A stretch of 64,000 nt of DNA from Rhodothermus marinus (GTDB lineage Bacteria; Bacteroidota; Rhodothermia; Rhodothermales; Rhodothermaceae), in NCBI RefSeq assembly GCF_009936275.1, contig NZ_AP019797.1, forward strand, positions 2,835,890 through 2,899,889, in the 5' to 3' direction. Made by a program: the position numbers and the translations under genes. Shown piece after piece: positions 1 through 64,000 of the stretch (position 1 is the first letter of the stretch; the number at the start of each line of letters is the position of its first letter). The notes beneath the pieces are model-generated. The model searched no databases and had not been told where the DNA came from. It saw nothing but the letters and a program-made list of their open reading frames with translations.

Positions 1-179
1 ACCGGTGGCACGACCGCTTCGTCGCCGGCCTCGATCGGACAGCGCAGCGACTCGTACCGATGACCCTGCCCCCGGCCGAGCACCAGCTCCAGCCCGGCCA
101 GCGCCCGACGCCGGCAGGCCACGCCCAGTTCGTCGAGCGTGGCCGCCGGCAACGCATCGCTGCTGAGCAACAGCTTCAT
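1..179 (-). CDS. Partial protein, possibly TIM-barrel sugar isomerase-like (N-terminus only)
   Basis: Only the first 59 codons are in the window. The ATG (179-177) overlaps the stop of the DUF2249 gene in an ATGA arrangement, so the two are probably translationally coupled. The visible part begins with a hydrophobic strand (MKLLLSSDAL) followed by a helix with a GLELVLG segment. That start resembles xylose-isomerase-like sugar phosphate isomerases/epimerases, but too little is present to be sure. The gene is cut by the window edge, not broken. Confidence 0.6.
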   Translation of the reverse strand, partial: MKLLLSSDALPAATLDELGVACRRRALAGLELVLGRGQGHRYESLRCPIEAGDEAVVPP

Positions 180-418
180 GCCCGCACCCGCGTAATGCGT
201 ACGCGCCAGACCTCAGGCCCCTGCTCCAGGTACTCCCACGTAAACTGGCCGCTGCGCTCAAACTCGAACTGATAGCGCAGCGGCACCGGATCGTGATCGT
301 TCACCAGCACGAACGACTCGCCCGGCGCCAGTGCATCGAACGTGGCGAAGATCGTGGCGTGCTTCTCACGCGGCGGAATCGGCCGCACGTCCAGCGTCTT
401 TTCGGTCTGCGTGCTCAT
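176..418 (-). CDS. DUF2249 domain protein
   Basis: An 80-residue protein that is essentially one DUF2249 domain: LDVRPIPPREKH at the start, a central FVLVNDHDP segment and a C-terminal WEYLEQGP strand. The family is small and cytosolic, of unknown biochemical role, and is often found with nitrogen-oxide, hemerythrin or iron-sulfur genes (family knowledge). It is transcribed divergently from a Cys-containing regulator and is coupled to the cut gene at 1-179. A good Bacteroidota-type promoter lies 40-70 bp upstream. A role in redox or NO response is inference from these neighbours. Confidence 0.85.
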   Translation of the reverse strand: MSTQTEKTLDVRPIPPREKHATIFATFDALAPGESFVLVNDHDPVPLRYQFEFERSGQFTWEYLEQGPEVWRVRITRVRA

Positions 419-457
419 GGTTGCATTCAGGTTATCAATTCAGGACAAAAGACACCT

Positions 458-488
458 CAAATGTACACGCGCCACCGCTCCATGTCAA
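458..488 (-). promoter_or_regulatory. Promoter of DUF2249 gene
   Basis: On the minus strand TTGACA begins at 488 and TACATTTG lies at 465-458, an exact TAnnTTTG match with about 20 bp between TTG and TA. This is the Bacteroidota sigma-A promoter layout. The predicted start near 451 leaves a leader of about 30 nt. An ATTCAGG motif occurs twice in that leader (427 and 439). Confidence 0.6.
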
Positions 489-514
489 GTTTTAGAAGGA
501 AAAAATCTTTTTTA

Positions 515-560
515 TTGACAGAAGCTCCACGAACCCGTAGTTTACGGGCGGGCTACGGGT
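515..560 (+). promoter_or_regulatory. Promoter and inverted-repeat operator of SufR-like regulator
   Basis: TTGACA at 515 and TAGTTTAC at 538 form a plausible promoter. Overlapping the second box are three related half-sites: ACCCGTAG (533-540), TACGGG (543-548) and CTACGGGT (553-560). The outer two are a perfect inverted repeat. The position, 17 bp before the regulator ATG, suggests autoregulation (inference). Confidence 0.5.
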
Positions 561-576
561 AAAACGAAGCGGTGTA

Positions 577-1227
577 ATGGCGACCTGGACACTCCTGGGC
601 TCCGAGACGAAACGCCAGCTCCTGTTGCTGCTCAAGCGACGCGGGCAGCTCACGCTCGACGAAGCGGAGGAGGCCACCGGACTGACGCGCCCCACGCTTC
701 GGGAGCACCTGACGCAGCTCGAGCGGGACGGCCTTGTGCGTCGCAGCACCGAACGCCGGGGGCGCGGCCGGCCGCGCCTGCTGTACCGACTCACGCCGGC
801 CGGTGCCCAGCTTTTTCCGAACCGGGACGGCATGCTCCTGGGCCGTCTGCTGGACTTCCTGAAGGAAGAAGGAGCCGAGGAGCTGCTCCGCCGCTTCTTC
901 GAGCGCTACTGGGACGAGCGCCTGCAGGCGGCCCGGCAGCGGCTGACGTCCGCGCAGACGCCGGAAGCACGGCTGGCCGCGCTGCGTGATTTTCTGGAAG
1001 AAGAGGGGTTCATGCCCGAGATCGTCGTGTCCGAGCAGGGCGTGGAGATCCGCGAGTGCAACTGTCCGTTTGCCGAAACCGTCCGGCACACGCGTCTTCC
1101 CTGCTACCTGGAAGCTCGCTTTTTCGAGCAGCTGCTCGGCCGAGAGGCCGTCCGCGTCGCCTACATCCCCGACGGCAGCCCGGCGTGCAGCTATGCGTTC
1201 GATTCCCCGTCCAAGGCGGCTCAATAG
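577..1227 (+). CDS. SufR/ArsR-like winged-helix regulator with four cysteines
   Basis: A 216-residue regulator. An N-terminal winged helix (about residues 10-65) has a recognition region RPTLREHLTQLERDGLV and a basic wing RRGRGRPR. A helical middle leads to a C-terminal region with cysteines in the pattern C-x-C-x12-C-x27-C. SufR-type repressors bind a [4Fe-4S] cluster through C-x12-C-x13-C-x14-C; here the x12 spacing is kept, the middle cysteine is absent and an extra one sits beside the first. Fe-S or metal sensing is therefore likely but unproven. It is divergent from the DUF2249 gene and has its own inverted-repeat operator. Its last 7 bp overlap the convergent guaD gene. Confidence 0.8.
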   Translation: MATWTLLGSETKRQLLLLLKRRGQLTLDEAEEATGLTRPTLREHLTQLERDGLVRRSTERRGRGRPRLLYRLTPAGAQLFPNRDGMLLGRLLDFLKEEGAEELLRRFFERYWDERLQAARQRLTSAQTPEARLAALRDFLEEEGFMPEIVVSEQGVEIRECNCPFAETVRHTRLPCYLEARFFEQLLGREAVRVAYIPDGSPACSYAFDSPSKAAQ

Positions 1228-1688
1228 GGCGTGCGGTCGGGGTGGTCGAGCCAGGCCTGAAACGGAGCCCAGGCGTCGCGGTCGGGCACGTGAATGAACG
1301 GAATGCGGCGTTCGGGTCCCGGTCGTTCCAGTTCGTCGTAGATCAGCGCGTCGTCGAAGCCAGCGCGGGCGGCGTCGTGGCGGGTGGCGGCGTAGAAGAC
1401 GCGGGCCGGTCGCGCCCAGTAGATGGCGCCCAGGCACATCGGGCACGGCTCGCAGGAGGTGTACAGGTCGCAGCCGCTCAGCTGAAAGTGTCCCAGGCGG
1501 CGACAGGCCTCGCGGATGGCCACGATCTCGGCGTGGGCGGTCGGGTCGTTGTCGGTGGTGACCCGGTTCGTCCCGACGGCCAGGATCTCGTCGTCACGTA
1601 CCACCAGCGCGGCAAACGGCCCGCCGCCCCGGCGGACGTTCGCTTCGGCCAGACGGATCACTTCGCGGATGAAGGCTTCCGGGTTCAT
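1221..1688 (-). CDS. guaD: Guanine deaminase / zinc nucleoside deaminase
   Basis: A 155-residue cytidine-deaminase-fold protein, the length of the GuaD family. The HAE motif supplies one zinc ligand and the catalytic Glu, and PCPMC supplies two cysteine ligands. The likely reaction is guanine to xanthine plus ammonia in the cytosol; tRNA adenosine deaminase is a less likely alternative. The chosen ATG at 1688 overlaps the zwf stop (ATGA), which fixes it as the last gene of the pentose phosphate operon. A longer in-frame reading upstream lies inside zwf and is rejected. Confidence 0.85.
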   Translation of the reverse strand: MNPEAFIREVIRLAEANVRRGGGPFAALVVRDDEILAVGTNRVTTDNDPTAHAEIVAIREACRRLGHFQLSGCDLYTSCEPCPMCLGAIYWARPARVFYAATRHDAARAGFDDALIYDELERPGPERRIPFIHVPDRDAWAPFQAWLDHPDRTPY

Positions 1689-3142
1689 GGGCTGTCGAGT
1701 TTGCCGATGGGACGCCACACGTGGCCGGGCTCGAGGATGCGGTGCTGGCCGGTGGGGCCTTCGCTGCCGGCCGCGTAGGGTTCGGGCGCCCCGTGCTGCC
1801 AGGCCTTCAGCACGGGATCGAGTACGCGCCAGGCCCATTCCACCTCGTCGTGTCGCAGAAAGTGTGTGCGGTCGCCGCGCACGACGTCGAGCAGCAGCTG
1901 CTCGTAGGCGCTGAACTCGGGCTCGTCGTCCTGGCGGAACGGGGCCGAGAGCACCAGGTGGCGGGCGTTGAGCTGGAGTCCGGGTGCCCGGGCCCAGGCG
2001 TACAGGTCAATGCATTCGGAAGGCTTCAGCCGAAAGATCAGCCAGTTGGCGCTCAGTCCTTCGAGCGGCGTCTGCCGGAACAGGTGCGTGGGCACTTCGC
2101 GAAAGCCGATGGCCACCTCGGAGTAATCGGCCCGCAGGCGTTTGCCGCTACGCAGATAGAAAGGCACGCCCTTCCAGCGCCAGGTGTCCACAAAAAACTT
2201 GACGGCGGCGAACGTCTCGGTGCGCGAATCGCGCGGGATGTTCGGTTCCTCGCGGTAGCCGGGCACCTGCTGGCCCTGCACGGTGCCGGCCGCATACTGT
2301 CCCCGTGCGGCGAAGCGCTCGACGGCCGTCTCGGGGATGGGTCGGACGGCCCGCAGCACCTCCACCTTGTGGTCGCGCAGCACTTCGGGGTGCCAGACGG
2401 CCGGCGGCTCCATGGCCGTGAGCGTGAAGAGCTGCATCAGGTGGTTCTGCAGCATGTCGCGCAGCGCACCGGCCTGATCGTAGTAGCGCCAGCGGCCCTC
2501 CAGGCCCAGCGTTTCGGCCACCGTGATCTGCACCTGTTCGACGTGGGCCGTATTCCAGACCGGTTCAATAAACCGGTTGGCAAAGCGGAAGACCATCAGG
2601 TTCTGGACGGTCTCCTTGCCCAGATAATGATCGATGCGGTACACCTGGCTTTCCTGCCAGTAGCGATGGATCTGGCGGTGTAGCGCCAGAGCCGATTCGA
2701 GGTCCGAGCCGAACGGTTTTTCGATGACGATGCGGCGCCAGCCGCCCTCCTCGCGGTGCAGTCCGGCCTGCCCCAGAGCCTCGGCGGCCTCGCCGAAAAG
2801 TCCGGGGGGAAGCGCCAGGTAAAAGATGGCCGGGCCGTCCACCAGTTCGGCCAGTCCCTGCAGGTGGTCGGCGTGCAGCTCGCCGGAGCGGTAGCTCAGG
2901 CGCGCGGCCAGCTCCTTCCAGGATTTGCGGTCGAAAGCTTCCCGGGCGAACTCCTTCAGGCTTTTCTCGAGGTGTTCGCGGAAGCGCTCGTCGGTCCATT
3001 CGCTGCGGCCGTAGCCCACGATGCGCCGGGGCTGCCACTGCGCCCGGACGAACAGCCGGTAGATGGCCGGCATGAGCAACCGGCGCGTCAGGTCGCCGGT
3101 GGCCCCCAGAATGACCAGCGTGACGTCGTTTCCGTTCGTCAT
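1685..3142 (-). CDS. zwf: Glucose-6-phosphate 1-dehydrogenase
   Basis: A 485-residue enzyme of normal length. It has the N-terminal Rossmann motif GATGDLTRR and the family signature RIDHYLGKE, which contains the catalytic His and substrate-binding Lys. It oxidises glucose 6-phosphate to 6-phosphogluconolactone with NAD(P)+. Its ATG overlaps the pgl stop and its stop overlaps the guaD start, so it is translationally coupled on both sides. Confidence 0.97.
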   Translation of the reverse strand: MTNGNDVTLVILGATGDLTRRLLMPAIYRLFVRAQWQPRRIVGYGRSEWTDERFREHLEKSLKEFAREAFDRKSWKELAARLSYRSGELHADHLQGLAELVDGPAIFYLALPPGLFGEAAEALGQAGLHREEGGWRRIVIEKPFGSDLESALALHRQIHRYWQESQVYRIDHYLGKETVQNLMVFRFANRFIEPVWNTAHVEQVQITVAETLGLEGRWRYYDQAGALRDMLQNHLMQLFTLTAMEPPAVWHPEVLRDHKVEVLRAVRPIPETAVERFAARGQYAAGTVQGQQVPGYREEPNIPRDSRTETFAAVKFFVDTWRWKGVPFYLRSGKRLRADYSEVAIGFREVPTHLFRQTPLEGLSANWLIFRLKPSECIDLYAWARAPGLQLNARHLVLSAPFRQDDEPEFSAYEQLLLDVVRGDRTHFLRHDEVEWAWRVLDPVLKAWQHGAPEPYAAGSEGPTGQHRILEPGHVWRPIGKLDSP

Positions 3143-3804
3143 GGTTCCACCATGTCAGCAGCTTCGCGATCGGCCAGAATGGTGAGCGTCGGCACCGTCA
3201 GCCGCCGGGGCGGAAGGTCGTCTCCTGCCAGCAGGCGCCGGAGTGCTTCGCGCTTGGAGGCGCCGGTCACCAGCAGCAGCGCCGTCTCGGTCTGCGAAAG
3301 GGCCTGCAGCGTCAGCGTAATGCGCTCGGGTGGAGGCTTGGGCGCCTGGCGAACGGGCGCCACCAGGCCGGTGGCCTCCAGTGCGGGATGGCCCGGAAAC
3401 AGGCTGGCCGTGTGTCCGTCTTCGCCCAGGCCGAGCAACACCACGCGAAAAGGGAGCAGCAGGGCCACCAGCGCTTCGGCCTCCCGAGCCCCCCGTTCAG
3501 GTCCCAGTTCGGCCGGAAGTCGCACCAGCCGGTAGCCACGATCGCCCAGCGCCTCGGCCAGCATGCGGTCGTTGCGTTCGAGGTGATCGGGTGGCACGCA
3601 GCGCTCGTCGGTGGGCACCAGCGTGATGGTCGGCCAGGGAAGGTCCATCCCGGCCACCATACGATAGGCCGGCCGCGGCGTGTTGCCGCCGGCCAGCGCC
3701 GCCGTTCCGCCCTCCGCGAGCGCCTGCGCCAGTCGCTGCGCTGCCGTTCGACAGGCGGTCCCGGCATCCGGGTAGACTTCCAACTGCAGGTGCGGTCCGT
3801 TCAT
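3139..3804 (-). CDS. pgl: 6-phosphogluconolactonase
   Basis: A 221-residue protein of the DevB/Pgl sugar isomerase-like fold. It has an early GGNTPRPAY phosphate-binding segment, LVPTDERCVPPD, and a central LLGLGEDGHTASLFPG signature carrying the catalytic His. It hydrolyses 6-phosphogluconolactone between the zwf and gnd steps. ATGA overlaps join it to gnd upstream and zwf downstream. Confidence 0.95.
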   Translation of the reverse strand: MNGPHLQLEVYPDAGTACRTAAQRLAQALAEGGTAALAGGNTPRPAYRMVAGMDLPWPTITLVPTDERCVPPDHLERNDRMLAEALGDRGYRLVRLPAELGPERGAREAEALVALLLPFRVVLLGLGEDGHTASLFPGHPALEATGLVAPVRQAPKPPPERITLTLQALSQTETALLLVTGASKREALRRLLAGDDLPPRRLTVPTLTILADREAADMVEP

Positions 3805-4712
3805 GACGCCGCCCGTTGCACGGGATGCCCGCCGAACGCATGGCGCAGCGCGGCCAGCAGCCGGTCGCCGTAGCGCTCCGGGTCCTGGCTGGCAAACCGC
3901 CGGAACAGCGCGGCCGCGATCGTATCGACGGGCACGCCCAGATCGACGGCTTCCTGGACGGTCCAGCGTCCTTCGCCCGAATCGGCCACCACCGGCGCAA
4001 TGTCGGCCAGCGAGGCATCCTCGCGAAGCACCCCGGCAATCAGGTCGAGCAGGAAGCTCCGGATGATCGTGCCGTGGCGCCAGGCTTCGGCGATGGCGGC
4101 CAGGTCGAGCTGGAAAGGCGCCTTGGCCTTGAGCAAAGCGAAGCCCTCGGCGTAGGCCTGCATCAGGGCGTATTCGATCCCGTTGTGGACCATCTTGACG
4201 AAATGGCCGGCTCCGACGGGTCCGGCGTGCACCCAGCCGCGATCGGGTCCCGGTGCCAGGTGTTCCAGGATGGGACGCAGACGCTCGATCGCCTCGGGCG
4301 GGCCGCCCGCCATAAGGCCGTAGCCTTCCCGCTCGCCCCAGAGTCCGCCCGAGACGCCCACATCGGCAAACAGCAGGCCGCGAGCCTGCAGCGTTTCGGC
4401 GCGGCGGAGCGTGTCGCGGTAGTACGAGTTGCCGCCCTCCACGATCAGATCGCCGGCCGCAAGGAGCGGGGCAAGCTGCGCCAGCACCTGATCGACGGGA
4501 TCGCCGGCCGGCACCATGAGCCAGACCGTCCGCGGCGGTTTCAGCGCCTCCACCAGCGCTTCCAGGCGGTCCACCGTTTCGATACCGTCCTGTGCAAGGC
4601 GAGCGCGGGCTTCCGGGTTCGGGTCGTACCCCACCACACGCACTCCGGCGCGGTGCAGTCGCCGACTCATCCCGGCGCCCATGCGCCCCAGTCCGATCAT
4701 GCCCAGTTCCAT
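3801..4712 (-). CDS. gnd: 6-phosphogluconate dehydrogenase, decarboxylating (short form)
   Basis: About 303 residues: an N-terminal GLGRMG NAD(P)-binding motif, the substrate-binding GVSGGLWGE segment and the catalytic KMVHNGIEY motif. This is the short 6PGDH type of about 300 residues, which lacks the long C-terminal tail of the 470-residue enzymes. It gives ribulose 5-phosphate and CO2. First gene of the operon gnd-pgl-zwf-guaD. Two adjacent ATG codons (4715 and 4712) are possible starts; 4712 gives MELGMIGLG, the usual N-terminus. Confidence 0.93.
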   Translation of the reverse strand: MELGMIGLGRMGAGMSRRLHRAGVRVVGYDPNPEARARLAQDGIETVDRLEALVEALKPPRTVWLMVPAGDPVDQVLAQLAPLLAAGDLIVEGGNSYYRDTLRRAETLQARGLLFADVGVSGGLWGEREGYGLMAGGPPEAIERLRPILEHLAPGPDRGWVHAGPVGAGHFVKMVHNGIEYALMQAYAEGFALLKAKAPFQLDLAAIAEAWRHGTIIRSFLLDLIAGVLREDASLADIAPVVADSGEGRWTVQEAVDLGVPVDTIAAALFRRFASQDPERYGDRLLAALRHAFGGHPVQRAAS

Positions 4713-4824
4713 CATGCGCTTCGCTTTTTTGCTACACAATACGGCAGGCTGAGCTTTTCCGCCAGCACGCGGGAGCTTTCAAAAAATTCATCAGTAACTC
4801 TTTACGAAACGATTGCATTCTGCC

Positions 4825-7182
4825 ATGCGAAGGGTCATCTGCCGGAGCTGGAAGGCGCTGCTGGGAGGGTTGTTGCTTTTTCCGGTAAGCCTCTACGCCC
4901 AGTCGGCCGCGCAACTCGTCGACGAAGGGGACGACTGGCTGGCCCGCGGCGCCTATCAGGAAGCCGAGGAGACGTATCGCGAAGCGCTGGAGCTGGACGC
5001 CACCTACCTGCCCGCCTATCTGGGCATGATTCGCCTGGCCATGGCCCGCGAAAACTGGCACGAAGCCAGCGACTGGGCCGGCAGGGCGCTAAAGATCGAT
5101 TCGTCCAGCCTCGCCGTGCATTACTTTCTGGGGATCAGCGAGCGCGAGCGGGCGCAGTACCAGACGCCCTTCCAGTTCACGCACCGCCGCGAGTCGCGCA
5201 AGCACTTCGAGTGGGTGCTGGCCCGCGACAGCCTCTACCGGGACGTGCTCTACCAGTACGCGCTGCTCTACCGACAGGACGGGGACTATCCCCGGGCCAT
5301 CACCCTGGCCGAGGCGCAGGTGCGGCTGCGGCCCGATCTGGAGGAGGCGGCCATCGGACTTTTCCGCATCTATCAGAGCTATCTGAACCACACCGATCTG
5401 GACACGGCCGGACGCTGGCTGGCGCAGCATCCCACCGACTATGCCCGCTTTTTCGAGGCGGAACGTCTGCGTCGGCTGGGACGGCTCCGGGAAGCCGACG
5501 CCGCGCTTCGGGCACTCGAACGCCCTGATTTTCCCTGGCCCCTTCAGGCCATCGCGCTGATCCGGGCCCGCGTCTGGGCCGCGCTCGACCGGCCCGACTC
5601 GGTGCAGGCGATCATCGACCGCGCCATCCGTACCATCAACGGACCGCTGGCCGCCCGCTTTCTCTTTGAAGACTTCAAATACATCTTCAACCTGCAGGAA
5701 CTGGAGACCTACCGGCGGCTGCAGACGCCCGAGGAATACCGCGCCTTTTTCCAGGCCTTCTGGGAGCGGCGCGACCCGATGCCCGGCCGCCCGGTCAACG
5801 TCCGGCTCGTCGAGCACTACCGCCGGCTGCTGGTGGCCGAGCGCGACTACGCATACGACGGCCCGCGCCTCTGGCACAACAACCCGGACAAATTCGGCGA
5901 GCTGAACCTGCCGCCCACCTATCACCTGAACCACGAGTTCAACGACAAAGGGTTGATCTACATCCGACATGGCCCGCCGGACGACCGGATCGTGACGGTC
6001 AGGGGTGAGGCCAATACGTTTCGTTCGGGTTCGCTGTGGCGCGAGCGGGAATTCGGCATGGGCTGGGTGCCGAACGAGTCGTGGCGTTACTATCGTCCGC
6101 GCATGGACTTTCACTTCGTGATCGACGAAGGTGCCACGGGCAACAACTGGCGGCTGACGCCCGTGCTGGCCAACGCGCAGATGATCGCAGACCGGGAGAT
6201 CTGGGGACCGCCCTACTCCCGCATCATGAGCACGCTGCGCACGAAGTGGGAGGTTGAGGCCGGACTGCGCCCGTTCCAGCCCACCACGCTGGAGCTTTTC
6301 GAACTCCGCGAGGAGATGGCGGCCGAAAGCCGGGCGGCCTACACGCAGGGGCTTACGTCCGATCAGCACCGCTGGCCGGCCGACCTGGTGCCGCTCCCGC
6401 TGGAGGTGCTGCCCGTGGCCTTCCGGGGCGACAGCGGCCGCACCGAGGTGAACGTGTACTACGCGCTGCCGGCCGCGCCTTTCCGCGAGGTGACCGGCCG
6501 CCGCAGTGGCTACACGCCGGCCGAAGTGGGCTTTGCCGTGCACGACGCCGCCTGGCACCCGCTCGTGGCGCAGGTCCAGCAGCGCACAATCCCCATCCTC
6601 CCCGATCCGACGGCGGCCATCAACGACTTCATGGCGGTGGCGCTGGCGCCCGGCACCTATCGGCTGACGCTGCACGGCCGCTCGCTCGAGGCCGAACGCC
6701 TGCAGGGAAGCGTGCAGATCGAACTGGAGGTGCCGGACCTGAGCGGGCCGGGCCTGCAGATGAGCGACCTGCTGCCCGCCTGGCGCATGGAACCCGCCTC
6801 GGGCGCCAGCCGCTTCGTGCGCAACGGCTGGCACCTGTGGCCCAATCCGCTGCGCCGCTTTTCGGTACGCCAGCCGGTCTATCTCTACTTCGAAATCTAC
6901 GGCCTTACGCCCGACACGCAGGGCCGCACCCGCTACACCACCGAGTACATCCTTCGCCCCACGAAACCCCGTAAGAAGTTTCTGGGGCTTTTCGGCGGAG
7001 ACGACCGGCCCGTACTTCGCCTCAAAAGCACGCACGAAGACACCCGGACCGACCTCGACGAGCACGCCGAACTGGACGTCAGCCGCGTCGATCCGGGCGA
7101 CTACGTGCTGGAAGTCCGCATCACCGACGAACGCAGTGGCGCCACCGTCAGCCGCACGCTGGCACTGACCCTGACCGAGTAG
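4825..7182 (+). CDS. GWxTD domain protein with N-terminal TPR repeats
   Basis: About 785 residues. A signal peptide (RSWKALLGGLLLFPVSLYAQ) is followed by tetratricopeptide-like helices at about 30-250 (ARGAYQEAEETYREALELDATY). A GWxTD-type domain follows (LIYIRHGPPDDR, about residues 375-390), then beta-rich C-terminal domains ending near 785. The signature tryptophan motif is degraded here: the expected GW.TDRG reads EFNDKG. The family is periplasmic or exported, of unknown function, and common in Bacteroidota and Acidobacteria. A TTG codon 12 bp upstream could also start it, but ATG at 4825 gives a standard signal peptide. Divergent from gnd. Confidence 0.85.
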   Translation: MRRVICRSWKALLGGLLLFPVSLYAQSAAQLVDEGDDWLARGAYQEAEETYREALELDATYLPAYLGMIRLAMARENWHEASDWAGRALKIDSSSLAVHYFLGISERERAQYQTPFQFTHRRESRKHFEWVLARDSLYRDVLYQYALLYRQDGDYPRAITLAEAQVRLRPDLEEAAIGLFRIYQSYLNHTDLDTAGRWLAQHPTDYARFFEAERLRRLGRLREADAALRALERPDFPWPLQAIALIRARVWAALDRPDSVQAIIDRAIRTINGPLAARFLFEDFKYIFNLQELETYRRLQTPEEYRAFFQAFWERRDPMPGRPVNVRLVEHYRRLLVAERDYAYDGPRLWHNNPDKFGELNLPPTYHLNHEFNDKGLIYIRHGPPDDRIVTVRGEANTFRSGSLWREREFGMGWVPNESWRYYRPRMDFHFVIDEGATGNNWRLTPVLANAQMIADREIWGPPYSRIMSTLRTKWEVEAGLRPFQPTTLELFELREEMAAESRAAYTQGLTSDQHRWPADLVPLPLEVLPVAFRGDSGRTEVNVYYALPAAPFREVTGRRSGYTPAEVGFAVHDAAWHPLVAQVQQRTIPILPDPTAAINDFMAVALAPGTYRLTLHGRSLEAERLQGSVQIELEVPDLSGPGLQMSDLLPAWRMEPASGASRFVRNGWHLWPNPLRRFSVRQPVYLYFEIYGLTPDTQGRTRYTTEYILRPTKPRKKFLGLFGGDDRPVLRLKSTHEDTRTDLDEHAELDVSRVDPGDYVLEVRITDERSGATVSRTLALTLTE

Positions 7183-7209
7183 GCGCCCGTTTTGTCCGCG
7201 ACCAGCCCC

Positions 7210-8151
7210 TTACCATTCGTCCTCGTAGCCGGGGCGGTTGTAGATCTCCGACCAGTCGCGGTGCCCCTCGGTATAGGCCCCCAGACACCAGGTGAACATG
7301 AAGTGCACGGGCGGCGGGGCAATCGTGTCGTGGTAGCCGGGCGTGACGTTGATGGCCTGTTCGTCGAAAATGTGCACGTAGGTGCTCACCGGATCCTCAG
7401 GCCGGGCGCAGTTCTGGAGCACGAACGGCGTATCGCCGGGGATTTCGCTCTCGCAGCGGAAGTGATAGATCTCTTCCTTGGCCCGGTCGCCCAGCCCGAA
7501 CGGCCCGTCCGGTCCGTGAAAGTGGGGCGGATAGCTGCCCACGCCGCCCGGCTGGGCCAGGTAGGTGTCACCGAAAAGCAGACGGCAGGCCTGCACGTTC
7601 TGATCGACCAGCTTGTAGACGGTGCGGCGTGTCATGGGCCGTTTGCGCCCCAGATCGGCGGCCAGCTCGGTGCCCTCGATGTCCCGGTGACGCACCAGCT
7701 GCACGGGGTACTCCGTATGGCATTCGATGGCCCGGAATTCGCTCACGTCGGCCAGCGGACCGTCGGCCTCGACCACCACCCGACGCCCCAGCCCCACGTA
7801 GAGCACGTCGCCCTTGCCCAGCGTATAGGTCTGGCCGTCCACAGTGAGCCGGGCCTGCCCCCGGTTCACGTAGAAGACCGCCTCCTCGGTGTCGCCGAGT
7901 TGCACCGGGATCGGTGCGTAGCCGGGCGCGTCCGGCTGCAGCGCAATCCGGGCAAAGCGCAGAAAACGGAAGCTGGAGTTTTCGCCGGTGATGATCTCCT
8001 CGCGTCGGTTGAGCGCCGGCCGGGCGTCGAACAGCTCGACGGTGCGTGGCGCTTCCTCGCCGGGCATGATCGCCCGTCCGGTCAGCCGTCGCTGAGCCGG
8101 CGTTTTCGGTTCCGTCGTTACGAAGGGTCCGATGTCACGGGGTGGTACCAT
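7210..8151 (-). CDS. IolB/KduI-family cupin isomerase, uronate operon
   Basis: 313 residues, two cupin folds. The N-terminal half has EEAVFYVNRGQARLTVDG. The second cupin has SYPPHFH and EEIYHF, which supply metal ligands, and GYHDTIAPP near the end. SYPPHxH resembles 5-deoxy-glucuronate isomerase (IolB); the position 29 bp after uxaC favours a uronate-pathway role such as 5-keto-4-deoxyuronate isomerase (KduI). No other inositol gene is in view, so the exact substrate is unresolved. Longer than typical IolB or KduI (about 270-280) by an N-terminal extension. Confidence 0.75.
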   Translation of the reverse strand: MVPPRDIGPFVTTEPKTPAQRRLTGRAIMPGEEAPRTVELFDARPALNRREEIITGENSSFRFLRFARIALQPDAPGYAPIPVQLGDTEEAVFYVNRGQARLTVDGQTYTLGKGDVLYVGLGRRVVVEADGPLADVSEFRAIECHTEYPVQLVRHRDIEGTELAADLGRKRPMTRRTVYKLVDQNVQACRLLFGDTYLAQPGGVGSYPPHFHGPDGPFGLGDRAKEEIYHFRCESEIPGDTPFVLQNCARPEDPVSTYVHIFDEQAINVTPGYHDTIAPPPVHFMFTWCLGAYTEGHRDWSEIYNRPGYEDEW

Positions 8152-8180
8152 GGGTCGCTGTTGGTCTGATGGTTCAACGT

Positions 8181-9617
8181 TCAGGCGGCGGCCGGAATGA
8201 ACTGATCGATCCGGTAGGTTTTACGCACCAGGTCGTAGGCCATGGCGCGCGCCATACGCCGGGCATCCGACATGTCGATGATATGGCGGGCGACCAGCCG
8301 CGCCAGGTAGTTTGCATCGATCCGGCGGGCCAGATCGTGACGAGCCGGAATCGAGCAGAACGCCCGCGTATCGTCGTTGAAACCGGCCGTGTTGTAAATG
8401 CTGGCCGTCTCGGTGATCCACTCGCGGTAGCGCATGATGCCCTCGATACTGTCGTGGAACCACCAGGCCGGCCCGATCTTGAGCGCCGGGTAGTGCCCGG
8501 CCAGCGGCGCCAGCTCGCGCGAGTAGGTGGATTCGTCCAGCGTGAAAACGATCACCGTCAGGCGCGGATCGTTGCCGTAGGTGACGAGCAGTTCGCGCAG
8601 GTTGTAGGTGAACTCGGCCTGCACGGGGATGTCGCCGCCTTTGTCGGGGCCGAACCGCTCATAAATGTACGTATTGTGGTTGTAGAACGCACCGGCATGA
8701 ATCTGCATGACCAGCCCGTCTTCCAGGCTCATGCGGGCCATTTCCATGAGCAGGTGCGCCTCGAAGTCGGCCTGGTCGGCCTCGGTCGCCTCGCCGCGCA
8801 GCGCCTTCTGAAAGAGTGTTTCGGCCTGTTCAGGCGCAAGGCGGTGCGTGCGCGGCACCAGCACGGCATGGTCCGTGGCGAAGGCCCCCATTTCCTTGAA
8901 GAAAGCCCGACGATTCTCCAGCGCCCGGATGAAATCCTCGTAGCTCCGGATCGAAAAGCCGCAGCGCTGCTCGAGCAGTTGCAGGTGTTCGTGCCAGTCG
9001 GGCCGGGCGATTTTGAAGACGGCATCCGGACGGAAGCAGGGAGCCACCCGCCCGGGCCAGCCCGAAGCGCGAATGGCCTGGTGGTGTTCGAGCGTGTCGG
9101 TGGCGGCGTCCGTTGTGGTCAGGATCTCGATATTGAAGCGCTCGAAAAGCGCCCGTGGCCGGTACTCGGGCGATTGCAGCCGCTCCAGAATGTGGTCGTA
9201 GACGTACTGGGCCGACTCGCCATCGAGCTTGTAGGGCACCTCGAAAACCTCGGCAAATTCGTAGTCGAGCCAGGCGCCCGTGGGCGTGCCGGCAAACAGA
9301 TAGTAATGTTCGGCGAAGATCTGCCAGATCTTGCGCGGGTCGGTCTCGACCGGCTGCCCGTCGCGCCGCGGAATGCCCAGCGCTTCCAGCGGAATGCCCT
9401 GAGAGTAAAGCAGCCGGAAGATGTAGTGGTCCGGTTTGATGATCAGCGACGTCGGTTCCGGGAAGGGCTCGTTCGTCGCCAGAATGGCCGGATCCACATG
9501 GCCGTGCGGACACACCAGCGGGAAGGTGCGCATCTCTTCATAGAGTTCCCGCGCTATCCGACGCACCGTCGGATCCGGATCGAAGTACCGATCGGGATGC
9601 AGACGAAGCGGTTCCAT
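8181..9617 (-). CDS. uxaC: Uronate isomerase
   Basis: 478 residues, full length for the amidohydrolase-fold UxaC family. It has an N-terminal CPHGHVDP metal site, a central MQIHAGAFYNHN and a C-terminal GPAWWFHDSIEG segment. It interconverts D-glucuronate/fructuronate or D-galacturonate/tagaturonate in hexuronate breakdown. First gene of a two-gene operon with the IolB/KduI-like cupin. A GGAG ribosome site sits before the ATG, and a perfect 16-bp palindrome lies 29 bp upstream, overlapping the promoter. Confidence 0.96.
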   Translation of the reverse strand: MEPLRLHPDRYFDPDPTVRRIARELYEEMRTFPLVCPHGHVDPAILATNEPFPEPTSLIIKPDHYIFRLLYSQGIPLEALGIPRRDGQPVETDPRKIWQIFAEHYYLFAGTPTGAWLDYEFAEVFEVPYKLDGESAQYVYDHILERLQSPEYRPRALFERFNIEILTTTDAATDTLEHHQAIRASGWPGRVAPCFRPDAVFKIARPDWHEHLQLLEQRCGFSIRSYEDFIRALENRRAFFKEMGAFATDHAVLVPRTHRLAPEQAETLFQKALRGEATEADQADFEAHLLMEMARMSLEDGLVMQIHAGAFYNHNTYIYERFGPDKGGDIPVQAEFTYNLRELLVTYGNDPRLTVIVFTLDESTYSRELAPLAGHYPALKIGPAWWFHDSIEGIMRYREWITETASIYNTAGFNDDTRAFCSIPARHDLARRIDANYLARLVARHIIDMSDARRMARAMAYDLVRKTYRIDQFIPAAA

Positions 9618-9645
9618 GTTGCTCGCTCCAGGAAGGTTGGTCGCT

Positions 9646-9686
9646 ACTTAACGGGTTAAGTTATCGATTTTATCCTGAAATGCCAA
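9646..9686 (-). promoter_or_regulatory. uxaC promoter with palindromic operator
   Basis: ACTTAACGGGTTAAGT at 9646-9661 is a perfect 7-2-7 inverted repeat. On the minus strand TTG (9686-9684), 20 bp and TAACTTAA (9663-9656) form a promoter whose second box lies in the palindrome. The size, symmetry and position fit a repressor operator, for example LacI family, responding to uronates. No regulator gene is nearby. The promoter boxes are weaker than the palindrome. Confidence 0.6.
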
Positions 9687-9713
9687 CCCCCGATGCAGAT
9701 TTCTCCGGTCCTT

Positions 9714-10325
9714 TTACAGTCCGAGCTGTCGCAGAAAGATCGGAAGCGCCCGCGGCTCCAGCAACAGCGTCAGCAGCAGGCCGCCCAGCGCTCCGCCCAG
9801 ATGCGCCTCGTGGGCGATGCCCCCTTCTTCGATCCCGCGCCGCACGGCGTAGATCGAGAGCACCACGTACCCGATCGCGAACAGCACGGCCGGAATGCCC
9901 ACCGGGAAAAAGAACAGATAGATACGGTCGAACGGAAAGAACAAACAGTAGCCGAAAAGCAGGCCGCTGATGGCGCCCGAAGCCCCGACGGCCGCGTAGG
10001 TGGGCCGATTGCGGTGCAGCCAGAGCGACAGGCCGTGCCCGGCCAGCTCGGCCCCGAAGTAGATGAGCAGAAACCGCACGGGCCCCATCAGCACTTCCAT
10101 GGGCCGCCCGAAGAAAAACAGCGTGATCATGTTGAAGGCCAGGTGAGCCCAGCCCACATGCACGAAGCCGGCCGTGATCATCCGGTAGTATTCGCGGCCG
10201 CGCAGGATGTGTAGCGGGCGAAACGCCCACCGGTCGATCAGCGACGGATCGACCAGCAGCGCATAGCCGCTCACCAGCAGGTTGATCAGAATCAGCAGCG
10301 TGGTCCAGGGTGTCTCCAGGAACAT
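9714..10325 (-). CDS. Rhomboid family intramembrane serine protease
   Basis: 203 residues with about six membrane helices. Catalytic Ser lies in GASGA (about residue 116) and His in HLGGA (about 175). The HLAFNM segment (His61, Asn65) forms the oxyanion region. All core residues are present and the length is typical. It cleaves membrane proteins within the bilayer; substrates cannot be told from context. Divergent from the MgtC/DUF4010 gene. Confidence 0.92.
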   Translation of the reverse strand: MFLETPWTTLLILINLLVSGYALLVDPSLIDRWAFRPLHILRGREYYRMITAGFVHVGWAHLAFNMITLFFFGRPMEVLMGPVRFLLIYFGAELAGHGLSLWLHRNRPTYAAVGASGAISGLLFGYCLFFPFDRIYLFFFPVGIPAVLFAIGYVVLSIYAVRRGIEEGGIAHEAHLGGALGGLLLTLLLEPRALPIFLRQLGL

Positions 10326-10425
10326 GGGAAAAGGCGGTTACGCTCCAGAAAATTCAATGCGAAGTGTCCGCTCAACGCCCGAGTAAACGCTCCGGATTCA
10401 CCGACACCGTCGTATCTTGAAGCCC

Positions 10426-11715
10426 ATGGAGATGGAAACGCCCACAACGTTTGCCGCGCTGGCGCTCCGGCTGGGTGTGGCGCTGGCCATCGGTCTGATG
10501 GTGGGGCTGCAACGCGAGTTTGCCCACCGCCAGGAGCAGAACGCCCGCGCCGGGCTGTTCGCCGGTGCCCGCACCTTCACACTGATCAGCCTGCTGGGCG
10601 CCACCTCCGGACTGGCGGCCGACCTGCTGCAGGCCCCTTTCGTGGTGCTGCTCACGCTGGCGGCCGTAGGCGCATTGCTGACCGTCGCTCACTACATCGG
10701 GGCTCAGCGCGGCGACATCGGCCTGACCACCGAGATGGCGGGCCTGCTGACGTTTCTGATCGGCCTGCTCTGCTATCTGGATCGGCTCGTGCTGGCCGCC
10801 GCGCTGGGCGTGGGGCTGACGTGGCTGCTCACGCTCAAGCCGCAGACACGCCTGCTGGCCGAGCGCATCTCGCGCGAGGACGTCTACGCCACGCTGAAGT
10901 TCGGGCTGATCACGGTGGTGCTGCTGCCGCTGCTGCCCGACCGCAGCTACGGGCCACCGCCGTTCGACGTGCTCGTGCCACGTGAGATCTGGCTGATGGT
11001 CGTGTTCATCTCGGCCATCAGCTTTCTGGGTTACGTGCTCACGCAGGTGCTCGGTGCCCGTCGCGGACTCGGCCTGACCGGACTGCTGGGCGGGCTGGCC
11101 TCCAGCACGGCCCTGACGCTCAGCATGGCCCGCCGCAGCCACGACTGGCCCCGGCTGACACCCACCGTGGCCGCCTCCATCCTGCTGGCCTGGGCCGCCA
11201 TGGTCGTGCGCCTGGCGCTCATTCTGGCCGTGCTTTCTCCCGCCCTGCTTGAAGCGACGGCCCTGCCACTGGGCGCCTCGCTGTTGCTCGGCGCCGCCTA
11301 CGGCGTCTTCCTGTATCGCCACCGGTTGCCGCGTCCCTCCGACGCCGAAGCGCCCCTGAAGAACCCGTTCGAACTGAAGCCCGCGCTGCTTTTCGGCCTG
11401 CTCTACGCCCTCATTCTACTGCTGGCCAACACGGCCCGGCTCTACCTGGGCGCCTCGGGAGTGTACGCCTCGAGCCTGATCGGCGGGGCTGCCGACAGCG
11501 ACGCCGTGGTGCTCTCGGTGGCCCAGCTCACACGTACCGGGACCGGCCTGCCGCTCGAGATTGCCGCCCGCTCTGTGATTCTGGCCACCGTCGCCAACAC
11601 GGTCGTCAAGGCCGGACTGGTCTGGACGCTCGGCGCCCCGGACCTTCGCCGCCCGATCCTGATCGGTCTGCTGGCCTACACGCTGCCCGCCCTGCTGCTG
11701 GTCTGGCTCGTGTAG
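10426..11715 (+). CDS. MgtC/SapB and DUF4010 membrane protein
   Basis: About 429 residues with roughly a dozen hydrophobic helices. The N-terminal third (ALAIGLMVGLQREF, then GARTFTLISLLG) is the MgtC/SapB domain. The rest (GYVLTQVLGARRGLGLTGLLGGLASSTALTLSMARRS begins this part) is DUF4010. Inner-membrane protein of unknown transport role; MgtC itself affects Mg2+ and ATPase physiology. Starts at 10417 (TTG) or 10432 (ATG) are also possible. Ends 2 bp from the convergent purQ. Confidence 0.88.
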   Translation: MEMETPTTFAALALRLGVALAIGLMVGLQREFAHRQEQNARAGLFAGARTFTLISLLGATSGLAADLLQAPFVVLLTLAAVGALLTVAHYIGAQRGDIGLTTEMAGLLTFLIGLLCYLDRLVLAAALGVGLTWLLTLKPQTRLLAERISREDVYATLKFGLITVVLLPLLPDRSYGPPPFDVLVPREIWLMVVFISAISFLGYVLTQVLGARRGLGLTGLLGGLASSTALTLSMARRSHDWPRLTPTVAASILLAWAAMVVRLALILAVLSPALLEATALPLGASLLLGAAYGVFLYRHRLPRPSDAEAPLKNPFELKPALLFGLLYALILLLANTARLYLGASGVYASSLIGGAADSDAVVLSVAQLTRTGTGLPLEIAARSVILATVANTVVKAGLVWTLGAPDLRRPILIGLLAYTLPALLLVWLV

Positions 11716-11717
11716 CG

Positions 11718-12425
11718 TCAGACCGAAACGCCGGCCACGTGCCGGATGAGCGACCGAAAGATGCCCAGGCCGTCCTCGCTGCCCAGCAGCGCCTCCACGC
11801 AGCGCTCCGGATGCGGCATCATGCCGAGCACGTTGCGCTGCTCATTCACGATGCCGGCAATGTTGTGCGCCGAGCCGTTGGGATTGGCCGCCTCGGTAAT
11901 GCGCCCGTCCGGCTCGCAGTAGCGGAACACCACCTGGCCGTTCGCCTCCAGGCGTTCGAGCACCTCCTTCGGAGCGAAGTAGTTACCCTCGCCGTGCGCG
12001 ATCGGAATGCGCAGCACCTGGCCGGGCTGCAGCGCGTTCGTGAAGGGTGTGTCGGTCTGCTCCACGCGGACGTGCACGTACTTGCAGATGAAGCGCAGCG
12101 ATGCGTTACGCAGCAGCACGCCGGGCAACAGGCCGCTTTCGCAGAGCACCTGAAATCCGTTGCAGATGCCGATGACCGGTCCCCCCTCGCGGGCAAACCG
12201 GATCACGTCCTGCATGATCGGCGAAAAGCGAGCGATGGCGCCCGGCCGCAGATAGTCGCCATATGAAAAGCCGCCGGGCACGATCACCACGTCCACATCC
12301 CCCAGCTTCGTCTCCTTGTGCCAGATGAAACGGGCCTCCTGCCCGGCTACGTGCTTGACGGCATGGTAGGCGTCGTGGTCGCAGTTGGAGCCCGGAAATA
12401 CCAGAATGCCAAACCGAACGGCCAT
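11718..12425 (-). CDS. purQ: Phosphoribosylformylglycinamidine synthase, glutaminase subunit
   Basis: 235 residues, normal for PurQ. Class I glutamine amidotransferase: nucleophile Cys in GICNGFQVL, and the His/Glu pair in PHPERC. The N-terminus [16 protein letters not shown] is the family start. It supplies ammonia to PurL in the fourth step of purine synthesis. purL and purS are not in the window. The ATG at 12425 is chosen because the reading frame upstream runs through a terminator. Confidence 0.96.
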
Positions 12426-12506
12426 GCGTGTGCTCGGATCGTTGGTGCTGCTTCCAAAGAAGTCGCCAGGTGCAACGCCCGAGGCGCGGGCGGGTTCGTG
12501 CGACAG

Positions 12507-12537
12507 AAAAGCCCGATCCGCCGGGGCGGATCGGGCC
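12507..12537 (-). terminator. Rho-independent terminator after yceI-like gene
   Basis: GCCCGATCCGCC (12511-12522) pairs with GGCGGATCGGGC (12525-12536), a 12-bp perfect inverted repeat. On the minus strand it is followed by TTTTCTG. It lies 26 bp after the YceI stop and before the purQ start, so it separates the two genes. Confidence 0.75.
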
Positions 12538-12562
12538 GGCACGTCCGGGTTTTCCGGAAAGC

Positions 12563-13177
12563 TCAGGCGCCTTCCTGCACGGCTTCGATGTCGATCAGCA
12601 GCGTCACCTCGCGGCCCACCACCACACCACCGGCCTCGGTAAGCCGGTTCCACTGCAGGCCGTAGTCGAAGCGATCGATCGTGCCGCGAGCCGTGAAAGC
12701 CGCCCGCAGCTCGCCCTGCATGCCCTGAGCCGTCCCCAGAAACTCTACATCCAGCACCACCTCTTTCGTCACATCCTTGATCGTCAGATCGCCCACGAGC
12801 TGGAACTTGTTGCCCTGAATGTTGCGCACCTCCTTGCTGACGAAGCGGATCTCCGGGTACTTCTCGGCGTCGAAAAAGTCGGGCGAGCGCAGGTGATTGT
12901 CGCGCCGCTCGATGCCCGTGTTGATGCTGGCCACGCGGATGGTGGCGGTCGCCTTCAGGGTGCTCAGGTCGTTCGGGTCGAACTGCAACGTGGCGTCGTA
13001 GTCCTCAAAGACGCCGTTCACGAAGCTGATGCCCAGGTGACGCACCCGGAAACCGATCGAGCTGTGCGCCTTGTCGATCGTCCAGTTAAGAACCTCACGG
13101 GTGGGCGCCTCGGTCGGCTGCCAGAAGCCGGCCAGCGCGATCAGCGCCGGCACCAGGAGTAAACGAAAAGCACGCAT
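12563..13177 (-). CDS. YceI family periplasmic lipid-binding protein
   Basis: 204 residues: signal peptide ([18 protein letters not shown]), then the YceI lipocalin-like barrel with [18 protein letters not shown], the central [21 protein letters not shown] signature region and a DYGLQWN end. Family members bind isoprenoid or other lipids and are exported. A strong ribosome site (GGAGGAAG) sits just before the ATG. Single-gene unit with its own terminator. Confidence 0.93.
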
Positions 13178-13333
13178 AGGCTTCCTCCGGTTGGTTGATG
13201 GTTGTCAGGTGTGCGTGAGTGGCACGGGTCGTTGAAATGTTACACCACCGACCGGGTTGCCGGCAAGCCCGAATTGAAAAGCGGATATAAAAAATTTGTT
13301 ACAACAAGTTTTTTTTTGATTGCCACGAAGCCC

Positions 13334-14662
13334 ATGGACGCGCTCGAGTACCTGCTGTCGCTGCCTCGCTTTGCGGATCAGGGGCATGCCGCCTACCGGC
13401 CGGGGCTGGAGCGCATGGAGGCGTTGCTGGCGGCCATGGGCGCGCCGCATCGGGCCTACCCGTGCGTGCACATTGCCGGCACGAACGGCAAGGGATCGAC
13501 GGCCTCGCTGCTGGCGGCCATCGCCCGGGCGGCCGGGTACCGGGTGGGGCTGCACACCTCACCGCATCTCTGGCATGTCGGCGAGCGCATGCGCATCGAC
13601 GGCATCCCGGCGCCCACGACGTGGCTGGAGAAGGCTGTGGCCCGCTGTCGCCCGCTTTTCGAGCAGGTGCAGCCCAGCTTTTTTGAGGCCACGGTGGCGC
13701 TCAGCTTTCTGTACTTTGCCGAGCAGCAGGTCGATCTGGCCGTGGTGGAAGTGGGACTGGGCGGGCGGCTCGACGCCACGAACGTCGTGCAGCCCCGCCT
13801 GGCCGTGATCACGTCGATCGGGCTGGATCACACGGACATCCTGGGCGAGACGATCGAGGCGATCACACGCGAAAAGGCCGGTATCATCAAGCCGGGCGTG
13901 CCTGTGCTCACGGGCGCCACGCAACCCGAAGCGCTGGCTGTTATTCGCGAAACCGCCGCCCGTCAGCAGGCTCCGCTGCACTATCTCTGGGAAGAAGTGC
14001 ACCTGGAGCAGGTGGCGCCGGAGACGGTCTTCATGCGGCTGACGGCTCGAACCCCGGTGCGTCGTTACGAAGACCTGGAGGTAGGACTGCTTGGCCGGCA
14101 CCAGGCCGCCAACGCGCTGCTGGCGATCCGGGCGGCCGAACTGGTGTTGCCCGAGGTACTGGACGATCCCCGGCCGATCCGCCAGGGTCTGCGCGAGGTC
14201 CGGCAACTGAGCGGCCTGCGCGGCCGGTTCGACGTGCTGCAGACCCGGCCGCTGGTCGTGGCCGACGTGGCGCACAATCCGGACGGCCTGGCGGCCGTGC
14301 TGGCAACCATCGACGCGCTGCATCCGCCCGGCACCGGCCGTCGATACGCAATCTGGAGCGCCCTGCGCGACAAAGACGCTCCTACGATGGCCGGACAACT
14401 GGTCCAGGCCGGCTTTGCCGTCTATGTCGCTGCCCTCGAAAGCCCGCGCGCCTGGTCGGCGGTCGAGCTGGTTGCAATGGTGCAGCAGGCCGGTGGTCAG
14501 GTGCCGGGTGTCGGAACCGTCGCTTCCGGCTGGCAGTTACTGCAAAAGCGGCTACAGACGAACGATGTGCTGTTGATCACAGGCTCGCATCAGGTGGTGG
14601 CCGCTCTTCCACCGGTGCTCTGGCAAAGCGCCTCGATTGCAGGCGTCGGTTGGTGCGGATAG
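13334..14662 (+). CDS. folC: Folylpolyglutamate / dihydrofolate synthase
   Basis: About 442 residues, typical of FolC. P-loop GTNGKGSTAS near residue 50, the HTSPHL segment, VGLGGRLDATN and a C-terminal VADVAHNPDG. It adds glutamate to folates and may also make dihydrofolate. ATG at 13334 gives MDALEYLLSLPRF, the family start; the open frame upstream crosses an AT-rich promoter-like stretch (13285-13320). A weak hairpin (14691-14706) follows the gene. Confidence 0.95.
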   Translation: MDALEYLLSLPRFADQGHAAYRPGLERMEALLAAMGAPHRAYPCVHIAGTNGKGSTASLLAAIARAAGYRVGLHTSPHLWHVGERMRIDGIPAPTTWLEKAVARCRPLFEQVQPSFFEATVALSFLYFAEQQVDLAVVEVGLGGRLDATNVVQPRLAVITSIGLDHTDILGETIEAITREKAGIIKPGVPVLTGATQPEALAVIRETAARQQAPLHYLWEEVHLEQVAPETVFMRLTARTPVRRYEDLEVGLLGRHQAANALLAIRAAELVLPEVLDDPRPIRQGLREVRQLSGLRGRFDVLQTRPLVVADVAHNPDGLAAVLATIDALHPPGTGRRYAIWSALRDKDAPTMAGQLVQAGFAVYVAALESPRAWSAVELVAMVQQAGGQVPGVGTVASGWQLLQKRLQTNDVLLITGSHQVVAALPPVLWQSASIAGVGWCG

Positions 14663-14741
14663 GCCACAACGTCGAACGCAGGCCCCATTACCGGCTTCGT
14701 CGCCGGAAGTTAAATTTTCCCGAAATGATCCGATTTTCTGG

Positions 14742-14771
14742 TTGACTTTCTGCCAGAAGATGCTAATTTTG
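14742..14771 (+). promoter_or_regulatory. Promoter of rho
   Basis: TTGAC at 14742 and TAATTTTG at 14764-14771 (exact TAnnTTTG) with 19 bp between TTG and TA. This is the best Bacteroidota promoter match I found here. It predicts a leader of about 155 nt before the rho ATG, long enough for the autogenous attenuation known for rho in other bacteria (inference). Confidence 0.7.
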
Positions 14772-14932
14772 CAACCGGTGGTCGCGCGGATCCCAGCCTG
14801 CCTGCGGGTCTGCCTTTCTCAGCAGGCCGACCACGAACTGCAAAGCCCCCCGAACCCAAGCAGGTAAAAACAACACAACCTTCAGCCTGCCACACAGAGC
14901 TTTCCTCAGTATCCAAAACCAGTGCTTCTCTC

Positions 14933-16489
14933 ATGAAGATCTCCGAACTTCAGGCCAAGAAAATCAGCGAACTGCGCGAGCTGGCCCGCGAACTGGGCCT
15001 CACGGGATACTCGACGCTTCGGAAGCAGGATCTGATTTACCGCATTCTGGAAGCCCAGGCGGAAGCGGAAGCCGGACGCCCGAACGGAGCGGCTCGCCGG
15101 GCCGCCACGACGCAGGAATCCACCGACGTGGCCCCGAAGGAAGAAGTGGCCGAAACGGTGAGCGAGGACGCCGGTGACGAAACCGTCGAGGCCGAAGCTC
15201 CGGCGGCGGAAACGCAGGCCGAAGCCACCCGCGAAGATCGGCGCGCCTGGCGCGAGCGTCGGGGTCGGCGCGGACGCGTCGACATGCGCTATGCCGACTG
15301 GGACGAGCGCCGGCGCCGTGTCTATGAGGGACGGCCCGCCTACATGGCCAATTACGACCCCGGCAAGACCGAGCTGGAGGGCATGATCATCAAAAGCGGC
15401 GTGCTGGAGATCATGCCCGACGGCTACGGCTTCCTGCGTTCGCCCGATTACAACTACCTGCCCGGTCCCGACGACATCTACGTATCGCCCTCGCAGATCA
15501 AGCGCTTCAGCCTGCGCCTGGGCGACACGATCGAAGGGCTGGTGCGGCCGCCCAAAGAAGGCGAGCGCTTCTTCGCGTTGATTCAGGTGCACAAGGTCAA
15601 CGGCCGGCCGCCCGAGGAAATGGAAGAGCGGCAGAGCTTCGACTACCTCACGCCGCTCTATCCGACAGAGCAGATCCGGCTGGAGACTTCGCCCAACGAA
15701 TACAGCACGCGCATTCTGGACCTGTTTGCGCCGATCGGGAAAGGCCAGCGCGGGCTGATCGTGGCCCCGCCCAAGACGGGCAAGACCATCCTGCTGCAGA
15801 AAATCGCCAACGCCATCACGACGAACCACCCGGAGATCTACCTGATCATCCTGCTGGTGGACGAGCGGCCCGAGGAGGTCACCGACATGGAGCGAAACGT
15901 CAAGGCCGAGGTGATCTCCTCGACGTTCGACCAGGATCCGGAGCGACACGTCGAGGTGGCCGACATCGTGCTGGAGAAGGCCAAGCGGCTGGTCGAGGCC
16001 AAGCAGGACGTGGTGATCCTGCTCGACTCGATCACGCGGCTGGCCCGCGCGCACAACGCGGTCACGCCCAGCACCGGCAAGACGCTCTCGGGTGGTATCG
16101 AGGCCGGCGCGCTGCGCGGTCCCAAGCGGTTCTTCGGCGCGGCCCGTAACGTCGAAGAGGGCGGCTCGCTGACGATCATCGGCACGGCGCTGATCGAGAC
16201 CGGCAGCCGCATGGACGAGGTGATCTTCGAAGAATTCAAGGGAACCGGCAACATGGAGCTGGTGCTCGACCGGCAGCTGGCCGACCGGCGCATTTTCCCG
16301 GCCATTCACCTGATCAAGTCGGGCACGCGCCGCGAAGAGCTGCTCATTCCCGAGGCCAAGCTGCATCGCATCTGGCTCCTGCGCAAGATTCTGGCCGACA
16401 TGGATCCGGTCGAGGCCATGATCTTCCTGCTGGAGAAGATGCGGGGCACACGGAGCAACGACGAGTTCCTGGTTACGATGAACTCCTGA
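14933..16489 (+). CDS. rho: Transcription termination factor Rho
   Basis: 518 residues. N-terminal Rho_N helix bundle ([26 protein letters not shown]), then an Ala/Glu/Arg-rich insert at about 45-130. The RNA-binding cold-shock-like domain has [22 protein letters not shown]. The ATPase core has P-loop PPKTGKT, Walker [15 protein letters not shown] and the Q/R loops. Acts as a hexameric RNA translocase. The charged insert makes it longer than the 420-residue E. coli protein, as is usual in Bacteroidota. Single gene with its own promoter and terminator. Confidence 0.98.
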
Positions 16490-16509
16490 GCACCTCTGGC
16501 CACGCTACA

Positions 16510-16542
16510 GGGGACCCTGCCTCCGGGTGGGGTCCCTTTTTT
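16510..16542 (+). terminator. Rho-independent terminator after rho
   Basis: GGGACCC (16511-16517) pairs with GGGTCCC (16530-16536), followed directly by six T. It lies 21 bp after the rho stop. An intrinsic terminator after the Rho gene is a classic strong signal. Confidence 0.85.
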
Positions 16543-16625
16543 GTTGAATTCAAAAAGCAGAAAGCGCTTCCGAACAGTTTTTTTGTATCTTGCAACATTC
16601 CGGTAATGATCAAGAAGTTCGGCCG

Positions 16626-19600
16626 ATGGGAAGCCTGCTCGTTCTCCTGCTCGCGCTGCTGACGTTCAATCCTCGACCGTTTCCACGTTACCCCGCCATC
16701 GATCCATCCGGACAGCAGATCGTCTTCTCCTATCAGGGAGACCTGTGGCTGGTCCCGGTTACCGGCGGCATGGCCCAGCGCCTGACCGTCCATCCTGCCT
16801 ACGAAGTCTACCCGCGCTGGAGTCCGGACGGCCGACGCATTGCCTTCACCAGCGATCGCTACGGCCACGACGACCTGTTCGTCATGGAGCTGTTCGGTGG
16901 CCCCCCGCGCCGCCTCACCTACCATTCGGCCGAGGACATCCTGACCGACTGGACACGCGACGGCCGTCTGCTTTTCCAGACGCGACGCCTGTTCGTTCAG
17001 GTCGAGCGTGAGGCCGAAATTCATGCCATCCCCGACACCGGCGGCACGCCGGTGCGCATCCTCGACGCCACGGGCTTTCAGGCCACGCTCTCGCCGGACG
17101 GCCGCTTTCTGGCCTTCGAGCGCGGCTCCAACGCCACCTGGCGCCGGGGCTACCGCGGTTCGGCCGACCGCGACCTCTGGCTCTTCGATCTGCAGAACCG
17201 CACGTTCCGTCGCCTGACCGACTTCGACGGCAACGACTACCTGCCGGCCTGGGCCGGTCCGCGTACGCTGCTGTTCATCAGCGAGCGCGACGGCACCTAC
17301 AACCTGTACCGCCTGCCTCTGAACGAAGACGGCATGCCGCAGGGCGCTCCGGAGCAACTCACGCACTTTGAGGGGGACGGTGTCCGCTACTTCACGGTCA
17401 GCGCCGACGGCCGGACCATTGCCTTCGAGCGTCAGACCGACCTCTACGTGCTCACGCTTCCCGAGGGCACCCCGCGCCGCCTGGAGATTCAGATTCCCTA
17501 CGACGAGCGCTTCGATCCGGTGGAACGCCGCACCTTCACGTCCGAGGCCACCGAATATGCGCTCTCACCCGACGGCCGGTACGTCGCCTTTGTCGTCCGC
17601 GGCGAGCTGTTCCTGCGCCGTAACGATCCCGACGACAACCGCACGGTGCGCCTGACGCGCCACCCGTGGCGCGACCGAGAGCCCGCCTGGCTCAACGATT
17701 CGACGCTCGTGTTCGTCTCGGACCGCGCCGGCCAGTACGACCTGTACCTGCTGCGGGCGGCCGACGCGGGGACTTCCGACCTGTTCGAAAGCCTCACGCA
17801 CACCGTCGTGCGCCTGACCGACACGCCGGAGGACGAACGCGAACCGGTCGTTGCGCCGGACGACCGCCATCTCGTGTTCCGCCGGGGGCGCGGCACACTG
17901 CTGCTGGCCCGCGTCGAAGGCGATCGCCTTCGGATCACGCGCACACTGCTCGACGGCTGGGCCACGCCTGAAGACGTTGCCTGGAGTCCCGACAGCCGCT
18001 GGATCGCCTACAGCCTGCCTGACCTTGACTTCAACACAGAGGTCTACATTCAGCCCATCGACGGAAGCCATCCGCCCGTCAACGTCAGCCAGCACCCCAG
18101 GCCCGACACGCACCCGGTCTGGAGTCCTGACGGCTCCAAACTCGCCTTTCTGTCGCCGCGTAGCTCCGGCGACGTAGACGTGTGGTTTGCCTGGTTGCGC
18201 CGGGCCGACTGGGAACGCACCGAAGAGGAATGGGAGGCCCTTGAAAAGCAATCCGACCGTAAGCGCCGCGATACGCTCACCGGCCCCATTCAGATCGACC
18301 TGGAGCGCATCCACGAGCGGCTCCGCCGCGTGACCGCCCTGCCTGGCAACGAAGCCGAACTGGCCGTTTCGAAAGATGGCGAAACCTTCTACTTTGTGGC
18401 CAATCGGGGCGGCCGCACGCAGGACTACGAAGCCGAAGTGGACCTCTACCGCATCCGCTGGGACGGGTCCGAACTGAAGCGCCTCACCGAGAACGACACG
18501 GATCCCCGCCAGGTGCGGCTCAGCCGCGACGGCAAGTACCTGTTCTTCCTGCGGCCTTCGGGTCAGCTCGTGCGGCTCAATCCGGAGAACGGCCGCCAGG
18601 AAACGCTGCGCTTTGAAGCGCGCATGGAAATCGACTACCGCGAGGAGCGTCGCCAGATCTTCGAGGAAGCCTGGCGCACGCTGGCGCAGGGCTTCTACGA
18701 CCCGCAGTTCCACGGCGTCGACTGGCGGGCGCTCCACGACAAATACCTGCCCTGGGCGCTACAGGCTTCGACGAACCGGGACTTCCGCGACGTCTTCTCC
18801 TGGATGCTCGGCGAACTGAACGCCAGTCACCTGGGCATTTCCGGTCCCGATCGGGCCGAGACGCAGCGCGAACGTACCGGCCTGCTGGGCGTGGAGGTCG
18901 AGCCCGTGCCAGACGGCGTGCGCATCCGGCATGTGGTGCCACGTTCGCCGGCCGACCGCGAGGAAAGCCGCCTGCATGTGGGCGAGGTCATTACGGCCGT
19001 CGACGGCACACCCGTAGCCGAAGTGGACAACTTTTACCGCCTGCTGGTCGATAAAGTGGACGCGCGTGTGCGGCTGACGGTGCGTGCGCCGGACGGCCGG
19101 ACCCGTACCGTGATCATCCGCCCGGTCGGATCCCTGAACGAAGCGCTCTACGAAGAATGGGTGGCCACGCGGCGTGCGCTGACCGAACGCTACAGCAACG
19201 GCCGCCTGGGCTACATCCACGTGCAGGGCATGAACTGGCCCAGCTTCGAGCGCTTCGAGCGCGAACTGGTGGCCAGCGGCCAGGGCAAAGAAGGGTTGAT
19301 CATCGACGTGCGCTATAACGGCGGCGGCTGGACGACCGACTACCTGCTGACGGTGCTGACCGTCCGCCGCCACGCCTATACGATTCCGCGTGGGGCCGCC
19401 GAGCGGCTGGATCTGCCCGATCGCCGCGCCTTTCGCGCCCATTACCCCTTCGGTGAGCGGCTGCCCTTTGCGGCCTGGACGAAACCCGTGGCCGCCCTCT
19501 GCAACCAGAACAGTTTTTCCAACGCCGAGATCTTTTCGCACGCCTTTAAGAACCTGGGGCTGGGGCCGCTGGTAGGCGTGCCCACCTTCGGCGCAGTCAT

Positions 19601-19829
19601 CTCGACCGGCGGTGTGGGACTCATCGACGGATCGTTCGTTCGCCTGCCGTTCCGCGGCTGGTTCGTTTACGCCGACGACACGAACATGGAGAACGGTCCG
19701 GCCGTACCCGACATCATCGTCGAGGAAGCACCCGACAGCAAAGCGCGGGGAGAGGATCCCCAGCTCCGGGCGGCCGTCGAAGCACTGCTGGCCCGTATCG
19801 ACGCCCGAAACACCGAGGAAACCCACTAA
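16626..19829 (+). CDS. Tricorn-like S41 family protease with beta-propeller and PDZ
   Basis: About 1067 residues. Hydrophobic N-terminus, then two WD/PD40-type propeller regions with repeated SPDG and DxxxxxLT motifs (about 30-350 and 330-650). A helical C1-like segment follows (EEAWRTLAQGFYDPQFHGVDW), a PDZ domain (VRIRHVVPRSPADREESRLHVGE begins it) and a C-terminal S41 peptidase core with NQNSFSNAEIF carrying the nucleophile Ser and DGSFVRLPFRGW. Matches bacterial tricorn homologues, probably exported. ATG at 16626 is preferred over TTG at 16590. The HAD gene starts 15 bp downstream. Confidence 0.92.
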   Translation: MGSLLVLLLALLTFNPRPFPRYPAIDPSGQQIVFSYQGDLWLVPVTGGMAQRLTVHPAYEVYPRWSPDGRRIAFTSDRYGHDDLFVMELFGGPPRRLTYHSAEDILTDWTRDGRLLFQTRRLFVQVEREAEIHAIPDTGGTPVRILDATGFQATLSPDGRFLAFERGSNATWRRGYRGSADRDLWLFDLQNRTFRRLTDFDGNDYLPAWAGPRTLLFISERDGTYNLYRLPLNEDGMPQGAPEQLTHFEGDGVRYFTVSADGRTIAFERQTDLYVLTLPEGTPRRLEIQIPYDERFDPVERRTFTSEATEYALSPDGRYVAFVVRGELFLRRNDPDDNRTVRLTRHPWRDREPAWLNDSTLVFVSDRAGQYDLYLLRAADAGTSDLFESLTHTVVRLTDTPEDEREPVVAPDDRHLVFRRGRGTLLLARVEGDRLRITRTLLDGWATPEDVAWSPDSRWIAYSLPDLDFNTEVYIQPIDGSHPPVNVSQHPRPDTHPVWSPDGSKLAFLSPRSSGDVDVWFAWLRRADWERTEEEWEALEKQSDRKRRDTLTGPIQIDLERIHERLRRVTALPGNEAELAVSKDGETFYFVANRGGRTQDYEAEVDLYRIRWDGSELKRLTENDTDPRQVRLSRDGKYLFFLRPSGQLVRLNPENGRQETLRFEARMEIDYREERRQIFEEAWRTLAQGFYDPQFHGVDWRALHDKYLPWALQASTNRDFRDVFSWMLGELNASHLGISGPDRAETQRERTGLLGVEVEPVPDGVRIRHVVPRSPADREESRLHVGEVITAVDGTPVAEVDNFYRLLVDKVDARVRLTVRAPDGRTRTVIIRPVGSLNEALYEEWVATRRALTERYSNGRLGYIHVQGMNWPSFERFERELVASGQGKEGLIIDVRYNGGGWTTDYLLTVLTVRRHAYTIPRGAAERLDLPDRRAFRAHYPFGERLPFAAWTKPVAALCNQNSFSNAEIFSHAFKNLGLGPLVGVPTFGAVISTGGVGLIDGSFVRLPFRGWFVYADDTNMENGPAVPDIIVEEAPDSKARGEDPQLRAAVEALLARIDARNTEETH

Positions 19830-19844
19830 AACCGCAAATAAATC

Positions 19845-20585
19845 ATGCCCTCGCGAATCAAACTCGTCCTGTTCGATATGGACGGCGTGCTGGTGGACGT
19901 GTCGCGCTCCTACCGGCGCGCCATCGAAGAGACGGTCGAGCACTTTACGGGACGCAAGATCACCCCGGCCACCATCCAGCGCTACAAAAACGCCGGCGGC
20001 TTCAACGACGACTGGAAGCTGACGCACACGATCATCCTCGACATCGGCATGCAGGTGCCCTTCAGCCGCGTGGTGCAGGAGTTCCAGCGGCGCTACCGGG
20101 GTGAGCACTGGGACGGTTTCATTGCCCAGGAGCCGCCCCTGATTCAGACGCAGACGCTCCAGCACCTGCGCCGGCAGGGTTATCTGATGGGGATCGTCAC
20201 GGGCCGCCCCGAGGCCGAGGCGCGCTGGACGATCGAGCGCTTCGGCTGGCAACCCTACTTTCCGCTGCTGGTGGCCATGGAGCACCAGGACGGCCGGGGC
20301 AAGCCCGATCCGTACCCGATTCGGCGAGCGCTGGCCATGCTGGAGGCCGTCGGCATGCCGATCACGCCCTCCGAAGCCGTCTACGTGGGCGATTCGGTCG
20401 ACGACATGATCGCCGCCCAGGCGGCCGGCGTCCTGCCCATCGGCGTCATTCCGCCCTATCTGGACGCCGAGACGCACGGGGCCCTGCTGCGCGAGCGCGG
20501 CGCCCGCTATCTGCTGAACCGCACCGACGAGTTGCCCGAGCTGCTGGCCGAGCTGGAGGCGGCTTCGGTGCGCCGCGCCTCCTGA
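19845..20585 (+). CDS. HAD-family hydrolase (TIGR01548-like)
   Basis: 246 residues. Nucleophile motif FDMDGVLVDVSRSYRRAI (Asp11 and Asp13), motif II IVTGRPE, Lys in GKPDPYP and the metal motif GDSVDDM. VSRSYRRAI fits the HAD-IA subgroup called TIGR01548, often linked to histidinol-phosphate chemistry, though no his gene is near. Substrate unknown. Probably cotranscribed with the tricorn-like gene. Confidence 0.85.
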   Translation: MPSRIKLVLFDMDGVLVDVSRSYRRAIEETVEHFTGRKITPATIQRYKNAGGFNDDWKLTHTIILDIGMQVPFSRVVQEFQRRYRGEHWDGFIAQEPPLIQTQTLQHLRRQGYLMGIVTGRPEAEARWTIERFGWQPYFPLLVAMEHQDGRGKPDPYPIRRALAMLEAVGMPITPSEAVYVGDSVDDMIAAQAAGVLPIGVIPPYLDAETHGALLRERGARYLLNRTDELPELLAELEAASVRRAS

Positions 20586-20655
20586 AGCCGGGAACGCAGC
20601 GTGCGCGTGCGGCGTGTGCAGCGGCGTCGTAGCCGCAACCCGAGCGCAGGCGCCC

Positions 20656-22371
20656 ATGAAAATCGCACTGGCGCAGATCAATCCGATCGTCGGAGACCTG
20701 CAGGGCAACCGCCGCAAGATCGTCGACTTCGCGCACCAGGCCTATCGCCAGGGCGCCGAACTGGTCATCTTCCCAGAAATGTGTGTGGCGGGCTATCCAC
20801 CACAGGACCTTCTTGACATGCCCGCCTTTATCGAAGCCGTTGCCCATACAGTCGAAACCATTGCGCTGGAAGTACCCCGCGAGCTGGGCGTGATTCTGGG
20901 TGCACCGATCCGCAACGAAAGCCCGGTGGGCAAGCGACTCTTCAACGCGGCCCTGCTGCTGGAGGGCGGACGCATCGTGGCCCGCGTCCCGAAGCGGCTG
21001 CTGCCTACCTACGACGTATTCGACGAATACCGCTACTTCGAGCCCGGTCCGCCCCAGCCGGTCGTCGCGTGGCGCGGCCTGCGCATCGGGCTGCACATCT
21101 GCGAGGACATGTGGAATAACGAGGACTGGGCGCCCTACCATCTCTACGACGAAAACCCGATCGACGAGCTGGCGGCTCAGGGCGTCGATCTGTTCGTCAA
21201 CATCAGCGCATCTCCCTTCTCGCTGGGCAAGCACGACGAGCGCAGCCGGATTATCGAGGGCATCTGCCGCGAACACGGCGTCCCGTTCATCTATGTGAAC
21301 CAGGTGGGCGCCAACACCGAGCTGATCTTCGACGGCGACAGCCGGGTCCATGCGCCGGACGGTTCCATTCTGCTGTGCGCTCCGTCGTTTCAGGAGGCAC
21401 TGCTGATCTGGGACACCGAAGCGCACTATGCCCCCTACGTACACCGGCACACCGAGATCGAAGACCTGCACGACGCACTGGTGCTGGGCATCCGGGATTA
21501 CTTCTACAAAACCGGCGCTTTCGAGAAGGTGGTGCTCGGACTTTCCGGCGGGATCGATTCGGCCGTGGTCTGTGCACTGGCCGTTGCCGCGCTGGGACCG
21601 GAACGGGTCGTCGGCGTGGCCATGCCCTCAAAGTACTCCTCGCCCGAATCGGTCGAAGACGCCCGCCAGCTCGCCGAAAACCTGGGCATCACGTTTCACA
21701 TCATTCCGATCATGCCGGCCGTCGATGCCTTTCGGGAAATGCTACGTCCGGTCTTCGACGACCTGCCGGAAGACGTGACGGAGGAGAACATCCAGGCGCG
21801 TGTGCGTGGCGTCACGCTCATGGCGCTGTCGAACAAGTTCCGCTATCTGCTGCTCTCGACGGGCAACAAAAGTGAAATGGCCGTCGGCTACGTGACACTT
21901 TATGGCGACACGAACGGCGGGCTGGCCGTGCTGGCCGACGTCTACAAGACGCAGGTCTACCGCCTGGCCCGTTACATCAACGCCCGAGCGGGTCGCTACG
22001 TCATCCCCGAGCGCATCCTGACCAAGCCGCCTTCGGCCGAGCTGCGTCCGGGCCAGAAAGACACCGACTCACTGCCGCCCTACGAAGTGCTGGACGTGAT
22101 CCTGCAGCGTTACATCGAACGCCGGGAGGAAGTGGACGAAATCGTGGCGGCCACCGGGTTCGACCGGGCGCTGGTGGCCGACATCCTGCGCCGCGTGGAC
22201 CGCAACGAGTACAAGCGACGTCAGACGCCACCGGGTCTGCGCGTAACGGGCAAGGCTTTCGGCATCGGGCGCCGCCTGCCTATCGTCATGCGCTGGAATC
22301 GGGCCGTGCTCGAAGAGGTGCGCCGCAACCACACGGCGGCCCTGCAAACCCATTCGGAGCGCGCGTCATGA
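20656..22371 (+). CDS. nadE: Glutamine-dependent NAD+ synthase
   Basis: About 571 residues in two domains. The N-terminal nitrilase-like glutaminase has FPEMCVAGYPP (Glu), PKRLLPTYDVFDE (Lys) and HICEDMWNN (Cys nucleophile). The C-terminal synthetase has the PP-loop SGGIDSAVVC and STGNKSEMAVGY. Makes NAD+ from deamido-NAD+, ATP and glutamine. ATG at 20656 gives MKIALAQINP, the family start. The stop overlaps the ruvA start (ATGA). Confidence 0.96.
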   Translation: MKIALAQINPIVGDLQGNRRKIVDFAHQAYRQGAELVIFPEMCVAGYPPQDLLDMPAFIEAVAHTVETIALEVPRELGVILGAPIRNESPVGKRLFNAALLLEGGRIVARVPKRLLPTYDVFDEYRYFEPGPPQPVVAWRGLRIGLHICEDMWNNEDWAPYHLYDENPIDELAAQGVDLFVNISASPFSLGKHDERSRIIEGICREHGVPFIYVNQVGANTELIFDGDSRVHAPDGSILLCAPSFQEALLIWDTEAHYAPYVHRHTEIEDLHDALVLGIRDYFYKTGAFEKVVLGLSGGIDSAVVCALAVAALGPERVVGVAMPSKYSSPESVEDARQLAENLGITFHIIPIMPAVDAFREMLRPVFDDLPEDVTEENIQARVRGVTLMALSNKFRYLLLSTGNKSEMAVGYVTLYGDTNGGLAVLADVYKTQVYRLARYINARAGRYVIPERILTKPPSAELRPGQKDTDSLPPYEVLDVILQRYIERREEVDEIVAATGFDRALVADILRRVDRNEYKRRQTPPGLRVTGKAFGIGRRLPIVMRWNRAVLEEVRRNHTAALQTHSERAS

Positions 22372-22970
22372 TTGCCTACGTGTCGGGCAAGCTGGCCGCC
22401 AAAAAGCTGACCGAGGTGGTGGTAGACGTCCACGGCCTGGGCTACCGGCTTCTGATTCCCACGTCCACCTACGAAGTGCTGCCGGAGGTCGGCGCTCCGG
22501 TGCACCTGCTGACGCACTACTACGTGCGGGAAGATGCCGTGCTGCTGTTCGGGTTTGCGACCGAGGCCGAGCGCGCGCTGTTCGAGGTGCTGCTGGGCGT
22601 GTCGGGCGTCGGACCCCGGCTGGCGCTGGCGGCCCTGTCGGCGTTGTCGCCGGCACAGATTCACGAAGCGGTCACCACGGGCGACGTGCAGACGCTGAAG
22701 CGCATCCCCGGCGTGGGCCAACGACTGGCCGAGCGGCTGATCGTGGAACTACGCGACCGGCTGGCACTGCTGGATCTGGCCGAACTGACGCCTGCGGGCG
22801 TGGACGATGTGCGTGCGCAGGCCCGCGCCGACGCACTGGCGGCGCTGGAGGCGCTGGGCCTGCCCCGTGCGGCCGCCGAGCGCAGCCTGCGCAAAGTGCT
22901 CCGGGAGCATCCGGGCATTCAGTCGGCCGAAGAACTCATCCGCCTGGCCCTGCGCGAGCACGGCGGCTAA
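22368..22970 (+). CDS. ruvA: Holliday junction branch migration protein RuvA
   Basis: 200 residues, normal length. N-terminal OB-like domain (MIAYVSGKLA, VHGLGYRL), two helix-hairpin-helix motifs (GVSGVGPRLALA and RIPGVGQRLAERL) and the C-terminal RuvB-binding three-helix domain. Coupled to nadE by ATGA; ruvB and ruvC are not adjacent. Its last 4 bp overlap the convergent histidine kinase. Confidence 0.96.
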   Translation: MIAYVSGKLAAKKLTEVVVDVHGLGYRLLIPTSTYEVLPEVGAPVHLLTHYYVREDAVLLFGFATEAERALFEVLLGVSGVGPRLALAALSALSPAQIHEAVTTGDVQTLKRIPGVGQRLAERLIVELRDRLALLDLAELTPAGVDDVRAQARADALAALEALGLPRAAAERSLRKVLREHPGIQSAEELIRLALREHGG

Positions 22971-24406
22971 GCCTGCTGGTGCTGCGACATGCCGTTCGTG
23001 GTGGCACGGGTTGCGGCCGCCTCGGACCGGCACCGCGGGATGATCACGGTAAAGATGCTGCCGATGCCCGGCTGGCTTTCCACATAGATCTGTCCGTTCA
23101 ACATGCGCACGATGCGCTGCACGATGGTCAGCCCCAGCCCGCTGGATGCCTGCTTGAACTCCTCGAAGATGACCGACTGCAACTCTTCCGGAATGCCGAT
23201 CCCCGTGTCGGCCACCTGGAGCTGCACGGTCTCCGCGTCGCCTTCGAGCAGCACGGTCACGCTGCCTTCTTCGGTGAACTTGATCGCATTGTGCACCAGG
23301 TTCTTGACCAATCGCTCCCAGAGCCCTTCGTCCACGCAGGCGATCAATGCGGGCTCGCTGCTCTGCACCGTGAGTTCCAGCTTTTTGTCGCGGGCCAGCG
23401 GCGCCAGTTCGTCGACCACCGCCCGTGTGGCGGCCACCACATCCAGGTCCTGATGCCGCACGCGCACGGTACCGGCTTCCAGGCACGACATGTAGAGCAG
23501 TGCGTCTAGCGTGTCGAGCAGCCGCTGCCCGCTCTGCTTGATGACCTGGGCCATCTCGCGGTGCATCGGATCTTTCAGTTCCTCTTCCAGGATCTGCGCG
23601 TAGCCCAGAATGCCGGCCAGCGGCGTGCGGATCTCATGGTTCATGTTCGCCAGAAAAGTACTCTTCAGGCGGGCCATCTCCTCGGCAGCCTCCTTGGCGG
23701 CCACCAGCACGGCCTGATGTTCCTGCACGCGCGTCAGCATTTCGTTGAAGGTTGCGGCCAGCTCCCGCAGTTCCACGGGACCTTCGACCGGCACGCGCAC
23801 CGAGTAGTCGTGCGTTTCGGCCACCGAGCGGGCCACCCGGCGCAGATGGTCCAGCGGGCGCGTGATCCGGCGCTGCAGCAGCGCCACCAGGATCATGCTG
23901 ATGCCCAGCGACAGCAGGATCACGCTACCGCCGACGGAGGCATAACGCACCATGCGATCCTGCCAGCCCAGCAGGCGAGCCTGCAGGTACACGTAGCCCT
24001 GCGTCTGGCCTTCCCAGTGCACCGGCTCTACGTGGCGTAGCGTTTCCCGGTCGCTGCCGGACGTCGGGAGCCGTGCAGGTAGCGCCGTCGCGGGAAGGCC
24101 GCCGAGGTACCAGGCAAACAGCCGCCCGTCGGCCGTGTACAGCGCGGCGAACTGCACAGCGGGGATGCTGCGCACGCCTGCCAGCGTCTCGATGGCTGCC
24201 CGCGCATCCTGAAAGACCAGCGGTGCCACGCTGTGTTCGGCCAGCACCCGCCCCAGCACCTCCAGCTCACGCGCTTTCTCGCGCCGGAACTGGGCCAGAT
24301 CGTAGAAGGCAAACAGCACCCCGTTCAGCAGCAGGATGACCGTGCAGGTCCAGAGCACGATCAGAAGGAGCTGTGCCTTGAGCGAACAACGATCTACGAG
24401 CTTCAT
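22967..24406 (-). CDS. CHASE8-HAMP sensor histidine kinase
   Basis: 479 residues. Membrane helix at about 12-34, an outside CHASE8-type domain (LAEHSVAPLVFQDARAA region, about 35-150), a second helix (about 155-180), HAMP (ITRPLDHLRRVARSV), a coiled segment, then HisKA with phospho-acceptor His near residue 254 (NMNHEIRTPL). The HATPase has an N box LVKNLVHNAIKF and G1 DTGIGIPEE. The G2 region reads FKQASSGLGL, so the usual ATP lid of about ten residues is missing. No receiver domain or response regulator gene is adjacent. Coupled to the YfiR-like gene (ATGA). Confidence 0.9.
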   Translation of the reverse strand: MKLVDRCSLKAQLLLIVLWTCTVILLLNGVLFAFYDLAQFRREKARELEVLGRVLAEHSVAPLVFQDARAAIETLAGVRSIPAVQFAALYTADGRLFAWYLGGLPATALPARLPTSGSDRETLRHVEPVHWEGQTQGYVYLQARLLGWQDRMVRYASVGGSVILLSLGISMILVALLQRRITRPLDHLRRVARSVAETHDYSVRVPVEGPVELRELAATFNEMLTRVQEHQAVLVAAKEAAEEMARLKSTFLANMNHEIRTPLAGILGYAQILEEELKDPMHREMAQVIKQSGQRLLDTLDALLYMSCLEAGTVRVRHQDLDVVAATRAVVDELAPLARDKKLELTVQSSEPALIACVDEGLWERLVKNLVHNAIKFTEEGSVTVLLEGDAETVQLQVADTGIGIPEELQSVIFEEFKQASSGLGLTIVQRIVRMLNGQIYVESQPGIGSIFTVIIPRCRSEAAATRATTNGMSQHQQA

Positions 24407-24957
24407 CCTGCTTCCTCGTAGATTCGGGCCAGCCGGAGCAGACGGGCACTCAGTTGCAGGCCTGCCCGGCGGGCCGCCGTGATGTTGATTTCAAACTGAA
24501 TTCGGTTTTTCTCTTCCACCAACCGCACCATGCCGCCCTGCTTCAGGAAATCCTCTCCTTCCCCGACCGTCAACACCGGTTGATTTTGCAGCTGCTTCAG
24601 CAAAGTCTGCAGGACCTGCTTCGGCATCGGCCCCATAAACACGAGATGACACCCTCGAGCCGAAGCGCCGGCAGGCAGATGGCGGATTTCCAGCGGTCGG
24701 TTGTGGACGGTTTTGCCCTGCAGCTGCTCCAGCGCACTTCCGAACGGGTCTTTCCCCAGAATGCACAGCCGGATGGGCGTCGCCGCATCGCCCAGAACCT
24801 CTTCCGGCCAGGAGCTGAACTGGGCAAAATGATAAAGGAATGTTACCTTGACCCGGGCTTTTTCCGCCGGTATCGACTGATCCGTTCCGATTCCTGTGAA
24901 GCCTGCCACCAGCAGCAATAGCACACCCAGCAGACGGCCACCCGGTTGAAGACGCAT
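24403..24957 (-). CDS. YfiR-like (DUF4154) periplasmic protein
   Basis: 184 residues: signal peptide (LLGVLLLLVAGFTGIG), then a YfiR/DUF4154 domain with VTFLYHFAQFSSWP, IRLCILGKDPFG and the C-terminal GGMVRLVEEKNRIQFEIN signature region. In Pseudomonas, YfiR holds the CHASE8-containing diguanylate cyclase YfiN inactive from the periplasm. Here the coupled partner is a CHASE8 histidine kinase instead, so it probably controls that kinase (inference). Confidence 0.88.
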   Translation of the reverse strand: MRLQPGGRLLGVLLLLVAGFTGIGTDQSIPAEKARVKVTFLYHFAQFSSWPEEVLGDAATPIRLCILGKDPFGSALEQLQGKTVHNRPLEIRHLPAGASARGCHLVFMGPMPKQVLQTLLKQLQNQPVLTVGEGEDFLKQGGMVRLVEEKNRIQFEINITAARRAGLQLSARLLRLARIYEEAG

Positions 24958-25295
24958 CGTTCAGCCGGCACATTGTTCAAACAGACTGCTAAAGGGGTAT
25001 CGGCTGGAAAGGCTTTCGATTAAAATTATCGGGAATCCTGCTGAAATTTGTGCAGAACCTGTCCGGTAAGAGAAGAAGTGATCTGGTAAACCTACGCTTT
25101 GCTGCATGCCTGACCACAAGCACGAATGCGTTTGTAGTAAGCCACGAAGGCGCCAGCCGAAGTGGCGCTTCCCGTTCGGCACTTCGCTTCGCTCCGTGCC
25201 GGACTACAAGCGCGTTTTCCCCCGGGCTTACACGTCTGTGATCGCCCCAGTTGCGCGTGCTCCCTGAAACCATTCTTGAAAGACCTGCGCGCCCT
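24958..25295. other. Intergenic region with diverged direct repeats and hairpin
   Basis: 338 bp between the divergent-looking ends of the YfiR-like gene and the TonB receptor stop. I see no credible gene. It holds two 26-bp related copies at 25095-25120 and 25185-25210 (21 of 26 identical, 90 bp apart) and a hairpin between them (GCGCCA near 25150 pairing with TGGCGC near 25163). It probably also contains the promoter for the YfiR-kinase operon. Confidence 0.5.
25095..25210. repeat. Imperfect direct repeat pair with central stem-loop
   Basis: Copy 1 starts CGCTTTGCTGCATGCC (25095) and copy 2 starts CGCTTCGCTCCGTGCC (25185); both end in ACAAG. Five mismatches in 26 bp. Between them, GAAGGCGCCA and TGGCGCTTC form a near-perfect stem. 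The look is that of a dispersed intergenic element rather than protein-coding sequence. Confidence 0.5.
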
Positions 25296-27923
25296 TCAGA
25301 AATGCAGCACCAGCTCGAACGAAGCCTGACGGCCCAGGTCGTACACGTCGACCGGCGCGAAGGCGAAACGCCGGGGCAGACGCTCGCCGACCAGCACGAG
25401 CACGGGCGCGCGATACCAGGGATTGGCGCGATCGAACAGGTTGAACAGGCCCAGCCGTAGCTCGGCCGTAACGACGGGCATCCGAGAGCGGCTCGTCAGC
25501 GTCAGGTCCATGCGATGGTAGGGCCCCAGCCGCTCCGGTTGATTCAGGTCTGTGTAGTGCTCGGTGTTGGGTGGACCGGATGCAGAAAACCAGGCCACCG
25601 TAAGCGCGCTGCCCGGCCAGAGCGGCACGTCCAGATAAGTCCGAAGCTGATGGCGCCGGTCCCAGGGGGCCGGATACCAGGCGCCGCCGTTCAGCGCGTC
25701 GTGGGCCAGGTCGACCCGGCTCAGCGCATAGGCCAGCGTGGCCCGGAACGCCCCGAGCGGCTGATCCAGCAGCATCTCCAGCCCGTAGGCCCGGCTGCGC
25801 GCGCCGGTAAGCCAGGGCGTCGTCGTTTCGGGGTCGCGCGTGATCAGGAAGAAAGGCGCCACGACCTCGTGCTGCCATACGTTCGCAAAGCGACGGGCGT
25901 AAGCGTCAAGCTGCAGACGCGTGCGTCCCGGCCGGAGCTGCACGCCTGCGCTCACGTTGTCCACCACGGTCGGCGGCTGGTTCCGCCCGGTCAGCAGCCA
26001 GATGCCCGTGCTGTTCATGTTTTCGAAGGCCAGGTGGTGCAGAAACTGATAGTTCCGGCTGAAGCCGACGCCGGCCGACCACTGGCCTTCGGGGTGCAGC
26101 GTCAGCTGAAGTCGAGGCGAAAGGCGGACGTACGGCCCCGTCGAGAAGGCATGGAGCCGGAGTCCGGCCAGCACCTTCAACAGGGCACCTGTGCGTCCTT
26201 CGTACTGCAGAAAGGCGTCCGTCTGGACCGCCCGCTGCTTTTCCGCGAAGGGACGAGACCGAACGGCCGAATGTTCTTCGTACGAAAGATCCAGATGCTG
26301 TAGCGTGTAGCCCAGCGTCCAGTAACCGGCCTCTTGCGCCACCTGTAAGGCCTGCTCCCAGCGCCACTCGGTCAGGGCGTTCGTGTAAGCGAACGGCGCC
26401 AGCCGCCGAAACAGCTTCTGAAGGCCGCCCCCGGTGAAGGCGTACAGGAAGTCGTCTTTCGTGTAGCGGCTCTCGTAGGCGGTGGTTGCCAGCAGCGTCT
26501 CCAGGTGCAACGCCGCGCCCATTCGGTAGGTGAGCCGGGCGCTGGCCGTGCGGTTGGTCCAGCGCTGCCGGGTTTCGACGTCCATCCATTCAAAATCGGA
26601 GGGGCGCGCATCCCAGCGCGGCATCAGGCGCTGGGCCTGCTGGCGGGCATCGTCCCCGCCCAGGTAGCCGCTCAGCGTCAGGCGCACCGGCCCGCCTTCG
26701 AGCCGAAGCTTGCCGTGCAGATCGTAAAACGTAGCGGCCGAGGGGCCCAGCTCCAGCAGACGGGCCTCCAGATCGGCCACGTTCGGGGGAAGGGGTCCGG
26801 TGGGGCGTGCCACGTCGAGCCCGAACGCCACGAGTCGGTCGTTGCCGGGCCAGCCGAGTGCATCGAGCAGCGAGCGGCGTCCGGCCAGCAGCCAGCTTCC
26901 CGAGCGGCCCAGCGGTCCTTCTACCAGCAGACGCCCGGCCACGTTGCTCACGCCGGCCACGCTCTGAGGGCGCTGGTAGCTGCCGCTGCGCGTCACGAAG
27001 GCAAGCGTTCCGCCGGGCGGGGCCGCGTAGGTGGCCGGCGCCACGTCGTAGAAAAAGCCGACCGCCTGGAGGGCGTCCGGGTTGAACGCGTCGAACAGGC
27101 CAAACAGATGCGAAGGATGGTAGACGGGCACGCCGTCGAGCAGCACCTGGAAGCCGTCGGTCTGGCTGCCCCGCACGGTCAACCCATCGAGCCCGATGGC
27201 CAGTCCGACGGCCGGCAGCGCCTGGAGCGCCCGGAGCACGCCGCGCTCGCCGAACGGCGCGAACCGTGCGGGTTGCACCAGCCGCTGCCAGGTGGTATCG
27301 ATCCCGTCGAGCCAGGCGGCGCTTCCCACGATGAGCACGGCGGGGAGCGCCTCGGTCCGGGGCGCGAGCGTGAGCGTCAGCGGGCGGGATGTTTCGCGCA
27401 CGGCCAGCACAACGGTTTGCGATTCGTAGCCCACGTACGAGGCGGTCAGCGTCAGCGTATCGCATGCGGCCGGCAGTGCTACCGTCGCGACAAACCGCCC
27501 TTCGGCATCGGCCATAGTGCCCCACAGCCGACCGTTCGCCCACCAGGAAATTGTCGCGTAGGGCAGCGGCAGCCCGGTCGCCGCATCGCGCACCTGCCCC
27601 TCGATCGAGACGTTGCGCGAGGGGGCTTCCAGCAATAGAAGCTGGCGCCGCGCCGTGTCGGCCTCCAGGACAAGCCCCTGCCGGGCCAGCTCGCGCGTGA
27701 GTGCTTCGATGAGATGGGCTTCGGTCGTCTGCAGCGTGACGGTGCGCCCTTCGACGAGCGCGTCACGATAGAGCACCTGATAGCCGCTGCGCCGGGCCAC
27801 GTCGTCGAGCACCTGGCGGAGTGGCACTTCCTGATAAACGACCGGCTGGGCCCGGACCGCCCCCGCCAGGCCCAGCAGACTGACCATGAGGATCATTCGG
27901 CACGCGATCCTACCGCCCCGCAT
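25296..27923 (-). CDS. TonB-dependent receptor with STN domain
   Basis: 875 residues. Signal peptide (MILMVSLLGLAGAVRAQ), secretin/TonB short N-terminal (STN) domain at about 28-85, a carboxypeptidase-like beta-sandwich (GQVRDAATGLPLPYATI, about 108-185), plug (LTVRGSQTDGFQVLLDGVPV, about 190-320), then a beta-barrel ending in a terminal Phe (LVLHF). STN receptors of the FecA type signal to a FecR partner, which is the adjacent, overlapping gene. Substrate unknown. An internal ATG at codon 10 is an alternative start that leaves a cleaner signal peptide. Confidence 0.92.
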   Translation of the reverse strand: MRGGRIACRMILMVSLLGLAGAVRAQPVVYQEVPLRQVLDDVARRSGYQVLYRDALVEGRTVTLQTTEAHLIEALTRELARQGLVLEADTARRQLLLLEAPSRNVSIEGQVRDAATGLPLPYATISWWANGRLWGTMADAEGRFVATVALPAACDTLTLTASYVGYESQTVVLAVRETSRPLTLTLAPRTEALPAVLIVGSAAWLDGIDTTWQRLVQPARFAPFGERGVLRALQALPAVGLAIGLDGLTVRGSQTDGFQVLLDGVPVYHPSHLFGLFDAFNPDALQAVGFFYDVAPATYAAPPGGTLAFVTRSGSYQRPQSVAGVSNVAGRLLVEGPLGRSGSWLLAGRRSLLDALGWPGNDRLVAFGLDVARPTGPLPPNVADLEARLLELGPSAATFYDLHGKLRLEGGPVRLTLSGYLGGDDARQQAQRLMPRWDARPSDFEWMDVETRQRWTNRTASARLTYRMGAALHLETLLATTAYESRYTKDDFLYAFTGGGLQKLFRRLAPFAYTNALTEWRWEQALQVAQEAGYWTLGYTLQHLDLSYEEHSAVRSRPFAEKQRAVQTDAFLQYEGRTGALLKVLAGLRLHAFSTGPYVRLSPRLQLTLHPEGQWSAGVGFSRNYQFLHHLAFENMNSTGIWLLTGRNQPPTVVDNVSAGVQLRPGRTRLQLDAYARRFANVWQHEVVAPFFLITRDPETTTPWLTGARSRAYGLEMLLDQPLGAFRATLAYALSRVDLAHDALNGGAWYPAPWDRRHQLRTYLDVPLWPGSALTVAWFSASGPPNTEHYTDLNQPERLGPYHRMDLTLTSRSRMPVVTAELRLGLFNLFDRANPWYRAPVLVLVGERLPRRFAFAPVDVYDLGRQASFELVLHF

Positions 27924-28893
27924 CGGCTTCGAACCGGTAGTGCTTCGGCGCGACCTCGACGAAGCGACCGCCCAGCACCCGTCCCAGATCCTGCAATACC
28001 TGCGGCAGGCTGTCGAGCGTCAGCGTGCCGCTGAGCGTCTGCGACGCGTAGGGTTCCGGCAGCGTGAGCCGTACGCCGAAGTGATGCGCCAGCTCGACGG
28101 CCACCTGCGCGGCCGGCTCCTGCACAAAGGTCAGCCGCCCCTGCAACCAGTCCAGGTAGGTTTCGGCCGGAGCCGGCTCCGGCGGCGTCAGGTGTCCGTC
28201 GGCCGTCAGGCGGCTGCGCTGGCCGTCGGTGAGCACCTGCTGCTGGCCGCGCGGCCCTTCTATCCGGAGCCGTCCTGTCTCCAGAAAAACCTCCACCCCG
28301 TCCCAGGTACGCACGTCGAAACGCGTGCCCAGCACCGTAACGCGGACCGCTCCGGCCTCCACCTGAAACTGCCGCTCCGGCCGGTGCACCACATCGAAGA
28401 ACGCCTCGCCCTCCAGACGGTAGCGCAGGACGGTTTCCGAAGCGGCCAGCCGGTAGAGCTGCGAATGCGGCCGCAACGTGATCTGCGAGCCGTCCGGAGC
28501 CGTGTACACCTCCGACATGGTCCCGGCCGAAGCCACCAGCACGGGCACGCTTTCTTTTTCCTCATACAGCCACCAGCCCAGACCGGCCGCCAGCAGCACC
28601 ACCGCCACGACCAGCGCCCGACGCCAGTACAGGCGGCGAACCTGCGGTCTGCGCTGCGGTGCCCGGTTGGCCGCCTGCCGATGCATCCGCGCCGCGATCC
28701 CCTGCCAGATCCGCTCGCTTCGCTCCGGCGGCACGGCCGGGGCCGCCTCGTCGGCCAGCGCCAGCAGCGCCCGGCCCAGCGGATCGTCGGCCAGTTCCGG
28801 GTCGGACGCCAGCGGACGCCCTTCCTCCCGGAGCTGCCCGATCCGCCGGGCCAGCGCTTCGTCACGGTCGCTATGGGACGGTCGCTTCATCAT
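27910..28893 (-). CDS. FecR-type anti-sigma / transmembrane regulator
   Basis: 327 residues. Cytosolic N-terminal helices (about 1-85), one membrane helix (ALVVAVVLLAAGLGWWLY, about 92-110), then the periplasmic FecR domain (TAPDGSQITLRPHSQL; GEAFFDVVHRPERQF; VLGTRFDVRTW) and a C-terminal DUF4974/STN-like region (LSGTLTLDSLPQVLQDL). It should pass the receptor signal to an ECF sigma factor. No sigma gene is adjacent, which is unusual. Overlaps the receptor start by 14 bp. Two ATG codons (28893, 28890) are possible; a TATCTTTA box lies only 4-11 bp upstream. Confidence 0.92.
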   Translation of the reverse strand: MMKRPSHSDRDEALARRIGQLREEGRPLASDPELADDPLGRALLALADEAAPAVPPERSERIWQGIAARMHRQAANRAPQRRPQVRRLYWRRALVVAVVLLAAGLGWWLYEEKESVPVLVASAGTMSEVYTAPDGSQITLRPHSQLYRLAASETVLRYRLEGEAFFDVVHRPERQFQVEAGAVRVTVLGTRFDVRTWDGVEVFLETGRLRIEGPRGQQQVLTDGQRSRLTADGHLTPPEPAPAETYLDWLQGRLTFVQEPAAQVAVELAHHFGVRLTLPEPYASQTLSGTLTLDSLPQVLQDLGRVLGGRFVEVAPKHYRFEADAGR

Positions 28894-28944
28894 CGGTAAA
28901 GATACAAGGTCGGGGTGCCCGGTGGACGCCCCGCCCGGTTTTTC

Positions 28945-29868
28945 TTACGAATCCCGCTTCACGTCACCGGTACCCAGGAAGATGCGGTAGGTCTGCGGAA
29001 TGCCGTAGAAGCGCACCAGAGCCGAACCGTCGCCGTTCATCTCGATGGTGCCTTCCACCTCATGCACCACCTCTTTGTCGCCCGTGCGCTTGACCATCCG
29101 TACTTCGTAGGCCAGCGTGCCGTAGGTCAGATGCTCCAGCGAATCGGTCGCCGACGGCTTGAGGATGTAAACCGGCCCGTCGGTCACCAGGTGTGCCCGG
29201 AATTCCATCTCCACTTCCTGCCCTTTGTCGTTCACGAAATGCCGGGCGCCCTCCATCTGCTGCTCACCCTCGAAGGTGATCGTGTCGCTTTCGGCCTCCA
29301 GGCCCTCGACGTGCCAGGTGGCCCGACGCTCGAACGACGAACTCCGTTCGTTGCCCGAAGGCGTCCGATGGGCCACCGAACCTTTGCGGAAGCCCTCGAA
29401 CTCGATCGAGGCGATCCGTTCACGTTCGGCCCGCGGATGGGCGATGAACTGCCCCTCGCTGTCCTTGAAGACGTACTTCAGCAGCGCTTCGATGGACTTC
29501 TGGAAGTTGGGGCGGGACACTTCATGGATGAAGTAAATCGTGTGCGTACCCGTCGTCGAGTCGTAATCGACGCGGAAGCCCCGCCGCATGCCGCGCCAGT
29601 AGCGCGGGTTCTGGACCTCGTCGCCATTTTTCGAGGCGACGCTGCCCGTCAGGTAGTACATGCCGTTCTGGTCGAACGTGGCCGTGGCGTCGTACAGGTC
29701 GGTCATCATGCCGTCGCTCTGATCGGCCAGCGACTGCGCTACGATTTCGGCCACGGCTTGCGCATCTTCTTCGCTGAGCGCCGTCTCGTTGCCGCTCTGC
29801 AGCGCGTCGCAGGCTGCCAGCGAAAGGGCCAGCAGCAACGTCAGTCCACCGTGATAGAACCGCTTCAT
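28945..29868 (-). CDS. Lipoprotein of unknown function
   Basis: 307 residues. Signal peptide with lipobox LAAC at about residues 18-21, then an acidic helical segment and a beta-rich remainder with aromatic strands (YYLTGSVAS, HTIYFIHEV, WHVEGLEAESDTITFEGEQQMEG). I recognise no domain. A very strong ribosome site (AGGAGGTG) precedes the ATG. It lies 51 bp upstream of fecR on the same strand and may be cotranscribed with the FecR-receptor pair. Terminal residues GDVKRDS are polar. Confidence 0.8.
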   Translation of the reverse strand: MKRFYHGGLTLLLALSLAACDALQSGNETALSEEDAQAVAEIVAQSLADQSDGMMTDLYDATATFDQNGMYYLTGSVASKNGDEVQNPRYWRGMRRGFRVDYDSTTGTHTIYFIHEVSRPNFQKSIEALLKYVFKDSEGQFIAHPRAERERIASIEFEGFRKGSVAHRTPSGNERSSSFERRATWHVEGLEAESDTITFEGEQQMEGARHFVNDKGQEVEMEFRAHLVTDGPVYILKPSATDSLEHLTYGTLAYEVRMVKRTGDKEVVHEVEGTIEMNGDGSALVRFYGIPQTYRIFLGTGDVKRDS

Positions 29869-30245
29869 CGCACACCTCCTGTGGTCTGGTGATTCGGATG
29901 GTACGACAGGCCGGCCTGCTGTCGGCCGGCTACTTCCTGTACACGAAAGACGACCGCTACCCCCATCCGAATCCCCAAAAATCCAGAGCGCTTATGCGAC
30001 GTGTCGCCCGAACCCCGGAAGCGCCCGCCAGAAACTGCGCCAGCCCGTGCATCATTACGCCGGGCAAACGGCCACGTCCTCACCACGGCGGGCAGCCCGC
30101 GGTGTCCGCCCCGTCGCACCCGTCGGCTCATGTCCGCTCCATGGGGTGGCGCCATCATGCATGATGGTGCTGTGGCCATCCAGCGCGGAACGGGCGGTTG
30201 TGTTCGAAGCGCGCTTGCTCGCTCCCGATTGCCGGAAGGCCGCAC
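29869..30245. other. Intergenic region with palindromes
   Basis: About 375 bp between the lipoprotein start and the terminator of the beta-helix gene. Open frames here have no recognisable product, no ribosome site and Arg/Pro-rich random composition, so I call no gene. It contains GCCGGC inverted repeats near 29913-29932 and a perfect 16-bp palindrome at 30152-30167. Promoter of the lipoprotein gene should be at the left end. Confidence 0.5.
30152..30167. promoter_or_regulatory. 16-bp perfect palindrome
   Basis: CCATCATGCATGATGG is an uninterrupted dyad. It could be a regulator site or part of an old mobile-element end. It lies between two genes transcribed on the minus strand, well away from both starts, so a role cannot be assigned. 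Confidence 0.3.
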
Positions 30246-30294
30246 GCAAAAAAACAACCCGTGGCGGCCGCCGAACGACCGACCGCCACGGGTT
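30246..30294 (-). terminator. Rho-independent terminator after beta-helix gene
   Basis: AACCCGTGGCGG (30256-30267) pairs with CCGCCACGGGTT (30283-30294), 12 bp perfect with a 15-nt loop. On the minus strand it is followed by TTGTTTTTTTG. It lies 25 bp after the stop of the broken beta-helix gene. Confidence 0.85.
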
Positions 30295-31159
30295 GACGCC
30301 CTCTATGGATCGCCTACCTCAGCGCACCCGGACCAACCGGCCCGTGAACACCTCGTGCGTACCGCCGGGCGACGCTACCAGCACCCGGTACACGTACATG
30401 CCGGCGGCCAGGTCGTCCACTTCCAGTTGCAGGCACCGTGCCCGTCCTGCTTCCAGCCGCGAGCGCGGCACGCGCCGCACCAGCCGCCCCAGCATATCGT
30501 ACACCTCCACCGCCACCTGCGACGAAGCCGGAAGGTCCAGCAGCAGCTCCACGACGCCCGCACGCACCGGGTTGGGATATGGACCGTAGAAACTCAGCGG
30601 AACGGGTTCTGCAGAAGAAACCGCAACCGGAACCACTTCGCCCGGTTGCATCTCCAGCGCGCCGATGTCGCACCGGGCCGCGCCGTCTTCGTCGCCGTCC
30701 TGCGGCCGCGCCACCCCCCGAAGGTCCTCGGTCGGACACACACTGTCGTCTCCCGCATCCAGCGCCGGGCTGTCGGCAATAAGCCGGTAAATACCCGTCG
30801 AGTCGTCCGTCACCACCAGACGCGCATCACGCCCTATGATGTTACCGTTCTGCCCGTCCTGCAGGCCGCAGGTATTGGAAGGATCCTGAATCAGGTTGTA
30901 TGGAGAAGCAGGATCGATCGTCCCCACACAATCCCCGCCGGAATTGCCGGCAAACAGACTGTTTTTGAAGGTCGGGTAACTCAACCCTTCGCTGTAATAG
31001 CCACCGCCCTCCGAGGCTTCGTTTGCCACGATGGAAACATTGTGCCAGTCCAACGGACTACTGTCTTTGTTATAAATGCCGCCTCCCTTGCTTGTTGCAC
31101 GATTCTGAAAGAACAAAACGTTGATAAGCTTGACATTATTTGAAGAATAATTGTACATA

Positions 31160-31415
31160 CCACCACCATCATAAGTAGCAGAGTTATTCGAGATGGTAAC
31201 ATTCGTCATCGTCACAGCGCCTTCATAATTGTTCACACCACCACCATAAGTAGCAGAATTATTTGAGATGGTCACATCCGTCATCGTCACAGCGCCATAA
31301 TAATTGCTCACACCACCACCATCAGCAGCAGAGTTATTCGAGATGGTCACATCCGTGTCACAGCGCCATAAGAATTGTACACACCACCACCACGATCAGC
31401 AGAGTTATTTGCGAT
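31160..31415. repeat. 75-bp tandem repeats in beta-helix gene
   Basis: The motif GAGATGG (or GCGATGG in the last copy) recurs at 31190, 31265, 31340 and 31411. Spacings are 75, 75 and 71 bp. Each unit encodes about 25 residues of the [12 protein letters not shown] type. The short spacing comes from loss of four bases: CCGTCATCGTCAC in other units reads CCGTGTCAC at 31353-31361. Confidence 0.85.
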
Positions 31416-31856
31416 GGTAACATGTGTCAACGCTGGGCTTCCATAGCTGATATACACCCCTCCTCCCCTGTCTGCTGTATCACTACCATTTGCCAGCCCC
31501 TGCCGGATGATAAATCCATCCAGCACAGCGGTCGAATCAACATTTTCAGCCACCACCACATGATAGGCATTATTTCCCCGCAGCACATCAGGAATTCCAT
31601 CCCCATCCGAATCGACATCATTCTGATCCAGATCTCCGCTCAGCACCGTCGGGTTGGCTTCCCAGTCGCGCTGGGAGCGGTCGGTTTCGGTGCCGGCGAA
31701 GCCGCCATAAATGGCCACGCCCCTTTTCATCCGGAACGACAGCGTCCGGTCGTTGTCCGTCAGCCCGGTGCCCTCGTCGGGGTAGTACACCCCCGCCGCC
31801 ACCCAGATTTCATCGCCTGCCTGCGCCGCCGCCAGCGCATCCTGGAGCGACGTGCA

Positions 31857-31950
31857 GGCATCGGCCCAGGAACTGCCATTGTTGGTCCATCGCTTCATCA
31901 ACAGAAGTGGCAGAAAACACGGGCATCGGCCCAGGAACTCCCATCGTTGG
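31857..31950. repeat. 65-bp imperfect duplication
   Basis: A 29-bp segment at 31857-31885 recurs at 31922-31950 with two mismatches (GCCATT versus CCCATC region). The copies are 65 bp apart, which is not a multiple of three, and this shifts the reading frame of the surface-protein gene. Both copies encode NGSSWADA-type peptide. Confidence 0.85.
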
Positions 31951-32269
31951 CCCCCGTCGCGTCTTTTTTCACGTAGATGATCCGCTGCGCCTGGGCGCTC
32001 GTGCCCAAAAGCAATGCCACCATCAGCCCGGTGGCCAGACCTCGTAGCATGCGTACTATGACTGCCCTATCGATTGGTGAACCCATCAGGAAACAAAAGG
32101 ACCACTCCGCAACCGATCAGCACCTGCTTCCGGGAAGTGCCAGTTTTCCAGACGGGCCCCGTTCCTCACAACCGCAGAGGCACACCCCGGGGTACTTTCG
32201 GAATATATCGGCGATCGTCCGGCAACGCAAGCATCGCCGCCTGCAACGGCATTGCTTCAGACCGTATGC

Positions 32270-32989
32270 CTACGGCACCCGCTTTTGCAAAAACAACGTG
32301 ACGACGTCCCGACTGATCAGCAACAATGCCTTCGCTTTATCCTTCAGGCGCCTTGAAGAAAGGTCCCGTTTCCATGCGGTCCAGTAGCCTCGCCGCTCGC
32401 AAAGCAACACCTCGAAGCCCGCACGTCCCACAAGCGTGTGTATATCGCGCAGGGAAAACGTATAGGGATGCCCTTTGTCGATTCGCAGAAGCTCAATCCA
32501 GAACCGCACGAATTTTCCCCAGCGATGATAGATATTCTGTCTGAAATAGAAGCAACCTCCCGGAACCAGCACCCGATGGATTTCTGCGATAACCTGAACC
32601 GGATCCTGGCAATGATCCAGCACATTGTCCATGATCACCAGATCGAAGCTTTCGCTCTCGAAGGGTAACGCTTCGCCCATACCCCTGTGATACACAACCT
32701 GCGGATCCCGGTACTTTCTGAACTTCTCAACGGACCTGAAGAAATCTTCCAGCGGATCTATGGCGTGTCGATAGCCGGAAGGCAGGTGGGTGACAATGCC
32801 TGCAGCCCCACTACCTACCTCCAGGATACGCGTATCCTGTTGTATCGTAAAAAAAGGCGCGATTCTCCTGATCAGATCCTCGGCATAGGTCCTGTAATAA
32901 CGCAGATCCGTCCTGTCAGCAACGTGCTGCCACCAGTCTCGTTCGTAACGCTGGGCAAGCTGCCAGCGCTGCCGGTCGTTTTTTCGCAT
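32270..32989 (-). CDS. Class I SAM-dependent methyltransferase
   Basis: 239 residues. Motif I LEVGSGAAGI (about residues 56-65), acidic loop HAIDPLEDFF, motif for the fourth strand FDLVIMDNVLDHC and post-motif VLVPGGCFYFRQN. A Methyltransf_11 type enzyme; the substrate may be a glycan or small molecule but nothing here shows it. The gene and its flanks are AT-richer than the rest of the window, suggesting acquisition. A TATCTTTC box (33022-33015) lies upstream. Adjacent to the broken surface-protein gene on the same strand. Confidence 0.85.
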   Translation of the reverse strand: MRKNDRQRWQLAQRYERDWWQHVADRTDLRYYRTYAEDLIRRIAPFFTIQQDTRILEVGSGAAGIVTHLPSGYRHAIDPLEDFFRSVEKFRKYRDPQVVYHRGMGEALPFESESFDLVIMDNVLDHCQDPVQVIAEIHRVLVPGGCFYFRQNIYHRWGKFVRFWIELLRIDKGHPYTFSLRDIHTLVGRAGFEVLLCERRGYWTAWKRDLSSRRLKDKAKALLLISRDVVTLFLQKRVP

Positions 32990-33149
32990 AGTCCCTGGCG
33001 TTTCGTCCGTCTATGAAAGATACGGTCTTTCGAAGACGGCTTTCCACGCAACGGCAAAGGGATCGACATTTTCCGGCCATGCTCATCATCGCGGCCCGTG
33101 AACAGGACGGCGGGCGGGGCGTTGCCTCTGGCAAAACAGAACCCCGGGT

Positions 33150-34028
33150 ATGATTCCCCGCGAGCTGTTTCAGAAGATCCGGCGGCTGGAGGTGCGCACG
33201 CGCGGGCTGGTCGACAGCCTCTTCGGCGGCGAATACCACACGGCCTTCAAAGGACAGGGGATCACCTTTGCCGAAGTGCGGCCCTACCAGATCGGCGACG
33301 ACGTGCGCACGATCGACTGGAACGTCTCGGCCCGCATGGGCGCGCCCTACGTGAAGCTGTTCGAAGAAGAACGGGAGCAGACGCTGCTGCTCGTGGTCGA
33401 TGTGTCGGGCTCGCAGGGCTTCGGCGTGCGCGGCCGCACGAAGCGCGAGCTGGCCGCCGAGATCTGCGCCGTGCTCGGCTTCAGCGCGCTGCGCAACCAC
33501 GACCGCGTGGGATTGCTGCTGTTTTCGGACCGGATCGAAGCGTTCGTGCCACCGCGCAAGGGACGTCGGCACGTGCTCCGGCTCGTGCGCGACCTCTACG
33601 CCTGCCGCCCCGGCTCGACGCGCACGGACCTGCGCGTGGCGCTCGACTACCTGATGCGCGTGCTGCACCGCCGCGCCATCATCCTGCTCCTGAGCGACTT
33701 TCTGGACATGCCGGACTTCGAGCGGCCGCTGCGGGCCCTGGCCCGGCGCCACGACGTGGTGGCACTCCAGCTCCAGGACCCCGTCGAGCAGACCTGGCCC
33801 GCCGTGGGGCTGGTCGAACTCGTCGATGCCGAGACCGGCCGACGCCGCTGGATCGACACGCGCAGCGCCCGCGTGCGCGCACACCTGGCCGAGCAGGCCC
33901 GCCGCCGACAGGCCGAACTGGAGGCCTGCTTCCGCCGCCTGCAGATCGACCACGTGTGCCTGCGCACCGACGCCGACTACGTGGAACCGCTGCTGGCCTT
34001 TTTCCACCGCCGCAACCGCCGTCGCTGA
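33150..34028 (+). CDS. DUF58 (von Willebrand-like) protein
   Basis: 292 residues. N-terminal RTRGLVDSLFGGEYHTAFKG, the family signature RPYQIGDDVRTIDWNVSAR (about 50-68), then a vWA-like fold with a MIDAS-like DVSGS (about 87-91) and later LLSDFLD. DUF58 proteins normally follow a MoxR AAA ATPase; none is present here. The stop overlaps the next start (TGATG). Confidence 0.92.
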   Translation: MIPRELFQKIRRLEVRTRGLVDSLFGGEYHTAFKGQGITFAEVRPYQIGDDVRTIDWNVSARMGAPYVKLFEEEREQTLLLVVDVSGSQGFGVRGRTKRELAAEICAVLGFSALRNHDRVGLLLFSDRIEAFVPPRKGRRHVLRLVRDLYACRPGSTRTDLRVALDYLMRVLHRRAIILLLSDFLDMPDFERPLRALARRHDVVALQLQDPVEQTWPAVGLVELVDAETGRRRWIDTRSARVRAHLAEQARRRQAELEACFRRLQIDHVCLRTDADYVEPLLAFFHRRNRRR

Positions 34029-34993
34029 TGCGCCACCTGCTGCTCGGACTGCTGCTTCTGCTGGGCTCGGCCGCGGCCGCACGCGGCCAGACGCCGCCCG
34101 AAGCCTACCTGTCGGCCGACACGGTGGCCGTCGGCGAACACTTCACGCTGACGCTGCACGTCGAACGTCCCGCCACCGCCCGACTGGAAGTGCCCACCGA
34201 CAGCCTGCTGGGCGACCTGTACGTGCTCGAAGGGCCGCTGCGCTACAGCCGCCCGCTTGGCGGCGGCCGCCTGCGCGACAGCATCGTCTACGTGGTCACC
34301 ACGTTCGCGCTCGACTCGGCACGGGTGCCGCCGCTGCCACTCGTGCTCCACACCGAGACCGAACGGTACCGGCTGACCACACCGCCGCTCCGGGTGGCCG
34401 TCCGGTCCATCGTCCCGCCGGACGCCGAAGACATTCGCGACCTGGCCCCGCTCGTGGAGTTTCCGGCCGCCCGGTGGCCCTGGCTGGCGGGTACCGCCCT
34501 GCTGGCGCTGTTGCTCGGGCTGGCCGCCTACCTCTGGCTGCGGCGACGACGTTCGGTCGTTCCGCCCCCACCGCCCCCGGCGCCCCGTCCCGATCCCTAC
34601 CGGGTGGCCCTGGAACAACTGGCCGCGCTGGAGCCGCTGGCCGCACAGACGCCCGTCAAGCCTTTCTATGTGGCGCTGGCCGACGTGCTGCGCGGCTATC
34701 TGGAAGATCGCCTGGCGCTTCCGGCCCGCCACCTGACCACGCGCGAACTCATCGCTCACCTCGAGCGGTATCCCTCCCGGCACGTGGCCGGGCTGGCCGT
34801 GCCGATCCGACAGGTGCTCGAAGCGGCTGATCTGGTCAAATTCGCCGGTCGCACCTATCCGCCCGAGTACAACCGCCAGGTGCTGGCCGTCACCCGCACC
34901 CTGATCGAACGGCTGGAACTGAGCGTCCGGGTCGGCACTTCGACCCCGTCGGACGGTTCACCCATGCACGCAGTCCGATCCGGAAAGTCATGA
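34028..34993 (+). CDS. BatD/DUF4381-like membrane protein
   Basis: 321 residues. Signal peptide (LLLGLLLLLGSAAAARGQ), periplasmic beta domain (about 22-150; VAVGEHFTLTLHVERPATARLEV region), membrane helix at about 153-173 (WLAGTALLALLLGLAAYLWL), a proline linker and a cytosolic helical domain (KPFYVALADVLRGYLEDR, TTRELIAHL). This layout is that of the BatD/DUF4381 proteins found with DUF58 and MoxR. Coupled to DUF58 (TGATG) and to the sirtuin (ATGA). Confidence 0.85.
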   Translation: MRHLLLGLLLLLGSAAAARGQTPPEAYLSADTVAVGEHFTLTLHVERPATARLEVPTDSLLGDLYVLEGPLRYSRPLGGGRLRDSIVYVVTTFALDSARVPPLPLVLHTETERYRLTTPPLRVAVRSIVPPDAEDIRDLAPLVEFPAARWPWLAGTALLALLLGLAAYLWLRRRRSVVPPPPPPAPRPDPYRVALEQLAALEPLAAQTPVKPFYVALADVLRGYLEDRLALPARHLTTRELIAHLERYPSRHVAGLAVPIRQVLEAADLVKFAGRTYPPEYNRQVLAVTRTLIERLELSVRVGTSTPSDGSPMHAVRSGKS

Positions 34994-35760
34994 GTAAAGA
35001 AACCTTCGCCTTCCCTCCAGAACTGATCGAACGGCTGGCGCGGGCGCGTTCGGTGGCCGTGCTGACGGGTGCGGGCATCAGCGCCGAAAGCGGTGTGCCG
35101 ACATTCCGCGACCCCGGCGGCCTCTGGGAACGCTTTCGACCCGAGGAACTGGCCAACGTGCAGGCTTTCCTGCGCAACCCCGATCTCGTGCAGCGCTGGT
35201 ACGCCTACCGCCGCAGGCTCGTCCGCGAAGTACAGCCCAACCCGGGGCATTATGCGCTGGTGGAACTGGAACGCATGGTGCCGGACTTCACGCTCATCAC
35301 ACAGAACGTGGACAACCTGCACCGCCGGGCCGGTAGCCAGCACGTCGTGGAGCTGCACGGCAACCTGCTGCGCAGCTACTGCATCGACTGCGGCCGCCCG
35401 GCCGACGAAGTGGATCTGGAAGCGGCCGCCGAAGGTAAGCCTGCCCGTTGTCCGACCTGCGGCGGGCTGATCCGGCCGGATGTGGTCTGGTTCGGCGAAA
35501 TGCTCCCGGAAGAAGCTCTGGCCGAAGCCTACGCTGCCTGCGAACGAGCCGAGGTGTTTCTGAGCGTCGGCACCAGCGCCGTGGTTTATCCGGCCGCCGG
35601 GCTCCCGCTCGAAGCGAAGCGGGCCGGCGCCTACGTGGCCGAAATCAACCTGCAGCCGAGCGCCATCGCGGACGAAATGGATGCGCTACTGCTGGGCAAG
35701 GCCGGCGAGATTCTGCCCGCGCTCGTCGAAGCCGTCCGCCAGGCACGCGACGCCGGCTGA
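34990..35760 (+). CDS. cobB: NAD-dependent protein deacylase, sirtuin
   Basis: 256 residues. NAD-binding TGAGISAESGVPTFRDPGG region begins near residue 22, TQNVDNLH carries the catalytic Asn/Asp, VELHGN the catalytic His, and two cysteine pairs (CIDCG and CPTCGG) bind zinc. A class III/U bacterial CobB. Removes acetyl or other acyl groups from lysine with NAD+. ATGA overlap with the BatD-like gene makes it the third gene of that operon, an unusual placement. Confidence 0.95.
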   Translation: MSKETFAFPPELIERLARARSVAVLTGAGISAESGVPTFRDPGGLWERFRPEELANVQAFLRNPDLVQRWYAYRRRLVREVQPNPGHYALVELERMVPDFTLITQNVDNLHRRAGSQHVVELHGNLLRSYCIDCGRPADEVDLEAAAEGKPARCPTCGGLIRPDVVWFGEMLPEEALAEAYAACERAEVFLSVGTSAVVYPAAGLPLEAKRAGAYVAEINLQPSAIADEMDALLLGKAGEILPALVEAVRQARDAG

Positions 35761-35772
35761 CGCCGCCCCGGC

Positions 35773-36159
35773 TCATCTGAAAAAGGCGAAAAGAATGGCG
35801 AGAAGCGTGCCGAGCTGACCCACCCAGAAGATAAACATCCACCGAATCAGGTCGGCGCGCATCCCGGCCATCTGGGTGCTCAACTTCACCTCCAGGCGAG
35901 CGACCTCTTCGGTGATGCGGTGATCCAACCGTTTTTCTGTCTCGGCCAGCAATACCTCCAGCCGAGCCACTTCCTCCGCAATTCGTTTATCCAGTCGGGC
36001 GCCCTCCTCGGTCACCCGCCGCTCAAAGCGTTCTTCCAGAATGCCCAGCAGGTTGTCCCGCTCGTGATGGGCTGCTTCGTTCAAAAGCGCGATGAGCGCC
36101 TCGACGCCATCGTCGCCAAGCTTCTCACGCAGAACTTTCGGAACGGTCAGAATCGCCAT
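35773..36159 (-). CDS. LA_3696-like coiled-coil protein with C-terminal membrane anchor
   Basis: 128 residues. N-terminal helix (MAILTVPKVLREKLGDDGVEALIALLNEA), a long heptad coiled coil with repeated RITEEVARLEV and RIAEEVARLEV segments (about 45-95), then a membrane helix (MFIFWVGQLGTLLAILFAFF, about 107-126). Resembles the LA_3696 / CCDC90-like families of unknown function, which often occur in multicopy in Bacteroidota and Leptospira. Convergent with cobB. Confidence 0.8.
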   Translation of the reverse strand: MAILTVPKVLREKLGDDGVEALIALLNEAAHHERDNLLGILEERFERRVTEEGARLDKRIAEEVARLEVLLAETEKRLDHRITEEVARLEVKLSTQMAGMRADLIRWMFIFWVGQLGTLLAILFAFFR

Positions 36160-36407
36160 AAGCCCGGAGTGGAAAATGCCGCTTCAGAGGAAATTCACGT
36201 ATTTTCAGGAAAGTTCCTCATCTACTTTCTCAATAGCGCATGTGAGCAAGCACGGGCGCACACGACGGTGCGCCCCTACAGATCCTTGACGTAGGGGCGG
36301 ACCCCTGTGTCCGCCCGATCATACCCGCCGGATCACGTCCGCCACACGGGGTGTGGCATCCTCAGGCACCAGTTCAGCGATCCCTTATCAGCAATCACCT
36401 CGCAGAA
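36160..36407. other. Intergenic region with chained palindromes
   Basis: No gene seen in about 250 bp. It holds at least four inverted repeats in series between 36254 and 36357, annotated separately, and AT-richer flanks. The promoter of the coiled-coil gene should lie at its left edge. Confidence 0.5.
36254..36357. repeat. Cluster of palindromic (REP-like) elements
   Basis: GGGCGCAC (36254-36261) pairs with GTGCGCCC (36268-36275). CCCCTAC (36273-36279) pairs with GTAGGGG (36291-36297). GGGCGGAC (36295-36302) pairs with GTCCGCCC (36309-36316). GCCACAC (36341-36347) pairs with GTGTGGC (36351-36357). GTAGGGGCGGAC-type palindromes occur as dispersed intergenic elements in many thermophiles. Confidence 0.7.
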
Positions 36408-36436
36408 CAAAAAAAGCCCTGACCAACGCCAGGGCC
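36408..36436 (-). terminator. Rho-independent terminator after nifU-like gene
   Basis: GCCCTG (36416-36421) pairs with CAGGGC (36430-36435) with an 8-nt loop. On the minus strand it is followed by seven T. It lies 24 bp after the NifU-like stop. Confidence 0.8.
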
Positions 36437-36459
36437 TTCGTTCAAGGCAGCGCCATGGT

Positions 36460-36750
36460 TCAACTGGTCGCCTGAACGGCTTCGACGCGGGTGATCTCGG
36501 GAACGGCCCGCTTGAGCACCTGTTCGATCCCGGCGCGAAGCGTCATCAGGCTCATGGGACAGGTGCCGCAGGCGCCCAGCAATTCCAGCTCGACCACGTA
36601 GTCTTCGGTCACGTTCAGCAGCCGCACCGATCCGCCGTCGGTCATCAGATAGGGGCGGATCATGTCGAGCGCTTCTTCGATGCGGCGATGGAGTTCCGGG
36701 TCGTCGGGCGCCAGCGGTCCGGTCGTGTGGGTGGTTTTCGTATCGGCCAT
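36460..36750 (-). CDS. NifU C-terminal domain Fe-S scaffold protein
   Basis: 96 residues, only the NifU C-terminal domain. It has IRPYLMTDGGSVRLL and the cluster motif CGTCPMS (C-x2-C). This is the Nfu-type scaffold that holds or transfers Fe-S clusters. A GTG nine bases upstream could also start it; ATG at 36750 fits better. It follows mrp by 62 bp, and both act in Fe-S assembly. Confidence 0.93.
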   Translation of the reverse strand: MADTKTTHTTGPLAPDDPELHRRIEEALDMIRPYLMTDGGSVRLLNVTEDYVVELELLGACGTCPMSLMTLRAGIEQVLKRAVPEITRVEAVQATS

Positions 36751-36812
36751 GATGCGCACAGTTGCGTCTGCTGCTTTCAGAAAAACCCCTTAGCCGACGA
36801 ATTGTTGCCGGT

Positions 36813-37916
36813 TTAGCGATAGAGGATCTCGACCCGCTGCGTCGGGGGCTGCTCGGCGTTGCGCAGGTTGACCTGTTCGACCACCTGCTCGGCCAGCCGG
36901 TAGAATGCCCTGGCCGAGGCGCTTTCGGGCTCGGCCAGCACGATCGGCTTGCCGAGGTCGCCGCCCTCGCGCACGGCTTCTTCGATGGGGATTTCGCCCA
37001 GGAAGGGCACGTCCAGTTCCTCGGCCAGCCGACGGGCGCCCCCACGCCCGAAGATGTAGTATTTGCGGTCGGGCAGATCCGGCGGTGAGAAATAGGCCAT
37101 GTTTTCGACGATACCCAGCACGGGCACCTGCACGTTGTGGAACATGGCCACGCCCTTGCGGGCGTCGGCCAGTGCCACCGGCTGCGGGGTCGAGACGATG
37201 ACGGCGCCGGTCAGTGCGATGGACTGGACGATGGTCAGCGGCACGTCGCCCGTACCCGGCGGCAGGTCGAGGATCAGGTAGTCGAGCTCACCCCAGTCGG
37301 CTTCGCCCAGAAACTGGCGCAGCGCCTTGGCCACCATGGGACCGCGCCAGATGACGGCCTGTTCGGGATCGACGATGAAGCCCATCGAGAGCAGGCGCAC
37401 GTTGTGCCGCACCAGCGGCACGATCTTGCGCTGCTCGTTGACGCGCGGCTTTTCGTCGCGCACGCCGAACATGGTGGGCACCGACGGCCCGTAGATGTCG
37501 GCGTCGAGCAGGCCCACGACGTAGCCCTGCTGCGCCAGCGCCACGGCCAGGTTGACGGCCACCGTGCTTTTGCCCACGCCGCCCTTGCCGGAGGCCACCG
37601 CGATGAAGTTCAGCACGCCTTCGGGTTGCACCGACGGCATGGGGCCGCCGCCCTGCACCTCCAGGCCGATCATTTCGGCGTCGGTGTCGATCTGCACCGC
37701 CAGTTCCGGTCCGAAGGCTTCCTGCAGCAGCTTCCGGCACTGCTCGGGCGCCTGCCGGGCGAAGTCGGTATCAGGCCGGTTGAAGACCAGCGTAAACGAA
37801 ACGCGTCCGTCTTCCACACGCAGGTTGCGCACCATCTTGAGCCGCACGATGTCGCGGCCGCGCTCCGGCTCGACGACGCGCGCGAGCACACGCAGCACTT
37901 CCTGAGGGGTGGGCAT
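36813..37916 (-). CDS. Mrp/NBP35-type P-loop ATPase (Fe-S carrier)
   Basis: 367 residues. N-terminal MIP18/DUF59 domain (about 1-90), then the ParA-like ATPase with deviant Walker A GKGGVGKSTV (about 109-118), DADIYGPSVP, and DLPPGTGDVPLT. Apo-carrier function in Fe-S cluster maturation is known for the family. The usual CxxC cluster ligand motif after VENMAYF is absent; the segment reads SPPDLPDRKYYIF. Upstream of the NifU-like gene. Confidence 0.93.
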   Translation of the reverse strand: MPTPQEVLRVLARVVEPERGRDIVRLKMVRNLRVEDGRVSFTLVFNRPDTDFARQAPEQCRKLLQEAFGPELAVQIDTDAEMIGLEVQGGGPMPSVQPEGVLNFIAVASGKGGVGKSTVAVNLAVALAQQGYVVGLLDADIYGPSVPTMFGVRDEKPRVNEQRKIVPLVRHNVRLLSMGFIVDPEQAVIWRGPMVAKALRQFLGEADWGELDYLILDLPPGTGDVPLTIVQSIALTGAVIVSTPQPVALADARKGVAMFHNVQVPVLGIVENMAYFSPPDLPDRKYYIFGRGGARRLAEELDVPFLGEIPIEEAVREGGDLGKPIVLAEPESASARAFYRLAEQVVEQVNLRNAEQPPTQRVEILYR

Positions 37917-37985
37917 GGCGCTGAGGGTTCTGGCTTGTTCAGGGTGGCGCGAGTTGGGACCGCAGCCTGCCCGAATTGTTCCATT

Positions 37986-38900
37986 TCAGCGGCGGGCCAG
38001 ATGGCGAAGGATCAGTCCGTGCCGCAGTCCGAAGGGGCTGACGTGGCAGACCTGCCAGCCGCCCCAGGCCATGACTTCGTGCAACAACAGCGCGCCCATC
38101 GGGAGCACATCGGCCCGGCCGGCCAGCAGTTCGGGCCAGAGCGCCCGCACGGCATCGGTCGGCATCTGCAGCAATCGGTCGCGCCAGGCGGCTACGGCGG
38201 CACGCGTCAGCGCAACCGGCGCCGGAAGCGGGAAGCGGCGCGCCTCCAGCGCGGCCAGCGACACGCAGGTACCGGCTACCCCCACCAGCACCGGTGCCGA
38301 CGGCGGAATGATTTCGGCCAGCACTTTCCGGATCTGGCGCTGCGCCTCGGCAACGGCCTCAAGCGGTGGGGGCATTTCCGAAAAACAGCGCTCGGTCAGG
38401 CGCACCGTGCCGAGCGGCAGGCTCCGGGCAAACGTAATGGCGACGGTACCGTCAGGCCGACGCGTGCCCGCCACCAGCTCGGTCGAGCCGCCGCCGATGT
38501 CCACGGCCAGGCAGGGCCCTTCGGGCAGGCCGGGGGCGGCCAGCGCACCGGCCAGGCTCCACCGGGCTTCCTCGTCGCCGGAGATCACTTCGAGCTCGAC
38601 GCCCAGCACTTCGCGCACCACTTCGGCCACAGCCTGCGCGTTGCGGGCTTCGCGCGTGGCACTGGTAGCCGCCACGATGCAGGCTTCGACGGCATGCGCC
38701 CGGAGCGCGTCGCGATAGGCTTCCAGCGTGCGGTGGAGTCGCTCCAGCGCGGCCGGACCGATCGTGCCGGTACGCTCCAGTCCTTCTCCCAACCGCACGA
38801 ACCGCTCGGCCTCGTAGCGGGGTTGCAGCCGCCCGTCGGCCACCTCGGCGATGAGCAGCAGGGCCGTATTGGTGCCCAGGTCGATCGCGGCCAGCCGCAC
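37986..38900 (-). CDS. Ppx/GppA family phosphatase
   Basis: 304 residues, the short form with the two actin-like ASKHA domains only. MRLAAIDLGTNTALLLIAEV at the start contains phosphate-binding loop 1; EVISGDEEARWSLAG and VDIGGGSTEL are the other signatures. Hydrolyses polyphosphate or pppGpp. GTG start at 38900, four bp after the prmA stop, so it is probably cotranscribed with prmA. Confidence 0.92.
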   Translation of the reverse strand: MRLAAIDLGTNTALLLIAEVADGRLQPRYEAERFVRLGEGLERTGTIGPAALERLHRTLEAYRDALRAHAVEACIVAATSATREARNAQAVAEVVREVLGVELEVISGDEEARWSLAGALAAPGLPEGPCLAVDIGGGSTELVAGTRRPDGTVAITFARSLPLGTVRLTERCFSEMPPPLEAVAEAQRQIRKVLAEIIPPSAPVLVGVAGTCVSLAALEARRFPLPAPVALTRAAVAAWRDRLLQMPTDAVRALWPELLAGRADVLPMGALLLHEVMAWGGWQVCHVSPFGLRHGLILRHLARR

Positions 38901-38904
38901 GGTT

Positions 38905-39789
38905 TCAGACCGTTCGTTTCAGCATGACGGCCCACCAGGCGTTCTCCGTCGCCTCGTGGATGGGCTCCAGATCGTGCGCGGCCGCCGTCTCCAGCATCAG
39001 CTCGCGCTCCTCGCGCAGCAGCCCTGAGAGCAGCACGTAGCCGGTGGGACGCACCTTTTCCCGAAAAGCCGGCAGCAACTCGCAGAGCACGCGCCGGTGA
39101 ATGTTGGCGAGAATCAGATCGAAGTCGCGCTCGGGCACCACCTCGATGGATCCCTGTCGGAACTCGACGCGGTCGGCCACGCCGTTGCGGGCGAAGTTTT
39201 CCTGCGCATTTTCGGCCGCCCAGGGGTCGATGTCGAACGCAATGGCCGAGCCGGCCCCCAGCTTCAGCGCGGCAATGGTCAGAATGCCCGTTCCGGTGCC
39301 GGCGTCGAGCACCCGGGCGCCCGGCTCCACGCAGTCGGGCAGCATCTGCAGCAGCAGACGCGTACTTTCGTGGTAGCCGGTGCCGAAGCTCATTTTCGGA
39401 TCGATCTCCAGCACGATGTGCGTGGCGTAGGCCTCGGGCACGGCATGCCAGCTCGGCTTGATCAGAAACGGTCCGACCGCGATGGGCTGCAGCTGCGACT
39501 CCCAGCGGGCGTTCCAGTTTTCCGGCTCGATCGTGCGCACCTCGATCTCGTCGGGCAGTCCCTGACGACGCAGCAGGTCACGCACGGCTTCCCGGACGGC
39601 CGCCCGCCACTGGGAGGCCGGCATGTAGGCTTTCAGACGATCGGGTTCCTCCCAGAAGGCCTCGAAACCCAGCGCGTCGAGCTGAATGACCAGCGGATCG
39701 TGGAGCGCCTCGGGCACGGGCAGCACCACCTCGATCGTCGGTTCACTGATTGAGACGCTCAATCCGGAGTCCCCAGGCTTCGGGTTCAT
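38905..39789 (-). CDS. prmA: Ribosomal protein L11 methyltransferase
   Basis: About 294 residues. N-terminal substrate domain, WNARWESQLQPIAVG, the family segment DPKMSFGTGYHESTRL, SAM motif LDAGTGTGILTIAA, FDIDPWA and the NIHR motif corresponding to the NPPY-like site. Trimethylates L11. The start is uncertain: ATG at 39789 overlaps the upstream repeat protein by 47 bp, ATG at 39822 or TTG at 39762 are possible. The family usually begins just before TIEVVLPV, so a later start is plausible. Confidence 0.93.
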   Translation of the reverse strand: MNPKPGDSGLSVSISEPTIEVVLPVPEALHDPLVIQLDALGFEAFWEEPDRLKAYMPASQWRAAVREAVRDLLRRQGLPDEIEVRTIEPENWNARWESQLQPIAVGPFLIKPSWHAVPEAYATHIVLEIDPKMSFGTGYHESTRLLLQMLPDCVEPGARVLDAGTGTGILTIAALKLGAGSAIAFDIDPWAAENAQENFARNGVADRVEFRQGSIEVVPERDFDLILANIHRRVLCELLPAFREKVRPTGYVLLSGLLREERELMLETAAAHDLEPIHEATENAWWAVMLKRTV

Positions 39790-41497
39790 CGGGTGCCGGA
39801 TATTCGAACTGTCCATAGGCATGCGAAAAATCGGTCCGAAAATGCGCCGTGTAGGAGCCGGGCGGCAGCGTCAGCGTCGTGTCGGCCAGCCGGTTACGCG
39901 CATCACCACCGGCCGGGCGTGTGTGTTCCCAGGTCATCTCCCAGACGACCTCGCCCGTGCCGGTGCGTTCGATCCAGCCGTAATCGTACCGTCCGCTGAT
40001 CGACAGTTCGCCCACCGCCCGGATGCGCAGCCGCGTGGGCCGGTCTAAAGTAAACGCCTGAACGCGATGTTCGTTGTTGCCGACGCGGGTCAGATCGACG
40101 AGCACCCGACCGGCAGGCAGCGGCGCGACGGTCGTGGTCGGCGGGCTTTCGGAAGTCGGCGGGGCCGCCTCGTCCAACAGGTGCAGTGCCTCCGGACCGG
40201 GCGCAAGCACGAAGAGCGTCACGCCCCAGCGCTCGGGGTGCTCGGGTTGTCCGTTGCGCCAGTCGCCGTAGGCATGGGAGTCGTCCGTGCGGTAGTGCAG
40301 CGTGTAGCGGCCGGGCCCGAGCACGAGCGCGGCAATTTCCAGGCGGTTGTTGGGATGGCCGCCGGCCGGGACCGAGTGGCTGCGGCGCATTTCCCAGACC
40401 ACGGCGCCCGTGCTGTCGGTCAGCCAGGCATAGTCGTAGCGGCGATTGCGGGTGCCCAGCTCGCCCAGTGCATAGAGCAGGACTGACACGCTGTCGGCCG
40501 CGACGAAGTCGGCGCGGCGATTTTCATCGTTGCCGACGGCCGTCAGTTGCAGGACAGGCTGCAGCCGCTCCCAGGGATCGAAAAGGGCCACGCTTGTGTC
40601 TTCCGGATGCATCCGCCAGAGCGTCAGCCCCCAGGCGGCCGGATCGAGCGGTGGGTTGAAGCGCCAGTTGCCGAAGGCGTGGGCGTCGTCGGTCTGAAAC
40701 CAGGCGCGATAGAGGCCGGGCGCCAGCGTCAGCGTGTCCAGCACCTGTCGGTTGCCGTGCCAGCCACCGGCCGGGCGGGTCTGCGCGTAGGTCATCTCCC
40801 AGACGCGCCGGCCTTCAGGAAGCTGCTCGATCCATCCGTAGTCGGCCGGCTCCGGATCGAACTCGCCCACCGCATAAAGGCGGACGCGCGTGGGGGCCTG
40901 CACCTCCAGCAGCACCATGCGGGCCATGGCCGAAGGCATGGGCGCGGCGGTCCAGAGCAGCGCCGGTCCGCCGGGAGGCAGTGGCCGATCGTCTTCCAGT
41001 CGAAGCGCGGCCACGTCGTCCAGCACCTGAAAGCGCAGCGTCCAGTCGCGACGACTGCGTGCCCAGGGCGCTTCGGGCGAGAGCCAGGCCCAGAAACCGG
41101 TGCGGCGTGACACGTCGCCCTGCGTGGTGAAAAAGACATCGTAGCGGCCGGGTGCCAGGCGAAGCGTATCGCGCACCCGGAAGCGCAGCGACTCGGTGCC
41201 GGGCGGCGGTTGCATCTGCCAGACGACGTGCCGATCGGCCGTGCGCAGCAGCCAGCCATAGGCGGCCGGTGCCGCTTCTTGCCCTTCGCCCGATCGGGCC
41301 CCGACGCCTTCCAGCACCAACCGGACCGGACGCGCGACCACCAGCACGCGGTGGTACAGGGCACCCGGCGCCATGTCGGCAAACACGACGACCTCGCCGG
41401 CCGGATGCGCCCGTCGCTGGCAGGCACGCAGGCCCACCAGCAACGCCAGCAACACCAGCACGACAAGCTGCCAGCGGATAAACGTGGTTCGCGACAT
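39743..41497 (-). CDS. Membrane-anchored protein with four repeats, unknown function
   Basis: 584 residues. One N-terminal membrane helix (LVVLVLLALLVGL, about 11-23), then four related units of about 115 residues at roughly 45-165, 185-300, 315-432 and 465-582. Each contains Y-x-W-[IL], VW-[EQ]-M, N-R near a TLxLxPGxY strand and, in units 2-4, TDDSHAYGxW. Unit 1 is the most diverged and lacks the last motif. No family recognised; the all-beta repeats suggest a periplasmic binding or structural role. Upstream of and overlapping prmA; a Pro/Thr-rich linker lies at about 445-462. Confidence 0.85.
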   Translation of the reverse strand: MSRTTFIRWQLVVLVLLALLVGLRACQRRAHPAGEVVVFADMAPGALYHRVLVVARPVRLVLEGVGARSGEGQEAAPAAYGWLLRTADRHVVWQMQPPPGTESLRFRVRDTLRLAPGRYDVFFTTQGDVSRRTGFWAWLSPEAPWARSRRDWTLRFQVLDDVAALRLEDDRPLPPGGPALLWTAAPMPSAMARMVLLEVQAPTRVRLYAVGEFDPEPADYGWIEQLPEGRRVWEMTYAQTRPAGGWHGNRQVLDTLTLAPGLYRAWFQTDDAHAFGNWRFNPPLDPAAWGLTLWRMHPEDTSVALFDPWERLQPVLQLTAVGNDENRRADFVAADSVSVLLYALGELGTRNRRYDYAWLTDSTGAVVWEMRRSHSVPAGGHPNNRLEIAALVLGPGRYTLHYRTDDSHAYGDWRNGQPEHPERWGVTLFVLAPGPEALHLLDEAAPPTSESPPTTTVAPLPAGRVLVDLTRVGNNEHRVQAFTLDRPTRLRIRAVGELSISGRYDYGWIERTGTGEVVWEMTWEHTRPAGGDARNRLADTTLTLPPGSYTAHFRTDFSHAYGQFEYPAPDEPEAWGLRIERLNQ

Positions 41498-41705
41498 GGC
41501 AGGGCCTCACCGGTTCGGGATCGGGCGTACGCGCACCGTCGGCCAAAAGTTACAACGACGTATACGCGCCGCCCTGCCCCTGGCGTTGTATTGATCAGAA
41601 AAAAAGCGTAACAAAGGCCCGCCGTTTTCAGTATGATGCAGACGACCGCGCACAGGCGGGCTTCGGATCGAGATTGCTTCGCGCCACGGAATTTTTCAGG
41701 TCTGC

Positions 41706-43952
41706 ATGATACGCAACGTGACGATTCCCTCGCTGCAGCAGACGGAGATGCTGCTTCAGCAACGGCGCACCCGCCTGTTTCTGCTGTTGCCGTTCTTCGG
41801 GACCGGCTACATTCTGTCGGTTGTCTTTCATCTGCTGACCTGGAAGTCGGGCACGCCGCCCTCGACCTGGGTCCGTCTGTTCTACTACGACGGGCTCATG
41901 CTGATCACCTACGGCGCGTTGTGGCTGCTGCTCTGGGGCGAGACGCACCAGCGCGGCACCTCCCCGACGCGCACGTTCTGGAGTCTGACCGTCGCCTCGC
42001 TGCTTTTCCTGGGGCTTGGCTATCTGGTGCTGCGCATCGGCCGTCCGTCCGGCGATCTGGCTCTGTCGGCGCCGGTCACCGGCTTCGCCTACGAGACGGG
42101 CGTGCCGCTGACCTGGGCGGCCGTCGTGCAGATGAACGTGCTGGCCCTGCTCGAGGCGCTGCTGGCCTTCTGGCTGCTGCTGCAACTTCGGGGGCTGGTC
42201 CTGTTCAAACGCACGCGCCAGAGCGAGCGGAGCTGGCGCTGGATGCTGATCACCATGGCCGGCTCGGCCCTGCTGGTCGATCTACTCCAGCCGGGCGAAT
42301 TCGTGCTGGCGCTGCTGCTGAGCCTGCCGGTCGGGCTCATGCTGCGCAATGCTTTTCGCGTCGCCTGGATTCTGTATCTGACCTTTCGCCAGAAGCTGCT
42401 GAACCTGGGGCTGACCGTGCTGGCCACCGGCGCACTGTCGGGCACGCTGGCCTTCACCAGCGGCCCGGCCCACGAATACGTCTGGCACTACAGCCCGGCC
42501 CTGAGCAGCTTCGTCAACCTGAGCCTGGCCTTTGGCATTCTCTATCTGGTCACCTCGTTTCTGTCGCTGCTCTTTCACCTGCCCACGACGGGCGCCTTTC
42601 AGCGGAAGGTGGACGAACTGGCCGCGCTCCATGCACTGATGCAGATGGTCAGCCAGGTGTTCGACGTGGAGCGGCTGACCGAGACGATCGTCCGGCTACC
42701 GGTCGAAGCCGGCGTGGCGCAGGCCGCCTGGCTGGCCCTGCCGGACTTTCAGACGACGTTCCGGCCCCGGATCGTGGCAGCTTACAACCTGCCGGAAGGT
42801 CAGACCCCGGAGGCGCTCGTGGACGTCGAAGCACTCTATCAGGAGGTGGCCACGCGGCGACAGTTTCTGTTGCTGGAGCAGGCGCTGACCGATCACCGGG
42901 TGCGGGCCCGGCCGGAGCACGGCATCGGCAGCCTGCTGGTCGTGCCGCTGATTGCCCGCAACGAGCTGCTGGGTGTGCTGTTCGTCACGCGCGAGGTGGC
43001 CTACGGCTTCGAACAGGACGACATTGAGGCCATCTCGGTGTTTGCCACGCAGGCGGCCCTCGCCCTCGACAACGCCCGCCTGCTCAGCGAACGTCTGGAA
43101 AAAGAGCGCCTGGCACGCGAGCTGGCCATCGCACGCGACGTGCAGCGCCGCCTGCTCCCCCAGCAACTTCCCCGACTTCCCGGCCTGCAGATCGTGGCCT
43201 CCAGCGTCCCGGCCCAGGAAGTGGGCGGCGACTACTACGACCTGCTCCAGCTCGACGACCATCGGCTGGCCTTCATCGTGGCCGACGTGGCCGGCAAGGG
43301 GACCTCGGCCGCCTTCTACATGGCCGAACTGCAGGGCATCTTCCGGGCTCTGAGTCCGCTCAACCCCGATCCGGTGGTTTTTCTGACGCAGGCCAATCAG
43401 GCGCTCTTCGAAACACTGGAGCGTAAGGCGTTCATCTCGGCCGTTTATGGCGTGTTCGATGTGGCAAAAGGCATGGTGACGCTGGCCCGCGCCGGCCATC
43501 CGCCCCCGATTCTCCTGCGCCCACACGCACCGCCGCGTCTGCTTCGACTCCAGGGATTGGGGCTGGGACTGGACCGGGGCGAACTCTTCCGCCGCACGCT
43601 GCAGCCCTGTACGCTCTCGCTTCAGGCCGGCGACCGCCTGCTGCTGTACACCGACGGCCTGATCGAAAGCCGCAACGACCGGGGCGAAGCCTTCGGCTAC
43701 GATCGTCTGCTCCAGACCCTCGAAGCGCACGCACGGGACACCGCCGTGTCGTTGCACCGCCATCTACTCGAAGCGCTGGCGCAGTTTACCGGCCATCCCG
43801 CCTATGATGACGACCTGACCCTTGTTATCTTCCAGTGGCAGGAAGTGCCGATGCTTCAGGAAGCGCGGGACCGTCAGGACATGCAGGCGCAGACCGCCGG
43901 AGCGTCGGCCTCGACCGCCCAACCCTCGCAGCCTTCGAAGCAAGCGCCATGA
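41706..43952 (+). CDS. Membrane GAF-SpoIIE (PP2C) phosphatase
   Basis: 748 residues. About eight membrane helices (25-305), a GAF-like domain (about 320-470; GSLLVVPLIARNELLGVLFV) and a coiled linker leading to a SpoIIE/RsbU PP2C domain (about 480-720). In the latter VPAQEVGGDYYDL and VADVAGKGTSAA supply metal-binding Asp, LARAGHPPP is the mid motif and YDDDLTLV the end. Should dephosphorylate the STAS protein encoded next, in response to a membrane or GAF signal. The stop overlaps the STAS gene (ATGA). The C-terminal tail is Ala/Ser/Gln-rich. Confidence 0.93.
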   Translation: MIRNVTIPSLQQTEMLLQQRRTRLFLLLPFFGTGYILSVVFHLLTWKSGTPPSTWVRLFYYDGLMLITYGALWLLLWGETHQRGTSPTRTFWSLTVASLLFLGLGYLVLRIGRPSGDLALSAPVTGFAYETGVPLTWAAVVQMNVLALLEALLAFWLLLQLRGLVLFKRTRQSERSWRWMLITMAGSALLVDLLQPGEFVLALLLSLPVGLMLRNAFRVAWILYLTFRQKLLNLGLTVLATGALSGTLAFTSGPAHEYVWHYSPALSSFVNLSLAFGILYLVTSFLSLLFHLPTTGAFQRKVDELAALHALMQMVSQVFDVERLTETIVRLPVEAGVAQAAWLALPDFQTTFRPRIVAAYNLPEGQTPEALVDVEALYQEVATRRQFLLLEQALTDHRVRARPEHGIGSLLVVPLIARNELLGVLFVTREVAYGFEQDDIEAISVFATQAALALDNARLLSERLEKERLARELAIARDVQRRLLPQQLPRLPGLQIVASSVPAQEVGGDYYDLLQLDDHRLAFIVADVAGKGTSAAFYMAELQGIFRALSPLNPDPVVFLTQANQALFETLERKAFISAVYGVFDVAKGMVTLARAGHPPPILLRPHAPPRLLRLQGLGLGLDRGELFRRTLQPCTLSLQAGDRLLLYTDGLIESRNDRGEAFGYDRLLQTLEAHARDTAVSLHRHLLEALAQFTGHPAYDDDLTLVIFQWQEVPMLQEARDRQDMQAQTAGASASTAQPSQPSKQAP

Positions 43953-44323
43953 GCAATTTTTCGGTAGGATTCCGACAGCACGACGGCGTGCAGATTCTGG
44001 ATCTGCACGGAGAACTCGACGCGCACACGGCTCCGGAGCTGGAGGCCGCCCTACAACAGTGCCTGCAGAACGGCCACTACAACATTTTGATCAACGGGCG
44101 CGACCTGGACTACATCTCCAGCGCCGGGCTGGGCGTGTTTATGGCCTACATCGAAGAGATCCGCGAGAAAGGCGGTGATCTGAAGATTGCCGAACTCAAA
44201 CCCGGCGTGTACAACGTGTTCGACCTGCTGGGTTTTCCGCTGCTGTTCGACATTCTGCCCTCGGAAACCGAAGCCCTGGAGCGTTTCGCCCGGGGCGAAC
44301 GCCCGGCGCTTCCATCCTCCTGA
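43949..44323 (+). CDS. STAS-domain anti-sigma factor antagonist
   Basis: 124 residues, one STAS domain. VQILDLHGELDAHTAPELE and the phosphorylation site in LDYISSAGLGVFM (Ser near residue 56) mark an RsbV/SpoIIAA-type antagonist. ATGA overlap with the phosphatase gene fixes the start. Partner of the RsbW-like kinase 16 bp downstream. Confidence 0.93.
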   Translation: MSNFSVGFRQHDGVQILDLHGELDAHTAPELEAALQQCLQNGHYNILINGRDLDYISSAGLGVFMAYIEEIREKGGDLKIAELKPGVYNVFDLLGFPLLFDILPSETEALERFARGERPALPSS

Positions 44324-44339
44324 GTAATCGGAGCCCGCC

Positions 44340-44795
44340 GTGAGCCGCGCGCTTTACACCCTCCGGATTCCCAGCTCGACGCGCTACCTGCAGACGGTAC
44401 GGCGCTTCGTGGAGCGGCATGCTCGCGCGGCCGGCCTTTCGGAGGAGGCGATCGAGCGGCTCAAACTGGCCGTCGATGAAGCCTGCACGAACATCATCAA
44501 ACACGCCTACAAGGGACGTCCGGACCGGCCCATCGACGTGGCCGTGCTGCTCGAGCCGGACCGCTTCGTCGTACGCATCCGCGACCAGGGCGAAGCGTTC
44601 GATCCGACCCGCTACCGCGCGCCCGATCTGCGCACGCTCATCCGGAAGCGTCAGGGCGGCGGTCTGGGCGTGCGGCTGATCCATCAGCTCATGGACGAGG
44701 TCACCTACCGGAGCCAGGGACGCTACAACGAAGTGCAGCTCATCAAATACCTGACCCCTTCCGACACGGCCCTGCCGCCCTCGGCCAGCGCCTGA
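44340..44795 (+). CDS. RsbW-like anti-sigma serine kinase
   Basis: 151 residues, HATPase_c_2 type. N box ERLKLAVDEACTNIIKHAY, G1 region IRDQGEAFDP and G2 RQGGGLGVRLIHQLMDEVTY. It would phosphorylate the STAS protein and bind a sigma factor or other target. GTG start. No sigma factor of the SigB type is in the window, so the regulated target is unknown. Ends 1 bp before the convergent ubiE. Confidence 0.93.
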   Translation: MSRALYTLRIPSSTRYLQTVRRFVERHARAAGLSEEAIERLKLAVDEACTNIIKHAYKGRPDRPIDVAVLLEPDRFVVRIRDQGEAFDPTRYRAPDLRTLIRKRQGGGLGVRLIHQLMDEVTYRSQGRYNEVQLIKYLTPSDTALPPSASA

Positions 44796-44796
44796 G

Positions 44797-45534
44797 CTAC
44801 CGCCGTCCCCGATAGAGCGACGCGATCCCGAACGTCAGTGGCTTCCACTGCAGATCCCGAAAGCCCACCTTTTCCATACGGCGCAGAAAATCCGGGCCGT
44901 CCGGGAAGGCCTCAACGGAGGCCGGCAGGTAGCGATAGGCTCCTTCGTCGCGCGACAGCCAGGCGCCGATGCGCGGCAGCACGTGATGGGCATACCAGCG
45001 GTAGAGCGTGCGAATGACCGGTGTGCGCGGGCGGCTGAACTCCAGCACCACCAGCACCCCGCCCGGCCGCAGGACCCGGTAGCTCTCGCGCAGTCCGCGC
45101 TCCAGGTTTTCGAAGTTGCGCACGCCGAAGGCCACCAGCACCGCATCGAACTGGGCGTCGGAAAACGGCAGCTTCTCCGCGTCGCCCCTGCGCAGCACCA
45201 CGCGCTCGCTCAGCCCCAGCCGATCCACTTTCTGCCGGCCGACCTGCAACATCGATTCGGCGATGTCCACCCCTACGACACGCTCGACGGGCAGGCGACG
45301 TGCCACCTCGATCGCCAGGTCGGCCGTGCCGGTGGCCACGTCCAGCACACGCCGCGGCTGCTCCGGCGCGATCATTTCCACGGCCCGCCGCCGCCAGCGC
45401 CGATCGATGCCGGCGCTCAGGATGCGGTTGAGCAGGTCGTAGCGCGGCGCGATGGCATCGAACATGGCCGCCACCTGCCGCTTTTTGCCCCGCTTCTCTC
45501 CAATCGGCGGATAGTGCTTGCGACGACGCGGCAT
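44797..45534 (-). CDS. ubiE: Demethylmenaquinone / ubiquinone methyltransferase
   Basis: 245 residues. AAMFDAIAPRYDLLNRILSAG at the N-terminus, SAM motif LDVATGTADLAIEVA, and the UbiE signature LEFSRPRTPVIRTLYRWY region near the end (split into LEFSRP and LYRWY here). Final step of menaquinone synthesis. The ATG shares a base pair block with the pfkA stop (TGATG), so it is coupled to pfkA; longer upstream readings lie inside pfkA and are rejected. Confidence 0.94.
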   Translation of the reverse strand: MPRRRKHYPPIGEKRGKKRQVAAMFDAIAPRYDLLNRILSAGIDRRWRRRAVEMIAPEQPRRVLDVATGTADLAIEVARRLPVERVVGVDIAESMLQVGRQKVDRLGLSERVVLRRGDAEKLPFSDAQFDAVLVAFGVRNFENLERGLRESYRVLRPGGVLVVLEFSRPRTPVIRTLYRWYAHHVLPRIGAWLSRDEGAYRYLPASVEAFPDGPDFLRRMEKVGFRDLQWKPLTFGIASLYRGRR

Positions 45535-46517
45535 CAGCCCAGCAACTGGGTCAGCTTGAGCAGCTCGTAATCTATGGTTTTCTTGCGGCTGTAGACGTGC
45601 TTGAGCGGCGTGAGTTTGATCTCGCCGTTGACCACGCCTACCATCACGTTCGTGTGTCCCTGCAGTAGCGCCTCGACGGCCGCCGACCCCAGCCGACTGG
45701 CCAACACGCGGTCGCGCGCCGTGGGCGAGCCACCCCGCTGCGTATGCCCCAGAATGCACACCCGTAGATCGATCTTAGCGAAGGCCGGATCCTCACGTAG
45801 CTCCTGAGCAATCTGCGTGGCACCGCCGTGTTCGTCACCTTCAGCCACCACAACGATCGATGAGCGGGACTGGGCCGACATCAACGAAAGAATGCGTTCC
45901 TTGATCTCCTCGATGTCGGTGAACGTCTCCGGAATCAGCACCATCTCCGCCCCGCTGCCGATGCCACAGTTCAGCGCGATGAAACCGGCGTCGCGCCCCA
46001 TCACCTCGACCAGAAACAGCCGGTCGTGCGCATCGGCCGTGTCGCGAATGCGGTCGATGTTCTGAATGGCCGTGTTCATGGCCGTATCGAAGCCAATCGT
46101 CTCGTCGGTGCCGAACAGGTCGTTGTCGATCGTGCCCGGGCACCCGACGATCGGAATGTGGTGTTCCTCATAGAAGACGGCGGCCCCACGAAACGTCCCA
46201 TCGCCCCCGATGGCCACCAGCGCATCGATGCCGGCCTTGCGGAGCTGCTCGGCCGCCTTCGCCCGGCCTTCGGGAGTCATGAAGGCCTTCGAGCGGGCAC
46301 TTTTGAGAATGGTCCCGCCGAGTTGCAGGATGTTCGACACGGAGCGGCCGTCCATTTCCACGAAGTCGCCCTCGATCATGCCGGCATAACCACGCCGGAT
46401 ACCCACCACCTCCAGATCGTGGGCAATGGCCGTGCGCACCACGGCCCGGATGCAGGCGTTCATGCCGGGGGCATCGCCACCGCTGGTGAAGACCCCGATA
46501 CGTCGAATTTCTTCCAT
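45534..46517 (-). CDS. pfkA: ATP-dependent 6-phosphofructokinase
   Basis: 327 residues, bacterial PfkA length. TSGGDAPGMNA, GGDGTFRGA (ATP site with GDG, indicating ATP rather than pyrophosphate), PGTIDNDLFGTD (catalytic Asp), EVMGRDAG and GHTQRGGSP. Commits fructose 6-phosphate to glycolysis. Coupled to ubiE. Confidence 0.97.
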   Translation of the reverse strand: MEEIRRIGVFTSGGDAPGMNACIRAVVRTAIAHDLEVVGIRRGYAGMIEGDFVEMDGRSVSNILQLGGTILKSARSKAFMTPEGRAKAAEQLRKAGIDALVAIGGDGTFRGAAVFYEEHHIPIVGCPGTIDNDLFGTDETIGFDTAMNTAIQNIDRIRDTADAHDRLFLVEVMGRDAGFIALNCGIGSGAEMVLIPETFTDIEEIKERILSLMSAQSRSSIVVVAEGDEHGGATQIAQELREDPAFAKIDLRVCILGHTQRGGSPTARDRVLASRLGSAAVEALLQGHTNVMVGVVNGEIKLTPLKHVYSRKKTIDYELLKLTQLLG

Positions 46518-46567
46518 AGGGCGCCTGTCTGGTTGTGTGCATCTGTGGGCAACCGGAAGCGTCTGCT

Positions 46568-47401
46568 TTACCGCCGACGCGGATCGAGCGGACGCGCCAC
46601 GACAATGCCCACCTGGGCGGGGTTGTTCTGCACGTACGTTTGAAGATCCGGCGAAACCCTGACGCCACCCTGTGGCGAGGCGTGCAACAGTCCACGCCGA
46701 CCATCCGCACCTACATAGACAAGCCCGACGTGCACCACGTCGAGCGTCGGCTCGCGGGCCACGAAGGCCACGATGTCGCCGGGCTGCAGACGCTCTGCGA
46801 TACGGCGTATTTCATCGCGGGGCAATACGAAGCGTTCCCGTGCGCTCAGCGCTTCCTCGACGCGCCGGATGCACTGCCAGGTGCTGTCGGCCGCCAGGTG
46901 CGGATACAACGTGCGGTGCTCGCTCATGAAGCGAATGCGGCGCCGCATGGGTCGGCCACCCAGTTCGCGGGTGATGTCGCGCACCAGCCCGCGCCGGGCG
47001 TTGTCGTCGATCCAGTCGGTAAAGTAATGGAGCCGGCTGCAGTAGCCGTTCATCCGGCCGTCGCGGTAGCGCAACTGTTCTACGCGTTGCTGCAAGCCGG
47101 TCAGCGTCGTGTCGCCCAGCACCACGCCCTGCGCCAGCGCCAGCACGCTCTCGACGAACAGCACGCAGTCGAAGCGGTCGAGCGGCGTCAGCAACGTCTC
47201 GGCCGGAGCAGCGTCGAGCATTCCGGCGGCGTACGGAGCGCCCCGGAGCTGCAGACCCAGCGCCTGCATGACCTCACCCAGCGGTCGCGCCGCCAGCTGC
47301 TCCTGACGGGCGTGGCGCATCAATTCGGTAAAACGAGCCTGCAGGGCCGAGTCCGGTCCGACCACCAGCAGACTTCCGATCAGCAATAGCGTCCAGCTCA
47401 T
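46568..47401 (-). CDS. DUF1460 amidase-like protein
   Basis: 277 residues. Short N-terminal hydrophobic stretch (LLLIGSLLVVG), then the DUF1460 NlpC/P60-related fold: catalytic Cys in RFDCVLFVESVLALA, a central YCSRLHYFTDW and His in VVHVGLVYV. Family members are exported N-acetylmuramoyl-L-alanine amidase-like enzymes in Bacteroidota. ATGA overlap with aat makes it the last gene of the ECF sigma transcription block. Confidence 0.88.
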   Translation of the reverse strand: MSWTLLLIGSLLVVGPDSALQARFTELMRHARQEQLAARPLGEVMQALGLQLRGAPYAAGMLDAAPAETLLTPLDRFDCVLFVESVLALAQGVVLGDTTLTGLQQRVEQLRYRDGRMNGYCSRLHYFTDWIDDNARRGLVRDITRELGGRPMRRRIRFMSEHRTLYPHLAADSTWQCIRRVEEALSARERFVLPRDEIRRIAERLQPGDIVAFVAREPTLDVVHVGLVYVGADGRRGLLHASPQGGVRVSPDLQTYVQNNPAQVGIVVARPLDPRRR

Positions 47402-48027
47402 GGCTCCAAGTTACGAACATCCGACGCCCAGCGCACCGGCAGCGCCACGGCCTCGGCCAGCCGCTGCTCAAAATCTGCCCGCGAGATCTCCTCGGCGCCA
47501 AACTGATGAAAGTGGGGCGTCAGGAACTGGATGTCCAGCAGGCGAAAACCCTGCCGTCGCAGGTGCGCCACCAGATGCACCAGCGCCACCTTGGAAGCCT
47601 CCGAGACCCGATGAAACATCGACTCGCCGAAGAACGCCCCGCCGATGCAGACGCCGAACAGCCCTCCGACCAGCCGCCCTTCCTGCCAGCATTCGACGCT
47701 GTGGGCATGCCCCACCCGGTGCAATGCCCGGTACATGTCCGCAAGCGCCGGTGCGATCCACGTCTGTGGACGGTCGGCGCAGGCGGCCACCACGTCGTCG
47801 AAGGCCCGGTCGAACGTCACCTGAAAAACGCCGCGCCGCACCAGGCGGGCCAGGTTGCGCGGCACGTGGAAGCGATCAAGGGGAAGAATCGCCCGCGGGT
47901 CCGGCGCATACCAGTAGATACGTCCGTCCTCCGGATCGGCCATCGGAAAATAGCCCTGCCGATAGGCTGCCAGTACCTGAAGCAGGAGCCGTTCTTCCCC
48001 GGGAGACCGCCCCGCCGGTTTCTTCAT
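47398..48027 (-). CDS. aat: Leucyl/phenylalanyl-tRNA-protein transferase
   Basis: 209 residues. YRQGYFPMAD at the N-terminus, WYAPDPRAILP, the signature GGLFGVCIGGAFFGESMF and LDIQFLTPHFHQFGA. Adds Leu or Phe to N-terminal Arg/Lys of proteins for ClpS/ClpAP degradation. Lies 15 bp after the coiled-coil protein and overlaps the DUF1460 gene, so it is in the ECF sigma block. Confidence 0.95.
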   Translation of the reverse strand: MKKPAGRSPGEERLLLQVLAAYRQGYFPMADPEDGRIYWYAPDPRAILPLDRFHVPRNLARLVRRGVFQVTFDRAFDDVVAACADRPQTWIAPALADMYRALHRVGHAHSVECWQEGRLVGGLFGVCIGGAFFGESMFHRVSEASKVALVHLVAHLRRQGFRLLDIQFLTPHFHQFGAEEISRADFEQRLAEAVALPVRWASDVRNLEP

Positions 48028-48042
48028 GGCGGTGTGTCCATG

Positions 48043-48891
48043 CTATTCCCCCAGCAGCTCGCGCAGGCGCTGTTCGATGATCTGCTGGCGGTAGCGTTCC
48101 CGCTCGCTCAGACGCGCTCGAAGCAGACGGAGCTGCTGTTCGAGCCGGGCGATCTCGCGACGCCGGTTTTCCTGTTTGCGTTCAAAGACCTGTTCCAGTT
48201 GCCGGCGCAACTCGGCGATGGCCTGCTCGCGCTCCGGCCCCTCCGGCATCTGTCGGATCCGCATGGCCTGAAGCTGCAGGGTCTCTTCCCAGTGCCATTC
48301 TTCCGCGATCTGCCGGGCCAGCTCGGCATCCTGCTGCTGCACGTGCCTCAGATACGTTTCCCACTCCAGGCGTGGAAGCAGCCGCACCTGCTCCGAAAGT
48401 GCAGCGGCCCGCCGCCGGAGGGCTTCCAGACGTTCTTCCAGTGCCGCCGTGCGCACCTGGCGCCACGTTTCCATGTTCCGAGAAAGGCGCTCGGCCTCTT
48501 CCTGCAGCGCCCGCGCCTGTTCGATCAGCTCCGCCATGACCGCCTCCATCCGGTCGGTCGTATCGCCAGAGGCCGGCGGTGCCGGGATGAAAATCTCCCG
48601 GTCAAACAGCTGCTGCGGCGCAACCGGCACAATCCGGTCCCCTTTCACCTGGAAGAACTGTCCGTTCAGGGAAAAGACCGGGCTTTCGTCACCGAAGAAC
48701 TGAAGCTGCAACGACAGGTCCGACGTGATTGTCGCTCGTTCGGCCTGCAGGTCGAATGCGACCGGCTGGCCGTCCAGCCAGACCTTTCCGTTCCGGATCT
48801 CGAGCGTGCGCTGCGCAAGCGCACCGCCGGCGCCGAGCGCCAGCATCAACCCGATCAACAAGCAGCACCGGACAGGTCCGCGACGGTTCAT
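48043..48891 (-). CDS. Exported coiled-coil protein of unknown function
   Basis: 282 residues. Signal peptide (CCLLIGLMLALGAGGALAQ), a short beta region (about 28-105; RTLEIRNGKVWLDGQPV) and a long charged coiled coil (about 112-280) rich in Glu, Arg, Gln and Leu. No family recognised. Third gene after an ECF sigma factor and its membrane anti-sigma, 24 bp downstream of the latter, so it may be a periplasmic effector or sensor for that system (inference). Confidence 0.8.
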   Translation of the reverse strand: MNRRGPVRCCLLIGLMLALGAGGALAQRTLEIRNGKVWLDGQPVAFDLQAERATITSDLSLQLQFFGDESPVFSLNGQFFQVKGDRIVPVAPQQLFDREIFIPAPPASGDTTDRMEAVMAELIEQARALQEEAERLSRNMETWRQVRTAALEERLEALRRRAAALSEQVRLLPRLEWETYLRHVQQQDAELARQIAEEWHWEETLQLQAMRIRQMPEGPEREQAIAELRRQLEQVFERKQENRRREIARLEQQLRLLRARLSERERYRQQIIEQRLRELLGE

Positions 48892-48915
48892 GGCGATCCA
48901 CCCCGGGTTTGCGGT

Positions 48916-49566
48916 TCAGTGGTTGCGCCGGGAAGCAGGGACCAGACCCGGTCGGCCACTGCCGGTCGGCCATGCCTCGAGCGGCAAAGCCGGCTCCCAT
49001 TCGGGCGTGCTCCGGGCCTCCAGCAATTGCAGCTGACGGTAGATCTGCTGCACTGCCTCCCGGTCATCCCACCGGAGCAACATCTGTGGCGGTTCAGAGC
49101 GGGCAGCGGCTTCCGCCTGCGCCATCAGGTGGAGCCAGGCTTGCAGTTCGACGGGTTCCGGCGTGGTAGGAACCTGCTCGGCCACCACCACGCCCGGCCG
49201 CTCCAGCGGCTGGTCGGTCCAGAACCGGTACCAGACGCCGCCGACCATCACCAGCAGCGTCAGGGCCCCGGCGGCCACACGCCAGCGCCAGCGACGTAGC
49301 CCCCGGCGTGCCGGCCGGTCGGCGGCCACCGGCCGGGCGGCCGCCGCCACGATCCGATCGATGACGGCCGGATCGGGCCGACGGCGCGGCCGCGTATCCA
49401 GCCAGCCCTTCACCTCCTGCAACGCCCGCCATTCGGCCGCCAGCTCCGGATCCTCCTCGGGCGCCACGCCGTTGGGCAGTGCCTCGCCGTAGAGCAGGCG
49501 GATCAGATGCAGCCGCTTGTCTTCCATCGAACCCGGTACTTCCTGCCGTGGTAGCCGTTTGCTCAT
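48916..49566 (-). CDS. Putative membrane anti-sigma factor
   Basis: 216 residues. Cytosolic N-terminus (about 1-92) with a helical region EDPELAAEWRALQEVKGWLDTRP, a membrane helix (VAAGALTLLVMVGGVWY, about 95-112) and a periplasmic tail. No zinc-binding HxxxCxxC motif. Assigned from topology and the ATGA overlap with the ECF sigma gene, not from a recognised domain. An internal ATG at codon 14 is an alternative start. Confidence 0.75.
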   Translation of the reverse strand: MSKRLPRQEVPGSMEDKRLHLIRLLYGEALPNGVAPEEDPELAAEWRALQEVKGWLDTRPRRRPDPAVIDRIVAAAARPVAADRPARRGLRRWRWRVAAGALTLLVMVGGVWYRFWTDQPLERPGVVVAEQVPTTPEPVELQAWLHLMAQAEAAARSEPPQMLLRWDDREAVQQIYRQLQLLEARSTPEWEPALPLEAWPTGSGRPGLVPASRRNH

Positions 49567-50159
49567 TCCGAAGCCGGTTGTTTCTGAGGCTGCAGCATCA
49601 TTTTGCGCAGATTGATCAGCGCGTAGCGCATGCGTCCCAGCGCCGTGTTGATCGAGACGCCGGTCAGCTCGGCGATCTCCCGGAAGGTCAGCTCCGCCTC
49701 CTGGCGCAGCAACAGCACCTCGCGTTGCTCGGGCGGCAGGCGTTCGATGCAGGCGGCCAGGCGTTCCTGCAGCTCGGCCTCTTCCAGCAGCTCATCGGCG
49801 CCGGGCGTCTCGTCCGGCAACCGATCCCAGAAGCTTCCGCCTTCCTCGCCGTCTTCCGGCGTTACATCCTGCCAGCGCCGTCGGCTGCGCAGGTAGTCGA
49901 GCGCCGCATTGCGGGCGATGCGCAGCACCCAGGCCAGCCAGCGTCCCTGACGCGTGTAGGACGCCCGCTCCTGGCGGAGCGCCGCCAGCACGCGCAGGAA
50001 GGTTTCCTGAAACAGGTCATTGGCCACCTCCGGGTCGCGCACCATCCCGAGCAGATAGCCGTAGATCCGCTCCTGATGGCGCTCGACCAGCCGGCGAAAC
50101 GCCTGCGCGTCGCCCCGCTCCAGGTAGGCCGCGACCAGTTGATCGTCGGTAGGATGCAT
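49563..50159 (-). CDS. ECF RNA polymerase sigma factor
   Basis: 198 residues. Region 2 (FRRLVERHQERIYGYLLGMVRDPEVANDLFQETFLRVLAAL begins at about 22; core DLFQETFLRV) and region 4 (LPPEQREVLLLRQEAELTFREIAELTGVSINTALGRM begins near 138; core FREIAELTGVS). A SigW/RpoE-like factor. Coupled by ATGA to the membrane anti-sigma. A hairpin lies immediately before its ATG. Confidence 0.94.
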   Translation of the reverse strand: MHPTDDQLVAAYLERGDAQAFRRLVERHQERIYGYLLGMVRDPEVANDLFQETFLRVLAALRQERASYTRQGRWLAWVLRIARNAALDYLRSRRRWQDVTPEDGEEGGSFWDRLPDETPGADELLEEAELQERLAACIERLPPEQREVLLLRQEAELTFREIAELTGVSINTALGRMRYALINLRKMMLQPQKQPASE

Positions 50160-50160
50160 C

Positions 50161-50190
50161 CGCAGGTCTGACTTCCGGAAGATGCCTGCG
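50161..50190 (-). promoter_or_regulatory. Hairpin just upstream of ECF sigma start
   Basis: CGCAGG (50161-50166) pairs with CCTGCG (50185-50190), and inside lies the palindrome CTTCCGGAAG (50172-50181). It begins 2 bp upstream of the sigma ATG and would cover the ribosome-binding region. It could be a translational control structure or an operator. Confidence 0.45.
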
Positions 50191-50311
50191 CAGACACCTT
50201 CCTTAACGAAGAATCCCGGGGTTTTATTGTTTACCCGGCCCGGAGTTCGCGAAACCCCCGAAACGTCCGGGTGTTAGTGCTACGCCCTGAAGCAACCGAC
50301 CTAAAAAGGCG

Positions 50312-51643
50312 ATGGCGGAACGTTCGACCCCGGCAACTCAGCCCCGCACCAACGGCCAGACGGGCCGCACCTTTGGCTTCGAGACGCGCATGCTGCACGC
50401 GGGCCACATCCCCGACGCCGTCACGGGCGCCCGCGCTGTGCCGATCTACCAGACGACCTCCTACGTCTTCGACGACGTGGACTACGCGGCCCAGCTCTTC
50501 GAGCTCAAGCAGTACGGCAACATCTACACGCGTATCAACAATCCCACGACGGCCGTTTTCGAAGAGCGCATGGCCTCGCTCGAAAACGGCACCGGGGCCG
50601 TGGCCACCTCCAGCGGCATGGCAGCCCAGTTTCTGACGTTGATGACGCTGCTGCAACCGGGCGATGAGATCGTCGCCTCCAAGCACCTGTACGGCGGCAC
50701 CAAGACCCAGCTCACCCACACTATCAAAAAGCTGGGCGTGACAGTCCACTTCGTCGATCCGACGGACTTCGATGCCTGGGAGGCTGCCATCACGCCCCGC
50801 ACGCGGGCGCTCTACGGCGAGACGATCGGTAACCCGCAGGGTAGTATCCTCGACATCGAGCGGCTGGCCGAACTGGCCCACGCGCACCGGATCCCGCTCA
50901 TCGTCGATAACACGTTCGCCACGCCGTACCTGTGCCGACCTATCGACTGGGGTGCCGACATCGTCGTACACTCGGCCACCAAGTTCATCGGCGGGCACGG
51001 CAACTCGATCGGCGGTGTGGTCGTCGAAGCCGGCACGTTCGACTACAGCCACTTTCCCACGATCGCCGAGCCGTCGCCCTCCTACCACGGCCTGCGTTTC
51101 TACGACACGTTCGGCCATCACGGCTTTCTGATGAAGCTCCGGGCCGAAACGCTGCGCGACGTGGGCGCCTGCCTGTCGCCCTTCAATGCGTTCCTGCTCA
51201 TTCAGGGACTGGAGACGCTCTCGATCCGCATGGAGCGGCACGTGGCCAACGCCCGCGCCGTGGCCGAATTTCTGAAGGATCATCCGAAAGTGGCCTGGGT
51301 GGCCTATGCCGGCCTGCCCGACAGCCCCTACTACGAACTGGCCCAGAAGTACACGCCGCTGGGTCCGGGCGCCGTCTTCACGTTCGGGCTCAAGTACGGC
51401 AGCGAAGGGCCGCGCGCGGCCGGCAAGAAGTTCATCGAATCGCTCCAGCTCTTTTCGCACCTGGCCAACGTGGGCGACGTGCGCAGCCTGGTGATCCACC
51501 CGGCCACGACCACACACCAGCAGCTTTCGGACGAGGAACTGGAAGAAGCGGGCATCAAGCCCGAAATGATTCGCCTGTCGATCGGACTGGAAACCCTGGA
51601 GGACCTGCTATGGGACTTGGATCAGGCCCTGCATGCGATCTGA
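50312..51643 (+). CDS. metY: O-acetylhomoserine aminocarboxypropyltransferase (sulfhydrylase)
   Basis: 443 residues, PLP fold type I of the Cys/Met metabolism family. [12 protein letters not shown] at the start, the MetY-type [21 protein letters not shown], and the PLP lysine in [10 protein letters not shown] (about residue 224). Makes homocysteine from O-acetylhomoserine and sulfide. metX is not adjacent. I see no certain SAM riboswitch in the 150-bp leader. Overlaps the CoA-binding gene by 34 bp. Confidence 0.95.
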
Positions 51644-52149
51644 CGCTGAACTCGATCCTGCCGCCTGAGCTGCGGGAAAAGTACCAGAACCCGGCCGTCA
51701 TCCGGAAAGTGCTGGCCGAGTCGCGCACGATCGCGATCGTCGGACTCTCGACGGACCGGCAGAAGGCCAGCCACTTCGTGGCCACTTATCTGCAGTATGC
51801 CGGCTACCGGATCATTCCGGTACATCCCCGTGCCAAGGAAATTCTGGGCGAGCGGGCCTACCCGGACCTGCTGAGCATCCCGGAGCCGGTCGATGTGGTG
51901 GACGTGTTCCGTCCGGCCCACGAGTGCCCCGAGTACGCCCGCCAGGCCGTGGAGATCGGCGCCAAGACGCTCTGGCTGCAGCTTCGCATCGTGAGCCTCG
52001 AGGCGGCGCAGATTGCCGAGGCGGGCGGGCTGCAGGTGGTGATGGACCGGTGCATCAAGATGGAGCACGGCCGCTACAACGGCAGCATGCACTGGGTGGG
52101 CATGAACACGGGCATCATCACGGCCCGTCGCGCCCGCCGCTGGTTCTAA
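51610..52149 (+). CDS. CoA-binding (YccU-like) protein
   Basis: About 179 residues. Rossmann-like CoA_binding domain: IAIVGLSTDRQKASHFVA, GYRIIPVHPRAKEILG, VDVVDVFRPAHE, MDRCIKMEH at the end. Small cytosolic family of unclear function. ATG at 51610 lies inside the metY end; no good later ATG precedes the domain. Its last 4 bp overlap the convergent radA. Confidence 0.88.
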   Translation: MGLGSGPACDLTLNSILPPELREKYQNPAVIRKVLAESRTIAIVGLSTDRQKASHFVATYLQYAGYRIIPVHPRAKEILGERAYPDLLSIPEPVDVVDVFRPAHECPEYARQAVEIGAKTLWLQLRIVSLEAAQIAEAGGLQVVMDRCIKMEHGRYNGSMHWVGMNTGIITARRARRWF

Positions 52150-53507
52150 AGCACCAGGTCCAGCGCTTCGTGGAGCGAACGCACGCCCACGACCTCCAGG
52201 CCGTCGGGACGCAGCAACCCTTTCAGGTGATGGGCGGGCACGAGCGCCTGCCGAAAGCCCAGTCGGGCGGCCTCGCGCAGGCGAACGTCCAGCTGTCCCA
52301 CACCCCGGATCTCGCCGCCCAGCCCGACCTCGCCGATCAGCACCGTGCCGGTATCGGCCGGGATGTCCCGAAACGACGAGGCCACGGCCACCAGCACGCC
52401 CAGATCGGCGGCCGGCTCCTCCAGTCGCAGCCCGCCCACCACGTTCACGAACACGTCGTGGGCGGCCAGCCGCAACCCTTCCCGCTTTTCGAGCACGGCC
52501 AGCAGCATCTGTAGCCGTCGGTAGTCGAAGCCGGTTGCATTGCGCTGGGGCGTGCCGTAGGCCGTGGGTGTCACGAGCGCCTGGATCTCGACGAGCACCG
52601 GTCGCGTGCCTTCGAGCGTGCAGACCACCGTCGAGCCGCTGGTACCGTAACGCCGCTCCGACAGAAACAGCGCGCTGGGGTTGTCGACGGCCCGCAGGCC
52701 GGTTTCGTGCATCTCGAAGACGCCGATCTCGTGCGTGGCACCAAAGCGATTCTTGACGGCCCGTAGAATCCGGTAGGCGTGGTGGCGGTCGCCTTCGAAG
52801 TAGAGCACCGTATCGACCATGTGCTCCAGCACGCGCGGGCCCGCAATGGCGCCCTCTTTGGTCACGTGCCCCACCAGAAAGACCGGCACGTGCGTCGTCT
52901 TGGCATAATGCATGAGCAGCGCGGCGCTTTCGCGCACCTGACTGACCGAACCCGGCGCGCTTTCCAGCTCGGGCCGGTAGACGGTCTGGATCGAATCGAC
53001 CACGAGCACATCCGGCGCGACCCGGCGGGCAGCCTCCAGAATCGCCTCCAGGTTCGTTTCGGCCAGCAGCAGCAGGTTGTCGCCTTCGACGCCCAGCCGG
53101 CGGGCCCGCAGCCGCACCTGGCGGACGGACTCCTCGCCCGTCACGTAGAGCACGCGCCGATCGGGTAGATAGCGGGCCAGCTCGGTCATCAGCGTACTCT
53201 TGCCGATACCGGGATCGCCCGCCAGCAGGATCAGCGAGCCCGGCACGATGCCGCCGCCGAGCACCCGGTCCAGTTCGGCTACGCCGGTCACCAGCCGTGC
53301 CTCTGCTTCGAGCGGCACGGCCGAGAGCGGCACCGGATCGGCGCCCGGCGCCTCCGCCACGCGACGCGGCACGCGCGCCTTCACCGGCGTCGGCACCGTC
53401 TCCTCCACCATCGTATTCCACCCGCCGCAGTCCGGGCAGCGGCCCATCCAGCGCGGCGCTTCGTAGCCGCAGGCCTGACAGACGTATCGCGTCGATGAAC
53501 GCGCCAT
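52146..53507 (-). CDS. radA: DNA repair protein RadA
   Basis: 453 residues. N-terminal zinc motif (CQACG and CPDCGGW), RecA-like ATPase with Walker A GDPGIGKST (about 98-106), the RadA motif KNRFG (about 255) and a C-terminal Lon-like domain. Promotes branch migration and recombination repair. ATG at 53507 gives MARSSTRYVCQACG; the open frame upstream is non-coding. Confidence 0.96.
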   Translation of the reverse strand: MARSSTRYVCQACGYEAPRWMGRCPDCGGWNTMVEETVPTPVKARVPRRVAEAPGADPVPLSAVPLEAEARLVTGVAELDRVLGGGIVPGSLILLAGDPGIGKSTLMTELARYLPDRRVLYVTGEESVRQVRLRARRLGVEGDNLLLLAETNLEAILEAARRVAPDVLVVDSIQTVYRPELESAPGSVSQVRESAALLMHYAKTTHVPVFLVGHVTKEGAIAGPRVLEHMVDTVLYFEGDRHHAYRILRAVKNRFGATHEIGVFEMHETGLRAVDNPSALFLSERRYGTSGSTVVCTLEGTRPVLVEIQALVTPTAYGTPQRNATGFDYRRLQMLLAVLEKREGLRLAAHDVFVNVVGGLRLEEPAADLGVLVAVASSFRDIPADTGTVLIGEVGLGGEIRGVGQLDVRLREAARLGFRQALVPAHHLKGLLRPDGLEVVGVRSLHEALDLVL

Positions 53508-53628
53508 GAGATTTGTCCCCAGGTGAAACCCCTTCTTCGCTCCTCGTGTTACGTTCGCCTGGCTACCGGCGGCTTCCTGCACGGAAGCCCTGCTTGCACA
53601 CGCTCACGGGCTGGCGAAGTTGCGTCGC

Positions 53629-54390
53629 ATGCAAAGCGCACTGTCACGGTTTTTGCTACCCTTCCGGGCACTGGGCCAGTACACGTTGCTGCTCGTTCAC
53701 GCGTTCTCGGCCCTGGGCGAATTCAAGACGTACCGGAAGAACCTGTTCGATCAGATGGTGCGCATCGGGATCGATTCGATTCCGATCGTGTCGATGGCCG
53801 CTGCGTTCTCCGGCGCGGTGATGACCGTGCAGACCGCCTATCAGCTCGTCTCGCCGTTCATTCCCAAAACGGTGATCGGGGCCGTCGTGGCGCCCTCGAT
53901 GATCCTGGAGCTGGCCGTGGTGGTGACGGGCTTCATCCTGGCCGGACGCGTGGGCGCCCGTATCGCCGCCGAGCTGGGCACCATGCGCGTGACCGAGCAG
54001 ATCGACGCGCTCGAAGCCATGGGCCTGAACTCGGTCAGTTACCTGGTGGTCCCCCGTGTGCTGGCCGGTGTGATCATGTTGCCGGTGCTCTACGTGATCG
54101 CCACGTTCGTCGGGATCGTGTCCGGTATCCTGGTGGCCAACATCGGCGGATTTCTCTCAACGGGCGAGTTTCTGCAGGGTGCCCGCCAGTTTTTCAAGCC
54201 GTTCGACCCGATTTTCGGCGTGATCAAAGCCTTCGTGTTCGGCTTCGTGATCACATCGATTTCCTGCTACAAAGGGTATTTCACGCAGGGCGGCGCCGAG
54301 GGCGTCGGACGCAGCACCACGCAGGCGGCCGTCTTGAGCTGTGTGTACATCCTGGTGGCCGATCTGGTCCTGGCCGTTCTATTGCTGTAG
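53629..54390 (+). CDS. mlaE: MlaE-type ABC transporter permease
   Basis: About 253 residues, five or six membrane helices. RIGIDSIPIVSMAAAFSGAVMTVQ and the conserved ELGTMRVTEQIDALEAMGLN coupling segment (core MRVTEQIDAL) are the MlaE/YrbE signatures. Inner-membrane part of phospholipid transport for outer-membrane asymmetry. A TTG 9 bp upstream is an alternative start. Followed by mlaF and mlaD. Confidence 0.94.
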   Translation: MQSALSRFLLPFRALGQYTLLLVHAFSALGEFKTYRKNLFDQMVRIGIDSIPIVSMAAAFSGAVMTVQTAYQLVSPFIPKTVIGAVVAPSMILELAVVVTGFILAGRVGARIAAELGTMRVTEQIDALEAMGLNSVSYLVVPRVLAGVIMLPVLYVIATFVGIVSGILVANIGGFLSTGEFLQGARQFFKPFDPIFGVIKAFVFGFVITSISCYKGYFTQGGAEGVGRSTTQAAVLSCVYILVADLVLAVLLL

Positions 54391-54394
54391 CGCC

Positions 54395-55153
54395 ATGATT
54401 CGCGTAGAACATCTCTACAAGAGTTTCGACGACCGGCCCGTGCTGGTGGACGTCTCGCTGGAGATTCGCGACGGCGAGACGCTGGCGATCATTGGCCGCT
54501 CGGGTTCGGGCAAAAGCGTCCTGATGAAGCATCTGATCGGCCTGCTCAAACCCGACCGGGGCCGCGTGCTCGTCGATGGCGTGGACATCAACGCGATCTC
54601 TTACGAGGAGCTGCGCCGGATTCGCCGCCAGTTCGGAGTGCTGTTCCAGAGCGGTGCGCTGTTCGACTCGATGAACGCCTTCGAGAACGTGGCCTTCCCG
54701 CTGCGCACGTTCACCAGTCTGTCGGAAGAAGAAATCCGGCGGCGTGTGCAGGAGTGCCTGGAGCTGGTGCAGTTGCCGGACGTCGGTCCCAAGATGCCCG
54801 ATGAGCTTTCGGGCGGCATGAAGAAACGCGTGGCGCTGGCCCGCGCCATCGCCCTCCAGCCTCGCTACGTGATCTACGATGAGCCCACCACGGGACTCGA
54901 CCCGGAGACGGCCAACGCGATCGACGAATTGATCCGCGACCTGAACCACCGGCTCAACGTAACGGGCATCGTCGTCACGCACGACATGCACTCGGTGCTT
55001 TCCGTGGCCGATCGTGTGGCCTTCCTCTATCAGGGACGCATGCACTGGGTGGGCACCATCGAAGAGTTGCACCGCAGCGACGACCCGACCCTGCTTGCCT
55101 TCGTGAAAGCCAGCGAGTACCAGATTGGTCAACCGATCCCCCGAAGCGCATGA
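54395..55153 (+). CDS. mlaF: MlaF-type ABC transporter ATP-binding protein
   Basis: 252 residues. Walker A GRSGSGKSV, Q loop LFQSGALFDS, signature LSGGMKKRVALARA, Walker B VIYDEPTTGLD and His in VTHDMHS. Powers MlaE. Starts 5 bp after mlaE and its stop overlaps mlaD (ATGA). Confidence 0.96.
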   Translation: MIRVEHLYKSFDDRPVLVDVSLEIRDGETLAIIGRSGSGKSVLMKHLIGLLKPDRGRVLVDGVDINAISYEELRRIRRQFGVLFQSGALFDSMNAFENVAFPLRTFTSLSEEEIRRRVQECLELVQLPDVGPKMPDELSGGMKKRVALARAIALQPRYVIYDEPTTGLDPETANAIDELIRDLNHRLNVTGIVVTHDMHSVLSVADRVAFLYQGRMHWVGTIEELHRSDDPTLLAFVKASEYQIGQPIPRSA

Positions 55154-56094
55154 ACGCGACCATGACTTCTTATCGCAACGAGATCAAAGTAGGCGTGGCG
55201 CTGGTAGTGGCCGCGCTGATTCTGTTTTTCGGCACCCGTTTTCTGCTCAACCTGCCCCTGTTTGAGACAACGGCCACCTATGAGACGCTGCTACCGGACG
55301 CCAGCGGGCTGGTGGACGGCAGCGTGGTGCGCCTGAAAGGCGTGGTGGTCGGTCGGGTGACGGACGTGCGCTACGATCCGCAGAGCGGCATGGCCCGCGT
55401 GCGATTTCAGATCAACGGCAGCATTCCCCTGCCGGAAGGCTCCTATACGCGCATCGCCGGGCTGGCCATGTTCGGCAACGTGGAAATGGAGATCGTTCCC
55501 GGCCCCGCCGGCAACCCGCCGCTGCGGCCGGGCAGCCGGCTACCGGCCCATACCGATGGCGGGCTGGACGCGCTGGTCGAAGAGGCCCCCGCCGTGCTCG
55601 AACGTCTGAACACACTGCTGGGACGCTTCGACGTGGCCGCCGAGGCCGCCGCCACCCAGCTCAGTGCCCCGGGCAGCGACCTGCGCCAGACGCTGCTGGC
55701 CCTCCGCCAGAGCAGCCAGACGCTGGCCACCCTGCTCCAGCGCGAGCAGCAACACATCGAGCGCACGCTGGAAAACCTCGCGGCCACCTCCACGCAATTG
55801 CGCGACGCCACCGGCCCCACGGCCGACTCCATTCAGGCCGCCGCCGCGCAACTCCGCCACCTGCTGCGCCGCCTGGACGCCAGCACGGCCTCGCTGGAGC
55901 AGGCCACCGCTTCGCTCGACCTGATCCTGGACCACATCGCCAGCGGCCAGGGTACGCTTGGCCGTCTCATCTACGACGAAACGCTCTACCTGAAGCTCGA
56001 CACGACGCTCACCGGCCTGAACCGCATCCTGCGCGACTTCGAGACGAACCCCGGCCGCTACCTGCGTGAACTCCGCCTGATCGATGTGTTCTGA
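55150..56094 (+). CDS. mlaD: MlaD-type MCE domain protein
   Basis: 314 residues. N-terminal membrane helix (VGVALVVAALILFFGTRFLL, about 14-33), one MCE domain (about 40-120; LVDGSVVRLKGVVVGRVTDV region) and a long helical tail (about 130-290) with heptads. The helical tail, as in other MCE proteins, may form a channel for lipid across the periplasm. Substrate-binding part of the Mla-like transporter. No mlaB or mlaC gene follows. ATG at 55162 is an alternative start. Confidence 0.93.
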   Translation: MNATMTSYRNEIKVGVALVVAALILFFGTRFLLNLPLFETTATYETLLPDASGLVDGSVVRLKGVVVGRVTDVRYDPQSGMARVRFQINGSIPLPEGSYTRIAGLAMFGNVEMEIVPGPAGNPPLRPGSRLPAHTDGGLDALVEEAPAVLERLNTLLGRFDVAAEAAATQLSAPGSDLRQTLLALRQSSQTLATLLQREQQHIERTLENLAATSTQLRDATGPTADSIQAAAAQLRHLLRRLDASTASLEQATASLDLILDHIASGQGTLGRLIYDETLYLKLDTTLTGLNRILRDFETNPGRYLRELRLIDVF

Positions 56095-56117
56095 GGCGAT
56101 GGTGCCCGGCGCTTCGA

Positions 56118-58046
56118 TCAATCCCAGATGGGCCAGTACACGCCGAAGCGCAGCCGTCGCGCCGGCAGCGGATAGACGGGGACCAGCAGAGTGCCCGGTT
56201 GCAGCGCGGTGCCGCTGGTGAAGTTTTCCCACACGAGGAACAGTTTCGCCGTGCGTAGCCCGGCCTCTACGTAGAGATCCAGCGTTCCGGAAGGTCCGAG
56301 GCGGCGTGCGTCCGGCTCGGGCAGCGCGAGCAGCCCCGTGGGAGCGTGCAGCTGGCGACTCCGGAAGGGCGTCCAGTAGCGCCCGAGCAGGTATACGTCG
56401 GTGTCCAGCTCCTGAAACAGCAGCAGCCGCGCCCCCAGCCGCACCTGCACCAGCCATTCGGGCAGTGCCCCGGCCTGACGGCGGTGCCCTGTCGAAGCAC
56501 CGGGGTTGTGCGTCCGAAAGGTGGTCACATGCCCCTCGGCGTAGAGTCCACGCCGGACCGTTCGGCGCCAGCCAAACCCGAACGTCAGCCCACCCTGCAC
56601 AAGCGGCTGTGGAAGCACCTGCACCTGTACCGTATCGCCTTCCCCGACGGCATAGAGATCCGGAACAGCCTCCAGTCGGGTCGCAAAGCCCTCGAGTTGC
56701 CAGGTGAACGGATCGGCCTCATGCTGCACACCGAGCCGTACGCGTACGATACGACCGCCCCGGCAATCCGCACAGGGCTGGAGCAAGCCGCCCCAGCCGG
56801 TACGAAACACCCGGGGCACTTCGGGATGGTGCAGGCTCAGGTGCAACCCGGGGCGCAGGCGGCCGCGGGTTCGCGTCAGCGCCAGCGCACCGTCCAGGCC
56901 GAAGCGCCCGTCCTGCCGAAACACCTGTCCCTGCAGGGCCAGACGCCAGAAGCGCCAGCGCAGCGTATCGGCGGCCAGCAGCCGGAGCTGCGTGCGTCCC
57001 TGCCCGGCAATCGACGTGTCAGGCCAGGCGTCGAGCCGGCGCAGCCGGTCCCACCGTCCTTCCAGTCGCCAGATGATACCTCCCAGCGGTTGCTCCAGCA
57101 GAAAACCGTAGCGATTCGTCCTCGCGGTGAGCGTGTCCAGCTCGGGATTGCGGTAGCGGAACGTCTGGGCCGTCCAGTAGGCCGAGACCGTCAGCGGCGC
57201 CTCGGCCAGACCGGTGCGTGCGCGCAACGTCAGGGCCAGATCGTTGCGGATCGTCTGACGTCGCGCGGCCGGATAGCGGACCGTCGCACCGAAGGGTTCG
57301 TAAATCGTCTCAAACGCGCCGCCCGGATGAGGCAGCACGCCGCCATGCGCTCCCACCTGTGCCCGATGGTGCAGGTTCATCAGTTCCAGCGCCCAGTCGC
57401 GCTGCTGATAGCGCAGTCGCGTCAGCACCTGACGTCCCCGGCGTAATCGGCTTCCCGGATAGGCCCCCTGCATGGCATGACCGCCATAGCCAAAGAGTAG
57501 CTGGAGCAAGCCCGGCCGTCCCCCGAGCGCCAGCCGCCGGTTCTGCACGTGGAGCGCCATGATGCTCTGCAGTCCGTCGCCGCCCGTGCGGTAGCGCAGC
57601 TCCGTCAGCGGCCGTGGCGCTCCGTAGGGACGCAGCTCGGTATGGACCGTCTCCGGCGCCCCATCGACAGGCGTTCCGCTCCGGATCGGGTTCAGAAAAA
57701 AAAGCGGAAGCAGTTCGTAGGCTGGGCGTCCCGTAACGGGATCTTCGAAAGGGCGGCCGTCCAGGCGCAGGCCGATCAGATGCGGCGGCAGGCCGTCCGG
57801 ACTCCACCCCTCGGGCCAGCCCAGCAGCCGAAAGGCATAGGTGAAGGTGCTCGGCTGTCGGCTCAGCAGATCCGTCACGTGCAGCAGCGGCAGACGGGCC
57901 GGCAGCGTGTCGCTCACGGCCTCGCCCCACAGGATGCGTCCAAAACCCACGGGCGGGCGCCCACCGGCCGTGTCGGCCGGGACCTGCGCCGCGGCCGGTA
58001 ACGCCAGTAGCAGCGCCAGCCCGATCCATACCGCCCGTTCATTCAT
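56118..58046 (-). CDS. Putative outer-membrane beta-barrel protein
   Basis: About 642 residues. Signal peptide (AVWIGLALLLALPAAAQ), a plug-like N-terminal region (HLIGLRLDGRPFEDPVTG), then many alternating-residue strands typical of outer-membrane barrels, rich in Arg, Gly, Leu and aromatics, ending in YWPIWD. No family recognised with certainty; a TonB-receptor-like or putative porin. The ATG overlaps the deoxynucleoside kinase gene by 8 bp. Convergent with mlaD, 23 bp away. Confidence 0.78.
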   Translation of the reverse strand: MNERAVWIGLALLLALPAAAQVPADTAGGRPPVGFGRILWGEAVSDTLPARLPLLHVTDLLSRQPSTFTYAFRLLGWPEGWSPDGLPPHLIGLRLDGRPFEDPVTGRPAYELLPLFFLNPIRSGTPVDGAPETVHTELRPYGAPRPLTELRYRTGGDGLQSIMALHVQNRRLALGGRPGLLQLLFGYGGHAMQGAYPGSRLRRGRQVLTRLRYQQRDWALELMNLHHRAQVGAHGGVLPHPGGAFETIYEPFGATVRYPAARRQTIRNDLALTLRARTGLAEAPLTVSAYWTAQTFRYRNPELDTLTARTNRYGFLLEQPLGGIIWRLEGRWDRLRRLDAWPDTSIAGQGRTQLRLLAADTLRWRFWRLALQGQVFRQDGRFGLDGALALTRTRGRLRPGLHLSLHHPEVPRVFRTGWGGLLQPCADCRGGRIVRVRLGVQHEADPFTWQLEGFATRLEAVPDLYAVGEGDTVQVQVLPQPLVQGGLTFGFGWRRTVRRGLYAEGHVTTFRTHNPGASTGHRRQAGALPEWLVQVRLGARLLLFQELDTDVYLLGRYWTPFRSRQLHAPTGLLALPEPDARRLGPSGTLDLYVEAGLRTAKLFLVWENFTSGTALQPGTLLVPVYPLPARRLRFGVYWPIWD

Positions 58047-58692
58047 CGGGAAACAGGCCGAACAGCCGGCTTTCCACACGACGGATCACCTCCCGCCGAT
58101 CTTCCTCCCTGTTCACAAAATCCAGCTCGTCCACGTCGATGATCATCTTGGGTCCCAGATCGTAACGGGCGATCCAGTCCTCGTAGTGCCGGTTGAGCCG
58201 CTCCAGGTATTCGATCCGGATGGCCGTCTCGTAAGGCCGCCCGCGCGCCTGAATGTGCCGCACCAGCGTCGGCACCGACGCTCGCAGGTAGATCAGCAGA
58301 TGCGGCGGCTTCAGAAACGAGGTCATGATTTCGAACAGCGCCACGTAGTTTTCGTAGTCGCGCTGCGACATCAACCCCATCTCGTACAGGTTGCGGGCGA
58401 AGATTTCGGCGTCCTCGTAAATCGATCGGTCCTGCACCACCGAATGCGGCGAGGCTTCGATCTGGCGCTGCTGGCGAAAGCGGCTCGACAGAAAGAAAAT
58501 CTGCAGGTTGAAAGACCAGCGCCGCATGTCGTTGTAAAAATCGGCCAGGTAAGGATTGTCGTCCACGCGCTCATAGACGGCTTCCCACTTGAAGTACTCG
58601 CTCAGCACCTTCGTGAGCGAACTCTTTCCGGACCCGATATTACCGGCGATTGCTATATGCTTTTTGCGGGAGGTTGCCGCACGTTCAGCCAT
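58039..58692 (-). CDS. Deoxynucleoside kinase
   Basis: 217 residues. P-loop GNIGSGKSS, ERVDDNPYLADFY (substrate site with Glu and the DNP segment), and DRSIYEDAEIFA (DRS motif with catalytic Glu/Arg). Family phosphorylates deoxyadenosine, deoxyguanosine or deoxycytidine; specificity cannot be read. Coupled with the barrel-protein gene downstream. Confidence 0.92.
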   Translation of the reverse strand: MAERAATSRKKHIAIAGNIGSGKSSLTKVLSEYFKWEAVYERVDDNPYLADFYNDMRRWSFNLQIFFLSSRFRQQRQIEASPHSVVQDRSIYEDAEIFARNLYEMGLMSQRDYENYVALFEIMTSFLKPPHLLIYLRASVPTLVRHIQARGRPYETAIRIEYLERLNRHYEDWIARYDLGPKMIIDVDELDFVNREEDRREVIRRVESRLFGLFPDE

Positions 58693-58779
58693 AAGCCCAT
58701 CGGTTCGTATCTTGGGGATCGATCGGCTTCAAAATACGACAGGGCCGTCCTTCAAGGCGTTTCACCCGGCACGAACGCT

Positions 58780-59118
58780 ATGGCTACACCAGATCTTCGC
58801 GAACTGTACCTGTCGCTGGTCTGCCTGATCACGCTGGTGCTGGTCCTCGTCGGCGGGGTGCAGGTGGTACGGCACGGGCTGAATCTGCTGTTGCCCGATC
58901 CACCACCGCCGGTTTTCACTCCACCTCCCGAGCCGGCCGACTCGACCGCCATGCTCAAGCCGCCTCGCTCCTACGAGCAGACGTGGCAGCAGACCGAACG
59001 CCTTCGCATGCAGCGACAGGCCATCCGGGGGCTGCTGGTCAACCTGGTGCTGCTCGTGCTGGCCGGGCTGATCTACCGGGCACACTGGCGCCGCCTGCAG
59101 ATCGTACGGCGGACGTAA
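58780..59118 (+). CDS. Small two-helix membrane protein
   Basis: 112 residues. Membrane helix one (LYLSLVCLITLVLVLVGGVQVV, about 9-30), a proline-rich loop (LLPDPPPPVFTPPPEP, about 37-52), a polar helix and membrane helix two (GLLVNLVLLVLAGLIYRAHW, about 84-103), basic C-terminus. No family recognised. Divergent from the deoxynucleoside kinase gene. ATG at 58780 follows a plausible TATCTTGG box near 58709. Confidence 0.75.
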   Translation: MATPDLRELYLSLVCLITLVLVLVGGVQVVRHGLNLLLPDPPPPVFTPPPEPADSTAMLKPPRSYEQTWQQTERLRMQRQAIRGLLVNLVLLVLAGLIYRAHWRRLQIVRRT

Positions 59119-59144
59119 GCGTTCCAGACTCCGCCTGCCAAACG

Positions 59145-59176
59145 GCGCAGGGGGAGCCGTACGGCTCCCCCTGCGC
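59145..59176. terminator. Bidirectional stem-loop between convergent genes
   Basis: A perfect 32-bp palindrome (arms begin GCGCAGGGGGAG) lies between the small membrane protein stop (59118) and the dut stop (59183). No T-run follows on either strand, so it would act as a barrier or Rho-dependent signal rather than a classic terminator. Confidence 0.5.
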
Positions 59177-59182
59177 GACGCG

Positions 59183-59665
59183 TCAGTGCCTGCCGGTCGA
59201 GCCGAAGCCGCCGGTGCCACGTTCGGTTTCGTCCAGCGACGTGCGCGCGTCCCACGTGACCCGTGCGTGCCGCGCCACCACGAGCTGCGCGATGCGCTCG
59301 CCCCGTCGGATCACAAACGGCTCCGACCCCAGGTTGATGAGCAGTACTTTGACCTCGCCGCGGTAGTCGGCGTCGATCGTGCCCGGACTGTTCAGCACGG
59401 TCACGCCATGTCGGGCGGCCAGTCCGCTCCGCGGCCGCACCTGGCCCTCGAAGCCGGGAGGCAGTGCCAGCACCAGCCCGGTAGGCACCAGCGCCCAGCG
59501 CCCGGGCTCCAGCACCAGCGGCTCGTCTTCCGGCACGGCCGCCCGGAGATCCATCCCGGCGCTGTAGGCCGTCGCGTAAGCGGGCAGCTCCAGCCCTTCG
59601 GCGTGCGGCAAACGCTGGATCGGAACGACCAGCGTTTCGGCTTCGGTGAACGTTCTGGTTTCCAT
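59183..59665 (-). CDS. dut: dUTP diphosphatase
   Basis: 160 residues. All five trimer motifs are present: [39 protein letters not shown] and the C-terminal [10 protein letters not shown]. Hydrolyses dUTP to dUMP and PPi. 18 bp downstream of the peptide transporter gene. Confidence 0.97.
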
Positions 59666-59683
59666 CAGATGTCGGTTTTTTGC

Positions 59684-61210
59684 TCAATCCACGTGTCCCA
59701 TCAGCCGACGGACGGCCGGGCTCAGCAGCAGCGCGATCAGGCCGGCTGCGCCGGTGAACATCGCCACGCTGCGGAAAAGTTCGGCCGGCATCAGCGTCTC
59801 GAGCTGCCCCGCCACCAGCCCGGCAAACAGATTCCCCAGCGCCGCCGCAATGAACCAGACGCCCATCATCTGCCCCACGCGGCCGCGCGGCGCCAGCTTC
59901 GTGATCGACGAAAGCCCGACCGGCGACAGGCACAGCTCGCCCACCGTATGCAGAAAATACGTCACCACGAGCCAGGCCGGCGAGACCGGATTTTCGGGCG
60001 TGGCGTGCGCCGCTCCCCAGGAAAGTACGAAAAAGCCCGCCGCCAGCCCCAGCAACCCGAGCGCGAATTTGACCGGGATCGAGGGGTTCGCATTGCGCCG
60101 CGCCAGCCAGGTCCACAGCCATCCGAAAACCGGCGCAAAGATGATGATGAACAGCGGGTTGATGTTCTGGAGCATGCTGGCCGGAAGCTCCCAGTCGCCG
60201 AACCGACGATCCGTCAGATCACGCGCAAACAGATTCAGCGACGAGCCGGCCTGCTCGAAGCCCGACCAGAACAGCCCGGCCAGAATCACCAGCCACAGGA
60301 TCACGATCAGTCGACGCTTTTCCAGCGCCGTGTGGCCGCCAAAGAAAAAGATGTAGGCGAAAAACAGCAGCGTGATGATCACCACGGCCACGCCCAGGCT
60401 CTGCGCCAGCGCCTCCAGCGAAAGCGGGAAGCGTCCGGTGGCCAGCAGATAGCCACAGAAAACCACCACGGCGGCGGCAATCCCGGCTCCCGTGTAGAAA
60501 CGTCGGGCCCGTTGTGCCAGCACCGCCTCATCTTCACCGGGCGCCGGCCGGAAAAGTCCCGCCTCGCCCAGGTACTTTTCGCCCAGCTTGTAGGAAATCA
60601 GCCCGGCCACCATGCCGATGCCGGCCAGCGAAAAGCCCAGATGCCAGTTGTAGCCCTCTCCCAGCAGACCGCACAGCGTGGGACCGAGCACGGCACCGAT
60701 GTTGATGCCCATGTAGAAGATCGAAAAGCCTGCGTCGCGCCGCGCCCCGCCTTCCGGGTACAGCTCGCCCACCATCGTGCTCACGTTGGGCTTGAGCAGA
60801 CCCGTGCCGATGACGATGAGCGCCAGGCCCAGGAAGAAAGTTTCATTCAGGGGAATGGCCATGGAAAAGTGTCCCATGGCAATGATGATACCCCCGATAA
60901 AAACGGCCCGGCGCTGTCCCCAGAGCTTGTCGGCCAGCCAGCCGCCGGGCAGCGAGAGCACGTACACGAAGAACGTGTACAGGCCGTAGACGGCCGTGGC
61001 CGTGCCCACGTCGAAGCCCAGGCCCGGGTTGGCGGCCGTAGCGGCCGTGGTCATGAACAGCACCAGGAGCGCCCGCATGCCGTAGTAGCTGAAGCGCTCC
61101 CAGAGTTCGGTAAAAAAGAGCGTAGCCAGGCCGCGCGGATGCCCGAAAAACGACTTGCCGTTTACCAGCGCCGAAGCCCCCGCGGCCATACCCTCCGGTT
61201 TGCTATGCAT
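59684..61210 (-). CDS. POT family peptide transporter
   Basis: 508 residues, about 12-14 membrane helices. The PTR2 signature FFTELWERFSYYGMRALLVLF (core FTELWERFSYYGMR) near residue 30, GGWLADKLWGQRRA and the typical FYMGINIGA segment. Proton-coupled di/tripeptide uptake. ATG at 61210 is chosen; codons upstream are not conserved-looking. Probably cotranscribed with dut. Confidence 0.94.
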   Translation of the reverse strand: MHSKPEGMAAGASALVNGKSFFGHPRGLATLFFTELWERFSYYGMRALLVLFMTTAATAANPGLGFDVGTATAVYGLYTFFVYVLSLPGGWLADKLWGQRRAVFIGGIIIAMGHFSMAIPLNETFFLGLALIVIGTGLLKPNVSTMVGELYPEGGARRDAGFSIFYMGINIGAVLGPTLCGLLGEGYNWHLGFSLAGIGMVAGLISYKLGEKYLGEAGLFRPAPGEDEAVLAQRARRFYTGAGIAAAVVVFCGYLLATGRFPLSLEALAQSLGVAVVIITLLFFAYIFFFGGHTALEKRRLIVILWLVILAGLFWSGFEQAGSSLNLFARDLTDRRFGDWELPASMLQNINPLFIIIFAPVFGWLWTWLARRNANPSIPVKFALGLLGLAAGFFVLSWGAAHATPENPVSPAWLVVTYFLHTVGELCLSPVGLSSITKLAPRGRVGQMMGVWFIAAALGNLFAGLVAGQLETLMPAELFRSVAMFTGAAGLIALLLSPAVRRLMGHVD

Positions 61211-61414
61211 GGTTGCAATCCCACGGTTGGTTACAGCATCCACTCATAGCGGCTAAGCTTAGCAAATCTCCGGGAAAAAAGTAAGCGAAAAGGCCGCCAA
61301 ACCCGAACGCCCGGTTTTTTAGAAGGTATTCGCTATGAAATCGGCCGCCTCGGCCGTATATTCGCGCGGTTGTGTAGCTTGTCCCGGGACAAACCATCCA
61401 GCGTAGGAAATCGC

Positions 61415-63274
61415 ATGAGCGACCAGCACGGGCACACGCTCGGCCGTGATCTGCACGGCCCGCGCACGCATACCTGTGGCGAACTCCGACGCGCACACGT
61501 CGGCCAGGAAGTCGTGCTCAAAGGATGGGTCGATACGCGGCGCGACCTGGGCGGCGTCATCTTCATCGACCTGCGCGACCGCTACGGGCTTACCCAGATC
61601 GTCTTTTCTCCACAGGACAACGAGACGGCCTATCGACTGGCCGACCGTCTGCGCAGCGAGTACGTGATCTCGGTGCGGGGCGTGGTGCGCGAGCGCTCGC
61701 CGGAGACCGTCAACCCCAAGCTCGCCACCGGTGAAGTCGAGGTCCGCGCCCATGACCTGATCATTCTCAACACCTCCGAGCCGCTGCCGTTTCCGGTTTC
61801 GGCCCACGAGGAAAAGCGCACCACGACCAGCGAAGAGCTGCGCCTGAAGTACCGCTACCTTGACCTGCGGCGGCCCGAACTGCAGCGCAACCTGCTGCTG
61901 CGCCACCAGGTCTATCTGATCACCCGACGCTACTTCGACGCGCATCAGTTCGTCGAAGTCGAAACGCCCGTGCTGACCAAATCGACACCGGAAGGGGCCC
62001 GTGACTTTCTGGTTCCCAGCCGCCTGCACCCGGGCAAGTTCTACGCGCTGCCCCAGTCGCCGCAGCTCTACAAACAGATTCTGATGGTGGCGGGGTTGGA
62101 CCGCTACTTCCAGATCGTCAAGTGCTTCCGTGACGAGGATCTCCGCGCCGATCGCCAGCCGGAATTCACCCAGATCGATGTGGAGATGACCTTCCCCACC
62201 GAGGAGCAGATTTTTGAACTCATCGAAGGGCTTATCCAGGCGATCTGGCGCGAGACACTGGGCGTCGAACTGCCGCGCCCCTTCCCGCGCATGTCCTACG
62301 ACGAGGCGCTGCGGCGCTTCGGCTCCGACAAGCCGGACATGCGCTTCGGGCTCGAATTGCAGGAAATCGGCGAGGTCTTTCGCGGCTCCGGCTTCCGGGT
62401 CTTCGAAAGCGTTCTGGAGCAGGGCGGCGAAATCGTGGCGCTGGTGGTGCCGGGCATGGGCGACCAGGGCCGGGGCTACATGGATCGCCTGGACAAAGAC
62501 ATCGTGCGCAAGCAGATCGGCGCCGGCGGGCTGGTCTACTTCAAGCTACCTTCCGACGGCGGCCCGATCTATTCCTCGGTCAAGGAGCACGTGCTCCCGT
62601 CGGAGTACGTCCAGCGTGCCGTGGCGAAGCTCGGCGCCCGGGCGGGCGACCTGGTGCTGCTGCTGGCCGGTCCCCGACCGCAGGTGTACCTGCAGGCCGG
62701 TGCGTTGCGCCTGCACATGGCCCGCGAGCTGAATCTGGTCCCGCCGGCCGGCCAGGCGCCCTGGCACTTTCTATGGGTCACCGACTTTCCGCTGCTGGAA
62801 TGGGACGAGGAGGCCGGGCGCTACTTCGCCATGCACCATCCGTTCACCTCGCCGCACCCGGACGATCTGGACCTGCTGGAAACCGAGCCGGGCCGCGTGC
62901 GCGCCCGCGCCTACGACCTGGTGCTGAACGGCAACGAGATCGGCGGCGGCTCGATCCGTATCCACCGGCAGGACATCCAGCGCCGGATGTTTCGTGTGCT
63001 GGGCATCGACGCGGAAGAAGCCGAGCGGCGCTTCGGTTTCCTGCTGACCGCCTTTCGCTACGGGGCCCCGCCACACGGCGGCATCGCGCTGGGCCTGGAT
63101 CGCATCGTGATGCTGCTGGCCGGTGCCGGCTCGCTCCGCGACGTCATCGCCTTCCCGAAAACGCAGCGCGGGCAGGAACTGATGTCGAACGCGCCCGACG
63201 AGGTCTCGCCCGAACAGCTCGAAGAGCTGCACATTCGCGTGGTGCTGCCGGAGACGGAAGCCTCAGGCTCCTGA
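61415..63274 (+). CDS. aspS: Aspartyl-tRNA synthetase
   Basis: 619 residues, bacterial type. OB anticodon domain (THTCGELRRAHVGQ; GWVDTRRDLGG), class II motif 2 (FRDEDLRADRQPEFTQID), the GAD insertion (about 310-440) and motif 3 (GGIALGLDRIVMLL). Charges tRNA-Asp. ATG at 61415 is chosen; a TATATTCG box (61357-61364) lies upstream. Stop is 1 bp from the convergent lipoprotein gene. Confidence 0.97.
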   Translation: MSDQHGHTLGRDLHGPRTHTCGELRRAHVGQEVVLKGWVDTRRDLGGVIFIDLRDRYGLTQIVFSPQDNETAYRLADRLRSEYVISVRGVVRERSPETVNPKLATGEVEVRAHDLIILNTSEPLPFPVSAHEEKRTTTSEELRLKYRYLDLRRPELQRNLLLRHQVYLITRRYFDAHQFVEVETPVLTKSTPEGARDFLVPSRLHPGKFYALPQSPQLYKQILMVAGLDRYFQIVKCFRDEDLRADRQPEFTQIDVEMTFPTEEQIFELIEGLIQAIWRETLGVELPRPFPRMSYDEALRRFGSDKPDMRFGLELQEIGEVFRGSGFRVFESVLEQGGEIVALVVPGMGDQGRGYMDRLDKDIVRKQIGAGGLVYFKLPSDGGPIYSSVKEHVLPSEYVQRAVAKLGARAGDLVLLLAGPRPQVYLQAGALRLHMARELNLVPPAGQAPWHFLWVTDFPLLEWDEEAGRYFAMHHPFTSPHPDDLDLLETEPGRVRARAYDLVLNGNEIGGGSIRIHRQDIQRRMFRVLGIDAEEAERRFGFLLTAFRYGAPPHGGIALGLDRIVMLLAGAGSLRDVIAFPKTQRGQELMSNAPDEVSPEQLEELHIRVVLPETEASGS

Positions 63275-63284
63275 ATCAGGAGCC
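63266..63284. terminator. Palindrome spanning both stop codons of convergent genes
   Basis: GGCTCCTGA (63266-63274), A, TCAGGAGCC (63276-63284) is perfectly symmetric, so the last codons and stops of aspS and of the facing lipoprotein gene are mirror copies. A possible bidirectional hairpin without a T-run. Confidence 0.4.
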
Positions 63285-63803
63285 CTGCAACGCCGCCTCC
63301 AGGCGAGCCACCAGCGCCCGGAGCGCGGCCCGCTCCGTGTAGCCCAGTCGAAAAGAAAGCCCTCCCACGCTGCCCGTCACCTGCTGCGCTTCGGCCAGCT
63401 GTCGCAGCACCTGCGGATTGGTCTGCACCTGCACAAGCAGACCTCGTACGGGTGTGCTTTCCGGAGCGTAGCGGGGATCCTGCGCGCTTTCCCAGCGCCA
63501 GCTGGCCCCATCGGCATTCAGCACCAGATCCCGCCGTTCCAGGTAAACCGGCACCGCATCGGAGCCCGTAACCAGCCGGAGCTCCACCGTAGCCATCTCA
63601 CAGTCACCGCCCGGGCAGCGCACCTGCGCCACCAGATAAACGGGCGTCCCGCTACCATATCCCCCGGTCCCCAGGCGGAGTCCGGTATCGATCCGGCGCG
63701 TTTCGAAATAGGCGGCCTCGTCGGTCTGCCACTCGCGGACGGGCCCCGTCGAAGCGCAGCCGACCAGTAAAAGCACCCAGAGCCAGCGCAAACGTCCGTG
63801 CAT
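63276..63803 (-). CDS. Lipoprotein of unknown function
   Basis: 175 residues. Signal peptide with lipobox LLVGC at about residues 12-16, then a beta-rich domain with two Cys (CPGGDC, about 64-69) that may form a disulfide, and a C-terminal helix (ALRALVARLEAALQ). No family recognised. Convergent with aspS. Confidence 0.75.
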   Translation of the reverse strand: MHGRLRWLWVLLLVGCASTGPVREWQTDEAAYFETRRIDTGLRLGTGGYGSGTPVYLVAQVRCPGGDCEMATVELRLVTGSDAVPVYLERRDLVLNADGASWRWESAQDPRYAPESTPVRGLLVQVQTNPQVLRQLAEAQQVTGSVGGLSFRLGYTERAALRALVARLEAALQGS

Positions 63804-63863
63804 GTTCGTGAAGTGTTCTGATACCGATTGCTCGTAAAATCCGACAACCTTTAGCTTTTTGCA

Positions 63864-64000
63864 ATGGCAAAAAGCTTCACCGGCATGCTACCGACCGCCT
63901 ACAGCCCCGCGTTTCTGGAACTGTTCGCTCGCAGTTTGCACTGGGAGGCCTGGGAGCAGTTGATCCGGCAGAACGGCTGGACCATCGACCGCCCCTATCG
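63864..64000 (+). CDS. Partial protein, cut by window end
   Basis: First 45 codons: MAKSFTGMLPTAYSP, a helix with aromatic residues and NGWTIDRPY at the cut. The TIDRP end is like the start of some inorganic-pyrophosphatase-related proteins, but that is a weak guess. Divergent from the lipoprotein gene. Confidence 0.55.
   Translation, partial: MAKSFTGMLPTAYSPAFLELFARSLHWEAWEQLIRQNGWTIDRPY

Follow-up and report, generated by a model that had tools for sequence, protein, structure and literature searches.

A widely conserved, undescribed family of tandem jelly-roll units: a candidate metal-assisted ligand-binding protein of the envelope in Rhodothermus marinus

We have identified in the window, i.e. 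the whole 64,000-nucleotide stretch of Rhodothermus marinus DNA that was analysed, a gene for an anchored protein (P0001) of four repeated units that belongs to a real, widely conserved and undescribed family. The best explanation we can offer, which we hold at about an even chance, is that three of these units act as modules binding a ligand with the help of a metal at the periplasmic face, and that this binding feeds envelope signalling. The gene and its surroundings are as follows.

37986..38900, minus strand: Ppx/GppA exopolyphosphatase gene (Pfam Ppx-GppA 1.2e-49)
38905..39822, minus strand: prmA, longest ORF (Pfam PrmA 3e-56, NCBIfam NF001785; the profile match begins at about residue 30)
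39743..41497, minus strand: gene of the four-unit anchored protein (P0001, 584 aa + stop), an ORF coinciding exactly with the span named in the earlier note and with homologues in relatives
39761..40093, minus strand: unit 4, residues 469-579, canonical; triad E497, D505, D556
40121..40162, minus strand: linker between units 3 and 4, residues 446-459, of low confidence (pLDDT < 50)
40214..40546, minus strand: unit 3, residues 318-428, canonical; triad E346, D355, D405
40619..40942, minus strand: unit 2, residues 186-293, canonical; triad E212, D219, D270
41060..41377, minus strand: unit 1, residues 41-146, a degenerate copy that retains the residues of the fold but neither the acidic triad nor TDxSH
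41420..41494, minus strand: N-terminal membrane helix, residues 2-26, a probable signal anchor (AlphaFold2 helix; basic N-terminus and hydrophobic stretch in relatives)
41706..43952, plus strand: divergent gene with an N-terminal hydrophobic multi-span region, GAF and SpoIIE (PP2C-type) phosphatase; adjacent in most of the order
43949..44323, plus strand: STAS (anti-sigma-factor antagonist-like) gene of the same cluster, kept beside the SpoIIE gene (sequence reading and homologue clustering; start at 43949 picked by homologue alignment)
44340..44795, plus strand: HATPase (RsbW-like anti-sigma kinase) gene of the same cluster, kept beside the SpoIIE and STAS genes (sequence reading and homologue clustering)

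The repeats, which the earlier note had described from the DNA as four motif-bearing copies, are real. The units, about 111 residues long, share 37-45% pairwise identity, and an iterated profile recovers units 1 to 4 with domain E-values of 2e-21, 4e-39, 8e-38 and 8e-45, which excludes chance as their origin. The full set of motifs (Y-x-W, VWEM, PAGG, N-R and TDxSHAYG), however, is found only in units 2-4. Unit 1 retains the Y-x-W / VW-x-M stretch (as AYGW and VWQM), L-x-PG-x-Y and the fold, and is devoid of PAGG, N-R, TDDSHAYG and all three acidic residues, the first units of homologues being generally alike; profile comparison still joins canonical and first units with a probability of 99.6% (E 1e-24). 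P0001 should be read as three functional-looking copies and one degenerate copy.

The description of the protein as anchored is also supported: AlphaFold2 models residues 2-26 as a hydrophobic helix after a basic start, and in close relatives and other Rhodothermales the N-terminus is basic, with a hydrophobic stretch behind it. The cysteine C26, in a lipobox-like LRAC, is kept within the genus and absent from most other Rhodothermales read, so that the Rhodothermales N-termini read do not have the conserved lipobox cysteine behind the hydrophobic stretch that is expected of a bacterial lipoprotein. Because this cysteine varies outside the genus, an anchor that spans the membrane is more likely than a lipid one. 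C26 is the only cysteine of P0001, the four units being cysteine-free.

That the protein matched no known family was confirmed by every search. P0001 had no match in Pfam-A at E<=10 and a single, meaningless one in NCBIfam, and no match to PDB sequences was obtained by single-protein phmmer or by profile A2. Scattered weak matches were all that was returned when 28 diverse units were compared with Pfam and 43 units with NCBIfam (A5), the latter being taken as noise, and no unit scored above any curated cut-off of Pfam-A or NCBIfam. A profile built from the units finds the family across phyla, again with no clear match to a known domain family. Three candidates were discarded on the way: DUF5013 (E 0.007), seen in one of the 28 units, and AMPK1_CBM (best E 0.074, non-significant), seen in three, were regarded as noise, while a weak match of residues 266-300 to an ORF of ~1220-1350 aa in many genomes was put down to chance, the ORF of the own genome resembling 2-oxoglutarate dehydrogenase E1.

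AlphaFold2 modelled the whole of P0001 with a mean pLDDT of 91.5 and a pTM of 0.71 (57 family members), and unit 4 alone as a confident beta-sandwich of eight strands (pLDDT 95.7, pTM 0.88; 43 sequences). Searched against PDB folds with Foldseek, the full-length model ranked CUB proteins first (neuropilin-2 at E 2.8e-9, then C1r/C1s and MASP-2), with low TM-scores that are probably due to a differing tandem arrangement. Unit 4 alone matched jelly rolls generally at similar E-values, among them viral heads, the C1r/C1s CUB, the collagenase CBD and p24 GOLD; C1r/C1s gave the top query-normalised TM-score listed (0.53), 1nqj a TM-score of 0.52 on the target, and DeCLIC (9eva) an E-value of 4.8e-4. 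A fold search of BFVD returned generic jelly rolls only. It is safe to state that the unit is predicted to be a jelly-roll beta-sandwich without a close solved relative; the fold search gave general jelly-roll matches only (CUB, collagenase CBD/PPC, GOLD).

Within this fold, a candidate functional site can be told apart from the residues that maintain the structure. In 141 four-unit proteins, the full acidic triad (E-x~7-D...D-x-S/H, profile positions E28, D37 and D88) was counted in 131/141 second, 141/141 third and 140/141 fourth units, and in all 14 of the 14 units borne by sensor proteins; among first units it was found in 0/141, with 138/141 having none of the three acids. N67, G62, G63 and H91 track the presence of the triad, whereas the fold positions W51, L76, G79 and Y81 are conserved in every unit class, first units included. 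The retention or loss of the triad as a set, while fold residues persist, argues for a shared functional site. Judged from sequence, this triad may well bind a divalent metal, most likely Ca2+. The spacing from E to D is 8 in 138/141 fourth units, and that from D to D is 50-51. In CUB1 of C1s, Glu45, Tyr52, Asp53, Asp98 and Ser100 hold Ca2+ and grip a lysine of C1q (PMC4222235), and the pattern E-x6-Y-D and D-x-S of the unit equals the spacing of this site, as a pattern of residues only; an E-to-D spacing of 8 is also found in the cubilin and PCPE CUBs. Bacterial periplasmic jelly rolls with Ca2+ sites are exemplified by the N-terminal lobes of DeCLIC (PMC12664993).

Perhaps the unit is a genuine CUB (or PPC/GOLD) domain that has diverged very far, a reading of its ancestry that is compatible with our preferred explanation and that we consider possible, if doubtful. 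The rank of CUB proteins among the matches of the full-length model, the TM-score of unit 4 against C1r/C1s and the shared E-x6-YD ... D-x-S pattern speak for it. On the other hand, profile-profile comparison (hhalign) gave probabilities of 0.6-4.6% for CUB and 0.8% for PPC, both slightly above reversed controls and non-significant, Pfam CUB, PPC and GOLD gave no match in any scanned unit (E<=10 for P0001), and unrelated jelly rolls match unit 4 at similar E-values. The PF00431 profile finds nothing across the own genome. It is possible that the likeness to the CUB site arose through convergence. A bolder proposal, which we hold to be rather improbable, is that the unit is the bacterial counterpart of the Ca2+-binding CUB, old in the FCB phyla, with the same Glu/Tyr-Asp/Asp-x-Ser metal site gripping a basic residue on a ligand in the envelope; it would work on its own as a receptor with three sites and also as a plug-in input for sensor kinases and SpoIIE phosphatases.

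Homologues of the four-unit protein were present in 53 of 60 relatives, in 43 of the 60 genomes of a Zixibacteria sample, and the unit in 66 of 394 genomes of a wider phylum sample. Scanning the genomes of 84,980 species gave 161 confirmed stretches, 80 of which were retained for analysis; these came from Rhodothermales, Ignavibacteria, Calditrichota, Zixibacteria, KSB1, Marinimicrobia, Latescibacterota, Gemmatimonadota and Eisenbacteria, plus a few doubtful bins, and nearly all follow the plan of one degenerate unit followed by three canonical ones. The family is thereby spread over the FCB group of bacteria. Within the order of R. marinus, family f15 has a protein short by one unit, and the six genomes of family f13 (G018, G028, G037, G043, G049 and G055) have none. 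Since the search of viral contigs and plasmids revealed no relatives, there is no sign of a mobile element.

In a tree of 87 four-unit proteins (quick search, midpoint root), the protein of the window groups with other anchored copies in a clade of Rhodothermales (support 100), and all remaining copies fall on the far side of a branch that likewise has support 100, with a signal-peptide-like start wherever the N-terminus was read. Copies of this second, exported-like kind occur in some Rhodothermales as well (L154, L124, L185). Some Rhodothermales (L124, L154/L026, L185/L043, L042, L044 and L045) have a further four-unit paralogue elsewhere in the genome, and those of these paralogues that were placed in the tree cluster with exported copies of other phyla. 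Zixibacteria copies form one group (support 99) and those of Calditrichota nearly so; this clustering by phylum points to an old protein handed down mainly by vertical descent. The protein is usually present in a single copy.

The main support for a role in ligand binding or sensing comes from single units inserted within periplasmic sensor propellers, in proteins of ~1200-1520 residues. A Reg_prop propeller, the unit and Y_Y_Y are followed by SpoIIE in L097 (2549-6307), which sits in a gene run HATPase-STAS-SpoIIE-sensor, by HisKA_3 in L098, and by HisKA/HATPase in L099 (2989-6957), and L241 (608-5164) reads as a complete hybrid two-component protein, its domains beyond the unit being read from sequence. 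In L098 and L241 the insertion lies at or before residue ~250, and in L097 and L099 near 525-550, which suggests repeated insertion or rearrangement of the propeller; across these four proteins the unit is seen at no fewer than two (at least 2) different places of the Reg_prop propeller. Elsewhere, L116 (271-1830) carries a unit at its C-terminus, joined to a PF00144 beta-lactamase-like serine hydrolase. The propeller/Y_Y_Y regions of Bacteroides hybrid two-component proteins directly bind inducing oligosaccharides (PMC3243724). The ligand binding that had been proposed from motif conservation is hence supported indirectly, by the triad being kept or lost as a set and by the placing of the unit in periplasmic sensor regions.

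The same observations could be read as those of a glycan-binding or adhesive protein of the surface or periplasm, with three carbohydrate-binding jelly rolls for exopolysaccharide, peptidoglycan or a host or substrate glycan, which would itself take no part in signalling. Carbohydrate-binding modules typically have jelly-roll folds, the units have conserved Trp residues, the unit-carrying propeller sensors are of the oligosaccharide-binding type (PMC3243724), and the weak, non-significant AMPK1_CBM matches point in the same direction. We nevertheless find it unlikely, as the recurrent identified neighbours have no association with polysaccharide utilisation or glycoside hydrolases, and the single-copy, old and mainly inherited spread is unlike that of fast-evolving glycan binders.

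Neighbouring genes vary between phyla and no partner is universal. Of the 20 loci with an Omp85/DUF5686-like gene, most have it in a tight operon with the four-unit gene, the gaps being mostly of -4 to 26 bases, and such operons occur in Ignavibacteria and Calditrichota; an OMP_b-brl gene adjoins the four-unit gene in some Zixibacteria. In Calditrichota, an operon of Omp85/DUF5686-like barrel, four-unit protein and DUF4097 toastrack with very short gaps of -4 to 26 bases (L119, L126, L158, L163, L184, L193) looks like an undescribed envelope system, toastrack domains having been linked to envelope-stress systems (PMC11237479). In many Zixibacteria a PmbA/TldD metallopeptidase pair was observed upstream of the four-unit gene, in 10 loci (L123, L128, L131, L147 and others). 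These barrel and toastrack operons, together with the adjoining OMP_b-brl genes, would suit an accessory of envelope assembly, i.e. a periplasmic scaffold that works with an Omp85-type barrel (and toastrack) in building or stabilising the outer membrane. Yet no Omp85-like neighbour was seen in Rhodothermales or in most Zixibacteria, and the insertion of the unit in sensor proteins speaks for ligand input, making this explanation improbable in our judgement.

In Rhodothermales, prmA, ppx, Mrp and NifU-like genes run in the same direction as the four-unit gene, and the membrane SpoIIE-phosphatase gene, behind which STAS and HATPase follow, is divergent from it. The 3′ end of the four-unit gene shares 80 bases (39743-39822) with the longest prmA ORF, and the true prmA start is probably further downstream; the overlap is of 4 bases in the relatives L024, L027 and L035. 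The coupling to prmA and ppx that had been claimed was borne out here and in many members of the order, and was lost outside it, where the neighbours differ; a function by association with these genes was dropped on this ground. PrmA is cytosolic. A housekeeping partnership in ribosomal protein methylation or polyphosphate turnover, suggested by the overlapping, co-directional prmA and ppx, is hardly credible, given that several families have no prmA between the four-unit gene and ppx or Mrp, that the linkage was not found outside the order, that those f13 genomes that were searched for prmA keep it without having the four-unit protein, and that this protein is extracytoplasmic.

The SpoIIE-STAS-kinase cluster and, elsewhere, the Omp85/toastrack genes are more telling neighbours than prmA and ppx. 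The four-unit protein and the SpoIIE orthologue occur together in 51 of the 60 relatives and are both absent from 6 (all f13); two have the protein without SpoIIE (G009 and G041) and one the reverse (G034); in G012 and family f3 the two genes are not adjacent. In the loci of G009 and G041 (L027, L048), the SpoIIE gene is gone and STAS and HATPase still lie beside the four-unit gene. The co-loss in f13 may be a single event, so that the co-occurrence with SpoIIE is weak evidence of coupling, and synteny conserved inside one order may be mere inheritance. An independent case is L097, whose unit-bearing sensor stands in a HATPase-STAS-SpoIIE run. The strongly hydrophobic N-terminus of the SpoIIE/GAF protein (window 41706-42500, ~265 aa) has no Pfam match, and may be a membrane sensor region, so far undescribed, that is conserved across the order.

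Returning to metal-assisted ligand binding that feeds envelope signalling, P0001 would be an inner-membrane-anchored periplasmic protein of four jelly-roll modules. In its three canonical modules, the triad of Glu, Asp and Asp, together with the adjacent Ser/His and the AGG-x-x-x-N-R loop, may bind a divalent metal, most likely Ca2+, and via this metal the modules could hold an envelope ligand, be it a basic side chain of a protein partner, a glycan or a peptide, with the first module serving as a spacer or docking module. A signalling partner in the membrane would sense this binding. In this order the most plausible candidate is the membrane SpoIIE phosphatase of the divergent gene, which would act on the STAS/HATPase pair; in other phyla the part could fall to sensor kinases or to envelope proteins of the Omp85/toastrack kind.

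A four-unit protein that ranges from Rhodothermota to Zixibacteria, Calditrichota and Gemmatimonadota and is absent from Pfam and NCBIfam seems to belong to the basic biology of the envelope in these phyla. The units plugged into propeller sensors offer a route to the signal perceived by some FCB sensor proteins, and the conserved triad is a direct and cheap handle on metal and ligand binding.

Among known systems, the unit resembles in outline CUB (PF00431; C1r/C1s, MASPs, cubilin), being likewise, as predicted, a jelly-roll beta-sandwich of ~110 residues, often in tandem, with a Glu at a strand end, Tyr-Asp ~8 residues on and Asp-x-Ser past the penultimate strand. It differs from CUB in having no significant sequence-profile similarity and in its conserved AGG-x-x-x-N-R and WN..P..WG motifs, which are missing from CUB; and, while most animal CUBs have conserved disulfide bridges, disulfides are absent from the unit. 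PPC, or the bacterial collagenase collagen-binding domain (PF04151), and the DeCLIC N-terminal lobes are bacterial extracytoplasmic jelly rolls of moderate fold similarity, several with Ca2+ sites, but their conserved residues are other ones, profile similarity is not significant, and no protease or ion channel is attached to the unit. The divergent SpoIIE/STAS/HATPase cluster of this order resembles the RsbU-RsbV-RsbW partner-switching modules, of which the four-unit protein itself is no known component. Finally, although the protein of the window lacks a propeller, Y_Y_Y and a cytoplasmic output domain, its unit is shared with some Reg_prop/Y_Y_Y hybrid two-component and SpoIIE sensors (PF07494, PF07495), which hold one copy of it in their periplasmic propeller.
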